Below, piece after piece: positions 1-43,829 of a DNA stretch of 43,829 nt. The stretch covers positions 1 to 43,829 of the forward strand of contig JAJQDY010000076.1 of the NCBI GenBank assembly GCA_021201965.1. Direction: 5' to 3'. The stretch is from Phascolarctobacterium sp. (GTDB lineage: Bacteria > Bacillota > Negativicutes > Acidaminococcales > Acidaminococcaceae). The notes beneath the pieces are model-generated. The model was not told the DNA's origin. It searched no databases and saw nothing but the letters and a program-made list of their open reading frames with translations. Every line of letters starts with the position of its first letter. Position 1 is the first letter of the stretch. The position numbers and the translations under genes were made by a program.

Positions 1-120
1 CACCTGTTCCGGCTCTGGCTCAGTTGGCTCCGGTTCATTAACCTGTTCCTCCTGCTCCTCCTCTATGAAACACAAATGAAGATCCCCACGAACAGGATAG
101 TGGACATATCGGACCTCGAC
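1..120 (-). CDS. possible partial CDS with Glu/Pro-rich segment, cut by the window edge
   Basis: Read on the minus strand, this stretch is open and encodes a Glu/Gln run followed by an EPEPTEPEPEQ-like segment. Such sequence is typical of linkers in envelope or TonB-like proteins. No convincing start codon or ribosome binding site is visible, and the frame stays open through the poly-A and poly-G tracts to its right. The plus strand is also open here, so strand and reality are both uncertain. No function is assigned. Confidence 0.25.
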
Positions 121-122
121 AT

Positions 123-158
123 AAAAAAAAAAAAAATAATATTGCATTTGGGGGGGGG
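123..158. repeat. A14 and G9 homopolymer tracts upstream of the glycyl radical enzyme gene
   Basis: Fourteen A residues (123-136) are followed by nine G residues (150-158), ending 8 bases before the ATG at 167. They occupy the space where a promoter spacer and ribosome binding site would be expected, and no normal Shine-Dalgarno sequence is present. Either they are length-variable regulatory tracts or they mark a low-quality join in the assembly. Confidence 0.7.
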
Positions 159-166
159 TACGGGTT

Positions 167-2531
167 ATGCTTACGGAGAGAATTAAATGCGCCAAAGAGG
201 AATATGTCAATAACAAACCGGCTATTTCATACGACCGCGCACGCATCTTGACTGAGTCATATAAAAAGACCGAGGGGAAGACGCCTATCATAAGGCGCAC
301 CAGGGCTTTTAAGGACGTATGTGAGCAGCTGGTCGTTGCTATTTTTCCCGGCGAACTTATTGTCGGGGCCGTCGGCGAATTCCGCAAATGCGGCATCCTG
401 ACGCCGGAATTTTCCTGTACCTGTGTGGACAGGGAAATGGACCATTTTTCGGACTGCATGCAGGATCCCTATGAAATGACCGACGAGCAGCGCAAATACG
501 TGCGCAAAAACATTTCCAACTATTGGAAGGGGAAATCACTGGAAGAGGCTTATTTAAGCCAGATTCCGCCGTCAATAGCGAAAGTTGCGGTTGATACCGG
601 CATTGTCGATACCGATTCCAAATGGTGCCAGTCCGTCGGGGAAATTACGCCCGACTACCAGGACGTGCTTTTAAAGAAAGGCTTCCGCGGCATCATAGAT
701 ACCTGCCGCAAAAAGATGGCAAAGCTTGCCATCTTGGAGCCAGGTGCCCTTGAAAAAATGGAGTTCTACCGTTCCGTCATCCTGTGCAGCGAAGGCAGGA
801 TCGCCATCGCCCACCGCTACGCAGGCAAGGCGGAAGAAATGGCGAAAGGGGAAAAGGACCGGGCAAGGAAGGCTGAGCTGTGCGAAATTGCGGCCGTCTG
901 CCGGAAAGTGCCGGAATTCCCGCCCGAGGCGTTCCGCGAGGCGCTGCAGATGATCTGATTCTACCAGATGGGCGGCGTGCTCATGTAAAATCCCCTCTCC
1001 ATAAATCTCGGCCGCTTTGACCAGTATATGTATCACTATTACCTTCATGACATAAAGAAGGGGCTCCACGATGAAGACGAAATCCTAGAGCTTATTGAAT
1101 GCTACTGGCTGAAACTCTCGGAATGGGCATGGACCATATCCGCCAATACCGCGGATTTTTTGCCGGCTATAACCAATTCTAGAACCGCACCGTCGGCGGT
1201 AGCGACAGGAGCGGCAAGGATGCGACCAATGAGCTGAGCTACCTGGCCCTTAAGGCGACGAAGGAAATAAAGACGCACCAGCCGGGGCTTTCAGTAAGGA
1301 TTTCCCAGAATAGCCCGAGGGAATTTATCGATGCGGTCATGGACCTTGTTGTCGAGGGGATGTGCTTCCCCGCCATCCACAGCGATAAGACTGGCTACTA
1401 GATGCTGAAGAACCTCGGCTATGAGACGGAAGATGCCGCGACTGGAATAACTGCGGCTGCGTCGTGCCGCATTTCAGGAAGACCTTCGAATGGACCAGCA
1501 CAGTGAACGTGAATTTCAGTGCTGCCTTTGAATATGCGACCAACGGCGGCAAAAGCCGCATGACGGGAAAGCAGATGTGGATGTCCATCCATAAGGACCG
1601 CAAATTCTCCTCCTACGAGGAAGTGGAAGCGGCCTATATGGAACAGTTCGACAATCTCATCGATATTTCCGTGACTGGGGCCCTGGTGGCCCAGCGCCTG
1701 CAGAAGGAAATGATCCCGCACCCCTACTTCTCGGCGGTTTTCGAGGACTGTCTTGAAAGCGGCATGGACCTTGTGGACGGCGGCGCGAAATACAATATCG
1801 GGCCCGTGCTTACGTGGATCGGACTTGCGGAAAGCGCAAACAGCCTGGCCGCCGTGAAGAAACTCGTTTTTGACGATAAGGCCTGCACCATGACTGAGCT
1901 CCTCACCGCCCTTGACAAAAACTGTGAAGGCTGCGGGAGCATGCGCAGGAAGGCGCAGCTGGCGATGAAATACGGCAATGATGACGATTACGTCGATGAC
2001 ATTGCCCAGCGCATTGCTAACCATTTTTATGAAAAAACTCACCAGTATACCGACATCTATGGCAGCCGCTTCACCAGTGCGTTCATGGGAATTTCCAATT
2101 TCATCTCCACGGGATGCGTCATCGACGCGATGGCCTGCGGCAGGAAGGCCGGAGAACTCATTTCGGAAGGCGTCTCCACCGTTGCAGGGATGGATACCTC
2201 GACGCCCATCGCGGCAATGAATTCCTGTGCGAAAATGAACCAGGACATCCACAGCGGCGGGACGCTCCTTAACATGCGCCTCAGCCATGACATTGTCAGC
2301 ACCAGGCGCAGCCGCAGCAACATAGCGGCCATGGTCCTCCCCTTCTTCGACCATGGCACCTTCCATGTCCAGTTCAATACCCTTCCAACTGGAACCCTTC
2401 TTGATGCCCAGAAGCATCCTGAAAACTATAAGGACCCGCTGGTCCGCGTGGCCGGTTACAGCATCCAGTTCGTGCATCTGTTCAAGGCCCTGCAGGATTC
2501 CATCATAATAAGGAGCGTACATGGGAATTAA
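167..2531 (+). pseudogene. glycyl radical enzyme (PflD/pyruvate-formate-lyase-like family), disrupted
   Basis: Conceptual repair gives about 787 residues, the normal size for a glycyl radical enzyme of the PflD/decarboxylase/dehydratase group. Recognisable parts are an N-terminal PFL-like domain (GELIVG, DYQDVLLKKGFRGI), LGRFDQY near 1010, a thiyl-radical loop reading NCGCVVPH near 1455, AGELISEGVSTVAGMD, and the C-terminal glycyl radical loop RVAGYS near 2450. The frame is broken by TGA at 956 (a Trp position), TAA at 986, TAG at 1180 and 1399, and frameshifts near 1150 and 1436. The Glu usually found two residues after the active Cys in eliminating members (GCVEP) is Val here, so substrate cannot be predicted. 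The intact activase gene overlaps the 3' end by 11 bases, indicating translational coupling. The damage means no full-length enzyme unless the sequence is wrong. Confidence 0.85.
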
Positions 2532-3423
2532 GGGGAAGATCCTGCATCTGCATGATTACTCGGTAAATGATGGGAGCGGTATAAGGACTACGGTCTTTTT
2601 CGCCGGCTGCTCGCTGAGCTGCCGCTGGTGCGCAAACCCTGAAGGCTGGGAAGAAAGAAACAGGATCCTTTACGTGGCGTCGCGCTGCGTGCGCTGCGGC
2701 AGGTACGTGGCGGTTTGCCCAAATGGTATAAGCTTTGATTTTTTGGCGCCCCATGACTGCGAGTGCTGCACGGGCTGCGGGGCCTGTACCGAGGCCTGCC
2801 TTACCATGGCCAGCAAAAACATCGTTACGGAATACACGGCTAAAGATATAATAAAGCACCTGGAGCGGGAACTGAACGTCTTGCGCCGCTCCGGCAGCGG
2901 CGTCGCCTATTCGGGAGGCGAATGCACGGCGCAGGCCGCCTTTCTCTCTGAAATCTCCGGGGAAGTCTACGACACAGGCCTCAGCCAGGACATGGAAACA
3001 AGCGGCTATTTTGACCTTAAGGAGCTTTCGCCCGTACTTCAGAGGACGGATCTTCTCTTCATCGATATTAAATGCATGGATGCGGCGTGCCACCATGAGT
3101 GGACCGGCGTGGATAACGGGAAAATCCTTAAGAACATCGCCGCGCTTGGAAAAAAACGCGGCAGCGTCGTCATCCGGGTGCCCGTCATTATGGGCGTCAA
3201 CTGGGATGATGGAAACATAAGGGTCACGGCCCGCTTTGCCGGAAAGAATATGAGGGAGCCCATGATGGAGCTCATCCCCTACCATTCCTACGGTGCGGAT
3301 AAATATACGCAGCTCGGGCTTACATATAATAAAGAAAAATTCCGCACGCCTTCAAAGGAGGAACTCAGGCACCTCAAAAAGATAATAGAAAGTGAAGACG
3401 TCCGGGTGGTGTCTTTTGCATAA
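2521..3423 (+). CDS. glycyl radical enzyme activating enzyme (radical SAM)
   Basis: This 300-residue protein would install the glycyl radical on the enzyme encoded just upstream, using S-adenosylmethionine and a [4Fe-4S] cluster. The radical SAM motif is CSLSCRWC near residue 30. It is followed by a ferredoxin-like insert with two cysteine groups (CVRCGRYVAVCP and CECCTGCGACTEAC, residues about 58-95), as in activases of PflD-type enzymes. The SAM-binding YSGGE motif lies near residue 131. The ATG at 2521 lies inside the last codons of the upstream gene, so the two form a coupled pair. The frame is fully open, unlike its partner. A strong terminator follows immediately, closing the two-gene unit. 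Confidence 0.93.
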   Translation: MGIKGKILHLHDYSVNDGSGIRTTVFFAGCSLSCRWCANPEGWEERNRILYVASRCVRCGRYVAVCPNGISFDFLAPHDCECCTGCGACTEACLTMASKNIVTEYTAKDIIKHLERELNVLRRSGSGVAYSGGECTAQAAFLSEISGEVYDTGLSQDMETSGYFDLKELSPVLQRTDLLFIDIKCMDAACHHEWTGVDNGKILKNIAALGKKRGSVVIRVPVIMGVNWDDGNIRVTARFAGKNMREPMMELIPYHSYGADKYTQLGLTYNKEKFRTPSKEELRHLKKIIESEDVRVVSFA

Positions 3424-3433
3424 TTAAATAAAA

Positions 3434-3468
3434 AAAAGGCGGCTTTAAAAGCCGCCTTTTATTTTTTC
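3434..3468 (+). terminator. intrinsic terminator after the activase gene
   Basis: A near-perfect inverted repeat built on AAAAGGCGGC / GCCGCCTTTT is followed by a T-rich tract. It also has an A-run on its left side, so it could act in both directions between the activase and the convergent ttcA-like gene. Confidence 0.85.
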
Positions 3469-3470
3469 TG

Positions 3471-4210
3471 CTAGAACCTATAAAATTTTTCCCGCATCTC
3501 TTTTAGTGCGGGTTTTTCAGGCCATAGCTCCGCACTGCCACGCATCGCCGCCGCAAGGTTGTCGTAGAACCCCGGGAATTACTTTTCCATGGAGGCTATC
3601 TTTTCCTTTATCTTCTGCCGAATGGTGTTCCCGTCATAGGGGCAGGGGTTTTAATGGGCGTAAGGCCCATTTTTTTATGAAGCTCCTTATTTCATATCCC
3701 CTGTAGTAGATAAGTGGCCTTATCACCATAAGTCCCGTGCGGGAAAGATAGGTGGACGAGAGGAGCGTTGAAAGCTGTCCCGATGTTACGAGGTTCATGA
3801 AAAAACGTCTCGGCCGCGTCATCGCCGTGGTGGGCAAGGGCTACCTTGTTAAAGCCGAGTTCCTTCGCCTTCCTGTTTAGGGTCGCCCACCTGAAATAGA
3901 AGCAGGTATAGCAGGGGCCTTCGTCTTTTATGGCGGATGGGATGTTGAGGTCCTCGGTGTAAAAGGGAATGTTAAAGGAGCTGCAGAAATCCTCCAGTTC
4001 CTTTTTTGGGAAGGCACATGAAAACATGGGGTTTACCGTAAAGCAGGTGAGGTCAAACGGGATCGGGGAGCGCTTTTTTATCTCCGTCAGAGCGTAAACG
4101 AGGAACATGCTGTCCTTGCCGCCGGAGAGCCCTATGAGGATCCTGTCCCACTTTTTAAGTATGTCAAATTCAATCAGCACACGCCAGGTTTTGCTTAATT
4201 CCTTTTCCAT
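3471..4210 (-). pseudogene. TtcA-like tRNA 2-thiocytidine / PP-loop thiolation protein, disrupted
   Basis: The protein belongs to the PP-loop ATPase family that activates tRNA bases for sulfur insertion. The ATP-binding SGGKDS motif (about residue 32), a CYTCFYFRW Cys pair and ALAHHGDDAAETFF are all clear. The frame then breaks in an A6 run near 3805. The family sequence resumes in another frame (MNLVTSGQLSTL, VIRPLIYYR), shifts again near 3650 to give CPYDGNTIRQKIKEKIASMEK, meets an in-frame TAA, and continues as FPGFYDNLAAAMRGS to a TAG at 3471. The start is the ATG at 4210, preceded by AAGGAG. The gene diverges from pcrA. Confidence 0.8.
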
Positions 4211-4231
4211 AAAAACTCCTTCTTTTGTACT

Positions 4232-4269
4232 ATTATACCGCACCCTGCGGAACAAATCTATGTTATAAT
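4232..4269. promoter_or_regulatory. divergent -10 elements for the ttcA-like gene and pcrA
   Basis: A TATAAT on the minus strand (4232-4237) faces the ttcA-like gene, and a TATAAT on the plus strand (4264-4269) faces pcrA. The -35 regions are weak in both directions. The plus-strand hexamer overlaps the ATG at 4268, which therefore cannot be the pcrA start and supports the GTG at 4304. Confidence 0.6.
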
Positions 4270-4303
4270 GATTGTATACGGAAAATTAACGGAGGATTCC
4301 CCT

Positions 4304-8460
<4,157 letters not shown>

Positions 8461-8474
8461 AATAAAAAAAATAA

Positions 8475-8516
8475 TAAAAAACAACCTGCCGCAAAAGGCA
8501 GGATGTTTTTTATTTT
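8475..8516 (+). terminator. intrinsic terminator after ligA
   Basis: The stem CCTGCC/GGCAGG, extended by A- and T-rich arms, ends in TGTTTTTTATTTT. The A-rich left arm means it can also terminate the convergent minus-strand gene. Confidence 0.85.
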
Positions 8517-8534
8517 GCTTTTTTGTTTCTTAAG

Positions 8535-9182
8535 CTATTTAAGGACAAGTTTTTCCAGCATTTCTTCGTCGGCCTTGGGGAAGGTGCTTTTCAGGTACTC
8601 CATTATAAGGTATGCCGATTCCTTCGGCGATTCGAAAAATTCCCTTTTCATGCATCTTTCTGCGATATCGTATCTTGCGACGGGCCAGCCGTAGGACTCC
8701 CCGTCCCGGCTGAGCTGCGGCTCAAAGCCTGAAATGACTATGTACGTCTTCATCGTAAGCTCCGTGAGGGCGCTCTCCATGGCGGATTTCTTAAGCCCTG
8801 AGCGGTGCATTATTTCTTTTGATGTAAGCTTCTCCTCATTTAAGAGACCCACTACCGTCTTCATCCTGTAGGAGGCAAGCCCCGCCCGGTAAAGGTCGCC
8901 AAACGTGAGGCCGTCACGCCTTACCGCAGCAAAATAGGGGAACCATTTTTTCTCCACGAAGCCGAGCTTCTTGCGGAAGAATTTCCCGTAGGCGATCCTT
9001 TTATCCCTGGCGACGAAATAGCGCCAGTTCCAGGGGTTCGTGTCATCAATTGGGTTATACCAGTATTTGGCTGCAATTACGTCAAGGTCGGAAAAGCCTT
9101 CCGCGCCCCCGTCGATGAATGGGGGGAATCCCGCTTCCGCAATGAAATCGCATAATTCTTCTTTTGAGCGTACTTGCTTCAT
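8535..9182 (-). CDS. AlkZ-related winged-helix protein
   Basis: This 215-residue protein resembles the short AlkZ-related proteins of anaerobic Bacillota. The middle contains PWNWRYFVARDKRIAYGKFF and GFVEKKWFPYFAAVRR, followed by a winged-helix-like segment (LTSKEIMHRSGLKKSAMESAL). The full AlkZ/YcaQ family includes DNA glycosylases, but the catalytic QxQ motif of those enzymes is not visible here, so a glycosylase activity is not claimed. The ATG at 9182 has a GGAG element 8 bases upstream. It is a single gene between terminators. The family assignment rests on recalled similarity. Confidence 0.5.
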   Translation of the reverse strand: MKQVRSKEELCDFIAEAGFPPFIDGGAEGFSDLDVIAAKYWYNPIDDTNPWNWRYFVARDKRIAYGKFFRKKLGFVEKKWFPYFAAVRRDGLTFGDLYRAGLASYRMKTVVGLLNEEKLTSKEIMHRSGLKKSAMESALTELTMKTYIVISGFEPQLSRDGESYGWPVARYDIAERCMKREFFESPKESAYLIMEYLKSTFPKADEEMLEKLVLK

Positions 9183-9211
9183 GGGCGGCTCCTTGTCTCA
9201 AAAAGGGTGGC

Positions 9212-9266
9212 AAAAAGGCGCGCTGCAAGAAATAAAGGAGGTCAACCTGCTGCAGTGCGCCTTTTT
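9212..9266 (-). terminator. long hairpin, likely terminator for the flavin reductase gene
   Basis: AAAAAGGCGC (9212-9221) and GCGCCTTTTT (9257-9266) pair, with CTGCA/TGCAG continuing the stem around a loop of about 25 bases. Read on the minus strand it ends in a T-tract. It lies between the two minus-strand genes and also sits in the leader of the downstream one, so an attenuation role is possible. Confidence 0.6.
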
Positions 9267-9295
9267 AAAAATGTATGCCTTGGGAAAAGGAAAAA

Positions 9296-9797
9296 TTATT
9301 TTTCAATGTACGCGGCGGTTATGAGTCTCGCATAATATGTGTGCCAGTCATCGTCCGCATAACATTTTTTTGCAAGTTCGGCGTCAAAGGCATCGGGGCC
9401 CATGGTGCGCCTGTCAACCACCAGGCACTCAATGTGCAGGCCACAGCCTAAAATTATCGGTGCGTCAACCGTCTGGGCTGGCGCCGCGGTAATGGCCGCT
9501 TCCTTGTATTTATCCGTGTTGCGTCCTGATTTCGTGCCGCATATTACAAGGGCCTTCTTGAAATCGTCGGTAAGCGGGACGCTTACGGTAAATACCTGGT
9601 TTTTCTCAATTAAATAATGGGTAAAACGGGACTGGCGGATAAGCATGGTAAAAATCCGCTTCCCCCAGATAAAGCCGAAGTTGCCCCAGCCGATGGTCAT
9701 GGTATTCATCCGCCGCCACGCTGGTGTTTAAAAAGACGCCCCTTGCGAGGGTCTTTAATATCTGCTGGCTGTAATCGAAAGCATTTACGCTTTTCAT
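9296..9797 (-). pseudogene. flavin reductase family protein (FMN split barrel), frameshifted
   Basis: The protein belongs to the flavoredoxin/flavin-reductase group that binds FMN. The N-terminal part (FDYSQQILKTLARGVFLNTS) is in one frame, and the rest (NTMTIGWGNFGFIWGK, FTVSVPL, CGTKSGRNTDK) is in another. The join lies near 9705, where one base is gained or lost around GCGGCGGATG. The rest is about the usual length of 165 residues. The proximal start is the ATG at 9797 with GAGGTG upstream. The downstream piece has no ribosome binding site of its own, so it is probably not made. Confidence 0.8.
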
Positions 9798-9826
9798 AAA
9801 ACACCTCGTTTCCCTTTCGTACCTTT

Positions 9827-9832
9827 ATTATA
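9827..9832 (-). promoter_or_regulatory. -10 element for the flavin reductase gene
   Basis: A TATAAT on the minus strand lies 30 bases upstream of the ATG at 9797. No strong -35 was found at 17 bases. Confidence 0.4.
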
Positions 9833-9981
9833 AAGCCCCTGCATATTTTTATGTAGAATAATTGTGAAATTTCGCTTGAAAATGCAAAAATTCTAGGAAC
9901 TTTCACGTAAATCCATGTAAAAAAGTACCCGGCAGGGCCCTTTCGGGAAAATAATCTTTCCTGTGATGGGGCGGTTCGTGG

Positions 9982-9987
9982 TATAAT
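9982..9987 (+). promoter_or_regulatory. -10 element for the gatCAB operon
   Basis: A TATAAT lies 63 bases upstream of gatC, with a poor -35 match. This is the only clear -10 in the gap before a long run of forward genes. Confidence 0.5.
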
Positions 9988-10050
9988 AATAAATTGGATA
10001 GTTATTCTTTTGTTCTTTTGTTATTTTGTTATTACAGGAGGGTGTGGAAA

Positions 10051-10338
10051 ATGAAAGTATCTGCCGAAGACGTACGGTACATAGCGCAGCTCTCTAGGCT
10101 GACGGTGCCGGATTCGGAAATGGAAAAATTCACGCAGCAGTTTAATGAAATTTTAAACTATGCGGATATCCTGCAGAAAATCGACATGGAGGGCATTGAG
10201 GCGACGCCTTACGTGCTCCACATTTCAAATTCGTTCCGCGAGGACGTGGCAAAGCCCGGCGTGAGCTGCGAGGAAGCGCTGAAGAATGCCCCGGCGGTGC
10301 ATGGCGACGGCTTCAAGGTGCCGCGGGTAATCAAGTGA
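10051..10338 (+). CDS. gatC: Asp-tRNA(Asn)/Glu-tRNA(Gln) amidotransferase subunit C
   Basis: GatC (95 residues) stabilises the GatA-GatB complex, which converts misacylated Glu-tRNA(Gln) or Asp-tRNA(Asn) to the correct amide form. Family features include the N-terminal VRYIAQLSRL helix and the C-terminal HGDGFKVPRV segment. The ATG at 10051 is chosen because AGGAGG lies 8 bases upstream; a longer in-frame reading would start inside the promoter region. It opens the gatCAB operon and ends 9 bases before gatA. Confidence 0.95.
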   Translation: MKVSAEDVRYIAQLSRLTVPDSEMEKFTQQFNEILNYADILQKIDMEGIEATPYVLHISNSFREDVAKPGVSCEEALKNAPAVHGDGFKVPRVIK

Positions 10339-10347
10339 GGAGGGCTT

Positions 10348-11808
10348 ATGGAACTTTATAGACTTACAGCCCACGAGCTGCACGAAAAACTTCTTAAAAA
10401 AGAGCTGAGCTCCGTCGAACTCACGAAGGCCCTCTATAAAAGGATCGATGAGGTGGAAGGCGATATCCAGGCCTATGTGACCATCGATAAGGAAAATGCC
10501 CTGGCTCAGGCGAAAAAAGTGGATAAAATGATCGCCGCAGGGGACAAGATAGACATCCTTACGGGAATCCCTGGGGCCATAAAGGACAATATTTCGACGA
10601 AGGGACTCAGGACAACCTGTTCCTCAAAGATACTCAGCAATTTCATACCCGTATATGATGCCCATGTAATAAGGAAGCTAAGGGGCGTTGACACCATCTT
10701 CCTCGGCAAGACGAACATGGACGAATTTGCGATGGGGTCCACCACGGAAACAAGCTATTTCAAGGTAACGAGAAATCCCTGGAACCTGGACATGGTGCCG
10801 GGCGGTTCATCTGGCGGCAGCGCCGCCGCCATCGCCGTAGGCGAAGCCATCTGGTCCCTCGGGAGCGATACGGGCGGCTCCATAAGGCAGCCCGCCGCAT
10901 TTAACGGCTGCGCCGGCATAAAGCCCACCTACGGCCGCGTATCAAGATACGGCTGCGTGGCGTTTGCCTCATCTCTTGACCAGATAGGACCAATAACGAA
11001 GGACGTGACGGATGCCGCGGCGGTCTTAAATGTAATCTGCGGAAAGGATGAAAACGATTCCACGTCACTTAATGAGCCAGTCCCCGATTTTTTTAAGGCC
11101 CTGGTACCCGACGTAAAGGGGTTTAAGATAGGGCTCCCGAAGGAATATTTCGGCGAAGGCCTTGATGCGGGCGTCAAGGATACCATCATGTCCGCCGTTA
11201 AAAAATATGAGGAGCTTGGCGCAAAAATCGTCGAACTTTCGCTGCCACATACCGAATACGCAGTAACGACATACTATATAATCGCGCCCGCCGAGGCTTC
11301 GGCAAACCTTGCCCGCTATGACGGCGTGCGCTACGGCTACCGCAACTTTGAGGCCGCATCCGCACCTGAAATGACAACCCTGAGCCGCACGGATGGCTTC
11401 GGCCCAGAGGTAAGGCGCCGCATCATGCTCGGGACATATGTGCTTTCAAGCGGGTATTACGACGCCTATTACAAAAAGGCCATGCAGGTAAGGACCTTAA
11501 TCCGCCGCGACTTTAAGGAAGCCTTCGAAAAGTGCGACGTGCTCCTTACTCCGACGTCCCCCGTCGTAGCATACCCCATCGACTGGAAGATGAGCCCCTT
11601 AACCATCTACCTCCTTGACGTTACCACCATCCCCGTCAACATGGCGGGGCTCCCCGGCATGTCAATCCCCTGCGGCTTTTCAGTGGGGATGCCTGTGGGC
11701 ATGCAGATCATCGGCCGCGTGCTCGATGAGGAGACGGTGCTCCGCGTGGCCTATACGTTTGAACAGGCAACGGATTACCACACGAAATACGCCGGAGGTG
11801 AGAAATAA
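10348..11808 (+). CDS. gatA: Asp-tRNA(Asn)/Glu-tRNA(Gln) amidotransferase subunit A
   Basis: This 486-residue amidase-signature protein releases ammonia from glutamine for the GatB subunit. The catalytic triad is visible as Lys79 (GAIKDNIS), cis-Ser154 ([10 protein letters not shown]) and nucleophile Ser178 ([10 protein letters not shown]). Length is standard and there are no lesions. It has GGAGG before the ATG, and its TAA shares one base with the gatB ATG, so synthesis of the two subunits is coupled. Confidence 0.97.
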
Positions 11809-13250
11809 TGAGCAGGTATATTACTGTAGTGGGACTTGAAGTCCACGCGGAACTTAAGACCAAATCCAAGGCTTTTTGCTCCTGCTCCACCGAGTTCGGC
11901 GCAGGACCGAATACCCATGTCTGCCCCGTGTGCCTCGGGATGCCGGGAGCGCTACCGGTCCTCAACAAGCAGGTGGTTGAATTTGCCATCCGCACGGGGC
12001 TTGCACTAAACTGCGAAATAAAGAAATACAATAAATTCGACCGGAAGAACTATTTTTACCCTGACCTTGCAAAAAATTACCAGATCTCCCAGTTCGACCA
12101 GCCCATCTGCGAGCACGGGCATATCGATATCAACGTAGACGGGGAGGAAAAGCGCATAGGGATTACGAGAATCCATATGGAAGAAGATGCGGGAAAGCTC
12201 GTCCATAGCGGCGAAACAATTTACACGTCTGATTCCTCGTCCGTCGATTATAACAGGGCGGGAGTCCCCTTAATAGAAATCGTCTCCGAGTCCGACATGC
12301 GGAGCGCAGAAGACGCCAGGGCCTACATGGAAAGCCTTAAGGCAATACTCGAATACACCGACGTCTGCGACTGCAAGATGCAGGAAGGGAGCCTCAGGGT
12401 AGACGCCAATATCTCCATCATGAAGGAAGATGCGAAGGAATTCGGAACGAGGGCGGAAATCAAGAACCTCAATTCCTTCCGCGCCCTCATGCGCGCCATA
12501 GATTACGAGGTGGAGCGCCAGAAGGAAATCCTCGAGGACGGCGGCCACGTGGTGCAGGAGACCCGCACCTGGGATGACGCAAACGGGGTGACCCTTTCCA
12601 TGAGGAATAAGGAGGAGGCCCACGATTACCGCTACTTCCCTGAGCCGGACCTCGTTCCCGTGGAGCTGAGCGACGAATGGATAGAGCGGGTGAAAAAAGA
12701 GCTCCCCGAGCTTCCCGCAGAGCGCCAGGCAAGGCTTGTCAAAGGCCACGGCCTGCCGCCATACGATGCGCATCTTATCGTTTCCACAAAGGCTATGGCG
12801 GACTACTTTGATGAAGCGGTAAAGACCGCAAAGGACAGTAAGGCCGTCTCTAACTGGATCTTAGGCGATGTCTCCGCATACCTTAACAGCGAAGGCATCG
12901 GCATTGAAGATTTTACGATAACGCCGGGGAACCTTTCCGGCATGGTGAACCTCATAAAGGACGGGGTCCTTTCCAGCAAGCTTGCCAAGACGGTCTTTGC
13001 GGAAATGCTTAAAGGTAATAAGGATCCCAAGGCCATAGTTAAGGATCTCGGCCTCGAACAGGTAAACGATGAAGGGGCCATCCTAAAACTCGTTGAAGAG
13101 ACCATTGCCGAAAACCTCCAGTCCGTCGCCGATTTCAAGGCGGGCAAGGATAAGGCCATCGGCTTCCTCGTGGGACAGATCATGAAGAAGTCCAAGGGCA
13201 AGGCCAATCCCGGCATGGTACAGAAAATGCTTAAGGAAAAACTCAGCTAG
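11808..13250 (+). CDS. gatB: Asp-tRNA(Asn)/Glu-tRNA(Gln) amidotransferase subunit B
   Basis: This 480-residue kinase-like subunit binds the misacylated tRNA and activates the carboxylate with ATP. GLEVHAEL, CPVCLGMPGALPVLN, KNYFYPDL, GITRIHMEEDAGK and RADANISI-like sequence mark the catalytic cradle, and the C-terminal YqeY-like tail (FLVGQIMKKSKGKANP) is complete. The zinc-type Cys residues (FCSCSTEFG, CPVC) are present. Having the full GatCAB set suggests the organism lacks GlnRS or AsnRS. Confidence 0.97.
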   Translation: MSRYITVVGLEVHAELKTKSKAFCSCSTEFGAGPNTHVCPVCLGMPGALPVLNKQVVEFAIRTGLALNCEIKKYNKFDRKNYFYPDLAKNYQISQFDQPICEHGHIDINVDGEEKRIGITRIHMEEDAGKLVHSGETIYTSDSSSVDYNRAGVPLIEIVSESDMRSAEDARAYMESLKAILEYTDVCDCKMQEGSLRVDANISIMKEDAKEFGTRAEIKNLNSFRALMRAIDYEVERQKEILEDGGHVVQETRTWDDANGVTLSMRNKEEAHDYRYFPEPDLVPVELSDEWIERVKKELPELPAERQARLVKGHGLPPYDAHLIVSTKAMADYFDEAVKTAKDSKAVSNWILGDVSAYLNSEGIGIEDFTITPGNLSGMVNLIKDGVLSSKLAKTVFAEMLKGNKDPKAIVKDLGLEQVNDEGAILKLVEETIAENLQSVADFKAGKDKAIGFLVGQIMKKSKGKANPGMVQKMLKEKLS

Positions 13251-13259
13251 GAGGATTTT

Positions 13260-13559
13260 ATGTTTGAATTTAGGGGATCCGGTTTCGGGTATTTCTGGGT
13301 CTGCGCCTGGACTACCCTCGTGACCTTCGTTACCGGGGGACTCTTTTTCCACTGGGCCTACAGCGCCATGCAGCGCTGGATCTGCAAAAATACCTATGTG
13401 GACGGCAGGCAGCTTGAGTTCACCTGGTCGGGCTTCGACTTCTTCTTCCAGTGGCTCCTCATCTACATCCTTTTCATCGTGACCTTCGGGATCTACATCC
13501 CCTGTGGTTACTGCAGGTTCAAGCGCTGGGAGACGGAAAATACGAGGATCGTGTCATGA
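13260..13559 (+). CDS. small membrane protein, DUF898/YjgN-like
   Basis: This 99-residue protein has two hydrophobic helices: FWVCAWTTLVTFVTGGLFF near residues 12-30 and a second near 65-85 ending in YIPCGYCRFKRWE. The WAYSAMQRWICKNTYVDGRQLEF segment between them resembles the repeated unit of DUF898/YjgN-type membrane proteins, of which this would be one half. AGGAGG precedes the ATG. It follows gatB by 9 bases and overlaps the next small gene by 4 bases, placing it in the same operon. Function is unknown. Confidence 0.6.
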   Translation: MFEFRGSGFGYFWVCAWTTLVTFVTGGLFFHWAYSAMQRWICKNTYVDGRQLEFTWSGFDFFFQWLLIYILFIVTFGIYIPCGYCRFKRWETENTRIVS

Positions 13560-13690
13560 TGTATATTGCTGGAGGCATAATCATTATCCTCTGCATCATA
13601 GCCGCGAGAAGCTGGTGCGGCAAAAAATACGCCAAATGCGGCTGCGGGGACTGTACCAGTGCGGCAGAGTGCAAGAAGGGGAAGATCTAG
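13556..13690 (+). CDS. FeoB-associated Cys-rich membrane protein
   Basis: A 44-residue protein with one N-terminal membrane helix (GGIIIILCIIAARSW) and a Cys-rich tail reading CGKKYAKCGCGDCTSAAEC. This layout matches the small FeoB-associated Cys-rich family, thought to help ferrous iron uptake. The ATG overlaps the upstream stop (ATGA), and the TAG shares a base with the GTG start of alr, so it is tightly coupled on both sides. No feoA or feoB lies in the window, so the link to iron is by family resemblance only. Confidence 0.65.
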   Translation: MMYIAGGIIIILCIIAARSWCGKKYAKCGCGDCTSAAECKKGKI

Positions 13691-14808
13691 TGCACATAGA
13701 AAGGGGCGCCTGGGCGGAGATCAATCTTGACGCCGTGGCGAAAAACGTACAGGCTGCGAAGACCAATTTAAAACCCGGGACGAAGCTCTGTGCCGTGGTG
13801 AAGGCGGATGCCTACGGCCACGGCGCGCTGCGCGTTGCCGAGGAAGCGGCAAGGAACGGGGCGGAGTACCTCTCCGTCGCGCTGCCGCAGGAAGCGGTGG
13901 CCCTAAGAGAAGGCGGGATAAACCTTCCCATCCTGATCCTTGGCGCCATGCACCCCGGGGTTGCGGGAATCGTCGTGAAATATGGCCTGAGCCACGCCGT
14001 TTTTGACGAAGGGACCCTTTACGCCCTAAATGACGCCGCCTTAAAGCTTAAGAAAAAGGCAAAAATCCATATAAAAATAGATACGGGCATGCACCGCATC
14101 GGCCTCCACGTGAAGGAGGCGGGGGATTTTGCGGCCCTTGCCGCATCGCTCCCGGGAATCGAGTTTGAAGGGGTATTTTCCCATTTCGCCACCGCAGACA
14201 GCGATGATAAGGAATACGCCGCCTTCCAGTTCAAAAGGTTCCTTGAGGCGCTGAAACTCATAGAAGAAAAGGGGATCAGGATCCCCATACGGCATATCGC
14301 AAACAGCGCCGCCTTAAGCGAGCTCCAGGAATACCAGCTTGACATGGTGCGGCAGGGCATAACCCTCTATGGCCTCCACCCTGCGCACATGCTGGACTGC
14401 TACGGCTCCTTCGTCCCCGTCATGACCTTAAAGACGCGCATCGCCTTCATAAAGGAACTTAAGGAAGGTGAGACCGTGGGTTACGGTAGGACCTGCACGC
14501 TTAAAAGGAAGAGCAGGATCGCTACCGTCCCCATAGGCTATGCGGATGGCGTCAGCAGGAATCTTTCCAATAAGGGTTATATGATCGTGCGCATGAAACA
14601 CGCCCCCATCGTGGGGATGGTCTGCATGGACCAGGTAATGCTCGATGTGACGGACATAAAGGGCGCGGGAGTCGGCGATGAGGTCATCGTCATGGGGGGC
14701 CCCGAGCTTCCCATAGAGCGGGTCGCCAAATGGGCGGGGACTATCTGCTATGAAATCGTCTGCGCGGTGAGCCCCAGGGTGCCGCGGCACTATGTGAGGG
14801 GAAACTGA
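13690..14808 (+). CDS. alr: alanine racemase
   Basis: This PLP enzyme makes D-alanine for peptidoglycan. The protein is 372 residues from the GTG at 13690, which has GGGGAAG upstream and overlaps the preceding stop by one base. The PLP lysine is Lys38 in VVKADAYGHG. Also visible are KIDTGMHRIG, FSHFATAD, IANSAA, the region of the catalytic Tyr (TVGYGRTC), PIGYADG and VCMDQVMLDVTD. A longer reading upstream would run through the small Cys-rich gene and is not credible. The frame is clean. Confidence 0.95.
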   Translation: MHIERGAWAEINLDAVAKNVQAAKTNLKPGTKLCAVVKADAYGHGALRVAEEAARNGAEYLSVALPQEAVALREGGINLPILILGAMHPGVAGIVVKYGLSHAVFDEGTLYALNDAALKLKKKAKIHIKIDTGMHRIGLHVKEAGDFAALAASLPGIEFEGVFSHFATADSDDKEYAAFQFKRFLEALKLIEEKGIRIPIRHIANSAALSELQEYQLDMVRQGITLYGLHPAHMLDCYGSFVPVMTLKTRIAFIKELKEGETVGYGRTCTLKRKSRIATVPIGYADGVSRNLSNKGYMIVRMKHAPIVGMVCMDQVMLDVTDIKGAGVGDEVIVMGGPELPIERVAKWAGTICYEIVCAVSPRVPRHYVRGN

Positions 14809-14809
14809 G

Positions 14810-15505
14810 ATGGAAAAAAAGGATTGGGATATCTACGTGAAGAAGGTGACGGGAGGCGCGCTTCCCGTGCCTGAAAACATGGTATGCGACATGGATGACT
14901 GGACCTGCAGGAGCACCGTCGGCAGGGTCCTTTTTTTCCATGAGGACATAGAAGGCGCCATGGACGTTTTAAGCACCGTCATAAATGAGACGCCCCGCAT
15001 CGCGCCGCCCCCTGAATACGGGCTAAGCGAAGTGGAGCATATGGTGCTCTCCTTAAGGGACGTGGCGGAAATCGTCTGGAAGCTCACGCATACGGACAAT
15101 GCGCCCTGCATTTACCTCTTAAAGGCCTATAAATACTGCAGGAGCTACCCATATAAGTTCCGCAGCGCAGACCGGGGCGGCATCCTCGCAAGAAGGCTTG
15201 AGATCCTCAGGGAGAGCTGGAAAAACGATGAGGCGCTCGCTGAAGCGGAAAGCATCCTCGCTGAAGGAAAGGATTGGACCAGTGACCCCTACGCATTCCG
15301 GGCGGCGAAATTCCTCGCCGAGGACGCGGCGCAATGCGGCGACTACGGAAAGGCGGCGGGCCTTCTGGAAAGGGCCTACGGGTTTTACCCGGAAAATGCG
15401 GACTTTAGGAGGGACCTTGAAGCTGCCGCCGGTATAAAGGACGCGGAGGAGCGCTACCTCAGATACCACGCCATGACGGCGGTTAAATACGGGAAATGGG
15501 AATAG
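14810..15505 (+). CDS. hypothetical cytoplasmic protein with TPR-like helices
   Basis: A 231-residue protein without signal peptide or membrane helix. The C-terminal half (residues about 120-210) looks helical and repeat-like, with ALAEAESILAEG and YGKAAGLLERAYGFYPENADFRRDL resembling tetratricopeptide repeats. The N-terminal half contains DMDDWTCRSTVGRVLFFHEDIEGAMDVL. It begins one base after alr, so it is in the same operon. I do not recognise a named family, and no function is proposed. Confidence 0.75.
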   Translation: MEKKDWDIYVKKVTGGALPVPENMVCDMDDWTCRSTVGRVLFFHEDIEGAMDVLSTVINETPRIAPPPEYGLSEVEHMVLSLRDVAEIVWKLTHTDNAPCIYLLKAYKYCRSYPYKFRSADRGGILARRLEILRESWKNDEALAEAESILAEGKDWTSDPYAFRAAKFLAEDAAQCGDYGKAAGLLERAYGFYPENADFRRDLEAAAGIKDAEERYLRYHAMTAVKYGKWE

Positions 15506-15588
15506 GATTGCGGAGGCGGTCCTATTTTTCATTTACTTATTACATTTAGGGGCAGGATATTTTTAAAAGCGGGTAGAAAAGTGGAGTT

Positions 15589-16227
15589 ATGGAAATTTTA
15601 AGGGATAATATTTTACGCGAACTGAAAAAAAGAATGCCCGGGGTGGATAAATTTGATGGCATGCGGGACGCGGCGGTCCTCATCCCCTTCATATGCGGTA
15701 AGGGCGAAGTGCCTGAAATAGAGATCCTTTTCGAGGTGCGGGCGGAAAGCTTAAAGCGCCAGCCCGGGGAAATCTGTTTCCCTGGCGGGAGCTTTGAAGA
15801 AAAGGACGGCTCCTTTGAAAGGACCGTCGTCAGGGAAACCTGCGAAGAGCTCGGGCTCACGGAAAAGGACGTCGAAGTCTGGGGCGAGCTTGATACCTTC
15901 GTCGCCAATATGGGCTCCGTCGTCCATCCCTTCGTGGGGCGCCTTAAAAACAGGGAAGCCATAAGGCCGGTCACTGCCGAAGTTTCAGAAGTCTTTACCG
16001 TGCCACTCGGTTTTTTCCTTGATACGCCGCCCGAGGTCCGGGAGATGGAGCTATGGGACAAGGCGGGGGACGATTTTCCCTTTGACTTCATTCCCAGGGG
16101 CTCTGCCTGGCGGGCGAGGAAGAAATACAGAATCTGGTTCTGGCGCTGGGAAAACCATGTCGTCTGGGGCATGACGGCAAGGATGCTCCGATCTTTCCTG
16201 GAGCGGTTCAGGGGGGTGCTTAAATGA
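15589..16227 (+). CDS. CoA pyrophosphatase-type Nudix hydrolase
   Basis: This 212-residue Nudix protein probably cleaves CoA or a related diphosphate. The Nudix box is of the CoA class: CFPGGSFEEKDGSF followed by RETCEELGL (residues about 63-90), with the longer spacing of the CoA/NudL group. AVLIPFI and GEICFPGG also fit that group. The ATG lies downstream of an 83-base gap containing GGCAGG and a weak hairpin (GATTGCGGAGGCGGTCC). The stop overlaps the LCP start by 4 bases (ATGA), showing translational coupling. Confidence 0.85.
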   Translation: MEILRDNILRELKKRMPGVDKFDGMRDAAVLIPFICGKGEVPEIEILFEVRAESLKRQPGEICFPGGSFEEKDGSFERTVVRETCEELGLTEKDVEVWGELDTFVANMGSVVHPFVGRLKNREAIRPVTAEVSEVFTVPLGFFLDTPPEVREMELWDKAGDDFPFDFIPRGSAWRARKKYRIWFWRWENHVVWGMTARMLRSFLERFRGVLK

Positions 16228-17702
16228 AGCCGAATGTTTTAGGCATCATTCTCGCCGTGGCGGTGGCCGTACTTGCCTGTGGCTACGGAATCTATTCCTA
16301 TTTTGCGGGCGGGGATGAGAGCGCTGACAGCCTCACTCGCCAGGAGCGCCTGGCGTTAAAGAAGAATATCATGGTCCTCGGAATCGACGAGCGGCCGAAG
16401 GACGATGACCCGGGCCGCAGCGACACCATCTTCGTGGTCATGTTCGATACGCAGAAAAAGACCGTCTCCCTCCTTTCCATCCCGAGAGATACCCGCGTGC
16501 GCATCCCGGGCAACGGGTTCGATAAAATCAACCACGCCTTTTCCTATGGCAGCAGGCAGCTGACCCAGGAGACGGTGGAGGAATTTCTGGGAATCAGGAT
16601 CGATAACTATGTCCAGGTCGATTTCAACGGCTTTAAGGGCGTTGTCGATGCCATAGGCGGCGTTGACATCGACGTGGAAGAGGATATGTACTATTACGAT
16701 GACTGGGACGATTTCCTCATCGACATCAAAAAGGGCCCCCAGCACCTTGACGGGGAGAAGGCCATACAATATGTGAGGTACAGGGACGAGGAAGGGGACA
16801 TAGGGAGGATTAAGCGCCAGCAGCATTTCCTCATGGCCGTCTACGATAAGATAGCGTCAGCCTTCATGCTGCTGAGGATCCCCGGGCTTTCCAGGCAGAT
16901 AACCTCCATGATCGATACGAACCTTCCCATGGTGGACATGGTCGACATCGGCCGCGCCCTCCTTGCCATGGTGAAGGAAAAGGGGATTTCCGCGGCCACG
17001 GTGCCGGGGACCCCTGAGGATATAGGCGACATCAATTACTGGATCCCGGATATCGCGAAACTCCGCGCCGAAATGGCGAAGATGCAGGGCGCGGAAATGA
17101 CAGACCGCTACAGAAGCGCCGCGGAAATGATGGAAGCGGAATACGGAAGGTCCTTCAGGCAGGCCGTGGCGGAGGAAAAGGAAGAAAAGGCCGCGTCTTC
17201 ATCCGGTGCGTCCCTTAAAAAGGAGCTCCAGAGCGACAGCGTGAAAAAGTGCGACGCAGAAAGGGTCGAAGGCAGGAAGAAGAAACAGAAGGAACAGAAG
17301 AAACAGGAATCTAAGAAACAGGAGCCCAAAAATGTAAAACAGGATAATGATAATAAGGGTAATAAGCATGGGAAGGCGCCAGCTGCGCCGGCTCTCGCTG
17401 CGGCACCGGCCCCCGCAGCGGCGCCCGCACGCCCTTCAAGGACGACGCTACTTCTCATAAATAGGAGCGGCAGCACCGCTGACGGCGCCGCCGCAAGGCA
17501 GAGGCTTGAAAACGCGGGCTTTGCGGTCTTAGATGGCGGCAGCGATGCCATGGAGAACGAAACCCTCGTCATCTCCACCACTAATGACGGCAGCATCGTC
17601 GCCAAACTCGCCAAAATTCCCTTCCCCCATAAGACCAGGACCGATAAGGATCCTTCCGCATCCTATGACGGCATCGTCATCCTGGGCAGGGATTTCAGGT
17701 AG
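16224..17702 (+). CDS. LytR-CpsA-Psr (LCP) family cell-wall ligase with C-terminal LytR_C domain
   Basis: LCP proteins attach teichoic acid-like or other polymers to the cell wall. This 492-residue protein has an N-terminal signal anchor (residues about 5-28), the LCP core with NIMVLGIDERP, GRSDTIFV, SIPRDTRVRIPG, KINHAF, DFNGFKGVVDAIGGVDI and YVRYRDEEGDIGRIKRQQ, then a charged K/Q-rich stretch (about 330-375), an Ala/Pro linker, and a LytR_C domain beginning TLLLINRSGS. Its position after alr suits a cell-envelope role. The low-complexity linker is unusually basic but stays in frame. Confidence 0.9.
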   Translation: MKPNVLGIILAVAVAVLACGYGIYSYFAGGDESADSLTRQERLALKKNIMVLGIDERPKDDDPGRSDTIFVVMFDTQKKTVSLLSIPRDTRVRIPGNGFDKINHAFSYGSRQLTQETVEEFLGIRIDNYVQVDFNGFKGVVDAIGGVDIDVEEDMYYYDDWDDFLIDIKKGPQHLDGEKAIQYVRYRDEEGDIGRIKRQQHFLMAVYDKIASAFMLLRIPGLSRQITSMIDTNLPMVDMVDIGRALLAMVKEKGISAATVPGTPEDIGDINYWIPDIAKLRAEMAKMQGAEMTDRYRSAAEMMEAEYGRSFRQAVAEEKEEKAASSSGASLKKELQSDSVKKCDAERVEGRKKKQKEQKKQESKKQEPKNVKQDNDNKGNKHGKAPAAPALAAAPAPAAAPARPSRTTLLLINRSGSTADGAAARQRLENAGFAVLDGGSDAMENETLVISTTNDGSIVAKLAKIPFPHKTRTDKDPSASYDGIVILGRDFR

Positions 17703-17715
17703 CAGGATCCGCCTG

Positions 17716-17758
17716 CAAATTTAAGGCGGCGGGATCTGCTCTACAAATTTAAGGCGGC
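17716..17758 (+). repeat. two copies of a 15-base direct repeat
   Basis: CAAATTTAAGGCGGC occurs exactly at 17716-17730 and 17744-17758, within a repeating unit of 28 bases whose flanks (GGATCYGC) also match. A decayed third copy may follow at 17761. The function is unknown. Confidence 0.75.
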
Positions 17759-17768
17759 AAGATTTGCC

Positions 17769-17805
17769 TTGCATTTTGTATACACTTTATGCTATAATGT
17801 GTATA
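17769..17805 (+). promoter_or_regulatory. promoter with embedded inverted repeat upstream of fur
   Basis: TTGCAT (17769-17774) and TATAAT (17793-17798) are 18 bases apart. Perfect 7-base arms TATACAC (17779-17785) and GTGTATA (17799-17805) flank the -10, the geometry of a repressor operator. A terminator lies only about 25-45 bases downstream, so the transcript would be very short unless readthrough occurs. Confidence 0.6.
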
Positions 17806-17829
17806 GTAATTAATAAGCCTCTAATTTGG

Positions 17830-17851
17830 CCCTTCTTCGGGAGGGCTTTTT
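17830..17851 (+). terminator. intrinsic terminator between the upstream promoter and fur
   Basis: GCCCT and AGGGC pair around a TTCTTCGG loop, followed by TTTTT. It would stop the short transcript from the promoter at 17769-17798, and any LCP operon readthrough, before the fur promoter. Confidence 0.75.
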
Positions 17852-17869
17852 CCCGCCGGAAATGAAATG

Positions 17870-17898
17870 TTGACAAACGCCCCGGCGGCAAGTAAAAT
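17870..17898 (+). promoter_or_regulatory. promoter of the Fur-family gene
   Basis: A consensus TTGACA (17870-17875) and TAAAAT (17893-17898) are separated by 17 bases. Transcription would start about 28 bases before the ribosome binding site GGGAGGA. Confidence 0.8.
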
Positions 17899-17932
17899 AT
17901 GAGTTAATCACAAAACCCATTGGGAGGACGCA

Positions 17933-18385
17933 ATGCTGACAGGTAAGGAACTCACGCAGCTTTTAAGGGATAAGGGCTATAAGGTGACGCCGCAGAGGCT
18001 GGCGGCCTATGAGACGCTGACCGCGGAAAATGCGCACCCGACGGCGGAAGTGTTTTTTTCAAAGCTCTAGGCGAAATGCACGGCCATGAGCCTTGCCACC
18101 GTCTATAAGACGCTGGAAATCCTTTCGAGGCTCAGCGTCATAAACGTCCTCAACGTCGGGGAGGACAGCTTCCGCTTCGACGCGGTGAAAGAGGACCACC
18201 ACGTGCGTTGCACAAACTGCGGCGCGGTCATGGATGTCCCCGCTCTAGACAGCACGCGCCTTGCGAAGGCGGTGGAGGCGGCCAGCGGCTATAAGGTAAA
18301 AGGCCACCAGTTCTATTTTTACGGGCTCTGCCACCAAATGCGGTTCTTAAGCCGCATTTTTTATTTCGCAGAAATTTTGCAGTAA
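17933..18385 (+). pseudogene. Fur/PerR-family transcriptional regulator with premature stop
   Basis: From the ATG at 17933 (GGGAGGA upstream) the frame encodes a winged-helix start (KGYKVTPQRLAAYETL, HPTAEVFFSKL), then TAG at 18068, then resumes unchanged with MSLATVYKTLEILSRL and the metal-site residues (DHHVRCTNCGAVMD, VKGHQFYFYGLC). The TAG falls where family members often have a charged or Gln residue, consistent with CAG to TAG. The C-terminal second CxxC pair is incomplete: the frame reads CHQM instead of CxxC and runs into the terminator hairpin. Both lesions suggest loss of function, though a restart at the ATG 18086 could give a dimerisation domain alone. Confidence 0.8.
18337..18364 (+). 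terminator. intrinsic terminator at the end of the Fur-family gene
   Basis: AAATGCGG and CCGCATTT pair around TTCTTAAG, followed by a T-run. The damaged reading frame now runs through this hairpin, which suggests the true stop codon was lost. Confidence 0.7.
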
Positions 18386-18492
18386 ATGGGGCTCCTTTCT
18401 GCTATAATTAAAATGTTAGGATAAAATATTTTAAATATTTTAATGTAAGGTATTCCGGTGATGATGAAATTCTGCCGGAAAGAAGCCATGCC

Positions 18493-19179
18493 ATGGAAGA
18501 GGTGCGTAAAATGCTTCTTGAACATACGCTCTTAAGACCAGATGCCACGGAAAGCGATATAGTTCCCCTCTGCAAGGAGGCGGAAGAGTACCGCCTTTTC
18601 GGCGTCTGCGTGAACCCATGCCACGTTTCCCTCGCAAAAAAATGCCTTAAGGGGACGGGGGCCAAGGTGGTCACCGTCATCGGCTTCCCCCTCGGGGCGG
18701 TAAAGACTGAAACGAAGGTTTTCGCGGCCCGCCTCGCAGAAAAAGATGGCGCAGATGAAATCGACATGGTCATGAACATTTCCCTTTTTAAGTCCGGGAA
18801 ATACGCTGAAGTCAAAGAGGACATTAAGGCCGTTGCAGGGACCGTCACGGTGCCCATTAAGGTCATCATCGAAACCTGCCTTTTAAGCGACGCGGAAAAA
18901 AGGGAGGCTGTAAAAGCAGTCGCGGGGACCGGCGCCGCATACGTCAAGACCCGCACCGGCTTTTCCGGAGGGGGTGCGACCATTTCCGATGTAAGGCTCC
19001 TTTTCGGGGAATGGGGAAAATACGGACTTAAGGTCAAGGCCTCAAGCGGCATAAAGGATCTTAAGATAGCCTCCGGAATGGCCCTTGCCGGGGCGGAGCG
19101 CATCGGCACGAGCTCGGGCGCCGCCATCGCCAGGGAGGAAATGGAAGGGAAAAAAGGCGGGGAAAAACCCGCCCGTTGA
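18493..19179 (+). CDS. deoC: deoxyribose-phosphate aldolase
   Basis: DeoC splits 2-deoxyribose 5-phosphate into glyceraldehyde 3-phosphate and acetaldehyde in nucleoside salvage. The 228-residue protein has the N-terminal EHTLLRPDATE, GVCVNPCHV, the catalytic Asp91 in DEIDMVMN, the Schiff-base Lys152 in YVKTRTGFS, and the proton-relay Lys182 in VKASSGI. An ATG at 18512 with GAAGAGG upstream is an alternative start that keeps all family sequence. A GGCGGG/CCCGCC hairpin lies inside the last codons, without a T-run. No other deo gene is nearby. Confidence 0.93.
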   Translation: MEEVRKMLLEHTLLRPDATESDIVPLCKEAEEYRLFGVCVNPCHVSLAKKCLKGTGAKVVTVIGFPLGAVKTETKVFAARLAEKDGADEIDMVMNISLFKSGKYAEVKEDIKAVAGTVTVPIKVIIETCLLSDAEKREAVKAVAGTGAAYVKTRTGFSGGGATISDVRLLFGEWGKYGLKVKASSGIKDLKIASGMALAGAERIGTSSGAAIAREEMEGKKGGEKPAR

Positions 19180-19194
19180 CGCTAAAAAATAATG

Positions 19195-19391
19195 GCAGGT
19201 TCCGAACCTTAATGGAACCTTGCAAAAGGCATAAAAAACAGGGAGGCAGAATGTTTAGGGTAACAATGCTTGCCAGCGGCAGCAAGGGCAATGCTGCGCT
19301 TATTAAGACGGAAGGCTATGCCTTCCTCGTCGACATAGGGATAGGGCCCCAGGTCCTTAAAAAACGGCTTTTTGAAGCAGGTTCCGAACCT
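19195..19391. repeat. repeated 13-base palindrome flanking the walJ start
   Basis: The 15-mer GCAGGTTCCGAACCT occurs at 19195-19209 upstream of walJ and again at 19377-19391 inside its coding region. It contains the perfect palindrome AGGTTC-C-GAACCT. Two identical palindromes 182 bases apart could be a pair of operator sites. Confidence 0.6.
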
Positions 19392-20015
19392 GAGGGGCTT
19401 GACGGGGTCTTCATTACCCACGAACACATGGACCATATAAAGGGGATCGCTCTCTTCATGAAAAAATATGACGTGCCCGTCTTTGCAAGCGCCAGGACCT
19501 GGCGGGCCATCCTTTCGAGGGAGGCCGAAATCGACAGGCGCTTCTGCCATGTGATGGATGATGAAATCCGCTGCGGGGATGTCTCCGTAAAAAGCTTCCC
19601 CGTGCTCCACGACGCAGCGGACCCGAGGGGATACATCTTTTCGTTAGGCGCCAGCAAATGCGCCTATGTCACGGACACGGGCTTTGTGAGCGACGCAGTG
19701 CGGCATGCGGCGGAAGATGCGGAGATATTAATAATAGAAGCGAACCACGATCTCGAGATGCTGAAAAATGGCATCTACCCTGAAGACCTAAAGCACAGGA
19801 TCTCTGGCAACAGGGGGCACCTTTCAAACGCTGCGGCGGGCTGGCTCCTCTCGCAGCTGAAGAGCCTCCCGAAAAGCGTCATCCTCGCGCACTTAAGCCA
19901 GGAAAACAACAGGCCGGATCTTGCCTTTGAAACGGTAAATTCCATGCTGGGGATAAGGGGACAGGAAATCAGGATCACCGTCGCTTCCCAGGATTTTATA
20001 GTATCTGATTTTTAG
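19251..20015 (+). CDS. metallo-beta-lactamase fold hydrolase, YycJ/WalJ family
   Basis: This 254-residue protein begins with MLASGSKGN and carries the metal-binding THEHMDH motif (His57, His59, Asp61, His62), SFPVLHDAADPRGY, VTDTG and HLSNAAA. That is the YycJ/WalJ group, proposed to act as a DNA exonuclease linked to the WalRK wall-control locus. The ATG at 19251 has GGGAGG upstream and is preferred over an earlier in-frame reading. A HtrA gene and rlmH follow closely, which matches the known walJ-htrA-rlmH order of Bacillota. Confidence 0.88.
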   Translation: MFRVTMLASGSKGNAALIKTEGYAFLVDIGIGPQVLKKRLFEAGSEPEGLDGVFITHEHMDHIKGIALFMKKYDVPVFASARTWRAILSREAEIDRRFCHVMDDEIRCGDVSVKSFPVLHDAADPRGYIFSLGASKCAYVTDTGFVSDAVRHAAEDAEILIIEANHDLEMLKNGIYPEDLKHRISGNRGHLSNAAAGWLLSQLKSLPKSVILAHLSQENNRPDLAFETVNSMLGIRGQEIRITVASQDFIVSDF

Positions 20016-20025
20016 GAGGCTTGAA

Positions 20026-21135
20026 ATGTTAAGGAAAACTGCGGGCATCCTCCTCATGGCACTTTTCACGGTGCTCCTTTTCGCAGGCTGCACGGTGACA
20101 AGGACGGATGCGTCAAAGAAAGAGGAAGCGAAACCTCCCGTGAAGGTTGAGGAACCGAAAAAGGAGGAGGCGCCGAAAATCACAGGCGAACGCAATACAC
20201 CCACCGTGGCGGCGGCCCAGAAGGTCGGGCCGGCGGTTGTCGGCATAACGAACAGGGCCTACGTGCGCGACGTGTTTAACAGGATGCAGCTTACAGAGCG
20301 CGGCACCGGCAGCGGCGTCATCTACGATAAGGACGGCTTCATCGCCACCAACAACCACGTGGTGGAAGGGGCGGAGGAAATCATCGTCAGCCTGACCGAC
20401 GGGCGCAGCGTCAAGGGCAGGGTCCTCGGTGCGGATGCGGTGACGGATCTTGCCGTGGTGAAGATAGATGAGACGGATCTTCCCGTTGTGGTATTCGGCG
20501 ACAGCGACACCCTCCAGGTGGGGGAGCCCGCCATCGCCATAGGGAACCCTTTGGGGCTTGAATTCAGGGGGAGCGTCACGGCTGGCGTCATAAGCGCCTT
20601 AAACAGGAGCATCGAACTTGGGGAAAGGAAATTCAACCTCATCCAGACGGATGCCGCCATAAATCCCGGCAACAGCGGCGGGGCGCTGGTTAACGCGGAT
20701 GGCGAGGTCGTCGGCATAAACAGCGCGAAAATAGCCTTAGGCGGCGTTGAGGGAATCGGCTTTGCCATCCCTGTAAATACCGCAAAACCCATCCTCGCAG
20801 AACTTGCAAAATCAGGGCGCGTTGCGCGGCCGTACCTCGGCGCCGCACTCGTGGATAAGGAAATCGCCGCCCGCTACGGCTTTGAAATGGATCTCCACGA
20901 CGGGATCTTCATCGTGAAAATCGTTCCCGACAGCCCGGCGTCAAAGGCGGGCATCAAGGCGGGGGATATCATCGTAAGCTTTAAGGGGGCGAAGGTCTCA
21001 AAGGCTGTGGAACTGAGAAATTTGCTCACCGAATGCAGGGTCGGGGATAAGGTGGACGTGGTCATCATAAGGAACGGGGCCGAACAGACAGTTCCAGTGA
21101 CCCTTGAAGAGGCCCCCCAGAAGGAACGCCAGTGA
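20026..21135 (+). CDS. htrA: HtrA/DegP-like serine protease, lipoprotein
   Basis: A 369-residue trypsin-like protease for quality control outside the cytoplasm. The N-terminus has a lipobox with Cys22 (LLFAGC) and then a charged K/E linker, so it is a membrane-anchored lipoprotein rather than having the usual single transmembrane helix. The catalytic triad is His111 (TNNHVV), Asp141 (TDLAVVKI) and Ser217 (GNSGGAL). One C-terminal PDZ domain (about 275-365) carries SPASKAGIKAGDIIV. It begins 10 bases after walJ and overlaps the GTG start of rlmH by 4 bases. Confidence 0.93.
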   Translation: MLRKTAGILLMALFTVLLFAGCTVTRTDASKKEEAKPPVKVEEPKKEEAPKITGERNTPTVAAAQKVGPAVVGITNRAYVRDVFNRMQLTERGTGSGVIYDKDGFIATNNHVVEGAEEIIVSLTDGRSVKGRVLGADAVTDLAVVKIDETDLPVVVFGDSDTLQVGEPAIAIGNPLGLEFRGSVTAGVISALNRSIELGERKFNLIQTDAAINPGNSGGALVNADGEVVGINSAKIALGGVEGIGFAIPVNTAKPILAELAKSGRVARPYLGAALVDKEIAARYGFEMDLHDGIFIVKIVPDSPASKAGIKAGDIIVSFKGAKVSKAVELRNLLTECRVGDKVDVVIIRNGAEQTVPVTLEEAPQKERQ

Positions 21136-21776
21136 AGATAACCATTGTCTGTGCGGGGAAGGTGAAGGAAAAATACCTTGCGGAGGGGATAGCGGATTTT
21201 AAAAAACGCCTCGCCCATTACTGCAGGCTCTCCTTTTGCGAGGTGCCGGAGGAAAAAATGCCGGATGACCCTTCACCCGCAGAAAAGGAAAAAATCCTCG
21301 CCAAGGAGACGGAAAAAACCATCGCGGCGGTCCCTGAAGGAAGCTGTCTCATCCTCCTTGACCTTAAGGGGGAGGAAATGACGTCGGAAGGCCTTGTAAA
21401 TGCCATTGGCAATCTTGCGCTTAATGGGAAAAGCAGCATCACCTTTGCCATAGGCGGCACCTTCGGCTATACGGATGCCTTAAGGGAAAAGGCGGACCTC
21501 CGCCTGAGCTTTTTCAAAATGACCTTTACCCACCAGATGATACGCCTCATACTCCTCGAACAGGTCTACCGGGCATTTAAGATAATGCGCGGCGAAAAAT
21601 ACCATTGGCGAAAAGGATGTTTTTATGAAAATTTTAAGAATTTTATCGGTACTGGTACTGGTCATGGCCTTTTTCTGCGCCGGCTGCGCGTCAGAAAACA
21701 AGGCACCCCAGGAGCCTGCGGCGCCCGCAGCAGCCTCAAAGGCGGAAAAAAAGGAGCCTCTCCCAAAATATCTTGA
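21132..21776 (+). CDS. rlmH: 23S rRNA (pseudouridine-1915-N3) methyltransferase RlmH, with lost stop
   Basis: RlmH methylates pseudouridine 1915 of 23S rRNA. Residues 1-158 match the family from MKITIVCAGKVKEKY through FAIGGTFGY and TFTHQMIRLILLEQVYRA to the terminal EKYH. Family proteins end at about residue 159. Here codon 159 is TGG, so the frame runs on for about 55 unrelated residues across the start of the lipoprotein gene at 21625. A single G to A change would restore a TGA. The GTG start overlaps the htrA stop. The core enzyme is probably functional; the tail is odd. Confidence 0.85.
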   Translation: MKITIVCAGKVKEKYLAEGIADFKKRLAHYCRLSFCEVPEEKMPDDPSPAEKEKILAKETEKTIAAVPEGSCLILLDLKGEEMTSEGLVNAIGNLALNGKSSITFAIGGTFGYTDALREKADLRLSFFKMTFTHQMIRLILLEQVYRAFKIMRGEKYHWRKGCFYENFKNFIGTGTGHGLFLRRLRVRKQGTPGACGARSSLKGGKKGASPKIS

Positions 21777-22118
21777 CGTCTTTGTCGAGGAGGAGGGCAC
21801 CTACACGGGCAAGGAACATGTGTCCGCGTACCTTATTAAATATAAGAAGCTGCCGCCGAACTATATAACAAAGGCCGAGGCCCAGGAGCTCGGCTGGCCG
21901 AAACGGGGGGGGGGCCGCTGAATAATGTGGCGCCCGTGAAATCCATCGGCTGGGATACCTATGGGAACAGGGAAGGCCTGCTCCTAAAAAAACACTGGAG
22001 GGAGTGCGATATAGGCTATATGAAGGGCAGCAGGAATGCAAGGCGCATAGTCTATTCGGACTATGGCGAAATCTACTACTCGAAAGACCATTACGCCAGC
22101 TTCCAGAAACTCTACTAG
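21625..22118 (+). pseudogene. barnase-like guanyl-specific ribonuclease with lipoprotein signal, frameshifted in poly-G
   Basis: The N-terminus is a lipoprotein signal with Cys21 (FFCAGC) followed by an Ala/Pro/Lys linker. The rest is clearly barnase-like: YLIKYKKLPPNYITKAEA and QELGW, then, after the tract, NNVAPVKSIGWD, GNREG, WRECDI, RIVYSDYG and DHYASFQKLY. The residues equivalent to barnase Lys27, Glu73, Arg83, Arg87 and His102 all appear conserved. A run of ten G (21905-21914) breaks the frame between the halves; eight or eleven would restore it. A barstar gene follows 9 bases after the stop. The protein would sit outside the membrane when in frame. Confidence 0.85.
21905..21914 (+). 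repeat. G10 tract inside the barnase gene
   Basis: Ten consecutive G residues in a coding region. The length places the ribonuclease core out of frame; a change of +1 or -2 restores it. This is the behaviour of a contingency (slipped-strand) tract, though a homopolymer miscall gives the same picture. Confidence 0.8.
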
Positions 22119-22127
22119 GAGGTTTGC

Positions 22128-22397
22128 ATGCGCTATATCAAACTTGACGCTGAAGAAACGAAATCAAGGAAAGGTGCCCATGAATACCTTGCCGCGAAAC
22201 TGAAGTTCCAGGATTATTACGGGAATAATCTTGACGCCCTCTATGACTGCTTGACGGAAGTGGCAGCGGATACCTCGGTGGCGGTCCCAAGGAAAATATC
22301 GGAAAAGGGCTACCTCGGGGATTATGGCGAAAAAATGCTGGCTGCCTTCTGCGATGCGGCGGAGGCGAATAAGAGCCTTGAGGTAACGATCATATAA
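22128..22397 (+). CDS. barstar family ribonuclease inhibitor
   Basis: This 89-residue protein matches barstar: it starts with an acidic beta strand (YIKLDAEE), then SRKGAHEYLAAKLKFQDYYGNNLDALYDCLTE, where the Tyr-Gly-x-Asn-Leu-Asp-Ala-Leu segment carries the barnase-contact residues, including the Asp. It would bind any barnase that fails to leave the cytoplasm. AGGAGG precedes the ATG, 9 bases after the ribonuclease gene. Its intact frame beside a broken toxin is the safe combination. Confidence 0.92.
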   Translation: MRYIKLDAEETKSRKGAHEYLAAKLKFQDYYGNNLDALYDCLTEVAADTSVAVPRKISEKGYLGDYGEKMLAAFCDAAEANKSLEVTII

Positions 22398-22413
22398 AGG
22401 ATCTTAAAAAAAG

Positions 22414-22440
22414 AAACCCGCCTTTTTAAGGCGGGTTTTT
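22414..22440 (+). terminator. intrinsic terminator after barstar
   Basis: AAACCCGCC and GGCGGGTTT pair, followed by a T-run. The A-rich left side permits action in both directions; the next gene is convergent and ends 10 bases away. Confidence 0.85.
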
Positions 22441-22449
22441 TATGCGTTT

Positions 22450-23937
22450 TTACTTTCCGAGGAGTTTATCAAATTCGCGGTTCAGCCTTGCCTCCGCTTC
22501 ATCAAGCCTTTCCTTTGCGGCATCTGTCCACTGCCTGTTCTTTTTAAGGTTCCTTTCCGCGGCCCTTGACATGACCGCCATTTCATCAAGCTGGGGGCCG
22601 CCCTTTACGGCGCGGGCGTTTACTATGGTCACGGGGTCCATGGCTGCCTTCATCTCTTCTTCCGTCATGGGAAGCTCCATTGGCAGCGAGGAATCTTCTG
22701 CTGAAAGCTTACCGTAAATTTCTCTTGCGTCACTGTATTTAAATTGCGACGGGGGAATGTTACCCGCCCTCGCAAAGGTTACAATTTCAGATACGAAGTG
22801 GTGGCCCGTGCGGAAGGGGATCTTATATTTGCGCATGAGGACGTCCGCTATTTCCTGGGAACATGTCCAGTCAAGGTTGAGCTCTTCAAGGGACCGCTCG
22901 GGGTCAATGACCAGGGCCTTTAAAATCCTCTCGAACTGGCGTACCAGGGCTGCCGTGTCCTTTACCATGGAGCCGGGCTTCCTACTGCGGGCGTCCGCCA
23001 TTCCCGGGGGAATGTTGTGGGAGCGGAACATGGCCGCCGTCGCCTGGCCTAAAATGTCAGATGCGGTGGTGCGGGCGGAATTTAATATCCCGGGGTTCCT
23101 TTTCTGGGGCATGGCGCTTGATGCATAGGTGTTTTCCCCGCCATCCTTTAGGATGATCCATGGCCGCGGCTGGGCATACTGCTGCATTATGTCTTCAATG
23201 AAACCGCCTATGTGGATGGCAATATTGCCTGCCACGCCGCCTGCCTCCACCGGGTATTCGAGTGAGAAAATCTGCCCCGCGCTGTAAGTGTTGTAGGCAA
23301 GCCCGTCAAAGCCTAGGAGTGCAGCCATCTTGTCCCTATTGAGGGGCCAGCCGGTGCCGTTTAGGACCGTAGCGCCCATGGGCGATCGGTTGAGCCGCCC
23401 GTAAAATTCCTTCAGCCTATCCATGTCGCGCTCGAAAGCCTCCGTATAGGCGAGGAGGTAGTGGGAATACCTGTTGGGCTGCGCCGCAACGCCGTTGGTG
23501 TAGCTGGGGACGATTGTATCCTTCTGCGCTTCCGCAAGACCCAGCAGTGTTTCCTGCATGTTGCAGAGCGCATCAGAAAGGTCCAGCACGTTTTCGCGTA
23601 CCATGGCGTATTCCACGGTGGATAGCATGTCCTGGCTGGAGCGGCCGGCGTGGATCATGGTTATTTCAGGGCCCGCGGCTTCAAGGAGCAGCGGCTCGAA
23701 GGTGGTGACAAGCCTGGGGCGCCTTCCGCCGGGCATATCACCATGTCTTATGACATCGTCAATGGCCTTTGCAAAGCGGTGGCCCTGGTCTTTTGTCAGA
23801 ATGTTCTCGTCGGTATTTATGATACTCGTGGCCTTGTTTATCTGGCCAAGCCAGAAGAATTCATCCCGCGGGCTTTCCGCAAGGGCAGGCCTTGCGAGGG
23901 CACATATAATAAATAGGAATAAAAAGACTTTTTTCAT
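22450..23937 (-). CDS. secreted argininosuccinate lyase-like protein (fumarase/aspartase superfamily)
   Basis: This 495-residue protein has a clear Sec signal peptide (KKVFLFLFIICALARPALA, cut before ESPRD) joined to an argininosuccinate-lyase-type fold. The three superfamily regions are visible: HAGRSSQDMLST (ArgH has HTGRSRND), NRSPMGATVLNGTGWPLNR, and the signature loop SSAMPQKRNPGILN. Canonical ArgH is cytoplasmic, so export implies another substrate or a biosynthetic by-role in the envelope space. The start has AAGGAGG upstream and a TATAAT at 23961-23966 (minus). No arg genes are nearby. The enzyme reaction is not assigned. Confidence 0.85.
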   Translation of the reverse strand: MKKVFLFLFIICALARPALAESPRDEFFWLGQINKATSIINTDENILTKDQGHRFAKAIDDVIRHGDMPGGRRPRLVTTFEPLLLEAAGPEITMIHAGRSSQDMLSTVEYAMVRENVLDLSDALCNMQETLLGLAEAQKDTIVPSYTNGVAAQPNRYSHYLLAYTEAFERDMDRLKEFYGRLNRSPMGATVLNGTGWPLNRDKMAALLGFDGLAYNTYSAGQIFSLEYPVEAGGVAGNIAIHIGGFIEDIMQQYAQPRPWIILKDGGENTYASSAMPQKRNPGILNSARTTASDILGQATAAMFRSHNIPPGMADARSRKPGSMVKDTAALVRQFERILKALVIDPERSLEELNLDWTCSQEIADVLMRKYKIPFRTGHHFVSEIVTFARAGNIPPSQFKYSDAREIYGKLSAEDSSLPMELPMTEEEMKAAMDPVTIVNARAVKGGPQLDEMAVMSRAAERNLKKNRQWTDAAKERLDEAEARLNREFDKLLGK

Positions 23938-23960
23938 TGGTGTTCCTCCTTACTTTTTAT

Positions 23961-23966
23961 ATTATA
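23961..23966 (-). promoter_or_regulatory. -10 element for the secreted lyase gene
   Basis: A minus-strand TATAAT lies 24 bases upstream of the ATG at 23937. The -35 (TTTATC at 17 bases) is weak. Confidence 0.5.
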
Positions 23967-24005
23967 CTATATAAGGGGACGCTGATAAACATGGTGGCGT
24001 GCCAA

Positions 24006-24034
24006 TTGCAGAAAAGGCCCGGAGCATTTATAAT
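24006..24034 (+). promoter_or_regulatory. promoter for the DUF1624 membrane protein gene
   Basis: TTGCAG (24006-24011) and TATAAT (24029-24034) are 17 bases apart. The predicted transcript start lies only a few bases before the ATG at 24048, so the leader would be almost absent, or translation starts further in. Confidence 0.55.
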
Positions 24035-24047
24035 TAGGGGAAAGGCT

Positions 24048-24815
24048 ATGGCACTATGCCCGGCCGCTTCCCTTTCCTTTAAGGGACGCTGGCGCGGGAT
24101 TTTAACGGGGGTTTGGGATTTGAGGCTTTCCTTACTTGATGCGGCGCGGGGCTGCGCCATTATAAACGTGGTCATCTTCCATTTTTTTTATGATCACTAT
24201 GTGGTTTCAGGACTGGATCCTGCCTGGAGGGCCGATCCCTTCGTGGGCTTCTGGCAGCTCTGCAGCTACGGGGCTTTTGTCCTTATTGCCGGCAGCTCTT
24301 TCCATCTGAGCGGCAACAACCCTGCCAGGGGGCTGAAGCTTAATCTTTTCGGCCTTCTCATAACCTTTGTGACCTGCATATTTGCGCCGCAGCAGGCCAT
24401 TTATTTCGGCATACTTAATTTCCACGGCTGCGCTATCTGGGTGACGTGGGCCATTAAGAAGATATTAATCAGGTGTCCCGCTGGGCTTGGAATGACCGCC
24501 TCCCTGCTGCTCTATGTCATTGGCATGCTGGCCGCATCTGCCGGCGTTATGGGCACGTGGCCGAATTTTCTTGCCCATAACGCATTCGTGCCCCTCGGCT
24601 GGCATGGCGTTTCCTTCCATTCTGCCGACTATGTGCCGCTCCTGCCCCATATTTTCCTCTTTTGGTGCAGCTGGTATTTTTATCTCTGGCTGGATGATGC
24701 AAAGGGGTTTTTCTCCCGCGGTAGCGTGCCGCTGCTTTCCTGGTGCGGCAGGCACAGCCTTGCCATTTATCTCCTGCACCAGCCGGTGTTCTTTTTCCTC
24801 GGGGTTACCATTTAG
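24048..24815 (+). CDS. DUF1624 / heparan-alpha-glucosaminide N-acetyltransferase-like membrane protein
   Basis: A 256-residue integral membrane protein with about seven hydrophobic helices. The N-terminal LLDAARGCAIINVVIFHFFYD segment, with the His in the first helix, and the terminal HSLAIYLLHQPV are typical of DUF1624 proteins. That group is related to acyltransferases that move acetyl groups across membranes onto sugars. Substrate is unknown. The ATG at 24048 has GGGGAAAGG upstream; a longer frame reaches back to 23937 but would cover the promoter. A short gap separates it from tRNA-Leu. Confidence 0.75.
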   Translation: MALCPAASLSFKGRWRGILTGVWDLRLSLLDAARGCAIINVVIFHFFYDHYVVSGLDPAWRADPFVGFWQLCSYGAFVLIAGSSFHLSGNNPARGLKLNLFGLLITFVTCIFAPQQAIYFGILNFHGCAIWVTWAIKKILIRCPAGLGMTASLLLYVIGMLAASAGVMGTWPNFLAHNAFVPLGWHGVSFHSADYVPLLPHIFLFWCSWYFYLWLDDAKGFFSRGSVPLLSWCGRHSLAIYLLHQPVFFFLGVTI

Positions 24816-24840
24816 GTTGCGGGCAGCCTTTTATAATGGT

Positions 24841-24869
24841 TTGACGGTACGGTGTTTTGATATTATACT
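24841..24869 (+). promoter_or_regulatory. promoter of tRNA-Leu
   Basis: TTGACG (24841-24846) and TATACT (24864-24869) are 17 bases apart and 17 bases upstream of the mature tRNA. Confidence 0.75.
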
Positions 24870-24886
24870 AAGCAGGTAACATATAT

Positions 24887-24971
24887 GCGGGTGTGGCGGA
24901 ACTGGCAGACGCACTAGACTTAGGATCTAGCGCCTTTCGGTGTGCAGGTTCGACTCCTGTCACCCGCACCA
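24887..24971 (+). tRNA. tRNA-Leu (anticodon UAG)
   Basis: The acceptor arms GCGGGTG (24887-24893) and CACCCGC (24961-24967) pair perfectly and the CCA end is encoded. The anticodon stem CTAGA/TCTAG encloses the loop CTTAGGA with anticodon TAG. A long variable arm (CGCCTTTCGGTG) marks a class II tRNA, and GGTTCGACTCC is the T arm. Confidence 0.96.
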
Positions 24972-25084
24972 GATTTTAACGGCCTGCAGGCAGTTTTTCT
25001 TTGTGTAAACTGGCCGGAATCTGTTTTAAATTAACAGAATTAAGGTACATATCACGGAAATGCTGTAAAAAGTGATAAAAAAAT

Positions 25085-25113
25085 TTGACAAGCTGGGAAA
25101 ATACTGACATAAT
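25085..25113 (+). promoter_or_regulatory. promoter of ilvN-ilvB
   Basis: TTGACA (25085-25090) and CATAAT (25108-25113) are exactly 17 bases apart, about 140 bases upstream of the ilvN start. Confidence 0.8.
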
Positions 25114-25119
25114 GTACAG

Positions 25120-25251
25120 TATAACGCAAACGGGTGCGGCTTGCGCGCCCGTCGCCGGCTTAGAGGCAAAGATGCCGATCAGGGTTATACGGCACGCGCA
25201 CTGTCTGTTTAAGCAGGCAGGGGCATTTTATGCTTATGCGGAGGTGCGAGA
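25120..25251 (+). promoter_or_regulatory. structured leader of ilvN-ilvB, class not recognised
   Basis: About 130 bases of transcribed leader hold a GC-rich hairpin (25132-25153, ACGGGTGCG with CGCGCCCGT), a GGC/GCC-flanked element, and a CTGTCTG/CAGGCAG hairpin near 25200-25220. No T-box specifier or GGTGG-type antiterminator motif was found, and no Leu/Val/Ile-rich leader peptide is visible. Attenuation is inferred from position only. Confidence 0.35.
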
Positions 25252-25791
25252 GTGGAACTGCAGATTATATCTATCGTGGTACGGAACCAGCCGGGCGTGC
25301 TTATGCGCGTTGCCGGCATGTTTTCGAGACGCGGGTTTAATATTGACAGCCTGGCCGTAGGAACTACACAGAATCTTGCATTTTCAAGGATGACGGTTAC
25401 CATGCAGGCGGATGAGGGAACCATAAAGCAGGTGTGCAAACAGCTGGGCAAGCTGGTGGAGGTGGAGGCGGTGAAGGTCCTGCCGCCGAGGAGCGCCACC
25501 CGCAGCATGGTCATGGTCAAGGTCCATGCTGGAGATAACAGGCTGGAACTTTTGCGCCTGGGGGATGTCTTCAGGGCGCATGCCGTGGACGTGACGGGGG
25601 ATTCCCTTATCTTCGTCGTCACGGGCGATGCCGGGAAGCTGAAGGCTTTTGTGGATGTCATGAAGCCTTATGGAATCCTGGAAATGGTACAGACGGGCCT
25701 TGTGGCCTTAGAGAGGGGCAATACCGCCCTTGATGTGAAGAAATCACGTTATGCCTGGCCGGAAGACAGTGCCGGCACATCGGCGATCTGA
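25252..25791 (+). CDS. ilvN: acetolactate synthase regulatory (small) subunit
   Basis: The 179-residue protein carries an N-terminal ACT domain (ISIVVRNQPGVLMRVAGMFSRRGFNI, with SLAVG) that binds valine and controls acetohydroxyacid synthase, plus the C-terminal small-subunit domain with a second ACT-like half. The GTG start is preceded by GGAGGTG. It lies upstream of ilvB, the reverse of the more common ilvB-ilvN order, with a 26-base gap. Branched-chain amino acid synthesis starts with this complex. Confidence 0.93.
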   Translation: MELQIISIVVRNQPGVLMRVAGMFSRRGFNIDSLAVGTTQNLAFSRMTVTMQADEGTIKQVCKQLGKLVEVEAVKVLPPRSATRSMVMVKVHAGDNRLELLRLGDVFRAHAVDVTGDSLIFVVTGDAGKLKAFVDVMKPYGILEMVQTGLVALERGNTALDVKKSRYAWPEDSAGTSAI

Positions 25792-25817
25792 CGGCAGGAC
25801 GCGAGAGGAGTGAGCTT

Positions 25818-27470
25818 ATGCAGATGACCGGAGCGGAAGTAATGGTCAAATGTTTAATAGAACAGAAGGTTACTACGGTTTTCGGGTATCCCGGTGGTGC
25901 CATCCTCCCCTTTTATGATGCCCTGCGCGAAGCGACGGTGAGGCATGTCCTGACGGCCCATGAACAGGGTGCCGCGCACGCTGCGGACGGCTATGCGCGG
26001 GCAGGCGGCGGGGTTGGAGTCTGTGTTGCCACATCGGGTCCCGGTGCCACGAACCTTGTGACGGGGCTTGCCAATGCTTTCCTTGATTCCGTACCCGTCG
26101 TTGCAATAACGGGACAGGTAGCCACCGGCATGGTGGGCCGCGATTCCTTCCAGGAGGTTGATATTACCGGAATTACCATGCCCATCACCAAACATAATTT
26201 CCTGGTAAAAAAGCCGGAACATCTTGCCCGTGTCATGCGCCTTGCCTTCCAGCTGGCAAAAACCGGGCGGCCGGGGCCGGTCCTTGTGGACGTGCCGCGG
26301 GATGTGCAGACGGCGGCCATAGATTATGTGCCCGACAAACTTGCGGATCTCGAAAAGGAGCTGCCTGATAAGGAGAGGGTGGCGGCTGCCGTAAAGGCCA
26401 TAAACAGTTCCAGGCGGCCCGTTATGCTCGTAGGCGGCGGGGTCATCAGCGCAGATGCCGAATATGATGCAATGCATCTGTGCGAAAAACTGCGTATCCC
26501 CGTTGTCAGTACGCTCATGGGGCTTGGCGCCATAAGCGCCTACCGCAGCCTGTTCCTGGGCATGACGGGGCTCCACGGACATGAACGCGCCAACAATGCG
26601 GTTAAGGAAGCTGATTTAATTCTAGCCGTCGGCAGCCGCTTCAACGACCGCGTTACAGGCGAACACCGCAGCTACAGTACCAATAAGACAGTTATCCATC
26701 TTGACATAGATCCGGCGGAACTGGATAAGAATGTTTATTCAAATATCGGCATTTCGGGCAATATGAACATGACCCTGCAGATGCTGGAAAAAGGAAGCAT
26801 CAAGCAGAATCTTGATGAGTGGTGGAAGCTTATCGGTAGCTGGCCCAGCATGGATGAGGACTTCGGCGGCGAGGCGGCTCCCGCATTTTTCAGGGCCCTA
26901 AATCCCGTCATCAAGGATAAGGACTACATAATCGTCACTGATGTGGGCCAGCACCAGATGTGGGCGGCGCAGCATCTGAAAATCCAGTTTGCGCACCAGT
27001 GGATCTCATCAGGAGGGCTCGGGAGCATGGGGTTCGGCCTGCCGGCTGCCATGGGTGCGCAGATGGCGCGTCCCAAGAGCCGCATTATATCCATCAGCGG
27101 CGACGGAGGGTTTAAAATGACAGGCTCCGAACTTTTTACCATTGCCAGCAATAACCTTCCGGTAACCGCCATAGTCTTTAACAATAAAGGGCTCGGCATG
27201 ATCCGGCAGCTGCAGACGGTGCAGTTTGACAGGCGTTTCACGGCCTGTGAGCTCTCAGGCTATGTGGATTTCGTCAAATACGGGGAGGCTTTCGGCGTAA
27301 ATGGCGAGCACGTGGATACCCCCGAAGGGCTTGCCGCAGCGGTGGAAAAGGCCATGGAACTTAATGCGCCCTATATTATTGAGGTTGCCTGCGACCCTAA
27401 AAACATGGTGCAGCCCATGGTTGCGCCGGGTCTCGGCATAAGCGATTTCGTTAAATTCAATGACCGGTAA
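25818..27470 (+). CDS. ilvB: acetolactate synthase catalytic (large) subunit
   Basis: This 550-residue thiamine-diphosphate enzyme condenses pyruvate with pyruvate or 2-ketobutyrate for valine, leucine and isoleucine. It shows GYPGGAILPFYDAL, the catalytic Glu49 in TAHEQGAAHAADGYAR, SGPGATN, RDSFQEVDI, an FAD/central domain, and the C-terminal ThDP-Mg motif GDGGFKMTGSEL through NNKGLGMIRQ. Length and motifs match anabolic IlvB rather than the FAD-free catabolic type. The ATG has AGAGGAG upstream. The frame is clean. Confidence 0.95.
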   Translation: MQMTGAEVMVKCLIEQKVTTVFGYPGGAILPFYDALREATVRHVLTAHEQGAAHAADGYARAGGGVGVCVATSGPGATNLVTGLANAFLDSVPVVAITGQVATGMVGRDSFQEVDITGITMPITKHNFLVKKPEHLARVMRLAFQLAKTGRPGPVLVDVPRDVQTAAIDYVPDKLADLEKELPDKERVAAAVKAINSSRRPVMLVGGGVISADAEYDAMHLCEKLRIPVVSTLMGLGAISAYRSLFLGMTGLHGHERANNAVKEADLILAVGSRFNDRVTGEHRSYSTNKTVIHLDIDPAELDKNVYSNIGISGNMNMTLQMLEKGSIKQNLDEWWKLIGSWPSMDEDFGGEAAPAFFRALNPVIKDKDYIIVTDVGQHQMWAAQHLKIQFAHQWISSGGLGSMGFGLPAAMGAQMARPKSRIISISGDGGFKMTGSELFTIASNNLPVTAIVFNNKGLGMIRQLQTVQFDRRFTACELSGYVDFVKYGEAFGVNGEHVDTPEGLAAAVEKAMELNAPYIIEVACDPKNMVQPMVAPGLGISDFVKFNDR

Positions 27471-27496
27471 AAAGGCATTTTACCGCATGAAACAGG

Positions 27497-28819
27497 ATGT
27501 TTTTCGTGCACGGCTTAACTTCAAGACTGTTTATCTATAAAAATATTGCCCCTGACAGCATTCTCTTAAGGCTTGCGGAAATATGCAGGGCCTTCAGGGA
27601 AGGTAGCCGCGACAGGGAAAAACTGGTGGAGGATATCTATACGGAAATCCACCGCCTGCTCGATCTTGCCACTAGCTACGGGTTCAATAATAATCTCTGG
27701 CACAATTATCTGGCTTTCCTGCTTGCGATGACGGAAAACCCTTTCACGCTGGTATCGGAAAAAACCGGGGCCCATGAAGGGACGGTTAATGAATTTGCCA
27801 GACACGATTTCATGATTTTCAAAAATCTGTTCGACTACGATTTCTCCGCCATGGAAAAGGAGCTGGGGATCAGCTGTTTTTCCATTATCAGCAATTACCA
27901 GGCCATCGGCAAGAGTGAGCATATCTTTAATAAAAGCGTCAGTGAAAAAGTGCAGCTGCTGAGCGCGGCAATAGAAAAGGCCGGGACTCCCGTGGAACTC
28001 TACGATGCCGTCACCGGATTTTACCGGGACTATGGCGTGGGCAAACTCGGCATGAACAAGGCTTTTCGCCTGAGCCATGATGAAGGGCGGGAACTGCTCA
28101 TACCAATAACGTCAACGGAAAATGTCACCATTGACGATCTGGTTGGGTACGAATCCCAGAAAGCAAGGCTTATCCAGAATACCGAAGCTTTCGTGGCCGG
28201 TAGGAAGGCAAATAATTTATTGCTTTACGGGGATGCCGGCACGGGCAAATCGACCAGCATTAAGGCAATTCTGAATAAGTACTATGGCGCCGGGCTGCGC
28301 ATGATTGAACTTTATAAACATGAAGTCCAGAATCTGTCAAGGATAATTAATGAAGTGAAGACCAGGAATTACCGCTTCATTATTTATATGGACGATTTGT
28401 CCTTTGAGGAATTTGAGGTTGAATATAAGTATTTGAAGGCCGTCATCGAGGGAGGGATTGAAGCAAAGCCGGAAAACGTCCTTATTTATGCGACATCCAA
28501 CAGGAGGCACCTTATCAGGGAGACCTGGAGCGACAGGTCCGATATCTCGCAGAATGAGGTGCACCGCTCTGATACAATGCAGGAAAAACTTTCGCTGGCC
28601 GCACGCTTCGGTGAGGCTATCGGTTACTACAAGCCCTCCCAGGAAGAATATCTCAACATTGTCATTACCCTGGCAAGGCGGCATCCTGAAATCACCCTTA
28701 CGGATGATGAACTGAAGGCGGAAGCAGTTAAATGGGAAATGAACCACAGCGGGGTTTCCGGGCGTACAGCTCAGCAGTTTGTCAATCACCTGCTGAGCTG
28801 TGTCCCGGATAAAAAATAG
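27497..28819 (+). CDS. DUF815 family AAA-type ATP-binding protein
   Basis: The 440-residue protein matches the DUF815 family, cytoplasmic P-loop ATPases of unknown role found in many anaerobes. The Walker A motif is [12 protein letters not shown] (about residue 245), followed by a Walker B-like [27 protein letters not shown] as a sensor-like segment, and [15 protein letters not shown]. The N-terminal 180 residues are helical and variable. No ribosome binding site is obvious before the ATG at 27497, so the start is uncertain; a GTG at 27506 is an alternative. It stands alone between ilvB and a convergent gene. Confidence 0.85.
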
Positions 28820-28856
28820 ACCCGTATCCGTCTGCGGGTCCGTGTGGCTTATAATA

Positions 28857-30028
28857 TTAAGAGGCTGCATCCGAAGAAAGAAGTATGTTCTTTACTTGTG
28901 GCAGCCCTTTTGTTGTGTGGCGGTATTTATTTCTGTTCCGGCATCTTCCCGTGCGCGCTGCCGGCATTCCCCTGCTGCAGGGGGGGGGGTCAAAGTAGAC
29001 ATTCGTGCTCTGGAAGGCGCAGTGGACGCCGGCCTCTTCCATGATCTGCATCAGCGCAAGGTTGACTTTTTCCGTGATTTTAAGGTATTCATCCTGGATA
29101 CCCGTTTTTATATAGCAGATAATGCGCACGTTCAGGCTGCAGTCGCCGTAGGCGATGAAGTTCACGCTGAGGTCATTTTCATAAACGTCGTCCTCCATGG
29201 AAAGCAGGCGTTCCCTTACCAGCCTGGTGAAGGTTTCCATCTGCTCGTAGGTGGTCCCGTAGGTCAAGCCCACAATGAAACCCAGGCGGCGTTTTTCCCG
29301 GCGGGTGAAGTTAGTGATGGGCGTGTTGGACAGCAGGGAGTTCGGGACGTAGACAAGTTCCTGGGGAAGGGTGCGGATGCAGGTGCTGCGGAAACTGATT
29401 TTTCCACGGTGCTCTCGACGTCGTCAGCCAGGATCCAGTCGCCTATGGTGAATGGTTTTTCCAGAATTATAATCCGGCTTCCGAAAACATTTGCAAGGGA
29501 GCCCTTTGCCGCAAAAGCCATGGCCATGGAACCTATGCCGAGGGAGGCTATGAAAGCGCTGATGTCGTAGTCCCATTCCTTTGTCACGGTAATGAAGCCC
29601 AGCAGGACAATCAGGATATGGAGTATGGTGTAAAAGATATCTGAAAGGGATTCATTCGAGCGGATGCCCGCATTTGCAAGCAGATCTATGAACAGTCCGT
29701 GGGTTGCGTTGTATATGTTGTAACAGCCCATGAAGAAACAAAGTATGACGACAGTGCGCAGGGTATGGTCAATTAATGGCAGATATGGACCTATATCAAG
29801 CGGCGCCACATGGATAGCCATGTAAATGCCAGTAATTAAAATGACGATGTTGATGGGCTGCGCAAATGCTTCCAGAAGGTCCTTGAAATAAGTAAAGGAC
29901 GTGCGGGAAGTCAGGCTGTGCAGTATGGTCAGTAGGAATTTCCTGTAAATAAAACGTATGAGGAGAAAAAACAGCAGTGTTGCAATCGACGCATACCATG
30001 GGGATATGATCGCTATAATGGAATCCAT
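28857..30028 (-). pseudogene. mscS: MscS family mechanosensitive ion channel, frameshifted
   Basis: The N-terminal half has several membrane helices and the MscS pore helix (GIGSMAMAFAAKGSLANVFGS), then GDWILADDVESTVEK. Near 29395 one A is missing from an A-run; the family sequence resumes in the next frame as ISFRSTCIRTLPQELVYVPNSLL and NFTRREKRR, and continues as GLTYGTTYEQME through FGD-like YGDCSLNVRI and VYFDPPP. A G10 tract (28980-28989, C-run on this strand) lies at the end of the MscS domain and also alters the C-terminus. The ATG at 30028 is preferred; another lies at 30052 without a ribosome binding site. Confidence 0.85.
28980..28989 (+). repeat. G10 tract at the 3' end of the MscS gene
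   Basis: Ten G residues encode Pro codons after the last MscS-domain residues on the minus strand. With eight or eleven bases, the tail would read LQQGNAGSAHGKMPEQK and stop, which looks more natural than the present 38-residue basic tail. Confidence 0.75.
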
Positions 30029-30178
30029 GTAAAAGCCCCAGATGAATATCATTGACGGTTATTTTGCTATTTATAAACTATATTCTAACATTTATGGATA
30101 GTTAAAACGAGGAATTTGCAGATTTTTTTGCTTTTTACGGTGGCGGGGGTCTAATAATAATATTCTTATTTTATATGG

Positions 30179-30184
30179 TATAAT
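30179..30184 (+). promoter_or_regulatory. -10 element for the DUF456-like gene
   Basis: TATAAT lies 33 bases before the ATG at 30218, which has AAGGAG upstream. No good -35 was found. Confidence 0.45.
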
Positions 30185-30217
30185 AATTGTAGAAATTTTA
30201 CCAAGGAGACTTTCTGC

Positions 30218-30729
30218 ATGGAACATGTTCTGCAATGTCTTGTTGCAGGTGTCATAATAATAGGCGGCCCGCTCCTGACCATCTTTGACCTTCAGGGGAA
30301 TACTTTAATGATGCTCTCAAGCGCGTTGGCTTTGCCGTTTATGATGAAGTGCGGTATTTTCATTGGCAGCTTATGCTGGCCATGTTTGCAATTTATGTCC
30401 TCGGCGAGTGCTTGGAATTTTTCATTTCCCTCTTTGGCATAAAGAGGAGTGATATCCCCTGGTCGGCGGTCATATTAATAGGTATCGGGGGAATTATCGG
30501 CACTGACATAGGGACAGGATTCTTCCTTATATTGTGATCTTTCATAGGCGGCGTTATCGGCGCTTTCGTCGTGGCTTTTGCCTATGAGTATATGCGCAGC
30601 GGCCATAGTGAGAATGCGGCTGAGCTTGCTTTCCTGGCAGCCAGGACAAGATTCCTGGCCTTAATAGGCAGGCTGGCTGCGGGGTTTGCACTGGTCGTAC
30701 TGCTGGTCAGGCAGGTTTTCTTCCTGTAG
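30218..30729 (+). pseudogene. DUF456-like small membrane protein, disrupted
   Basis: Repaired, this is about 170 residues of a hydrophobic DUF456-like protein: start MEHVLQCLVAGVIIIGG, a frameshift near 30325 into FGFAVYDEVRYFHWQLML, then YVLGECLEFFISLFGIKRSDIPWSAV and GIGGIIGTDIGTGFF, TGA at 30535, and finally SFIGGVIGAFVVAFAYEYM and ALIGRLAAGFALVVLLV to a TAG at 30727. The Gly-rich helices and the order of segments fit DUF456. The function of the family is unknown. Two lesions argue against a working product. Confidence 0.7.
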
Positions 30730-30764
30730 GACCGGGTTAAATAATAATTGGATGGATGTCGCTT

Positions 30765-31148
30765 ATGGAATTTACTTTTGCACATAATAATCTGAACGTG
30801 CTGGATCTGGGAAAAAGCCTGAAGTTTTATGCCGAAGCCCTGGACCTGAATGAGGCCAGGCGCCATGAAGCGGAAGATGGCAGTTTCATACTTTCATACC
30901 TCACCGATGGCAGGACGCCGCATCTTTTGGAACTTACCTGGCTCAGGGACCGCAGGGAGGCCTATAATCTTGGTGAAAACGAGTTTCATCTGGCGTTTGC
31001 GGTGGACGATTTTGCTGCTGCTCATGAAAAACACAGGAAGATGGACTGCATAGTTTATGAAAATCCTGACATGGGCATTTATTTTATTGCCGATCCAGAC
31101 AATTACTGGCTGGAGATTATTCCTGAGAAATTAGAGGTGCTGCAATGA
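30765..31148 (+). CDS. VOC family (glyoxalase I-like) protein
   Basis: A 127-residue protein with the paired beta-alpha-beta-beta-beta modules of the vicinal oxygen chelate fold: HNNLNVLDLGKSLKFYAEAL in the first and EFHLAFAVDDFAAAHEKH in the second, with the terminal DNYWLEIIPE. Likely metal ligands are His near residue 7, Glu in HLLELTW, His in EFHLAF and Glu in YWLEI, as in lactoylglutathione lyase. GGATGG lies 9 bases before the ATG at 30765, so this start is favoured over 30756. It overlaps the next gene by 4 bases. Confidence 0.85.
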   Translation: MEFTFAHNNLNVLDLGKSLKFYAEALDLNEARRHEAEDGSFILSYLTDGRTPHLLELTWLRDRREAYNLGENEFHLAFAVDDFAAAHEKHRKMDCIVYENPDMGIYFIADPDNYWLEIIPEKLEVLQ

Positions 31149-32128
31149 CTGATTTGAAAAAATACACGGTTGCCGCCAGCGGCAAAATGCGGAAGGTGGC
31201 ATATGATAAGCTGAATAGTGACGTCAATCTTCTGGCATGGCAGCATAGCGGCCGCATGCCGGCGGAACAGTTTGACGAATGGCTTTCAAAGGCCGATGCC
31301 TTATATTCTGCCGCAAATATAAAAATTGACGAAAATCTGCTTAATAAGGCCCCGAGGCTCAAAGTGATTGCACAGGCGGCCGTAGGCTATGATAACATTG
31401 ACGTCGCAGCCTGCACTGCACGCGGAATAGTTGTAGGCCATACGCCCGGCGTGCTCGATGATGCGGTTGCCGATCTGGCATATGGCCTTATAATTGATAG
31501 CGCCCGCCATCTGGTAAGGGGCAGTGAGCATGTCCACAGCGGCAGGTGGGGAGAGCATAAAGGCCTCGGGCTTGGCTGCGACCTTGCCCGGAAGACCCTG
31601 GGAATCATAGGAATGGGTAATATTGGCAGTGCCATTGTCCCGAGAGCCAGGGCAAGCAAAATGAGAATTATTTACCACAACCGCCACCGCCGTGCCGATG
31701 ATGGCAAGCTGGGGGCAGAATACGCGGGTTTTGAAGTTTTGCTGGAGCAGGCGGATTTTATCGTTATTACGGCAACCCTTAATCCTTCCACTAAAGGAAT
31801 GTTTGATGCTGAAGCCTTCAAAAGGATGAAGAAAACTGCAGCCATCATCAACGTGGGAAGGGGGGCCATTGTTGATACTGATGCCCTCTATGATGCGCTT
31901 GCCACGGGGGAAATAGCCTATGCGGCATTTGATGTGACTGATCCTGAGCCTTTGCCCGGTGACCATAAACTCCTTACTTTGGATAATATTACGGTGACGC
32001 CGCATATGGCTTCGGCAACCGTGGAAACAAGGGATGCCATGGCGCTTTTGACGGTGGAAAATATCCTGGCCGGGCTTATGGATCTGCCTTTGCCTGTCCA
32101 GGTGCCTGACCAGTGGGTAAATGCGTAA
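31145..32128 (+). CDS. D-2-hydroxyacid dehydrogenase (glyoxylate/hydroxypyruvate reductase-like)
   Basis: This 327-residue NAD(P)-dependent enzyme reduces 2-keto acids. The nucleotide-binding GIIGMGNIGSAI (about residue 155), the substrate Arg in NVGRGAIVD, the Glu in DVTDPEP and the catalytic His in TPHMASA are all present. QAAVGYDNIDVAACTARGI and GVLDDAVADLAYGLI are typical of the glyoxylate reductase subgroup. Coupling to a VOC protein through an ATGA overlap suggests a joint role in handling reactive 2-oxoaldehydes or keto acids; this is inference. Confidence 0.92.
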   Translation: MTDLKKYTVAASGKMRKVAYDKLNSDVNLLAWQHSGRMPAEQFDEWLSKADALYSAANIKIDENLLNKAPRLKVIAQAAVGYDNIDVAACTARGIVVGHTPGVLDDAVADLAYGLIIDSARHLVRGSEHVHSGRWGEHKGLGLGCDLARKTLGIIGMGNIGSAIVPRARASKMRIIYHNRHRRADDGKLGAEYAGFEVLLEQADFIVITATLNPSTKGMFDAEAFKRMKKTAAIINVGRGAIVDTDALYDALATGEIAYAAFDVTDPEPLPGDHKLLTLDNITVTPHMASATVETRDAMALLTVENILAGLMDLPLPVQVPDQWVNA

Positions 32129-32300
32129 GAAGTTACAGAATACTTTATTTTGCGGAGTGCCGCTGAGGCTGCGTAACCGTCTTGCAACGGAATGGTGGCG
32201 TAATGCGTGGATGGGATTTCCAGCGCTTGCATTTTCCCCATTAAGTGATAAACTTGAGTCACTACAGGGGGAGTATCCTTATTTGGTTAATGCAGCATAG
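32121..32300 (+). CDS. possible 59-residue Trp-rich small protein
   Basis: An ATG at 32121 overlaps the end of the dehydrogenase gene and opens a 59-codon frame ending at 32298-32300, with LATEWWRNAWMGFPALAF and KLESLQGEYPYLVNAA. There is no good ribosome binding site and no known family, so it may be chance. The rest of the gap from 32301 to 32394 holds only an AT-rich palindrome (TATATATTATATATA) just before the next gene. Confidence 0.25.
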   Translation: MRKKLQNTLFCGVPLRLRNRLATEWWRNAWMGFPALAFSPLSDKLESLQGEYPYLVNAA

Positions 32301-32406
32301 CTGTGTAGGATACGTTCTTGCCGGGATCCAGAAGTGCCGGTAATAAATTGGCAGTTCCTGCATAATTTAAGCGGAATGTATATATTATATATATGTGGAG
32401 GATATT

Positions 32407-32790
32407 TTGGGTACTTTAGTAGAAATACTGCAGGATTACGGTTTTGAGCCATGGCAGTATGGCGATATGCAGGGATGGCACCGCCATATTGACTTCATAA
32501 AGGATTGCATAGTAGGGGAGATCGCCCGTTATAGTGCGGATGATTTTATTGTAACGAAGCATAGCGGCATTGATTCCGCCAATTTCCTGAAAAAAAACTG
32601 GCAGCCCAAGGAAAATGTCATGAAACATCGTTTTCTGTTTCTTGGAAGCGACTTTTCGGAACTTGATACAAAATCCTACTGGCTTGGCCTAAAAGGCTGG
32701 TTGGAAATTTTACACTACAGGGAAGGTGATAAGGAAAAAAGATTTGCAGATCTGATTTATTTTGTTGAACTGCAGAATACCGAAAAATAA
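32407..32790 (+). CDS. hypothetical protein
   Basis: About 127 residues, not recognised. It has FEPWQYGDMQGWHRHIDFIKD near the N-terminus and a C-terminal YWLGLKGWLEILHYREGDKEKRF; it is rich in Trp and His and has no membrane helix or signal peptide. The TTG at 32407 is preferred because GGAGGA lies just upstream, while the GTG at 32395 has none. A -10-like TATATT run precedes it. It is a single gene in a short AT-rich stretch. Confidence 0.55.
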   Translation: MGTLVEILQDYGFEPWQYGDMQGWHRHIDFIKDCIVGEIARYSADDFIVTKHSGIDSANFLKKNWQPKENVMKHRFLFLGSDFSELDTKSYWLGLKGWLEILHYREGDKEKRFADLIYFVELQNTEK

Positions 32791-32848
32791 TAAACTGAAT
32801 TCATATTATTTCCTACTTTTTCTGCAGAAAACAAAAAATCTGAAAATT

Positions 32849-32876
32849 AATATATCCCTTTTGGGAGAGATATATT
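32849..32876 (+). promoter_or_regulatory. inverted repeat upstream of cstA
   Basis: Perfect 8-base arms AATATATC (32849-32856) and GATATATT (32869-32876), 12 bases apart, lie 65 bases before cstA and overlap -10-like sequence. A regulator-binding site is plausible. Confidence 0.45.
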
Positions 32877-32940
32877 AAAATATAAGTACCACATATTTTA
32901 TTATTTGATATTATTTTATTGGAAAAGGAGAGGATATTCT

Positions 32941-34542
32941 ATGTTATTGACATTGTTCATCGTTACTTTGGTAGCCTTTGGTATTGCCTACAAGGTATAC
33001 GGAGGGTTCCAGAGCCGCTTTTATATCCTTGACCCTAATCGCGTTACCCCCGCTCATGAATTTAGGGATAACATCGATTACTGTCCGGTTCATCCGGCGG
33101 TTATGATGGGGCATCATTTTGCCTCTATCGCAGGTGCAGGTCCTGTTGCAGGGCCTATTACAGCAGCTGCACTTTTGGGCTGGTTACCTACTTTCTTATG
33201 GATTGTAATAGGATGTATTTTCTTCGGCGGTGTTCATGATATGGGCGCTATAGTTGCCTCCATAAGGCATAAGAGCCTTTCCATAGGCGAAGTTGTTCGC
33301 CAGTGGGTAGGAAGCCGCGGGCATACGCTGTTTTTGGCATTTACTTGGATCTGTCTGATACTTGTTGTTGCTGCATTCCTGGAAATGGCAGTAGGAACAT
33401 TTACGTCTGACCCTGCAGTTGCCTTTACCGCTACCGTGTATATTTTCATGGCCATTATTTTTGGTATAGCCCTTTACCGTTTTGGTCTTTCACTGAAAAT
33501 TGGCACTATAATCATGATTCCGATTTTATTCGGTGCATTGGTATATGGTGTTGACAGTAACTGGGTACAGTCTACTTTTACTTTCTCCGGCGATACCTGG
33601 AGAATTGTGCTGATAGTTTACATTTTCTTTGCGTCCATCCTTCCTGTATGGCTGCTTCTGCAACCGCGTGACTACCTGTCTTCATATCTGCTCTATTTCT
33701 CGGTATTTATCGGCGGCGTGGGCATGATTTTTGGCGGTTCAGGTTATGAAGTAAAACTGCCGGCATTCAAAGGATTCGTTACGGCTAATGGCGATTGGAT
33801 CTGGCCATTGCTCTTTATTACTGTAGCCTGCGGCGCTATTTCCGGTTTCCATTCCATGGTAGCTTCCGGTACAACATCAAAGCAGCTGGATAAGGAAACT
33901 CAGGCTCTTCCTGTAGGTTATGGTGCAATGCTTCTTGAAGGCGTGGTTGCAGTTATTGCACTTGGCGCCATCATGATGATTGGTGAAATACCAAAAGGCG
34001 GTCCTACGGTTGCCTACGGACAGGGCATCGGACATTTTGCCGAAGTTCTTGGCATTGACATGCGCCTGGGTACTTCTATCGGACTTTTGGCAGTAAACTC
34101 CTTCATTCTGACAACACTTGATACGGCAACCCGTCTTGGGCGTTATCAGCTTCAGGAACTTACTGGCATGAGAATTAATAAATATCTTGCAACAATCATC
34201 AGCATTGCTATCGTATTGGTATTGATTTTTTCGAAGAGCGGAAATACTCCTACATGGCAGATGATCTGGCCGATATTTGGTGCCAGCAACCAGTTGGTAG
34301 CAGCAATAGTGCTCCTGGCACTGGGTACATGGGTAATCAAAGGGCTTAAAAAGAAAGCTACCTTTATTATGTATCCTATGTGCTTTATGCTTGTGACAAC
34401 AGTTGTTGCCTTAGTGCAGATGCTGCTTTCACCTAAGACAAGTGCTGTAATTATGGTTGCCGATGCGATCCTCCTGATTTTGACAGCACTATTGCTTAGA
34501 GAAGAATATTTGGCTTTGAAAGAAGTTAAAAAAAGAACCTGA
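32941..34542 (+). CDS. cstA: CstA family carbon starvation / pyruvate-peptide transporter
   Basis: A large multi-helix membrane protein of 533 residues, the length of the shorter Bacillota CstA group. Family marks include YKVYGGFQSRF, DYCPVHPAVMMGHHFASIAGAGPVAGPI, FFGGVHDMGA, FHSMVASGTTSKQL and TTLDTATRLGRYQLQEL. Members take up pyruvate or peptides during nutrient stress. The ATG at 32941 has AAGGAGAGG upstream. Use of ATT, GTT and CTG codons is clearly different from the AGG/ATA-rich left half of the window. A terminator follows. Confidence 0.95.
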   Translation: MLLTLFIVTLVAFGIAYKVYGGFQSRFYILDPNRVTPAHEFRDNIDYCPVHPAVMMGHHFASIAGAGPVAGPITAAALLGWLPTFLWIVIGCIFFGGVHDMGAIVASIRHKSLSIGEVVRQWVGSRGHTLFLAFTWICLILVVAAFLEMAVGTFTSDPAVAFTATVYIFMAIIFGIALYRFGLSLKIGTIIMIPILFGALVYGVDSNWVQSTFTFSGDTWRIVLIVYIFFASILPVWLLLQPRDYLSSYLLYFSVFIGGVGMIFGGSGYEVKLPAFKGFVTANGDWIWPLLFITVACGAISGFHSMVASGTTSKQLDKETQALPVGYGAMLLEGVVAVIALGAIMMIGEIPKGGPTVAYGQGIGHFAEVLGIDMRLGTSIGLLAVNSFILTTLDTATRLGRYQLQELTGMRINKYLATIISIAIVLVLIFSKSGNTPTWQMIWPIFGASNQLVAAIVLLALGTWVIKGLKKKATFIMYPMCFMLVTTVVALVQMLLSPKTSAVIMVADAILLILTALLLREEYLALKEVKKRT

Positions 34543-34571
34543 TGTTAAGAATTAATTCTTAGCATTAGTAT

Positions 34572-34608
34572 AAAAAAGGCTCAAATCATTTTGATTTGAC
34601 CCTTTTTC
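34572..34608. terminator. bidirectional terminator between cstA and the gltD-like gene
   Basis: CAAATCA/TGATTTG arms flanked by AAAAAAGG and CCTTTTT give a hairpin usable on both strands. Confidence 0.8.
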
Positions 34609-34629
34609 CTTTACTTTTTTCTTTTTGAA

Positions 34630-36005
34630 TTATTCATTGCAGGATTCCAGAAGTTTTTTGGCGTCTATATATTGCGCAATGCCCTGGGCCACCTTTTTTG
34701 ATTCCCGCATGGCTAAAACCACAGTTGCAGGACCGTGAACAACGTCACCGCTGCTGAAGACGCCTGCGCGGGTAGTCATGCCATAGGGGCGGTCACGGGT
34801 TGTTACAAAGCCGCGGCCATCCACTTTAATACACTTAGTGGTTGATACAATGCGGGCCGATGGTTTTTGTCCGACAGCCAATATTACGTAGTCACAGGGG
34901 AGCACTTCCTGATTGCTTTCTTTAATAAACTGGTCGTAGGAAGTTTTGGTAACATTCTGCACAAGCAGGCCGGCAACTGTCGTTTCATCTGTATCACTTG
35001 GCAAATTGCAGGTATTATTCAAATCACATATCTGTTTTTTGTTAAGATAAGCTGTGGGCTGTTTTAAATAGTTGAATTGCACGCCTTCTTCCACGGCAGC
35101 CGTGTACTCTGAAGGAAATGCCGATATTTCAGCCTCGGTTTTGCGATAAACTATTGTAACATTACTGGCACTGCGGCGTATTGCAGTACGTGCTGCATCC
35201 ATTGCTACATTGCCAGCTCCTATTACTATCACGTTGTCGCCGGCATGCATCAGGGTCTCGCTTTCATCAAGGTTGCCGTTATCGGCTAAAAAAACCATGC
35301 GCAGGAAATATGTAGCCGGTTGGATACCGGAAAGTTTTTTGCCCGGAATATCAATGGTGCGTGGCAAGGGGGTTGTTCCGGTTCCCATAAAAATAGCATC
35401 AAATCCTGCAGCAAATAAATCGTCAACGGTAAAATCAACGCCAGCCAGCTGATTGGTTTTTATTTCCACTCCCAGGTGTAGGAGATTAGTGATCTCTTTA
35501 CGGACGATTGACTTTTGGAGATGGAATTCAGGAATACCAAACAGTAAAACGCCGCCAGGTTCGCTTTGGGCCTCAAAAACAGTTACCGCAAAGTCCATTT
35601 TGGCAAGGTCGCCTGCAGCAGTAAGTCCGGCAGGGCCGGAGCCGATGACGGCCACTTTTCCGCGTTTGCCGCTGGATGGATGGGCAGGCTTTAAATCATT
35701 ATCATGGGCAAAATCAGCTATAAACATTTTCAGGCTGCCAATCTCTATGCCGCATTTTTTGTTGGTAAGAATGCAATGGGATTTACATTGGCGCTCATGT
35801 GGCATATACGTCCGCATATAGCAGGCAGATTGCTGCGCTCTGAAATGATTTCGTATGCCATGCCGATATTGCCTTCGCTGAGGGCGCAGATAAATTGCGG
35901 AATATTGTTTTCTATAGGACAGCCCGTGCGGCACATAGGGCGTGCACAGTTAAGACAGCGCCTGGCTTCCTGGATTGCTTCTGCTGTGGTCATTGTTCTG
36001 CTCAT
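34630..36005 (-). pseudogene. glutamate synthase small subunit-like oxidoreductase (GltD family), frameshifted
   Basis: The N-terminus has the Cys-rich iron-sulfur domain (CLNCARPMCRTGCPIENNIPQF, CGRIC) in one frame; the rest continues in another frame as PHERQCKSHCIL, GSLKMFIADF, then the FAD site VAVIGSGPAGLTAAGDLA, FGIPEFHLQKSIV, the NADPH site VIGAGNVAMDAARTA and the terminal GVFSSGDVVHGPATVV. One C is missing near 35797 in what should be a CCC. The ATG at 36005 has AAAGGTGG upstream. No glutamate synthase large subunit is next to it, so it may be a GltD-like NADPH oxidoreductase. It follows cysE by 27 bases. Confidence 0.85.
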
Positions 36006-36032
36006 AATTGCCACCTTTTTTCGGGTTTCGGT

Positions 36033-36713
36033 TCAGATTCCTTTTTTACTGTATATGAGAGTTTCAAGTTCCCTGAGTCTTCCGTTGATTTCCTCCATAT
36101 GCTTAGCCAGGAGTTCTTCATAGTCTGCAACGGGGTCAGGAAGTTTGTCATGGTTTAAATCAATAAGCGTTTCGTCCTCAGCGGAAGAAATGCGCATTCC
36201 GTTTTTGGTAACGATACGTCCGGGAACGCCAACAACCACGGAGTTAGGTGGAACTTCCTGCAGAACCACACTGCCGCTTCCAATTTTGGAATTGTCGCCC
36301 ACTTTGAATGATCCTAAAACTTTGGCACCACTAGAAATAACCACGTTATTGCCAATGGTAGGGTGGCGTTTCCCTTTTTCTTTGCCTGTACCGCCAAGTG
36401 TTACTCCCTGATAAAGAGTAACGTTGCTGCCAATTTCCGTAGTTTCGCCTATAACCACACCCATGCCGTGGTCTATGAAAAGCCCCGGACCTAATGTGGC
36501 CCCTGGATGGATATCAATACCGGTCAGAAAACGCGAAAAAGTATTTAAAAGACGTGGAAAAAGAATCCAGTTTTTTTTATAAAAGTAATGTGCGAGGCGG
36601 TGGAGCCAAATGGCATGCAGTCCCGGATAGCATAAAGCAGCCTCCAGTTTTGTCCTAACGGCTGGATCGCGCTGCATAACAGCGTTCAAATCTGTATTAA
36701 TTCGGGAAAACAT
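36033..36713 (-). CDS. cysE: serine O-acetyltransferase
   Basis: CysE acetylates serine in the first step of cysteine synthesis. The protein of about 226 residues starts with an N-terminal helical domain ([38 protein letters not shown]) and then a left-handed beta helix of hexapeptide repeats ([39 protein letters not shown]). The catalytic His/Asp region (HPGA, DHGMG) is intact. The ATG at 36713 has GCGAGGA upstream and is preferred over one at 36776. A minus-strand TACAAT -10 lies at 36767-36772. Confidence 0.93.
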
Positions 36714-36859
36714 ATGAAGTGTCCTCGCTTTCTTAAAGAAAATACATCCTAATGTTCTAATAATATATTGTAGCATAGCAGGGGCAGAAAGGAAATATAC
36801 ATAAGCATCACCACTGGAGAAAAGTTTAAAACTGGGATATATGGAACCATTCTTTATTA

Positions 36860-36888
36860 TTGCTTAAAAATTATGGGAATGCTATAAT
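36860..36888 (+). promoter_or_regulatory. promoter of the M20-DUF3100 operon
   Basis: TTGCTT (36860-36865) and TATAAT (36883-36888) are exactly 17 bases apart, 67 bases before the GTG start. Confidence 0.7.
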
Positions 36889-36954
36889 TTATAATTGTAA
36901 AAAAGTAAAATATTTGTCCTTTCCGTAAGGATAAATAAACTGGAGGTATCTGCA

Positions 36955-38265
36955 GTGGATAAACAGGTTTTAAAGCAAAAAGTTTGCACCGCTATTGATG
37001 CCAATGCCAAGGATATAGAAATTATGGCAGACAGTATCGCAAGTGAGCCTGAACTCGGCTTTAAGGAAGCTAAGACTTCTGCTAAAGTGGCTGCTTTTCT
37101 GAAAGCATTAGGATTGGAGCTACAGACGGGGCTTGCTTTGACCGGAGTGAAGGCGCGGGCTAAAGGATCAGCACAAGGGCCTACGGCAGCCGTACTTGGT
37201 GAACTTGATGCTGTTGGATGCCATGAGAGCGATAAGGCAGATCCACTGACCGGAGCTGCCCATGCCTGCGGGCATAATTTGCAGATTGCAGCCATGCTGG
37301 GTACAGCTTGTGGAATTATGAAATCCGGTGTCATGGAGCATCTGTCTGGCGATGTAGTATTTTTCGGTGTACCGGCTGAGGAATACATTGAAATTACCTA
37401 CCGCAGGAAATTGCAGCAGGAGGGCAAACTTCATTTTATAAGCGGGAAAGGCCAGCTTATTTATGAAGGGGCTTTTGACGATATCGATATGGCAATGCAG
37501 ATACATTCAGATAAAAACATGCCAGAGCCCACTGTTTCCATTGGAACAAGCAGTAACGGCTTTGTCGGGAAAACTGTACGCTATATAGGAAAAACTGCCC
37601 ATGCAGCTGACGCTCCTCATGAAGGAGTGAATGCACTTAATGCAGCAATGATAGGCTTAATGGGAATAAATGCACTGCGCGAGACCTTTATGGAAAAAGA
37701 TGTGGTGCGGGTACATCCCATTATTGCCAAAGGCGGGGATTTTGTAAACTCCGTACCTTCTGATGTAAGAATGGAATTATACGTACGCGCGAAAACTATG
37801 GAGGCTATTGACAAGACCCACATTCGTGTAGATGCGGCACTAAAAGCCGGTGGTGATGCGGTGGGAGCTGAAACAGTGGTTGAAACACTCCCCGGCATGT
37901 TCCCCCTTGACTGTTGCCCGCGTATGAATGAGCTTTTTGTGGAAAATGCCAAATTGGCTGATCCGAATGTCGCAATAAAAGATTCAGGTCATTTCAGCGC
38001 TTCAACTGATATGGGTGATGTTTCACATATTATGCCGGTAATCCATCCTTTCATCGGTGGAACTACAGGACTTCTGCATACCGCAGGCTTTCATGTGGTG
38101 GATTTTAAGGCGGCAGCACTGTTGCCAGCAAAGGCTTTTGCCATGATGCTGATTGATCTCCTTTATGACGGAGCTGGAGAAGCTAAAGAAATTTTAGCTA
38201 ATTTCAAACCGCTGCTGACCAAGGAAGAATATATTGCCAAGTCTGAAAGTTACTTCAGTAACTGA
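36955..38265 (+). CDS. M20 family amidohydrolase/carboxypeptidase (AbgB-like)
   Basis: A 436-residue cytoplasmic metallohydrolase. Metal-site features are GELDAVGCHES (about 82), HACGHN (103-108), PAEEY (140-144) and MQIHSDKNMPEP. The dimerisation insert has GKTAHAADAPHEGVNALNA. This pattern is close to the AbgB/p-aminobenzoyl-glutamate hydrolase group, which cleave N-acyl amino acids. The GTG start is preceded by GGAGG. It is followed after 24 bases by a DUF3100 membrane protein, so uptake and cleavage of an amide-linked compound is a reasonable inference. Confidence 0.88.
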   Translation: MDKQVLKQKVCTAIDANAKDIEIMADSIASEPELGFKEAKTSAKVAAFLKALGLELQTGLALTGVKARAKGSAQGPTAAVLGELDAVGCHESDKADPLTGAAHACGHNLQIAAMLGTACGIMKSGVMEHLSGDVVFFGVPAEEYIEITYRRKLQQEGKLHFISGKGQLIYEGAFDDIDMAMQIHSDKNMPEPTVSIGTSSNGFVGKTVRYIGKTAHAADAPHEGVNALNAAMIGLMGINALRETFMEKDVVRVHPIIAKGGDFVNSVPSDVRMELYVRAKTMEAIDKTHIRVDAALKAGGDAVGAETVVETLPGMFPLDCCPRMNELFVENAKLADPNVAIKDSGHFSASTDMGDVSHIMPVIHPFIGGTTGLLHTAGFHVVDFKAAALLPAKAFAMMLIDLLYDGAGEAKEILANFKPLLTKEEYIAKSESYFSN

Positions 38266-38289
38266 TGATAAAATGTGGGAGGGTATTTA

Positions 38290-39192
38290 ATGACGAATAT
38301 TAAATTACACGCTATTGTTCTGGCACTTATCATCGTGTCAGAGCTGATAGGGACGCATACCATTAAAATTGGCGTAGGGACCATAGTTCTGTTACCCATG
38401 TTGTATGCTCTCCTTATCGGTATTTTCACAACACTCAAGTTTCTTAATCTATCAGGTAACAAGGAAATAAATGATGCCAGTGCATTACTGGGTGTTACAC
38501 TAATGCTGCTGATGGCCCGTTACGGTACTTTGGTAGGGCCGACTCTGCCAAAGATTATTGCTGCGTCCCCAGCACTTATTTTGCAGGAATTTGGCAACCT
38601 TGGAACCGTATTTATTGGTGTGCCGGTTGCAGTTATGTTGGGGTTGAAACGCGAAACAATTGGTGCGGCCCATTCTATTGCACGTGAGCCTAATGTGGCT
38701 TTGATCGGCGAACGCTATGGCCTTAACAGTACAGAAGGTCGCGGTGTAATGAGTGTCTACATAGCAGGCACCGTGTTTGGCACTATTTTCTTCGGTTTGA
38801 TGGCCAGTATTGCCGCTTCTGCTTTACCGTTCCATCCCTATTCTTTGGCAATGGCTGCCGGTGTAGGTTCTGCCAGCATGATGACTGCGGCAGTAGGATC
38901 TTTGAGTGCTATGTATCCGGATATGACGGAGCAGTTGGCTGCTTTTGGTGCGGCCAGTAACATGCTTTCCGGCCTCGACGGATTGTATATGTCTATTTGG
39001 GTAGCACTACCTGTAACCGAATGGCTTTATAAAAAATGCTATAAAGTAAAATATGGTGTGAGTCCTAGTGAAGATGAAGAAGGACTCAGTGAAGAAGACA
39101 AAGAAATAATTGAAGAAGAAAAAGAGATTATTAAAGATGAAGAAAAAAACATGGAAGCAGTTGAAGAACCCAGTAAGAAGGAGGGAGAGTAA
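38290..39192 (+). CDS. DUF3100 family membrane protein
   Basis: This 300-residue integral membrane protein has about eight hydrophobic helices followed by a highly charged C-terminal tail (residues about 258-300, alternating Glu and Lys). GLKRETIGAAHSIAREPNVALIGERYG and GVGSASMMTAAVGSLSAMYP are the conserved DUF3100 parts. The family has no established function. GGGAGGG precedes the ATG. The stop shares a base with the next ATG (TAATG), so the two membrane proteins are made together and may form one transporter with the M20 enzyme upstream. Confidence 0.8.
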   Translation: MTNIKLHAIVLALIIVSELIGTHTIKIGVGTIVLLPMLYALLIGIFTTLKFLNLSGNKEINDASALLGVTLMLLMARYGTLVGPTLPKIIAASPALILQEFGNLGTVFIGVPVAVMLGLKRETIGAAHSIAREPNVALIGERYGLNSTEGRGVMSVYIAGTVFGTIFFGLMASIAASALPFHPYSLAMAAGVGSASMMTAAVGSLSAMYPDMTEQLAAFGAASNMLSGLDGLYMSIWVALPVTEWLYKKCYKVKYGVSPSEDEEGLSEEDKEIIEEEKEIIKDEEKNMEAVEEPSKKEGE

Positions 39193-39638
39193 TGAATATT
39201 AAAGATTGCGTTATCATTTTATGCATAATGATTTTCATGAGCCTGTTCTCCAATGTATTGGGAACTCCGGCTACTGTAATAGAATCTATTCCTGGGCTTA
39301 TAATGCTGGCCGATATTGCATTGCTGGGCATTCTTATGGCGAAATATTTACCTGGGAATATCCCGTCAGTGGCTTATATCGTTACATTGGGCTGTTTTCT
39401 GACATATCCAGGCGTGCCTGGCAGTGATTTCATTACTGCACATGTTTCAAAAGTAGGGTTCATTGCTTTGTGTACTCCTCTTCTGGCTTATGCAGGAATT
39501 GCCATTGGTAAGGATTTAGATACTTTCAAGAAAAACGGCTGGCGCATCGTGGTACTTGCCTGTGTCGTATTTACTGGTACCTATATCGGCAGTGCAATTA
39601 TTGCACAGGCAATTTTGAAATTCCTGGGACAGATTTAA
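39192..39638 (+). CDS. small membrane protein, partner of DUF3100
   Basis: A 148-residue protein with about five membrane helices and very short loops. The last part, AIGKDLDTFKKNGWRIVVLACVVFTGTYIGSAI, resembles the helical hairpins of export-type carriers such as LysO/DUF340, but the match is weak. It overlaps the DUF3100 gene by one base and ends at a strong terminator, closing a three-gene operon. A two-component transporter is inferred. Confidence 0.7.
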   Translation: MNIKDCVIILCIMIFMSLFSNVLGTPATVIESIPGLIMLADIALLGILMAKYLPGNIPSVAYIVTLGCFLTYPGVPGSDFITAHVSKVGFIALCTPLLAYAGIAIGKDLDTFKKNGWRIVVLACVVFTGTYIGSAIIAQAILKFLGQI

Positions 39639-39642
39639 GGCA

Positions 39643-39676
39643 GAGAACCGGCTTCTTCAAGAAGCCGGTTCTTTTT
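39643..39676 (+). terminator. intrinsic terminator after the M20-DUF3100 operon
   Basis: AGAACCGGCTTCTT and AAGAAGCCGGTTCT pair fully, followed by TTTTTT. Confidence 0.92.
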
Positions 39677-39749
39677 TGCCTGAAAGATTGAATTTATGGG
39701 AATGGTAGAGTAAAATAATAACAGATAGTATTTACGAGGAGGAAGGATA

Positions 39750-40196
39750 ATGTCTAAAATTTTAACTGAGACTACTTTTCCCAGCGTCATTCACAATGAA
39801 GAGGTTTGTGATGAAATCGTAAAATGGGGTAATGCAAATGGTTATCCGCTAAAAAAAGCGAAATTATATAATAAAATGGGTGGATACGTAGGTTTTTCGC
39901 CAGATAATTATTTTATAAAAGCTACCCGCCTTCCTCCTGTTCCTGGCGGTTGGAAAGTTGTAGTTGAGAAATATGAGGCTGAAACGAGGATTATCGTTCT
40001 TAATGTCAAGCCTGGAACGACTGAAGCTAATCATTTTATTCTGAAAATGATGGATGAATATGTTAAGGAAGGGCTAAAGATGGAATTAGCAAACGATGCG
40101 TATGAATCCTATGGATTGTATTTGCGGGATCTTAGTGTTACAGGGCATCCAGTGCTGATTAATAATTTTGAAGATTTTGTTGAAAATATGCGTTAA
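39750..40196 (+). CDS. hypothetical protein
   Basis: A 148-residue soluble protein I do not recognise. It has CDEIVKWGNANGYPLKKAKLY, a mixed alpha/beta middle (GGWKVVVEKYEAETRIIVLNVKPG) and an acidic C-terminus (HPVLINNFEDFVENM). No membrane helix, signal peptide or metal motif is seen. GAGGAGG precedes the ATG and TAAAAT near 39712 may be its -10. It is a single gene between two terminators. Confidence 0.75.
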   Translation: MSKILTETTFPSVIHNEEVCDEIVKWGNANGYPLKKAKLYNKMGGYVGFSPDNYFIKATRLPPVPGGWKVVVEKYEAETRIIVLNVKPGTTEANHFILKMMDEYVKEGLKMELANDAYESYGLYLRDLSVTGHPVLINNFEDFVENMR

Positions 40197-40230
40197 GTAT
40201 TTCGACAAGTGTTAAAATTTATTATCACTG

Positions 40231-40270
40231 AAAAATCAGGACTCTGGTAAAACCAGTATCCTGATTTTTA
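40231..40270 (+). terminator. intrinsic terminator after the hypothetical gene
   Basis: AAAAATCAGGA and TCCTGATTTTT form the outer stem, with CTGGT/ACCAG as the inner stem. Confidence 0.85.
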
Positions 40271-40331
40271 ATTATTTACTTAATAATAACTATTATTGCT
40301 AATTTTTTTTGAGAATTTCTTATTAAAAATA

Positions 40332-40360
40332 TTGACAAGCTTAATAATATTTAGTACAAT
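40332..40360 (+). promoter_or_regulatory. promoter of the orphan riboswitch RNA
   Basis: TTGACA (40332-40337) and TACAAT (40355-40360) with exactly 17 bases between them. Transcription would start near 40367, just at the left edge of the structured RNA. Confidence 0.8.
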
Positions 40361-40366
40361 TACTTT

Positions 40367-40500
40367 GGCAAATCAATATTTCATATAGATAACTTATTTG
40401 GCGAAATTCCAAAGCGGTCTCGCCGCTGTGACAGGCTTGCCTGAAGCCAGCAGAGTTTTTTATATAAGCATATGTTTGGCCTGCGAGAGACAGGAAAAGA
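40367..40500 (+). ncRNA. cobalamin riboswitch-like RNA
   Basis: GGCGAAATTCC (40409-40419), then AAAGCGG-TCTCGCCGCTGTGACAGG and GCCTGAAGCCAGCAGA, follow the consensus order of cobalamin riboswitches (GGTGAAATTCC, GCGGTCCCGCCACTGTGA, AAGCCAG). The B12-box end is less typical, with a short insert before GGCCTGCGAGAGACAGG. No coding gene follows on this strand. The match is by eye, so the class is likely but not proven. Confidence 0.55.
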
Positions 40501-40527
40501 TGTTATCACTAAAGATTTTGTTTATGT

Positions 40528-40672
40528 GAGAATGGCAGAATCTGAAATGTTTGCATTAACCGTTCCTCAGCAGAGGGACGGTTTCTTGCTGTTATTTGCA
40601 GGTTGAAATATTGGTTTTATTAAGAACATAAGCAAACTGGACACTTTGCTTATAGCAGATTCTGCCGTTCTT
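40528..40672 (+). ncRNA. structured non-coding segment downstream of the riboswitch
   Basis: This segment has no credible gene. A terminator-like hairpin (40558-40583, AACCGTTCCTC with GAGGGACGGTT, then a short T-run) and a perfect 9-base hairpin ATAAGCAAA/TTTGCTTAT (40628-40653) are enclosed by long complementary arms at 40528-40544 and 40656-40672 that match at nearly every base. An RNA that switches between a short and a long form is possible. A 44-codon frame at 40472-40606 runs through the terminator and is not believed. Confidence 0.5.
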
Positions 40673-40734
40673 AGATGAGATGTTGAATTCTCCTTCCCTC
40701 TTAAGCATGTTGTAGGGGTGCAGCAATGCTAAAT

Positions 40735-40765
40735 AAAAAAGCTGTCGCAGTTCGACAGCTTTTTT
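40735..40765. terminator. bidirectional terminator between the RNA locus and chrA
   Basis: AAAAAAGCTGTCG and CGACAGCTTTTTT pair perfectly around a short loop; it works on both strands. Confidence 0.9.
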
Positions 40766-40776
40766 ATTTCATAGCC

Positions 40777-41343
40777 TTATTTTGCAATCAGATGTAGGAC
40801 TAGGTTTAAGATGCCAGATGCGGCAAGAGTTTGAATAACGCCGGGAGTTTTGCTTCTGCATGCCATAAATGCAGTTATTAGTACAACTAAGCTAATAATA
40901 TCTATGTCTTTGATGTTTATGGATGAATTTTCAGATCCCCAGAGTGTAACATTCAAGAACACGATAAGAGCTGAAGCGAGAAGAGCAACAACTGCGGGAC
41001 GTAGTCCGTTTAAAATGCCCCTTAAGGCGCCAACATTTCCATATTTAAAGAATAAACGTGCTAAAACAATCATAATTATCAAAGAAGGAGTGACAAACCC
41101 CATGGTTGCCATGATGGCTCCAGGAAGGCCTGCAATTTTGGTACCTACAAATGTGGCAGCATTTATTCCTATGGGGCCTGGGGTCATTTGCGAAATTGCA
41201 AAAATATCCATAAATTCCTGCATGGTGATCCAATTGTGCTGAGTAATAACCTGAGCTTGGATAAGTGGCATTGATGCATATCCTCCGCCCACGCAGAATA
41301 TGCCTACCATGAAGAAGGACCAGTATAATTGTAATAAAAGCAT
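40777..41343 (-). CDS. chrA: chromate transporter family protein, ChrA half (second gene)
   Basis: A 188-residue single-domain ChrA (short-chain chromate transporter). GIFCVGGGYASMPLIQAQVI, ISQMTPGPIGINAATFVG and GLPGAIMATMGFVTPSLIIMIV are the standard motifs, and there are five to six membrane helices. Short ChrA proteins act as pairs; the upstream gene encodes the other half, 12 bases away. Export of chromate or a related anion such as sulfate is the family role, but the real substrate in anaerobes is not known. Confidence 0.92.
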   Translation of the reverse strand: MLLLQLYWSFFMVGIFCVGGGYASMPLIQAQVITQHNWITMQEFMDIFAISQMTPGPIGINAATFVGTKIAGLPGAIMATMGFVTPSLIIMIVLARLFFKYGNVGALRGILNGLRPAVVALLASALIVFLNVTLWGSENSSINIKDIDIISLVVLITAFMACRSKTPGVIQTLAASGILNLVLHLIAK

Positions 41344-41355
41344 ATACGTCCTCCT

Positions 41356-41925
41356 TCAATTATATTTTGGATTTTTTAAGAATAAAAATCCAATCAGTGC
41401 GTCAAACAGAATTATGTACATTATATTTATTTTAAAAACGTAGTTTGCTATGAAGGTTCCGATAATGATCAGGCAGGGCAGGAGCAGTTTTTTATTAAGT
41501 TCCTTCCGTATTAAATCAATTGATACATCAAGGATAATAGCAGTTGCCCCGCATTGCAGTCCTTTCATTACTATCTTTATATAGTTATTTGTTATTAATG
41601 TTTCATAACATGATGAAATTATCGTTAATGTGATTAAAGGTGGTAGCACTGTTGCTAAAATTGTTACTAGAGCCCCTTGTAGTCCTGCAAGCTTGTATCC
41701 CATGATAATGGCCGTATTTACTGCGATTACACCAGGTGCAGATTGGGCAATGGCCACGAGGTCTAAACTTTCTTTTTCTTCGAACCAGTGATAACCATCT
41801 ACAAATTTTGCTTTCATAAGTGGGACAATGACAAATCCTCCGCCAACAGTAAAGGCGCTTATTAAAAATGTGGATTTAAACAATTCCCAGTAGAAAGATG
41901 TTGTTTTTGGAGGTGGAGTTATCAT
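41356..41925 (-). CDS. chrA: chromate transporter family protein, ChrA half (first gene)
   Basis: A 189-residue single-domain ChrA with FTVGGGFVIVPLMKAKFV, AIAQSAPGVIAVNTAIIMGY and GLQGALVTILATVLPPLITL. The QSAPG motif versus QMTPG in its partner is the usual difference between the two halves of a split pair. AAGGAG precedes the ATG. A promoter and a hairpin with a T-tract lie in the leader, so expression may be controlled by early termination. Confidence 0.92.
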   Translation of the reverse strand: MITPPPKTTSFYWELFKSTFLISAFTVGGGFVIVPLMKAKFVDGYHWFEEKESLDLVAIAQSAPGVIAVNTAIIMGYKLAGLQGALVTILATVLPPLITLTIISSCYETLITNNYIKIVMKGLQCGATAIILDVSIDLIRKELNKKLLLPCLIIIGTFIANYVFKINIMYIILFDALIGFLFLKNPKYN

Positions 41926-41942
41926 AAAGCTCCTTCTTTCAT

Positions 41943-42040
41943 GAAAAATAAAACGCTGTATAAATGAGCAGCGTTTTAAGAGAACAAGTGCAATTACTCT
42001 ATACTAAATATATAATATAAATTCCATGTATAAGTATCAA
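41943..42040 (-). promoter_or_regulatory. chrA promoter and terminator-like leader
   Basis: On the minus strand TTGATA (42035-42040) and TATTAT (42012-42017) are 17 bases apart. Downstream, AAAACGCTG/CAGCGTTTT arms (41950-41977) end in ATTTTT before the start codon. The hairpin can be the terminator of the CDF gene, an attenuator for chrA, or both. Confidence 0.6.
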
Positions 42041-42056
42041 GCATGCTTATAGGAGA

Positions 42057-42989
42057 TTATTGGGGGTGCAGTTCTAATGGCAATATAGGCAGTTTAAAAT
42101 GAAACGCCTCACTCAATGGATTTACGTGTACCATGCAGTGTTTTACTTTCGGGAAATTAGTTTCAATAGCAGTGTGAACGGTTTCTGCAATATGGTGTGC
42201 ATTTAAAAGGCTAAGGTTATCATTTACACTTATTTCGATGTCGACATAAATACGGTTACCAAAAATTCTGGTTGTCAGGCGATCAAGATTCATAACTCCG
42301 GGAACTTTTGAGATCAATTTGTTCATGGCGGCGGTAGTTTCCTCATCACAGCTGTGATCTACCATTTTTTCCATGGCATCCGCAAAAATTTCATATGCTG
42401 TGTATAAAATCATGAGGCATATGAGAATACTTGCAACAGGGTCGAGAATAGGATATCCCATACGAGCGCCAAATATACCTATAAAACTTCCAACGGAGGA
42501 GAGAGAATCACTGCGATGACGCCATGCTTCTGCCAGTAATGCACCCGAGGCAATTTTTTTTGCGGCAGATCTGGTATACCAGAACATAGCTTCTTTAATA
42601 ATTATAGAAATTGCAGCTGCCCACAGAGCAATTTTCCCTGGCACGACTAGCGTTGCATTAGAAGCAAAAATCTTTTGCAACCCATTATAGCCTATGGTTA
42701 TGGCGATGAAAACTAAGATTACGGAAAGAATGATAGCAGCTACACATTCCAAACGTTCGTGCCCGTACTGATGGGTATCGTCAGATGCCTTATTAGATAA
42801 TTTTACTCCTATCATGACAATTAATGTGCCAATGACATCGGATGCAGAATGGATACCATCAGAAAACATGGCGGTTGAATTAGCAAAAAAACCTGCTACT
42901 AATTTCTCGAATGACAAGATAAGGTTGCCAATTATATTATTTATAGAAACAGTTATAGCAATTTTCTCAGATTCGTTAGTGAAATGCAT
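42057..42989 (-). CDS. cation diffusion facilitator (CDF) family metal exporter
   Basis: A 310-residue transporter with six membrane helices and a cytoplasmic C-terminal domain. Metal-site motifs are FSDGIHSASDV in helix 2 and AWRHRSDSLSSVGS in helix 5, with HQYGHERLE between helices 2 and 3. That matches the CDF family (zinc, iron, manganese, cobalt or nickel export). The C-terminal domain has VDIEISVNDNLSLLNAHHIAETVH. The 5' leader contains a hairpin with a T-run (see 43046), suggesting metal-responsive control. Which metal is exported is not determined. Confidence 0.93.
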   Translation of the reverse strand: MHFTNESEKIAITVSINNIIGNLILSFEKLVAGFFANSTAMFSDGIHSASDVIGTLIVMIGVKLSNKASDDTHQYGHERLECVAAIILSVILVFIAITIGYNGLQKIFASNATLVVPGKIALWAAAISIIIKEAMFWYTRSAAKKIASGALLAEAWRHRSDSLSSVGSFIGIFGARMGYPILDPVASILICLMILYTAYEIFADAMEKMVDHSCDEETTAAMNKLISKVPGVMNLDRLTTRIFGNRIYVDIEISVNDNLSLLNAHHIAETVHTAIETNFPKVKHCMVHVNPLSEAFHFKLPILPLELHPQ

Positions 42990-43045
42990 ATTTATTCCTT
43001 TTTATAGAATATTACTGTAATTATTCAGATATTATATTTATATTT

Positions 43046-43223
43046 ATAGAAAAACATCTGCGAACAGTAACTGTCCCGCAGACGTTTAAGATAGCATCTA
43101 TTGCCTGTGAAGGCCCGACTGATAAACAGAAATATTTATCTCCTGATCAGATTGTACTGTAATTAAATTTGCAGTGTAAAGAGATTATTATGTATTTTAA
43201 GTGGTTAGCTAGAGGTTTGTCAA
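43046..43223 (-). promoter_or_regulatory. promoter and terminator-bearing leader of the CDF gene
   Basis: Read on the minus strand, TTGACA (43218-43223) and TTAAAA (43195-43200) have 17-base spacing. About 100 bases downstream, a hairpin AAACGTCTGCG/CGCAGATGTTT with inner ACAGT/ACTGT ends in TTTTT, before the ORF begins at 42989. The leader also has GGGCCTTCACAGGC and GGGACAGTTACTGTTC. This fits a metal-sensing riboswitch such as the NiCo (czcD) class, but that identity is not proven. Confidence 0.45.
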
Positions 43224-43276
43224 GGTCTAAAATGAAAAAAGAAAGTGAAAAATATATTAATATTTATTCATATGTC

Positions 43277-43305
43277 TTTACAAAGATGAAATAGTGTGAT
43301 ACAAT
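43277..43305 (+). promoter_or_regulatory. promoter of the solute-binding protein gene
   Basis: TTTACA (43277-43282) and TACAAT (43300-43305) are 17 bases apart. A GGAGGG ribosome binding site precedes the ATG at 43379. Confidence 0.65.
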
Positions 43306-43378
43306 TGTGATAAAATGTTAAAAAGAATCCATTATGAAAACCACACTCTCACAATAACGAATATATGGAGGGTAAAAT

Positions 43379-43829
43379 ATGAAAAAAATTAGTAATACTT
43401 TTGGCGTGTATGGTATTTGCGGCAACGGTTATTGGTTGCGGTAGCGGTTCACCTGGGTCCAGCGTTTCTGGCAATACTGTTAATGCTGGTAAAGTACTTA
43501 AAGTGGGTACCGATGCTAACTTTCCACCGTATGAGTATTATCAGGCGCAGAGTAAGACTCATACGGGTTTTGATATTGATTTAATTACTGCATTTGCACA
43601 GCATATGGGCTATGACAAAGTAGAATTTGTTAATGTGGAATTCAGTAAAATATTTGAGGAATTAAATGCTAAACAATACGATCTTGCTATTGCTGGGATT
43701 ACAGTAAATTCTGAGAGAGCTGCTAAAGTGGCGTTTACTGATACTTATATAAAAGACGGATTTAAAATTATCGTAGGGCCGATTGTAAAATGAAGTTGAA
43801 CAGTTAAAAAATCCATAGCGATTGAATCC
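43379..43829 (+). pseudogene. ABC transporter amino acid-binding lipoprotein, frameshifted and cut by the window edge
   Basis: With one A removed from the A7 run after the ATG at 43379, the N-terminus reads KKLVILLACMVFAATVIGC, a lipoprotein signal. The mature part has VGTDANFPPYEYY, GFDIDLITAFAQHMGY and IAGITVNSERAAKVAFTDTYIKDG, typical of family 3 amino acid-binding proteins. After GPIVK the family sequence (NEVEQLK, then SIAIES) continues only with a base added in the A4 run near 43789, and another in the A6 run near 43806. Three shifts all lie in poly-A runs. Confidence 0.75.

What the first reader, a model, noticed from the sequence alone, without database searches (positions are those of the whole stretch)
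36955..39638. M20 hydrolase-DUF3100-small membrane protein operon as a candidate uptake or export system
Three genes with tight spacing (24 bases, then a one-base overlap), own promoter and terminator combine an AbgB-like metallohydrolase with two membrane proteins, one from a family of unknown function with a charged Glu/Lys tail. By analogy with abgAB-abgT, the membrane pair may move an amide-linked compound that the hydrolase cleaves. DUF3100 itself has no assigned role.
Basis: partly seen in the sequence, partly recalled or inferred. Interest (0 to 1): 0.6.

Follow-up and report, generated by a model that had tools for sequence, protein, structure and literature searches.

The report
Two-part transporter paired with amide hydrolase
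Two membrane proteins of unknown function are almost certainly the two pieces of one membrane transporter, distantly related to the LrgAB and LysO transporters but with the pieces in reverse order, and across bacteria and archaea they travel with enzymes that cut amide bonds, so the set probably imports and splits a small amide-linked amino-acid compound.

Summary
The three-gene operon is real and as described: a cytosolic M20 hydrolase, DUF3100 (PF11299) and a 148-aa membrane protein (SM), with good ribosome-binding sites and a strong terminator. SM is adjacent to DUF3100, or fused to it in seven cases, in 98 of 99 loci from about ten phyla including archaea. A metallo-amidohydrolase lies within 2.5 kb in 91 of 99 (85 M20, 6 Amidohydro_1), against about 3% expected. 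In 61 related genomes the window-type M20 and DUF3100 co-occur (30 both, 28 neither, 3 discordant). The Glu/Lys tail is not a family feature. New here: AlphaFold2 models (best for a natural DUF3100-SM fusion, pTM 0.82) show DUF3100 as six helices plus two reentrant hairpins separated by one helix, the reentrant-helix-reentrant fold of LrgB, LysO and PSE in the CPA/AT elevator superfamily. Profile comparisons rank these families above unrelated membrane controls, but weakly, and no solved structure matches at E<=0.001. The small subunit comes last, opposite to LrgA-LrgB and LysO. Most likely it is a two-subunit elevator transporter importing an amide-linked carboxylate for cytosolic hydrolysis; substrate and direction are inferred.

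The parts
36860..36888 (+). Candidate promoter: TTGCTT, 17-base spacer, extended -10 TGCTATAAT
   Evidence: Read directly from the sequence; not listed by the consensus scan, so only suggestive
36942..36946 (+). Shine-Dalgarno GGAGG of the M20 gene
   Evidence: sequence
36955..38265 (+). M20-family metallo-amidohydrolase, 436 aa, cytosolic (no N-terminal hydrophobic segment); metal-ligand motifs HACGHN (103-108), PAEE (140-143), H184 and H375 intact
38278..38282 (+). Shine-Dalgarno GGAGG of DUF3100
   Evidence: sequence
38290..39192 (+). DUF3100 (PF11299) large membrane subunit, 300 aa: predicted 6 helices plus 2 reentrant hairpins; the charged C-terminal tail (about residues 256-300) is lineage-specific
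38653..38715 (+). Predicted reentrant hairpin 1 (residues 122-142) with tip motif SIARE (S129, R132, E133)
38836..38913 (+). Predicted reentrant hairpin 2 (residues 183-208) with tip motif GVGSASMM (191-198)
39180..39184 (+). Shine-Dalgarno GGAGG of the small subunit, inside the end of DUF3100
   Evidence: sequence
39192..39638 (+). Small membrane subunit (SM), 148 aa; obligate partner of DUF3100, distant similarity to LrgA/LysO and to the N-terminal half of DUF3100
39642..39677 (+). Intrinsic terminator (15-bp stem, T run)

Best explanation
DUF3100 and the small protein are the large (B) and small (A) subunits of one secondary transporter of the CPA/AT superfamily, of the reentrant-helix-reentrant type seen in LrgB, LysO and the putative sulfate exporters. 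DUF3100 carries four scaffold-type helices, then the transport core (hairpin 1, helix, hairpin 2), then a last helix; the small protein repeats the scaffold unit and completes the scaffold. The core moves elevator-fashion. The substrate sits between the hairpin tips, where the invariant R132 and the GxGSxSMM loop lie, and is probably a carboxylate. The pair brings a small amide-linked amino-acid derivative (an N-acyl amino acid or dipeptide-like compound) into the cell, and the cytosolic M20 enzyme hydrolyses it so the amino acid can be used. Shown: operon, obligate pairing, fusions, co-inheritance with the hydrolase, intact metal-ligand motifs. Predicted by model: fold. Inferred: elevator movement, substrate class, direction.
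For: Pairing: SM adjacent to or fused with DUF3100 in 98 of 99 loci, the exception being a contig end. Fusions, always DUF3100 first: Spirochaetes, Variovorax, Klebsiella, Streptomyces, Agrobacterium, Burkholderia and a Bacillota_C genome. All 22 SM matches in 300 Bacillota_C genomes adjoin a DUF3100 match. Hydrolase link: M20 or Amidohydro_1 within 2.5 kb in 91 of 99 loci against about 3% expected, upstream, downstream or divergent, with the M20s from at least two distinct branches. Co-inheritance: 30 both, 28 neither, 3 discordant in 61 genomes, and in five genera with variable members both genes are present or absent together; in two genomes they sit on different contigs yet still co-occur. 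Fold: AlphaFold2 of a natural fusion, pLDDT 83.8, pTM 0.82; DUF3100 alone gives the same 6H-2RH order. This matches the published LrgB topology 6H-2RH with two reentrants around one helix (PMC8396727). hhalign scores for DUF3100: PSE 35.6, SM 34.4, LysO-A 32.7, LrgB 30.9, LysO-B 28.8 versus TauE 19.5 and ChrA 20.6. SM hits LysO PF03956 at 7e-5. Reentrant segments are the most conserved regions. Uptake: beside the pair lie serine/threonine dehydratase, aminotransferase, oxidoreductase and aldehyde dehydrogenase genes, which suggests catabolism.
Against: The profile matches are weak in absolute terms (probabilities 8-41%), and a self-reversed decoy reached 29.9 for DUF3100. Foldseek finds no solved structure at E<=0.001; CitS leads for the fusion (E 0.011, probability 0.93) but with TM 0.23-0.28, and the DUF3100-only model has no convincing hit. 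The nearest characterised relative of SM, LysO, is an exporter. Most loci come from one phylum and are not independent. No substrate was tested.
Confidence: 0.55

Rival explanations
1. Exporter: as in LysO, the pair pumps out the amino acid or acid released when the cytosolic hydrolase cleaves a dipeptide or N-acyl compound that entered by another route, protecting the cell from overload or from a toxic analogue.
For: SM's only plausible Pfam similarity is to the lysine exporter LysO; LysO exports lysine/thialysine, probably in antiport with protons (PMC8498466). Several different hydrolase families accompany the same transporter, which would fit a shared product.
Against: LysO's essential acidic pair lies in its helix 7 and the following reentrant segment; no equivalent pair is evident in DUF3100, whose hairpin tips instead carry a conserved Arg-Glu and a Gly/Ser loop. 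Neighbouring catabolic genes suggest use, not disposal.
Confidence: 0.22
2. LrgAB-like facilitator for a simple small carboxylate (pyruvate, glycolate or similar); the hydrolase link reflects a shared pathway rather than a shared molecule.
For: Topology and two-gene layout match LrgAB; LrgAB-type proteins move pyruvate in Bacillus subtilis and Streptococcus mutans (abstracts of PMC5626966 and PMC6790026).
Against: 91 of 99 loci carry an amide hydrolase next to the transporter, and LrgB exists separately in the same genome (G000:C73).
Confidence: 0.12
3. DUF3100 is a membrane protein of some other fold, and the link to CPA/AT transporters is compositional.
For: No solved-structure match at E<=0.001; low absolute profile probabilities.
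Against: Unrelated membrane families (TauE, ChrA) score at noise level while every CPA/AT family tested ranks above them except LrgA; two independent models show the same hairpin-helix-hairpin order with the conserved motifs at the tips.
Confidence: 0.11

Closest known systems
LrgAB/CidAB (PF03788 + PF04172) and the plant LrgAB fusion
   Same: Small plus large subunit in one operon or one fused protein; large subunit 6 helices plus 2 reentrant hairpins; collinear though weak profile match over about 158 columns
   Different: Subunit order reversed (large first); own Pfam family; tip motifs differ; linked to amide hydrolases
LysO lysine exporter (PF03956), split LysA/LysB form
   Same: Split small and large subunits, scaffold-unit repeat, weak Pfam match of SM to the first half of the LysO model
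   Different: Small subunit precedes the large one in LysO; essential E233/D261 pair not evident in DUF3100; LysO is an exporter
Putative sulfate exporter family PSE (PF03601)
   Same: Reentrant-helix-reentrant fold (PMC8396727); best profile score with DUF3100, 171 columns
   Different: Single chain; hairpin motifs differ
E. coli abgAB-abgT
   Same: M20 hydrolase genes next to a transporter gene
   Different: M20 only 31% identical to AbgB and no BLAST match to AbgA; AbgT is a different transporter family
HmrA / PM20D2 (Xaa-Arg dipeptidase, beta-Ala-Lys dipeptidase)
   Same: Best solved relatives of the window's M20 (1.8e-28, 4e-24)
   Different: No transporter partner known to me; low overall identity

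Membership tests
PF11299 DUF3100 | Full-length match above the gathering score | tested here: met
   4.2e-101, 337.7 bits against a cut-off of 27, positions 1-234 of 235
CPA/AT superfamily, reentrant-helix-reentrant type | Two reentrant hairpins separated by a single membrane helix | tested here: met
   Predicted models only: hairpins 122-142 and 183-208 around helix 148-178; 134-155, 160-190 and 195-220 in the fusion. Definition from PMC8396727
CPA/AT superfamily, reentrant-helix-reentrant type | Sequence homology to known members | tested here: inconclusive
   PSE, LysO and LrgB score above TauE and ChrA controls, but with probabilities of 8-41%
CPA/AT superfamily, reentrant-helix-reentrant type | Match to a solved CPA/AT structure | tested here: inconclusive
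   CitS top for the fusion, E 0.011, TM below 0.3; nothing at E<=0.001
LrgAB (PF04172/PF03788) | Match to the LrgB and LrgA Pfam models | tested here: not met
   Neither model reported for the window proteins at E<=1
LrgAB / LysO | Small subunit gene or domain precedes the large one | tested here: not met
   Order is large-small in the operon and in all seven fusions; LysA and LrgA lie upstream of LysB and LrgB
LysO (PF03956) | Match above the gathering score | tested here: not met
   SM 22.8 bits against 23.8, first 78 of 190 positions only
LysO (PF03956) | Acidic pair E233/D261 needed for export | tested here: inconclusive
   No clear equivalent among conserved charged residues of DUF3100 (E18, E100, R121, E122, R132, E133, E149); alignment too weak to place E233/D261
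M20 metallo-amidohydrolase | Metal-ligand motifs and dimerisation domain | tested here: met
   HACGHN, PAEE, H184 and H375 align with AbgA, AbgB and other M20s; M20_dimer 6.6e-7
AbgB-type hydrolase | p-aminobenzoyl-glutamate hydrolysis with an AbgA partner | not testable with these tools
   No second M20 gene lies next to this one; activity needs an assay

The most novel reading that the evidence does not exclude
DUF3100-SM is an unrecognised family of the CPA/AT elevator superfamily with permuted subunit order (core subunit first, scaffold subunit last), dedicated across bacteria and archaea to moving amide-linked amino-acid derivatives together with whichever cytosolic amide hydrolase the host uses.
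Probability: 0.4. Interest if true: 0.65.

Novelty: new variant of a known kind. Interest (0 to 1): 0.5.

Why it matters
DUF3100 is carried by gut commensals, soil bacteria, haloarchaea and enterobacterial plasmids, yet no paper in the searched library names it, and two surveys of CPA/AT families do not list it. Assigning it a fold, an obligate partner and a linked enzyme turns an unknown into a testable two-gene transporter and adds a case of reversed subunit order to the study of how these transporters evolved by splitting, fusing and rearranging units. If the substrate is an N-acyl amino acid or dipeptide, it would mark an uptake route for such compounds in gut bacteria.

Tried and rejected
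LysO membership for SM: the Pfam hit is below cut-off and covers only the first half. LrgB membership for DUF3100: no Pfam hit, and hhalign is weak although collinear. First hhalign rounds with shallow alignments were inconclusive, and the first control clusters appeared to be LrgA, LrgB and LysO themselves, so they were not controls; TauE, ChrA and reversed profiles replaced them. First DUF and SM profiles were contaminated by fused ORFs, giving false cross-hits, and were rebuilt. First mixed alignment for folding misplaced the small subunits' N-terminal parts onto DUF3100 and was rebuilt with trimmed rows and in-frame read-through rows. Viral contigs and phage records held no relative. Searches centred on other phyla were not possible, so breadth comes from one genome-contig scan and plasmid records.

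Full report
Observation. The three ORFs, the 24-base gap and the one-base overlap are as reported. The DUF3100 start is best placed at the ATG at 38290, behind GGAGG; the GTG at 38275 is only the mechanical ORF start. Each gene has a GGAGG at a normal distance. A 15-bp terminator hairpin with a T run follows the last gene (-23.6 kcal/mol); the pattern scan missed it. The promoter is an extended -10 read by eye and is only plausible. The enzyme has no N-terminal hydrophobic segment, so it is taken to be cytosolic, and its M20 metal-ligand motifs are intact. The window lies in a 1.38-Mb genome of 92 contigs; the closest relative found is a Phascolarctobacterium MAG, 92% identical in DUF3100.

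Neighbourhood. DUF3100 was searched in 61 related genomes, 399 genomes of the phylum, the GTDB contig collection and plasmid records. After removing duplicates, 99 loci were tabulated. SM is adjacent or fused in 98; in the other (L153) DUF3100 lies at the end of the contig. An M20 (85) or Amidohydro_1 (6) gene lies within 2.5 kb in 91. Of the remaining eight, four lie at contig ends (L035, L142, L149, L153); Klebsiella has its M20 2.9 kb upstream with an IS903 copy between; Sulfitobacter has an AstE/AspA-type deacylase instead; Chelatococcus and one Negativicutes genome (L141) show none. With five M20 genes in 1.375 Mb the chance expectation is about 3%. The loci are dominated by Bacillota_C but include Fusobacteriota, Synergistota, Spirochaetes, Desulfovibrio, Clostridia, alpha-, beta- and gammaproteobacteria, Streptomyces, Leuconostoc and Haladaptatus.

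Co-inheritance. The window-type M20 (E<=1e-60) and DUF3100 occur together in 30 of 61 relatives, neither in 28, one alone in three, one of which is a contig-end fragment. Fisher p is 6e-14 without correction for relatedness; more telling, five genera with variable members have both genes or neither in every member. In two genomes the genes lie on different contigs and still co-occur.

Pairing and fusion. Seven DUF3100-SM fusions were found, all in the order DUF3100 then SM; three are annotated as single CDSs. In 300 phylum genomes every SM match lies beside DUF3100.

Fold. The natural Spirochaetes fusion was modelled with unpaired and in-frame paired rows: pLDDT 83.8, pTM 0.82. The window DUF3100 alone gave 74.8 and 0.64, with the same order: four helices, hairpin, helix, hairpin, helix. 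The lower score without SM is compatible with SM completing the fold, but target and alignment differ, so it is not a clean comparison. PMC8396727 defines a reentrant-helix-reentrant fold for PSE, LrgB (6H-2RH) and LysO, with small partners LrgA (4H) and LysA (3H). Profile comparison puts PSE, SM, LysO-A, LrgB and LysO-B above TauE and ChrA for DUF3100, and DUF3100 and LrgA highest for SM. These are rank orders with low absolute probabilities. SM also aligns with the N-terminal helices of DUF3100, as expected of a repeated scaffold unit. Foldseek gives CitS first for the fusion but with low TM and nothing convincing for DUF3100 alone; one of the surveys lists LrgA and LrgB as of unknown structure and gives no determined topology for LysO and PSE.

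Sites. Conservation is highest in the two reentrant segments. Invariant in 30 diverse sequences are E100, R132, G191, G193, S194 and M197, among others. R132 sits at the tip of hairpin 1, which suggests a carboxylate substrate; this is inference.

Function. Enzymes beside the pair hydrolyse amide or related C-N bonds (M20 of several kinds, Amidohydro_1, AstE/AspA type), and further neighbours are serine/threonine dehydratase, aminotransferase, oxidoreductase and aldehyde dehydrogenase genes. Uptake followed by hydrolysis is the simplest reading. Export of the product, as in LysO, is the main rival. Nothing here identifies the substrate.

Known or new. No paper in the library names DUF3100 or PF11299, and two CPA/AT surveys do not list it. 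Whether Pfam's clan table or TCDB already places it could not be checked. It fails Pfam membership of LrgB, LrgA and LysO and has the opposite subunit order, so it is reported as a new variant that probably works like them, not as a member of those families.

Noticed in passing
window 40332-40776: An AdoCbl riboswitch (40370-40506, +) with a promoter-like site 40332-40360 has no plus-strand gene downstream. It is followed by a strongly folded 266-base stretch (-99 kcal/mol, long closing stem GGCAGAATCTG/CAGATTCTGCC) ending in a terminator and facing convergent chrA genes. About 94% identical in L031; no Rfam family above its gathering score downstream. Possibly a B12-controlled noncoding RNA.
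   Followed up: partly
window 42057-43160: NiCo riboswitch (43069-43160, -) upstream of a cation-efflux (CDF) gene 42057-42989 (-): an ordinary arrangement.
   Followed up: yes
window 39750-40196: 148-aa protein directly after the operon terminator with no Pfam or NCBIfam match.
   Followed up: no
window 34630-36014: A Pyr_redox_2 ORF (34630-35934, -) overlaps a second minus-strand ORF (35745-36014) in another frame that reads like the N-terminal part of a glutamate-synthase-type oxidoreductase: possible frameshift or assembly error.
   Followed up: no
L076 4923-6257 and upstream: Klebsiella plasmid: IS903B inserted between an M20-serine dehydratase pair and the DUF3100-SM fusion gene, apparently splitting an operon.
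   Followed up: no
L143, L144, L145, L148: DUF3100-SM followed by an ATZ/TRZ-type Amidohydro_1 gene instead of M20; in L143 an IclR-type regulator gene lies directly upstream of DUF3100.
   Followed up: partly
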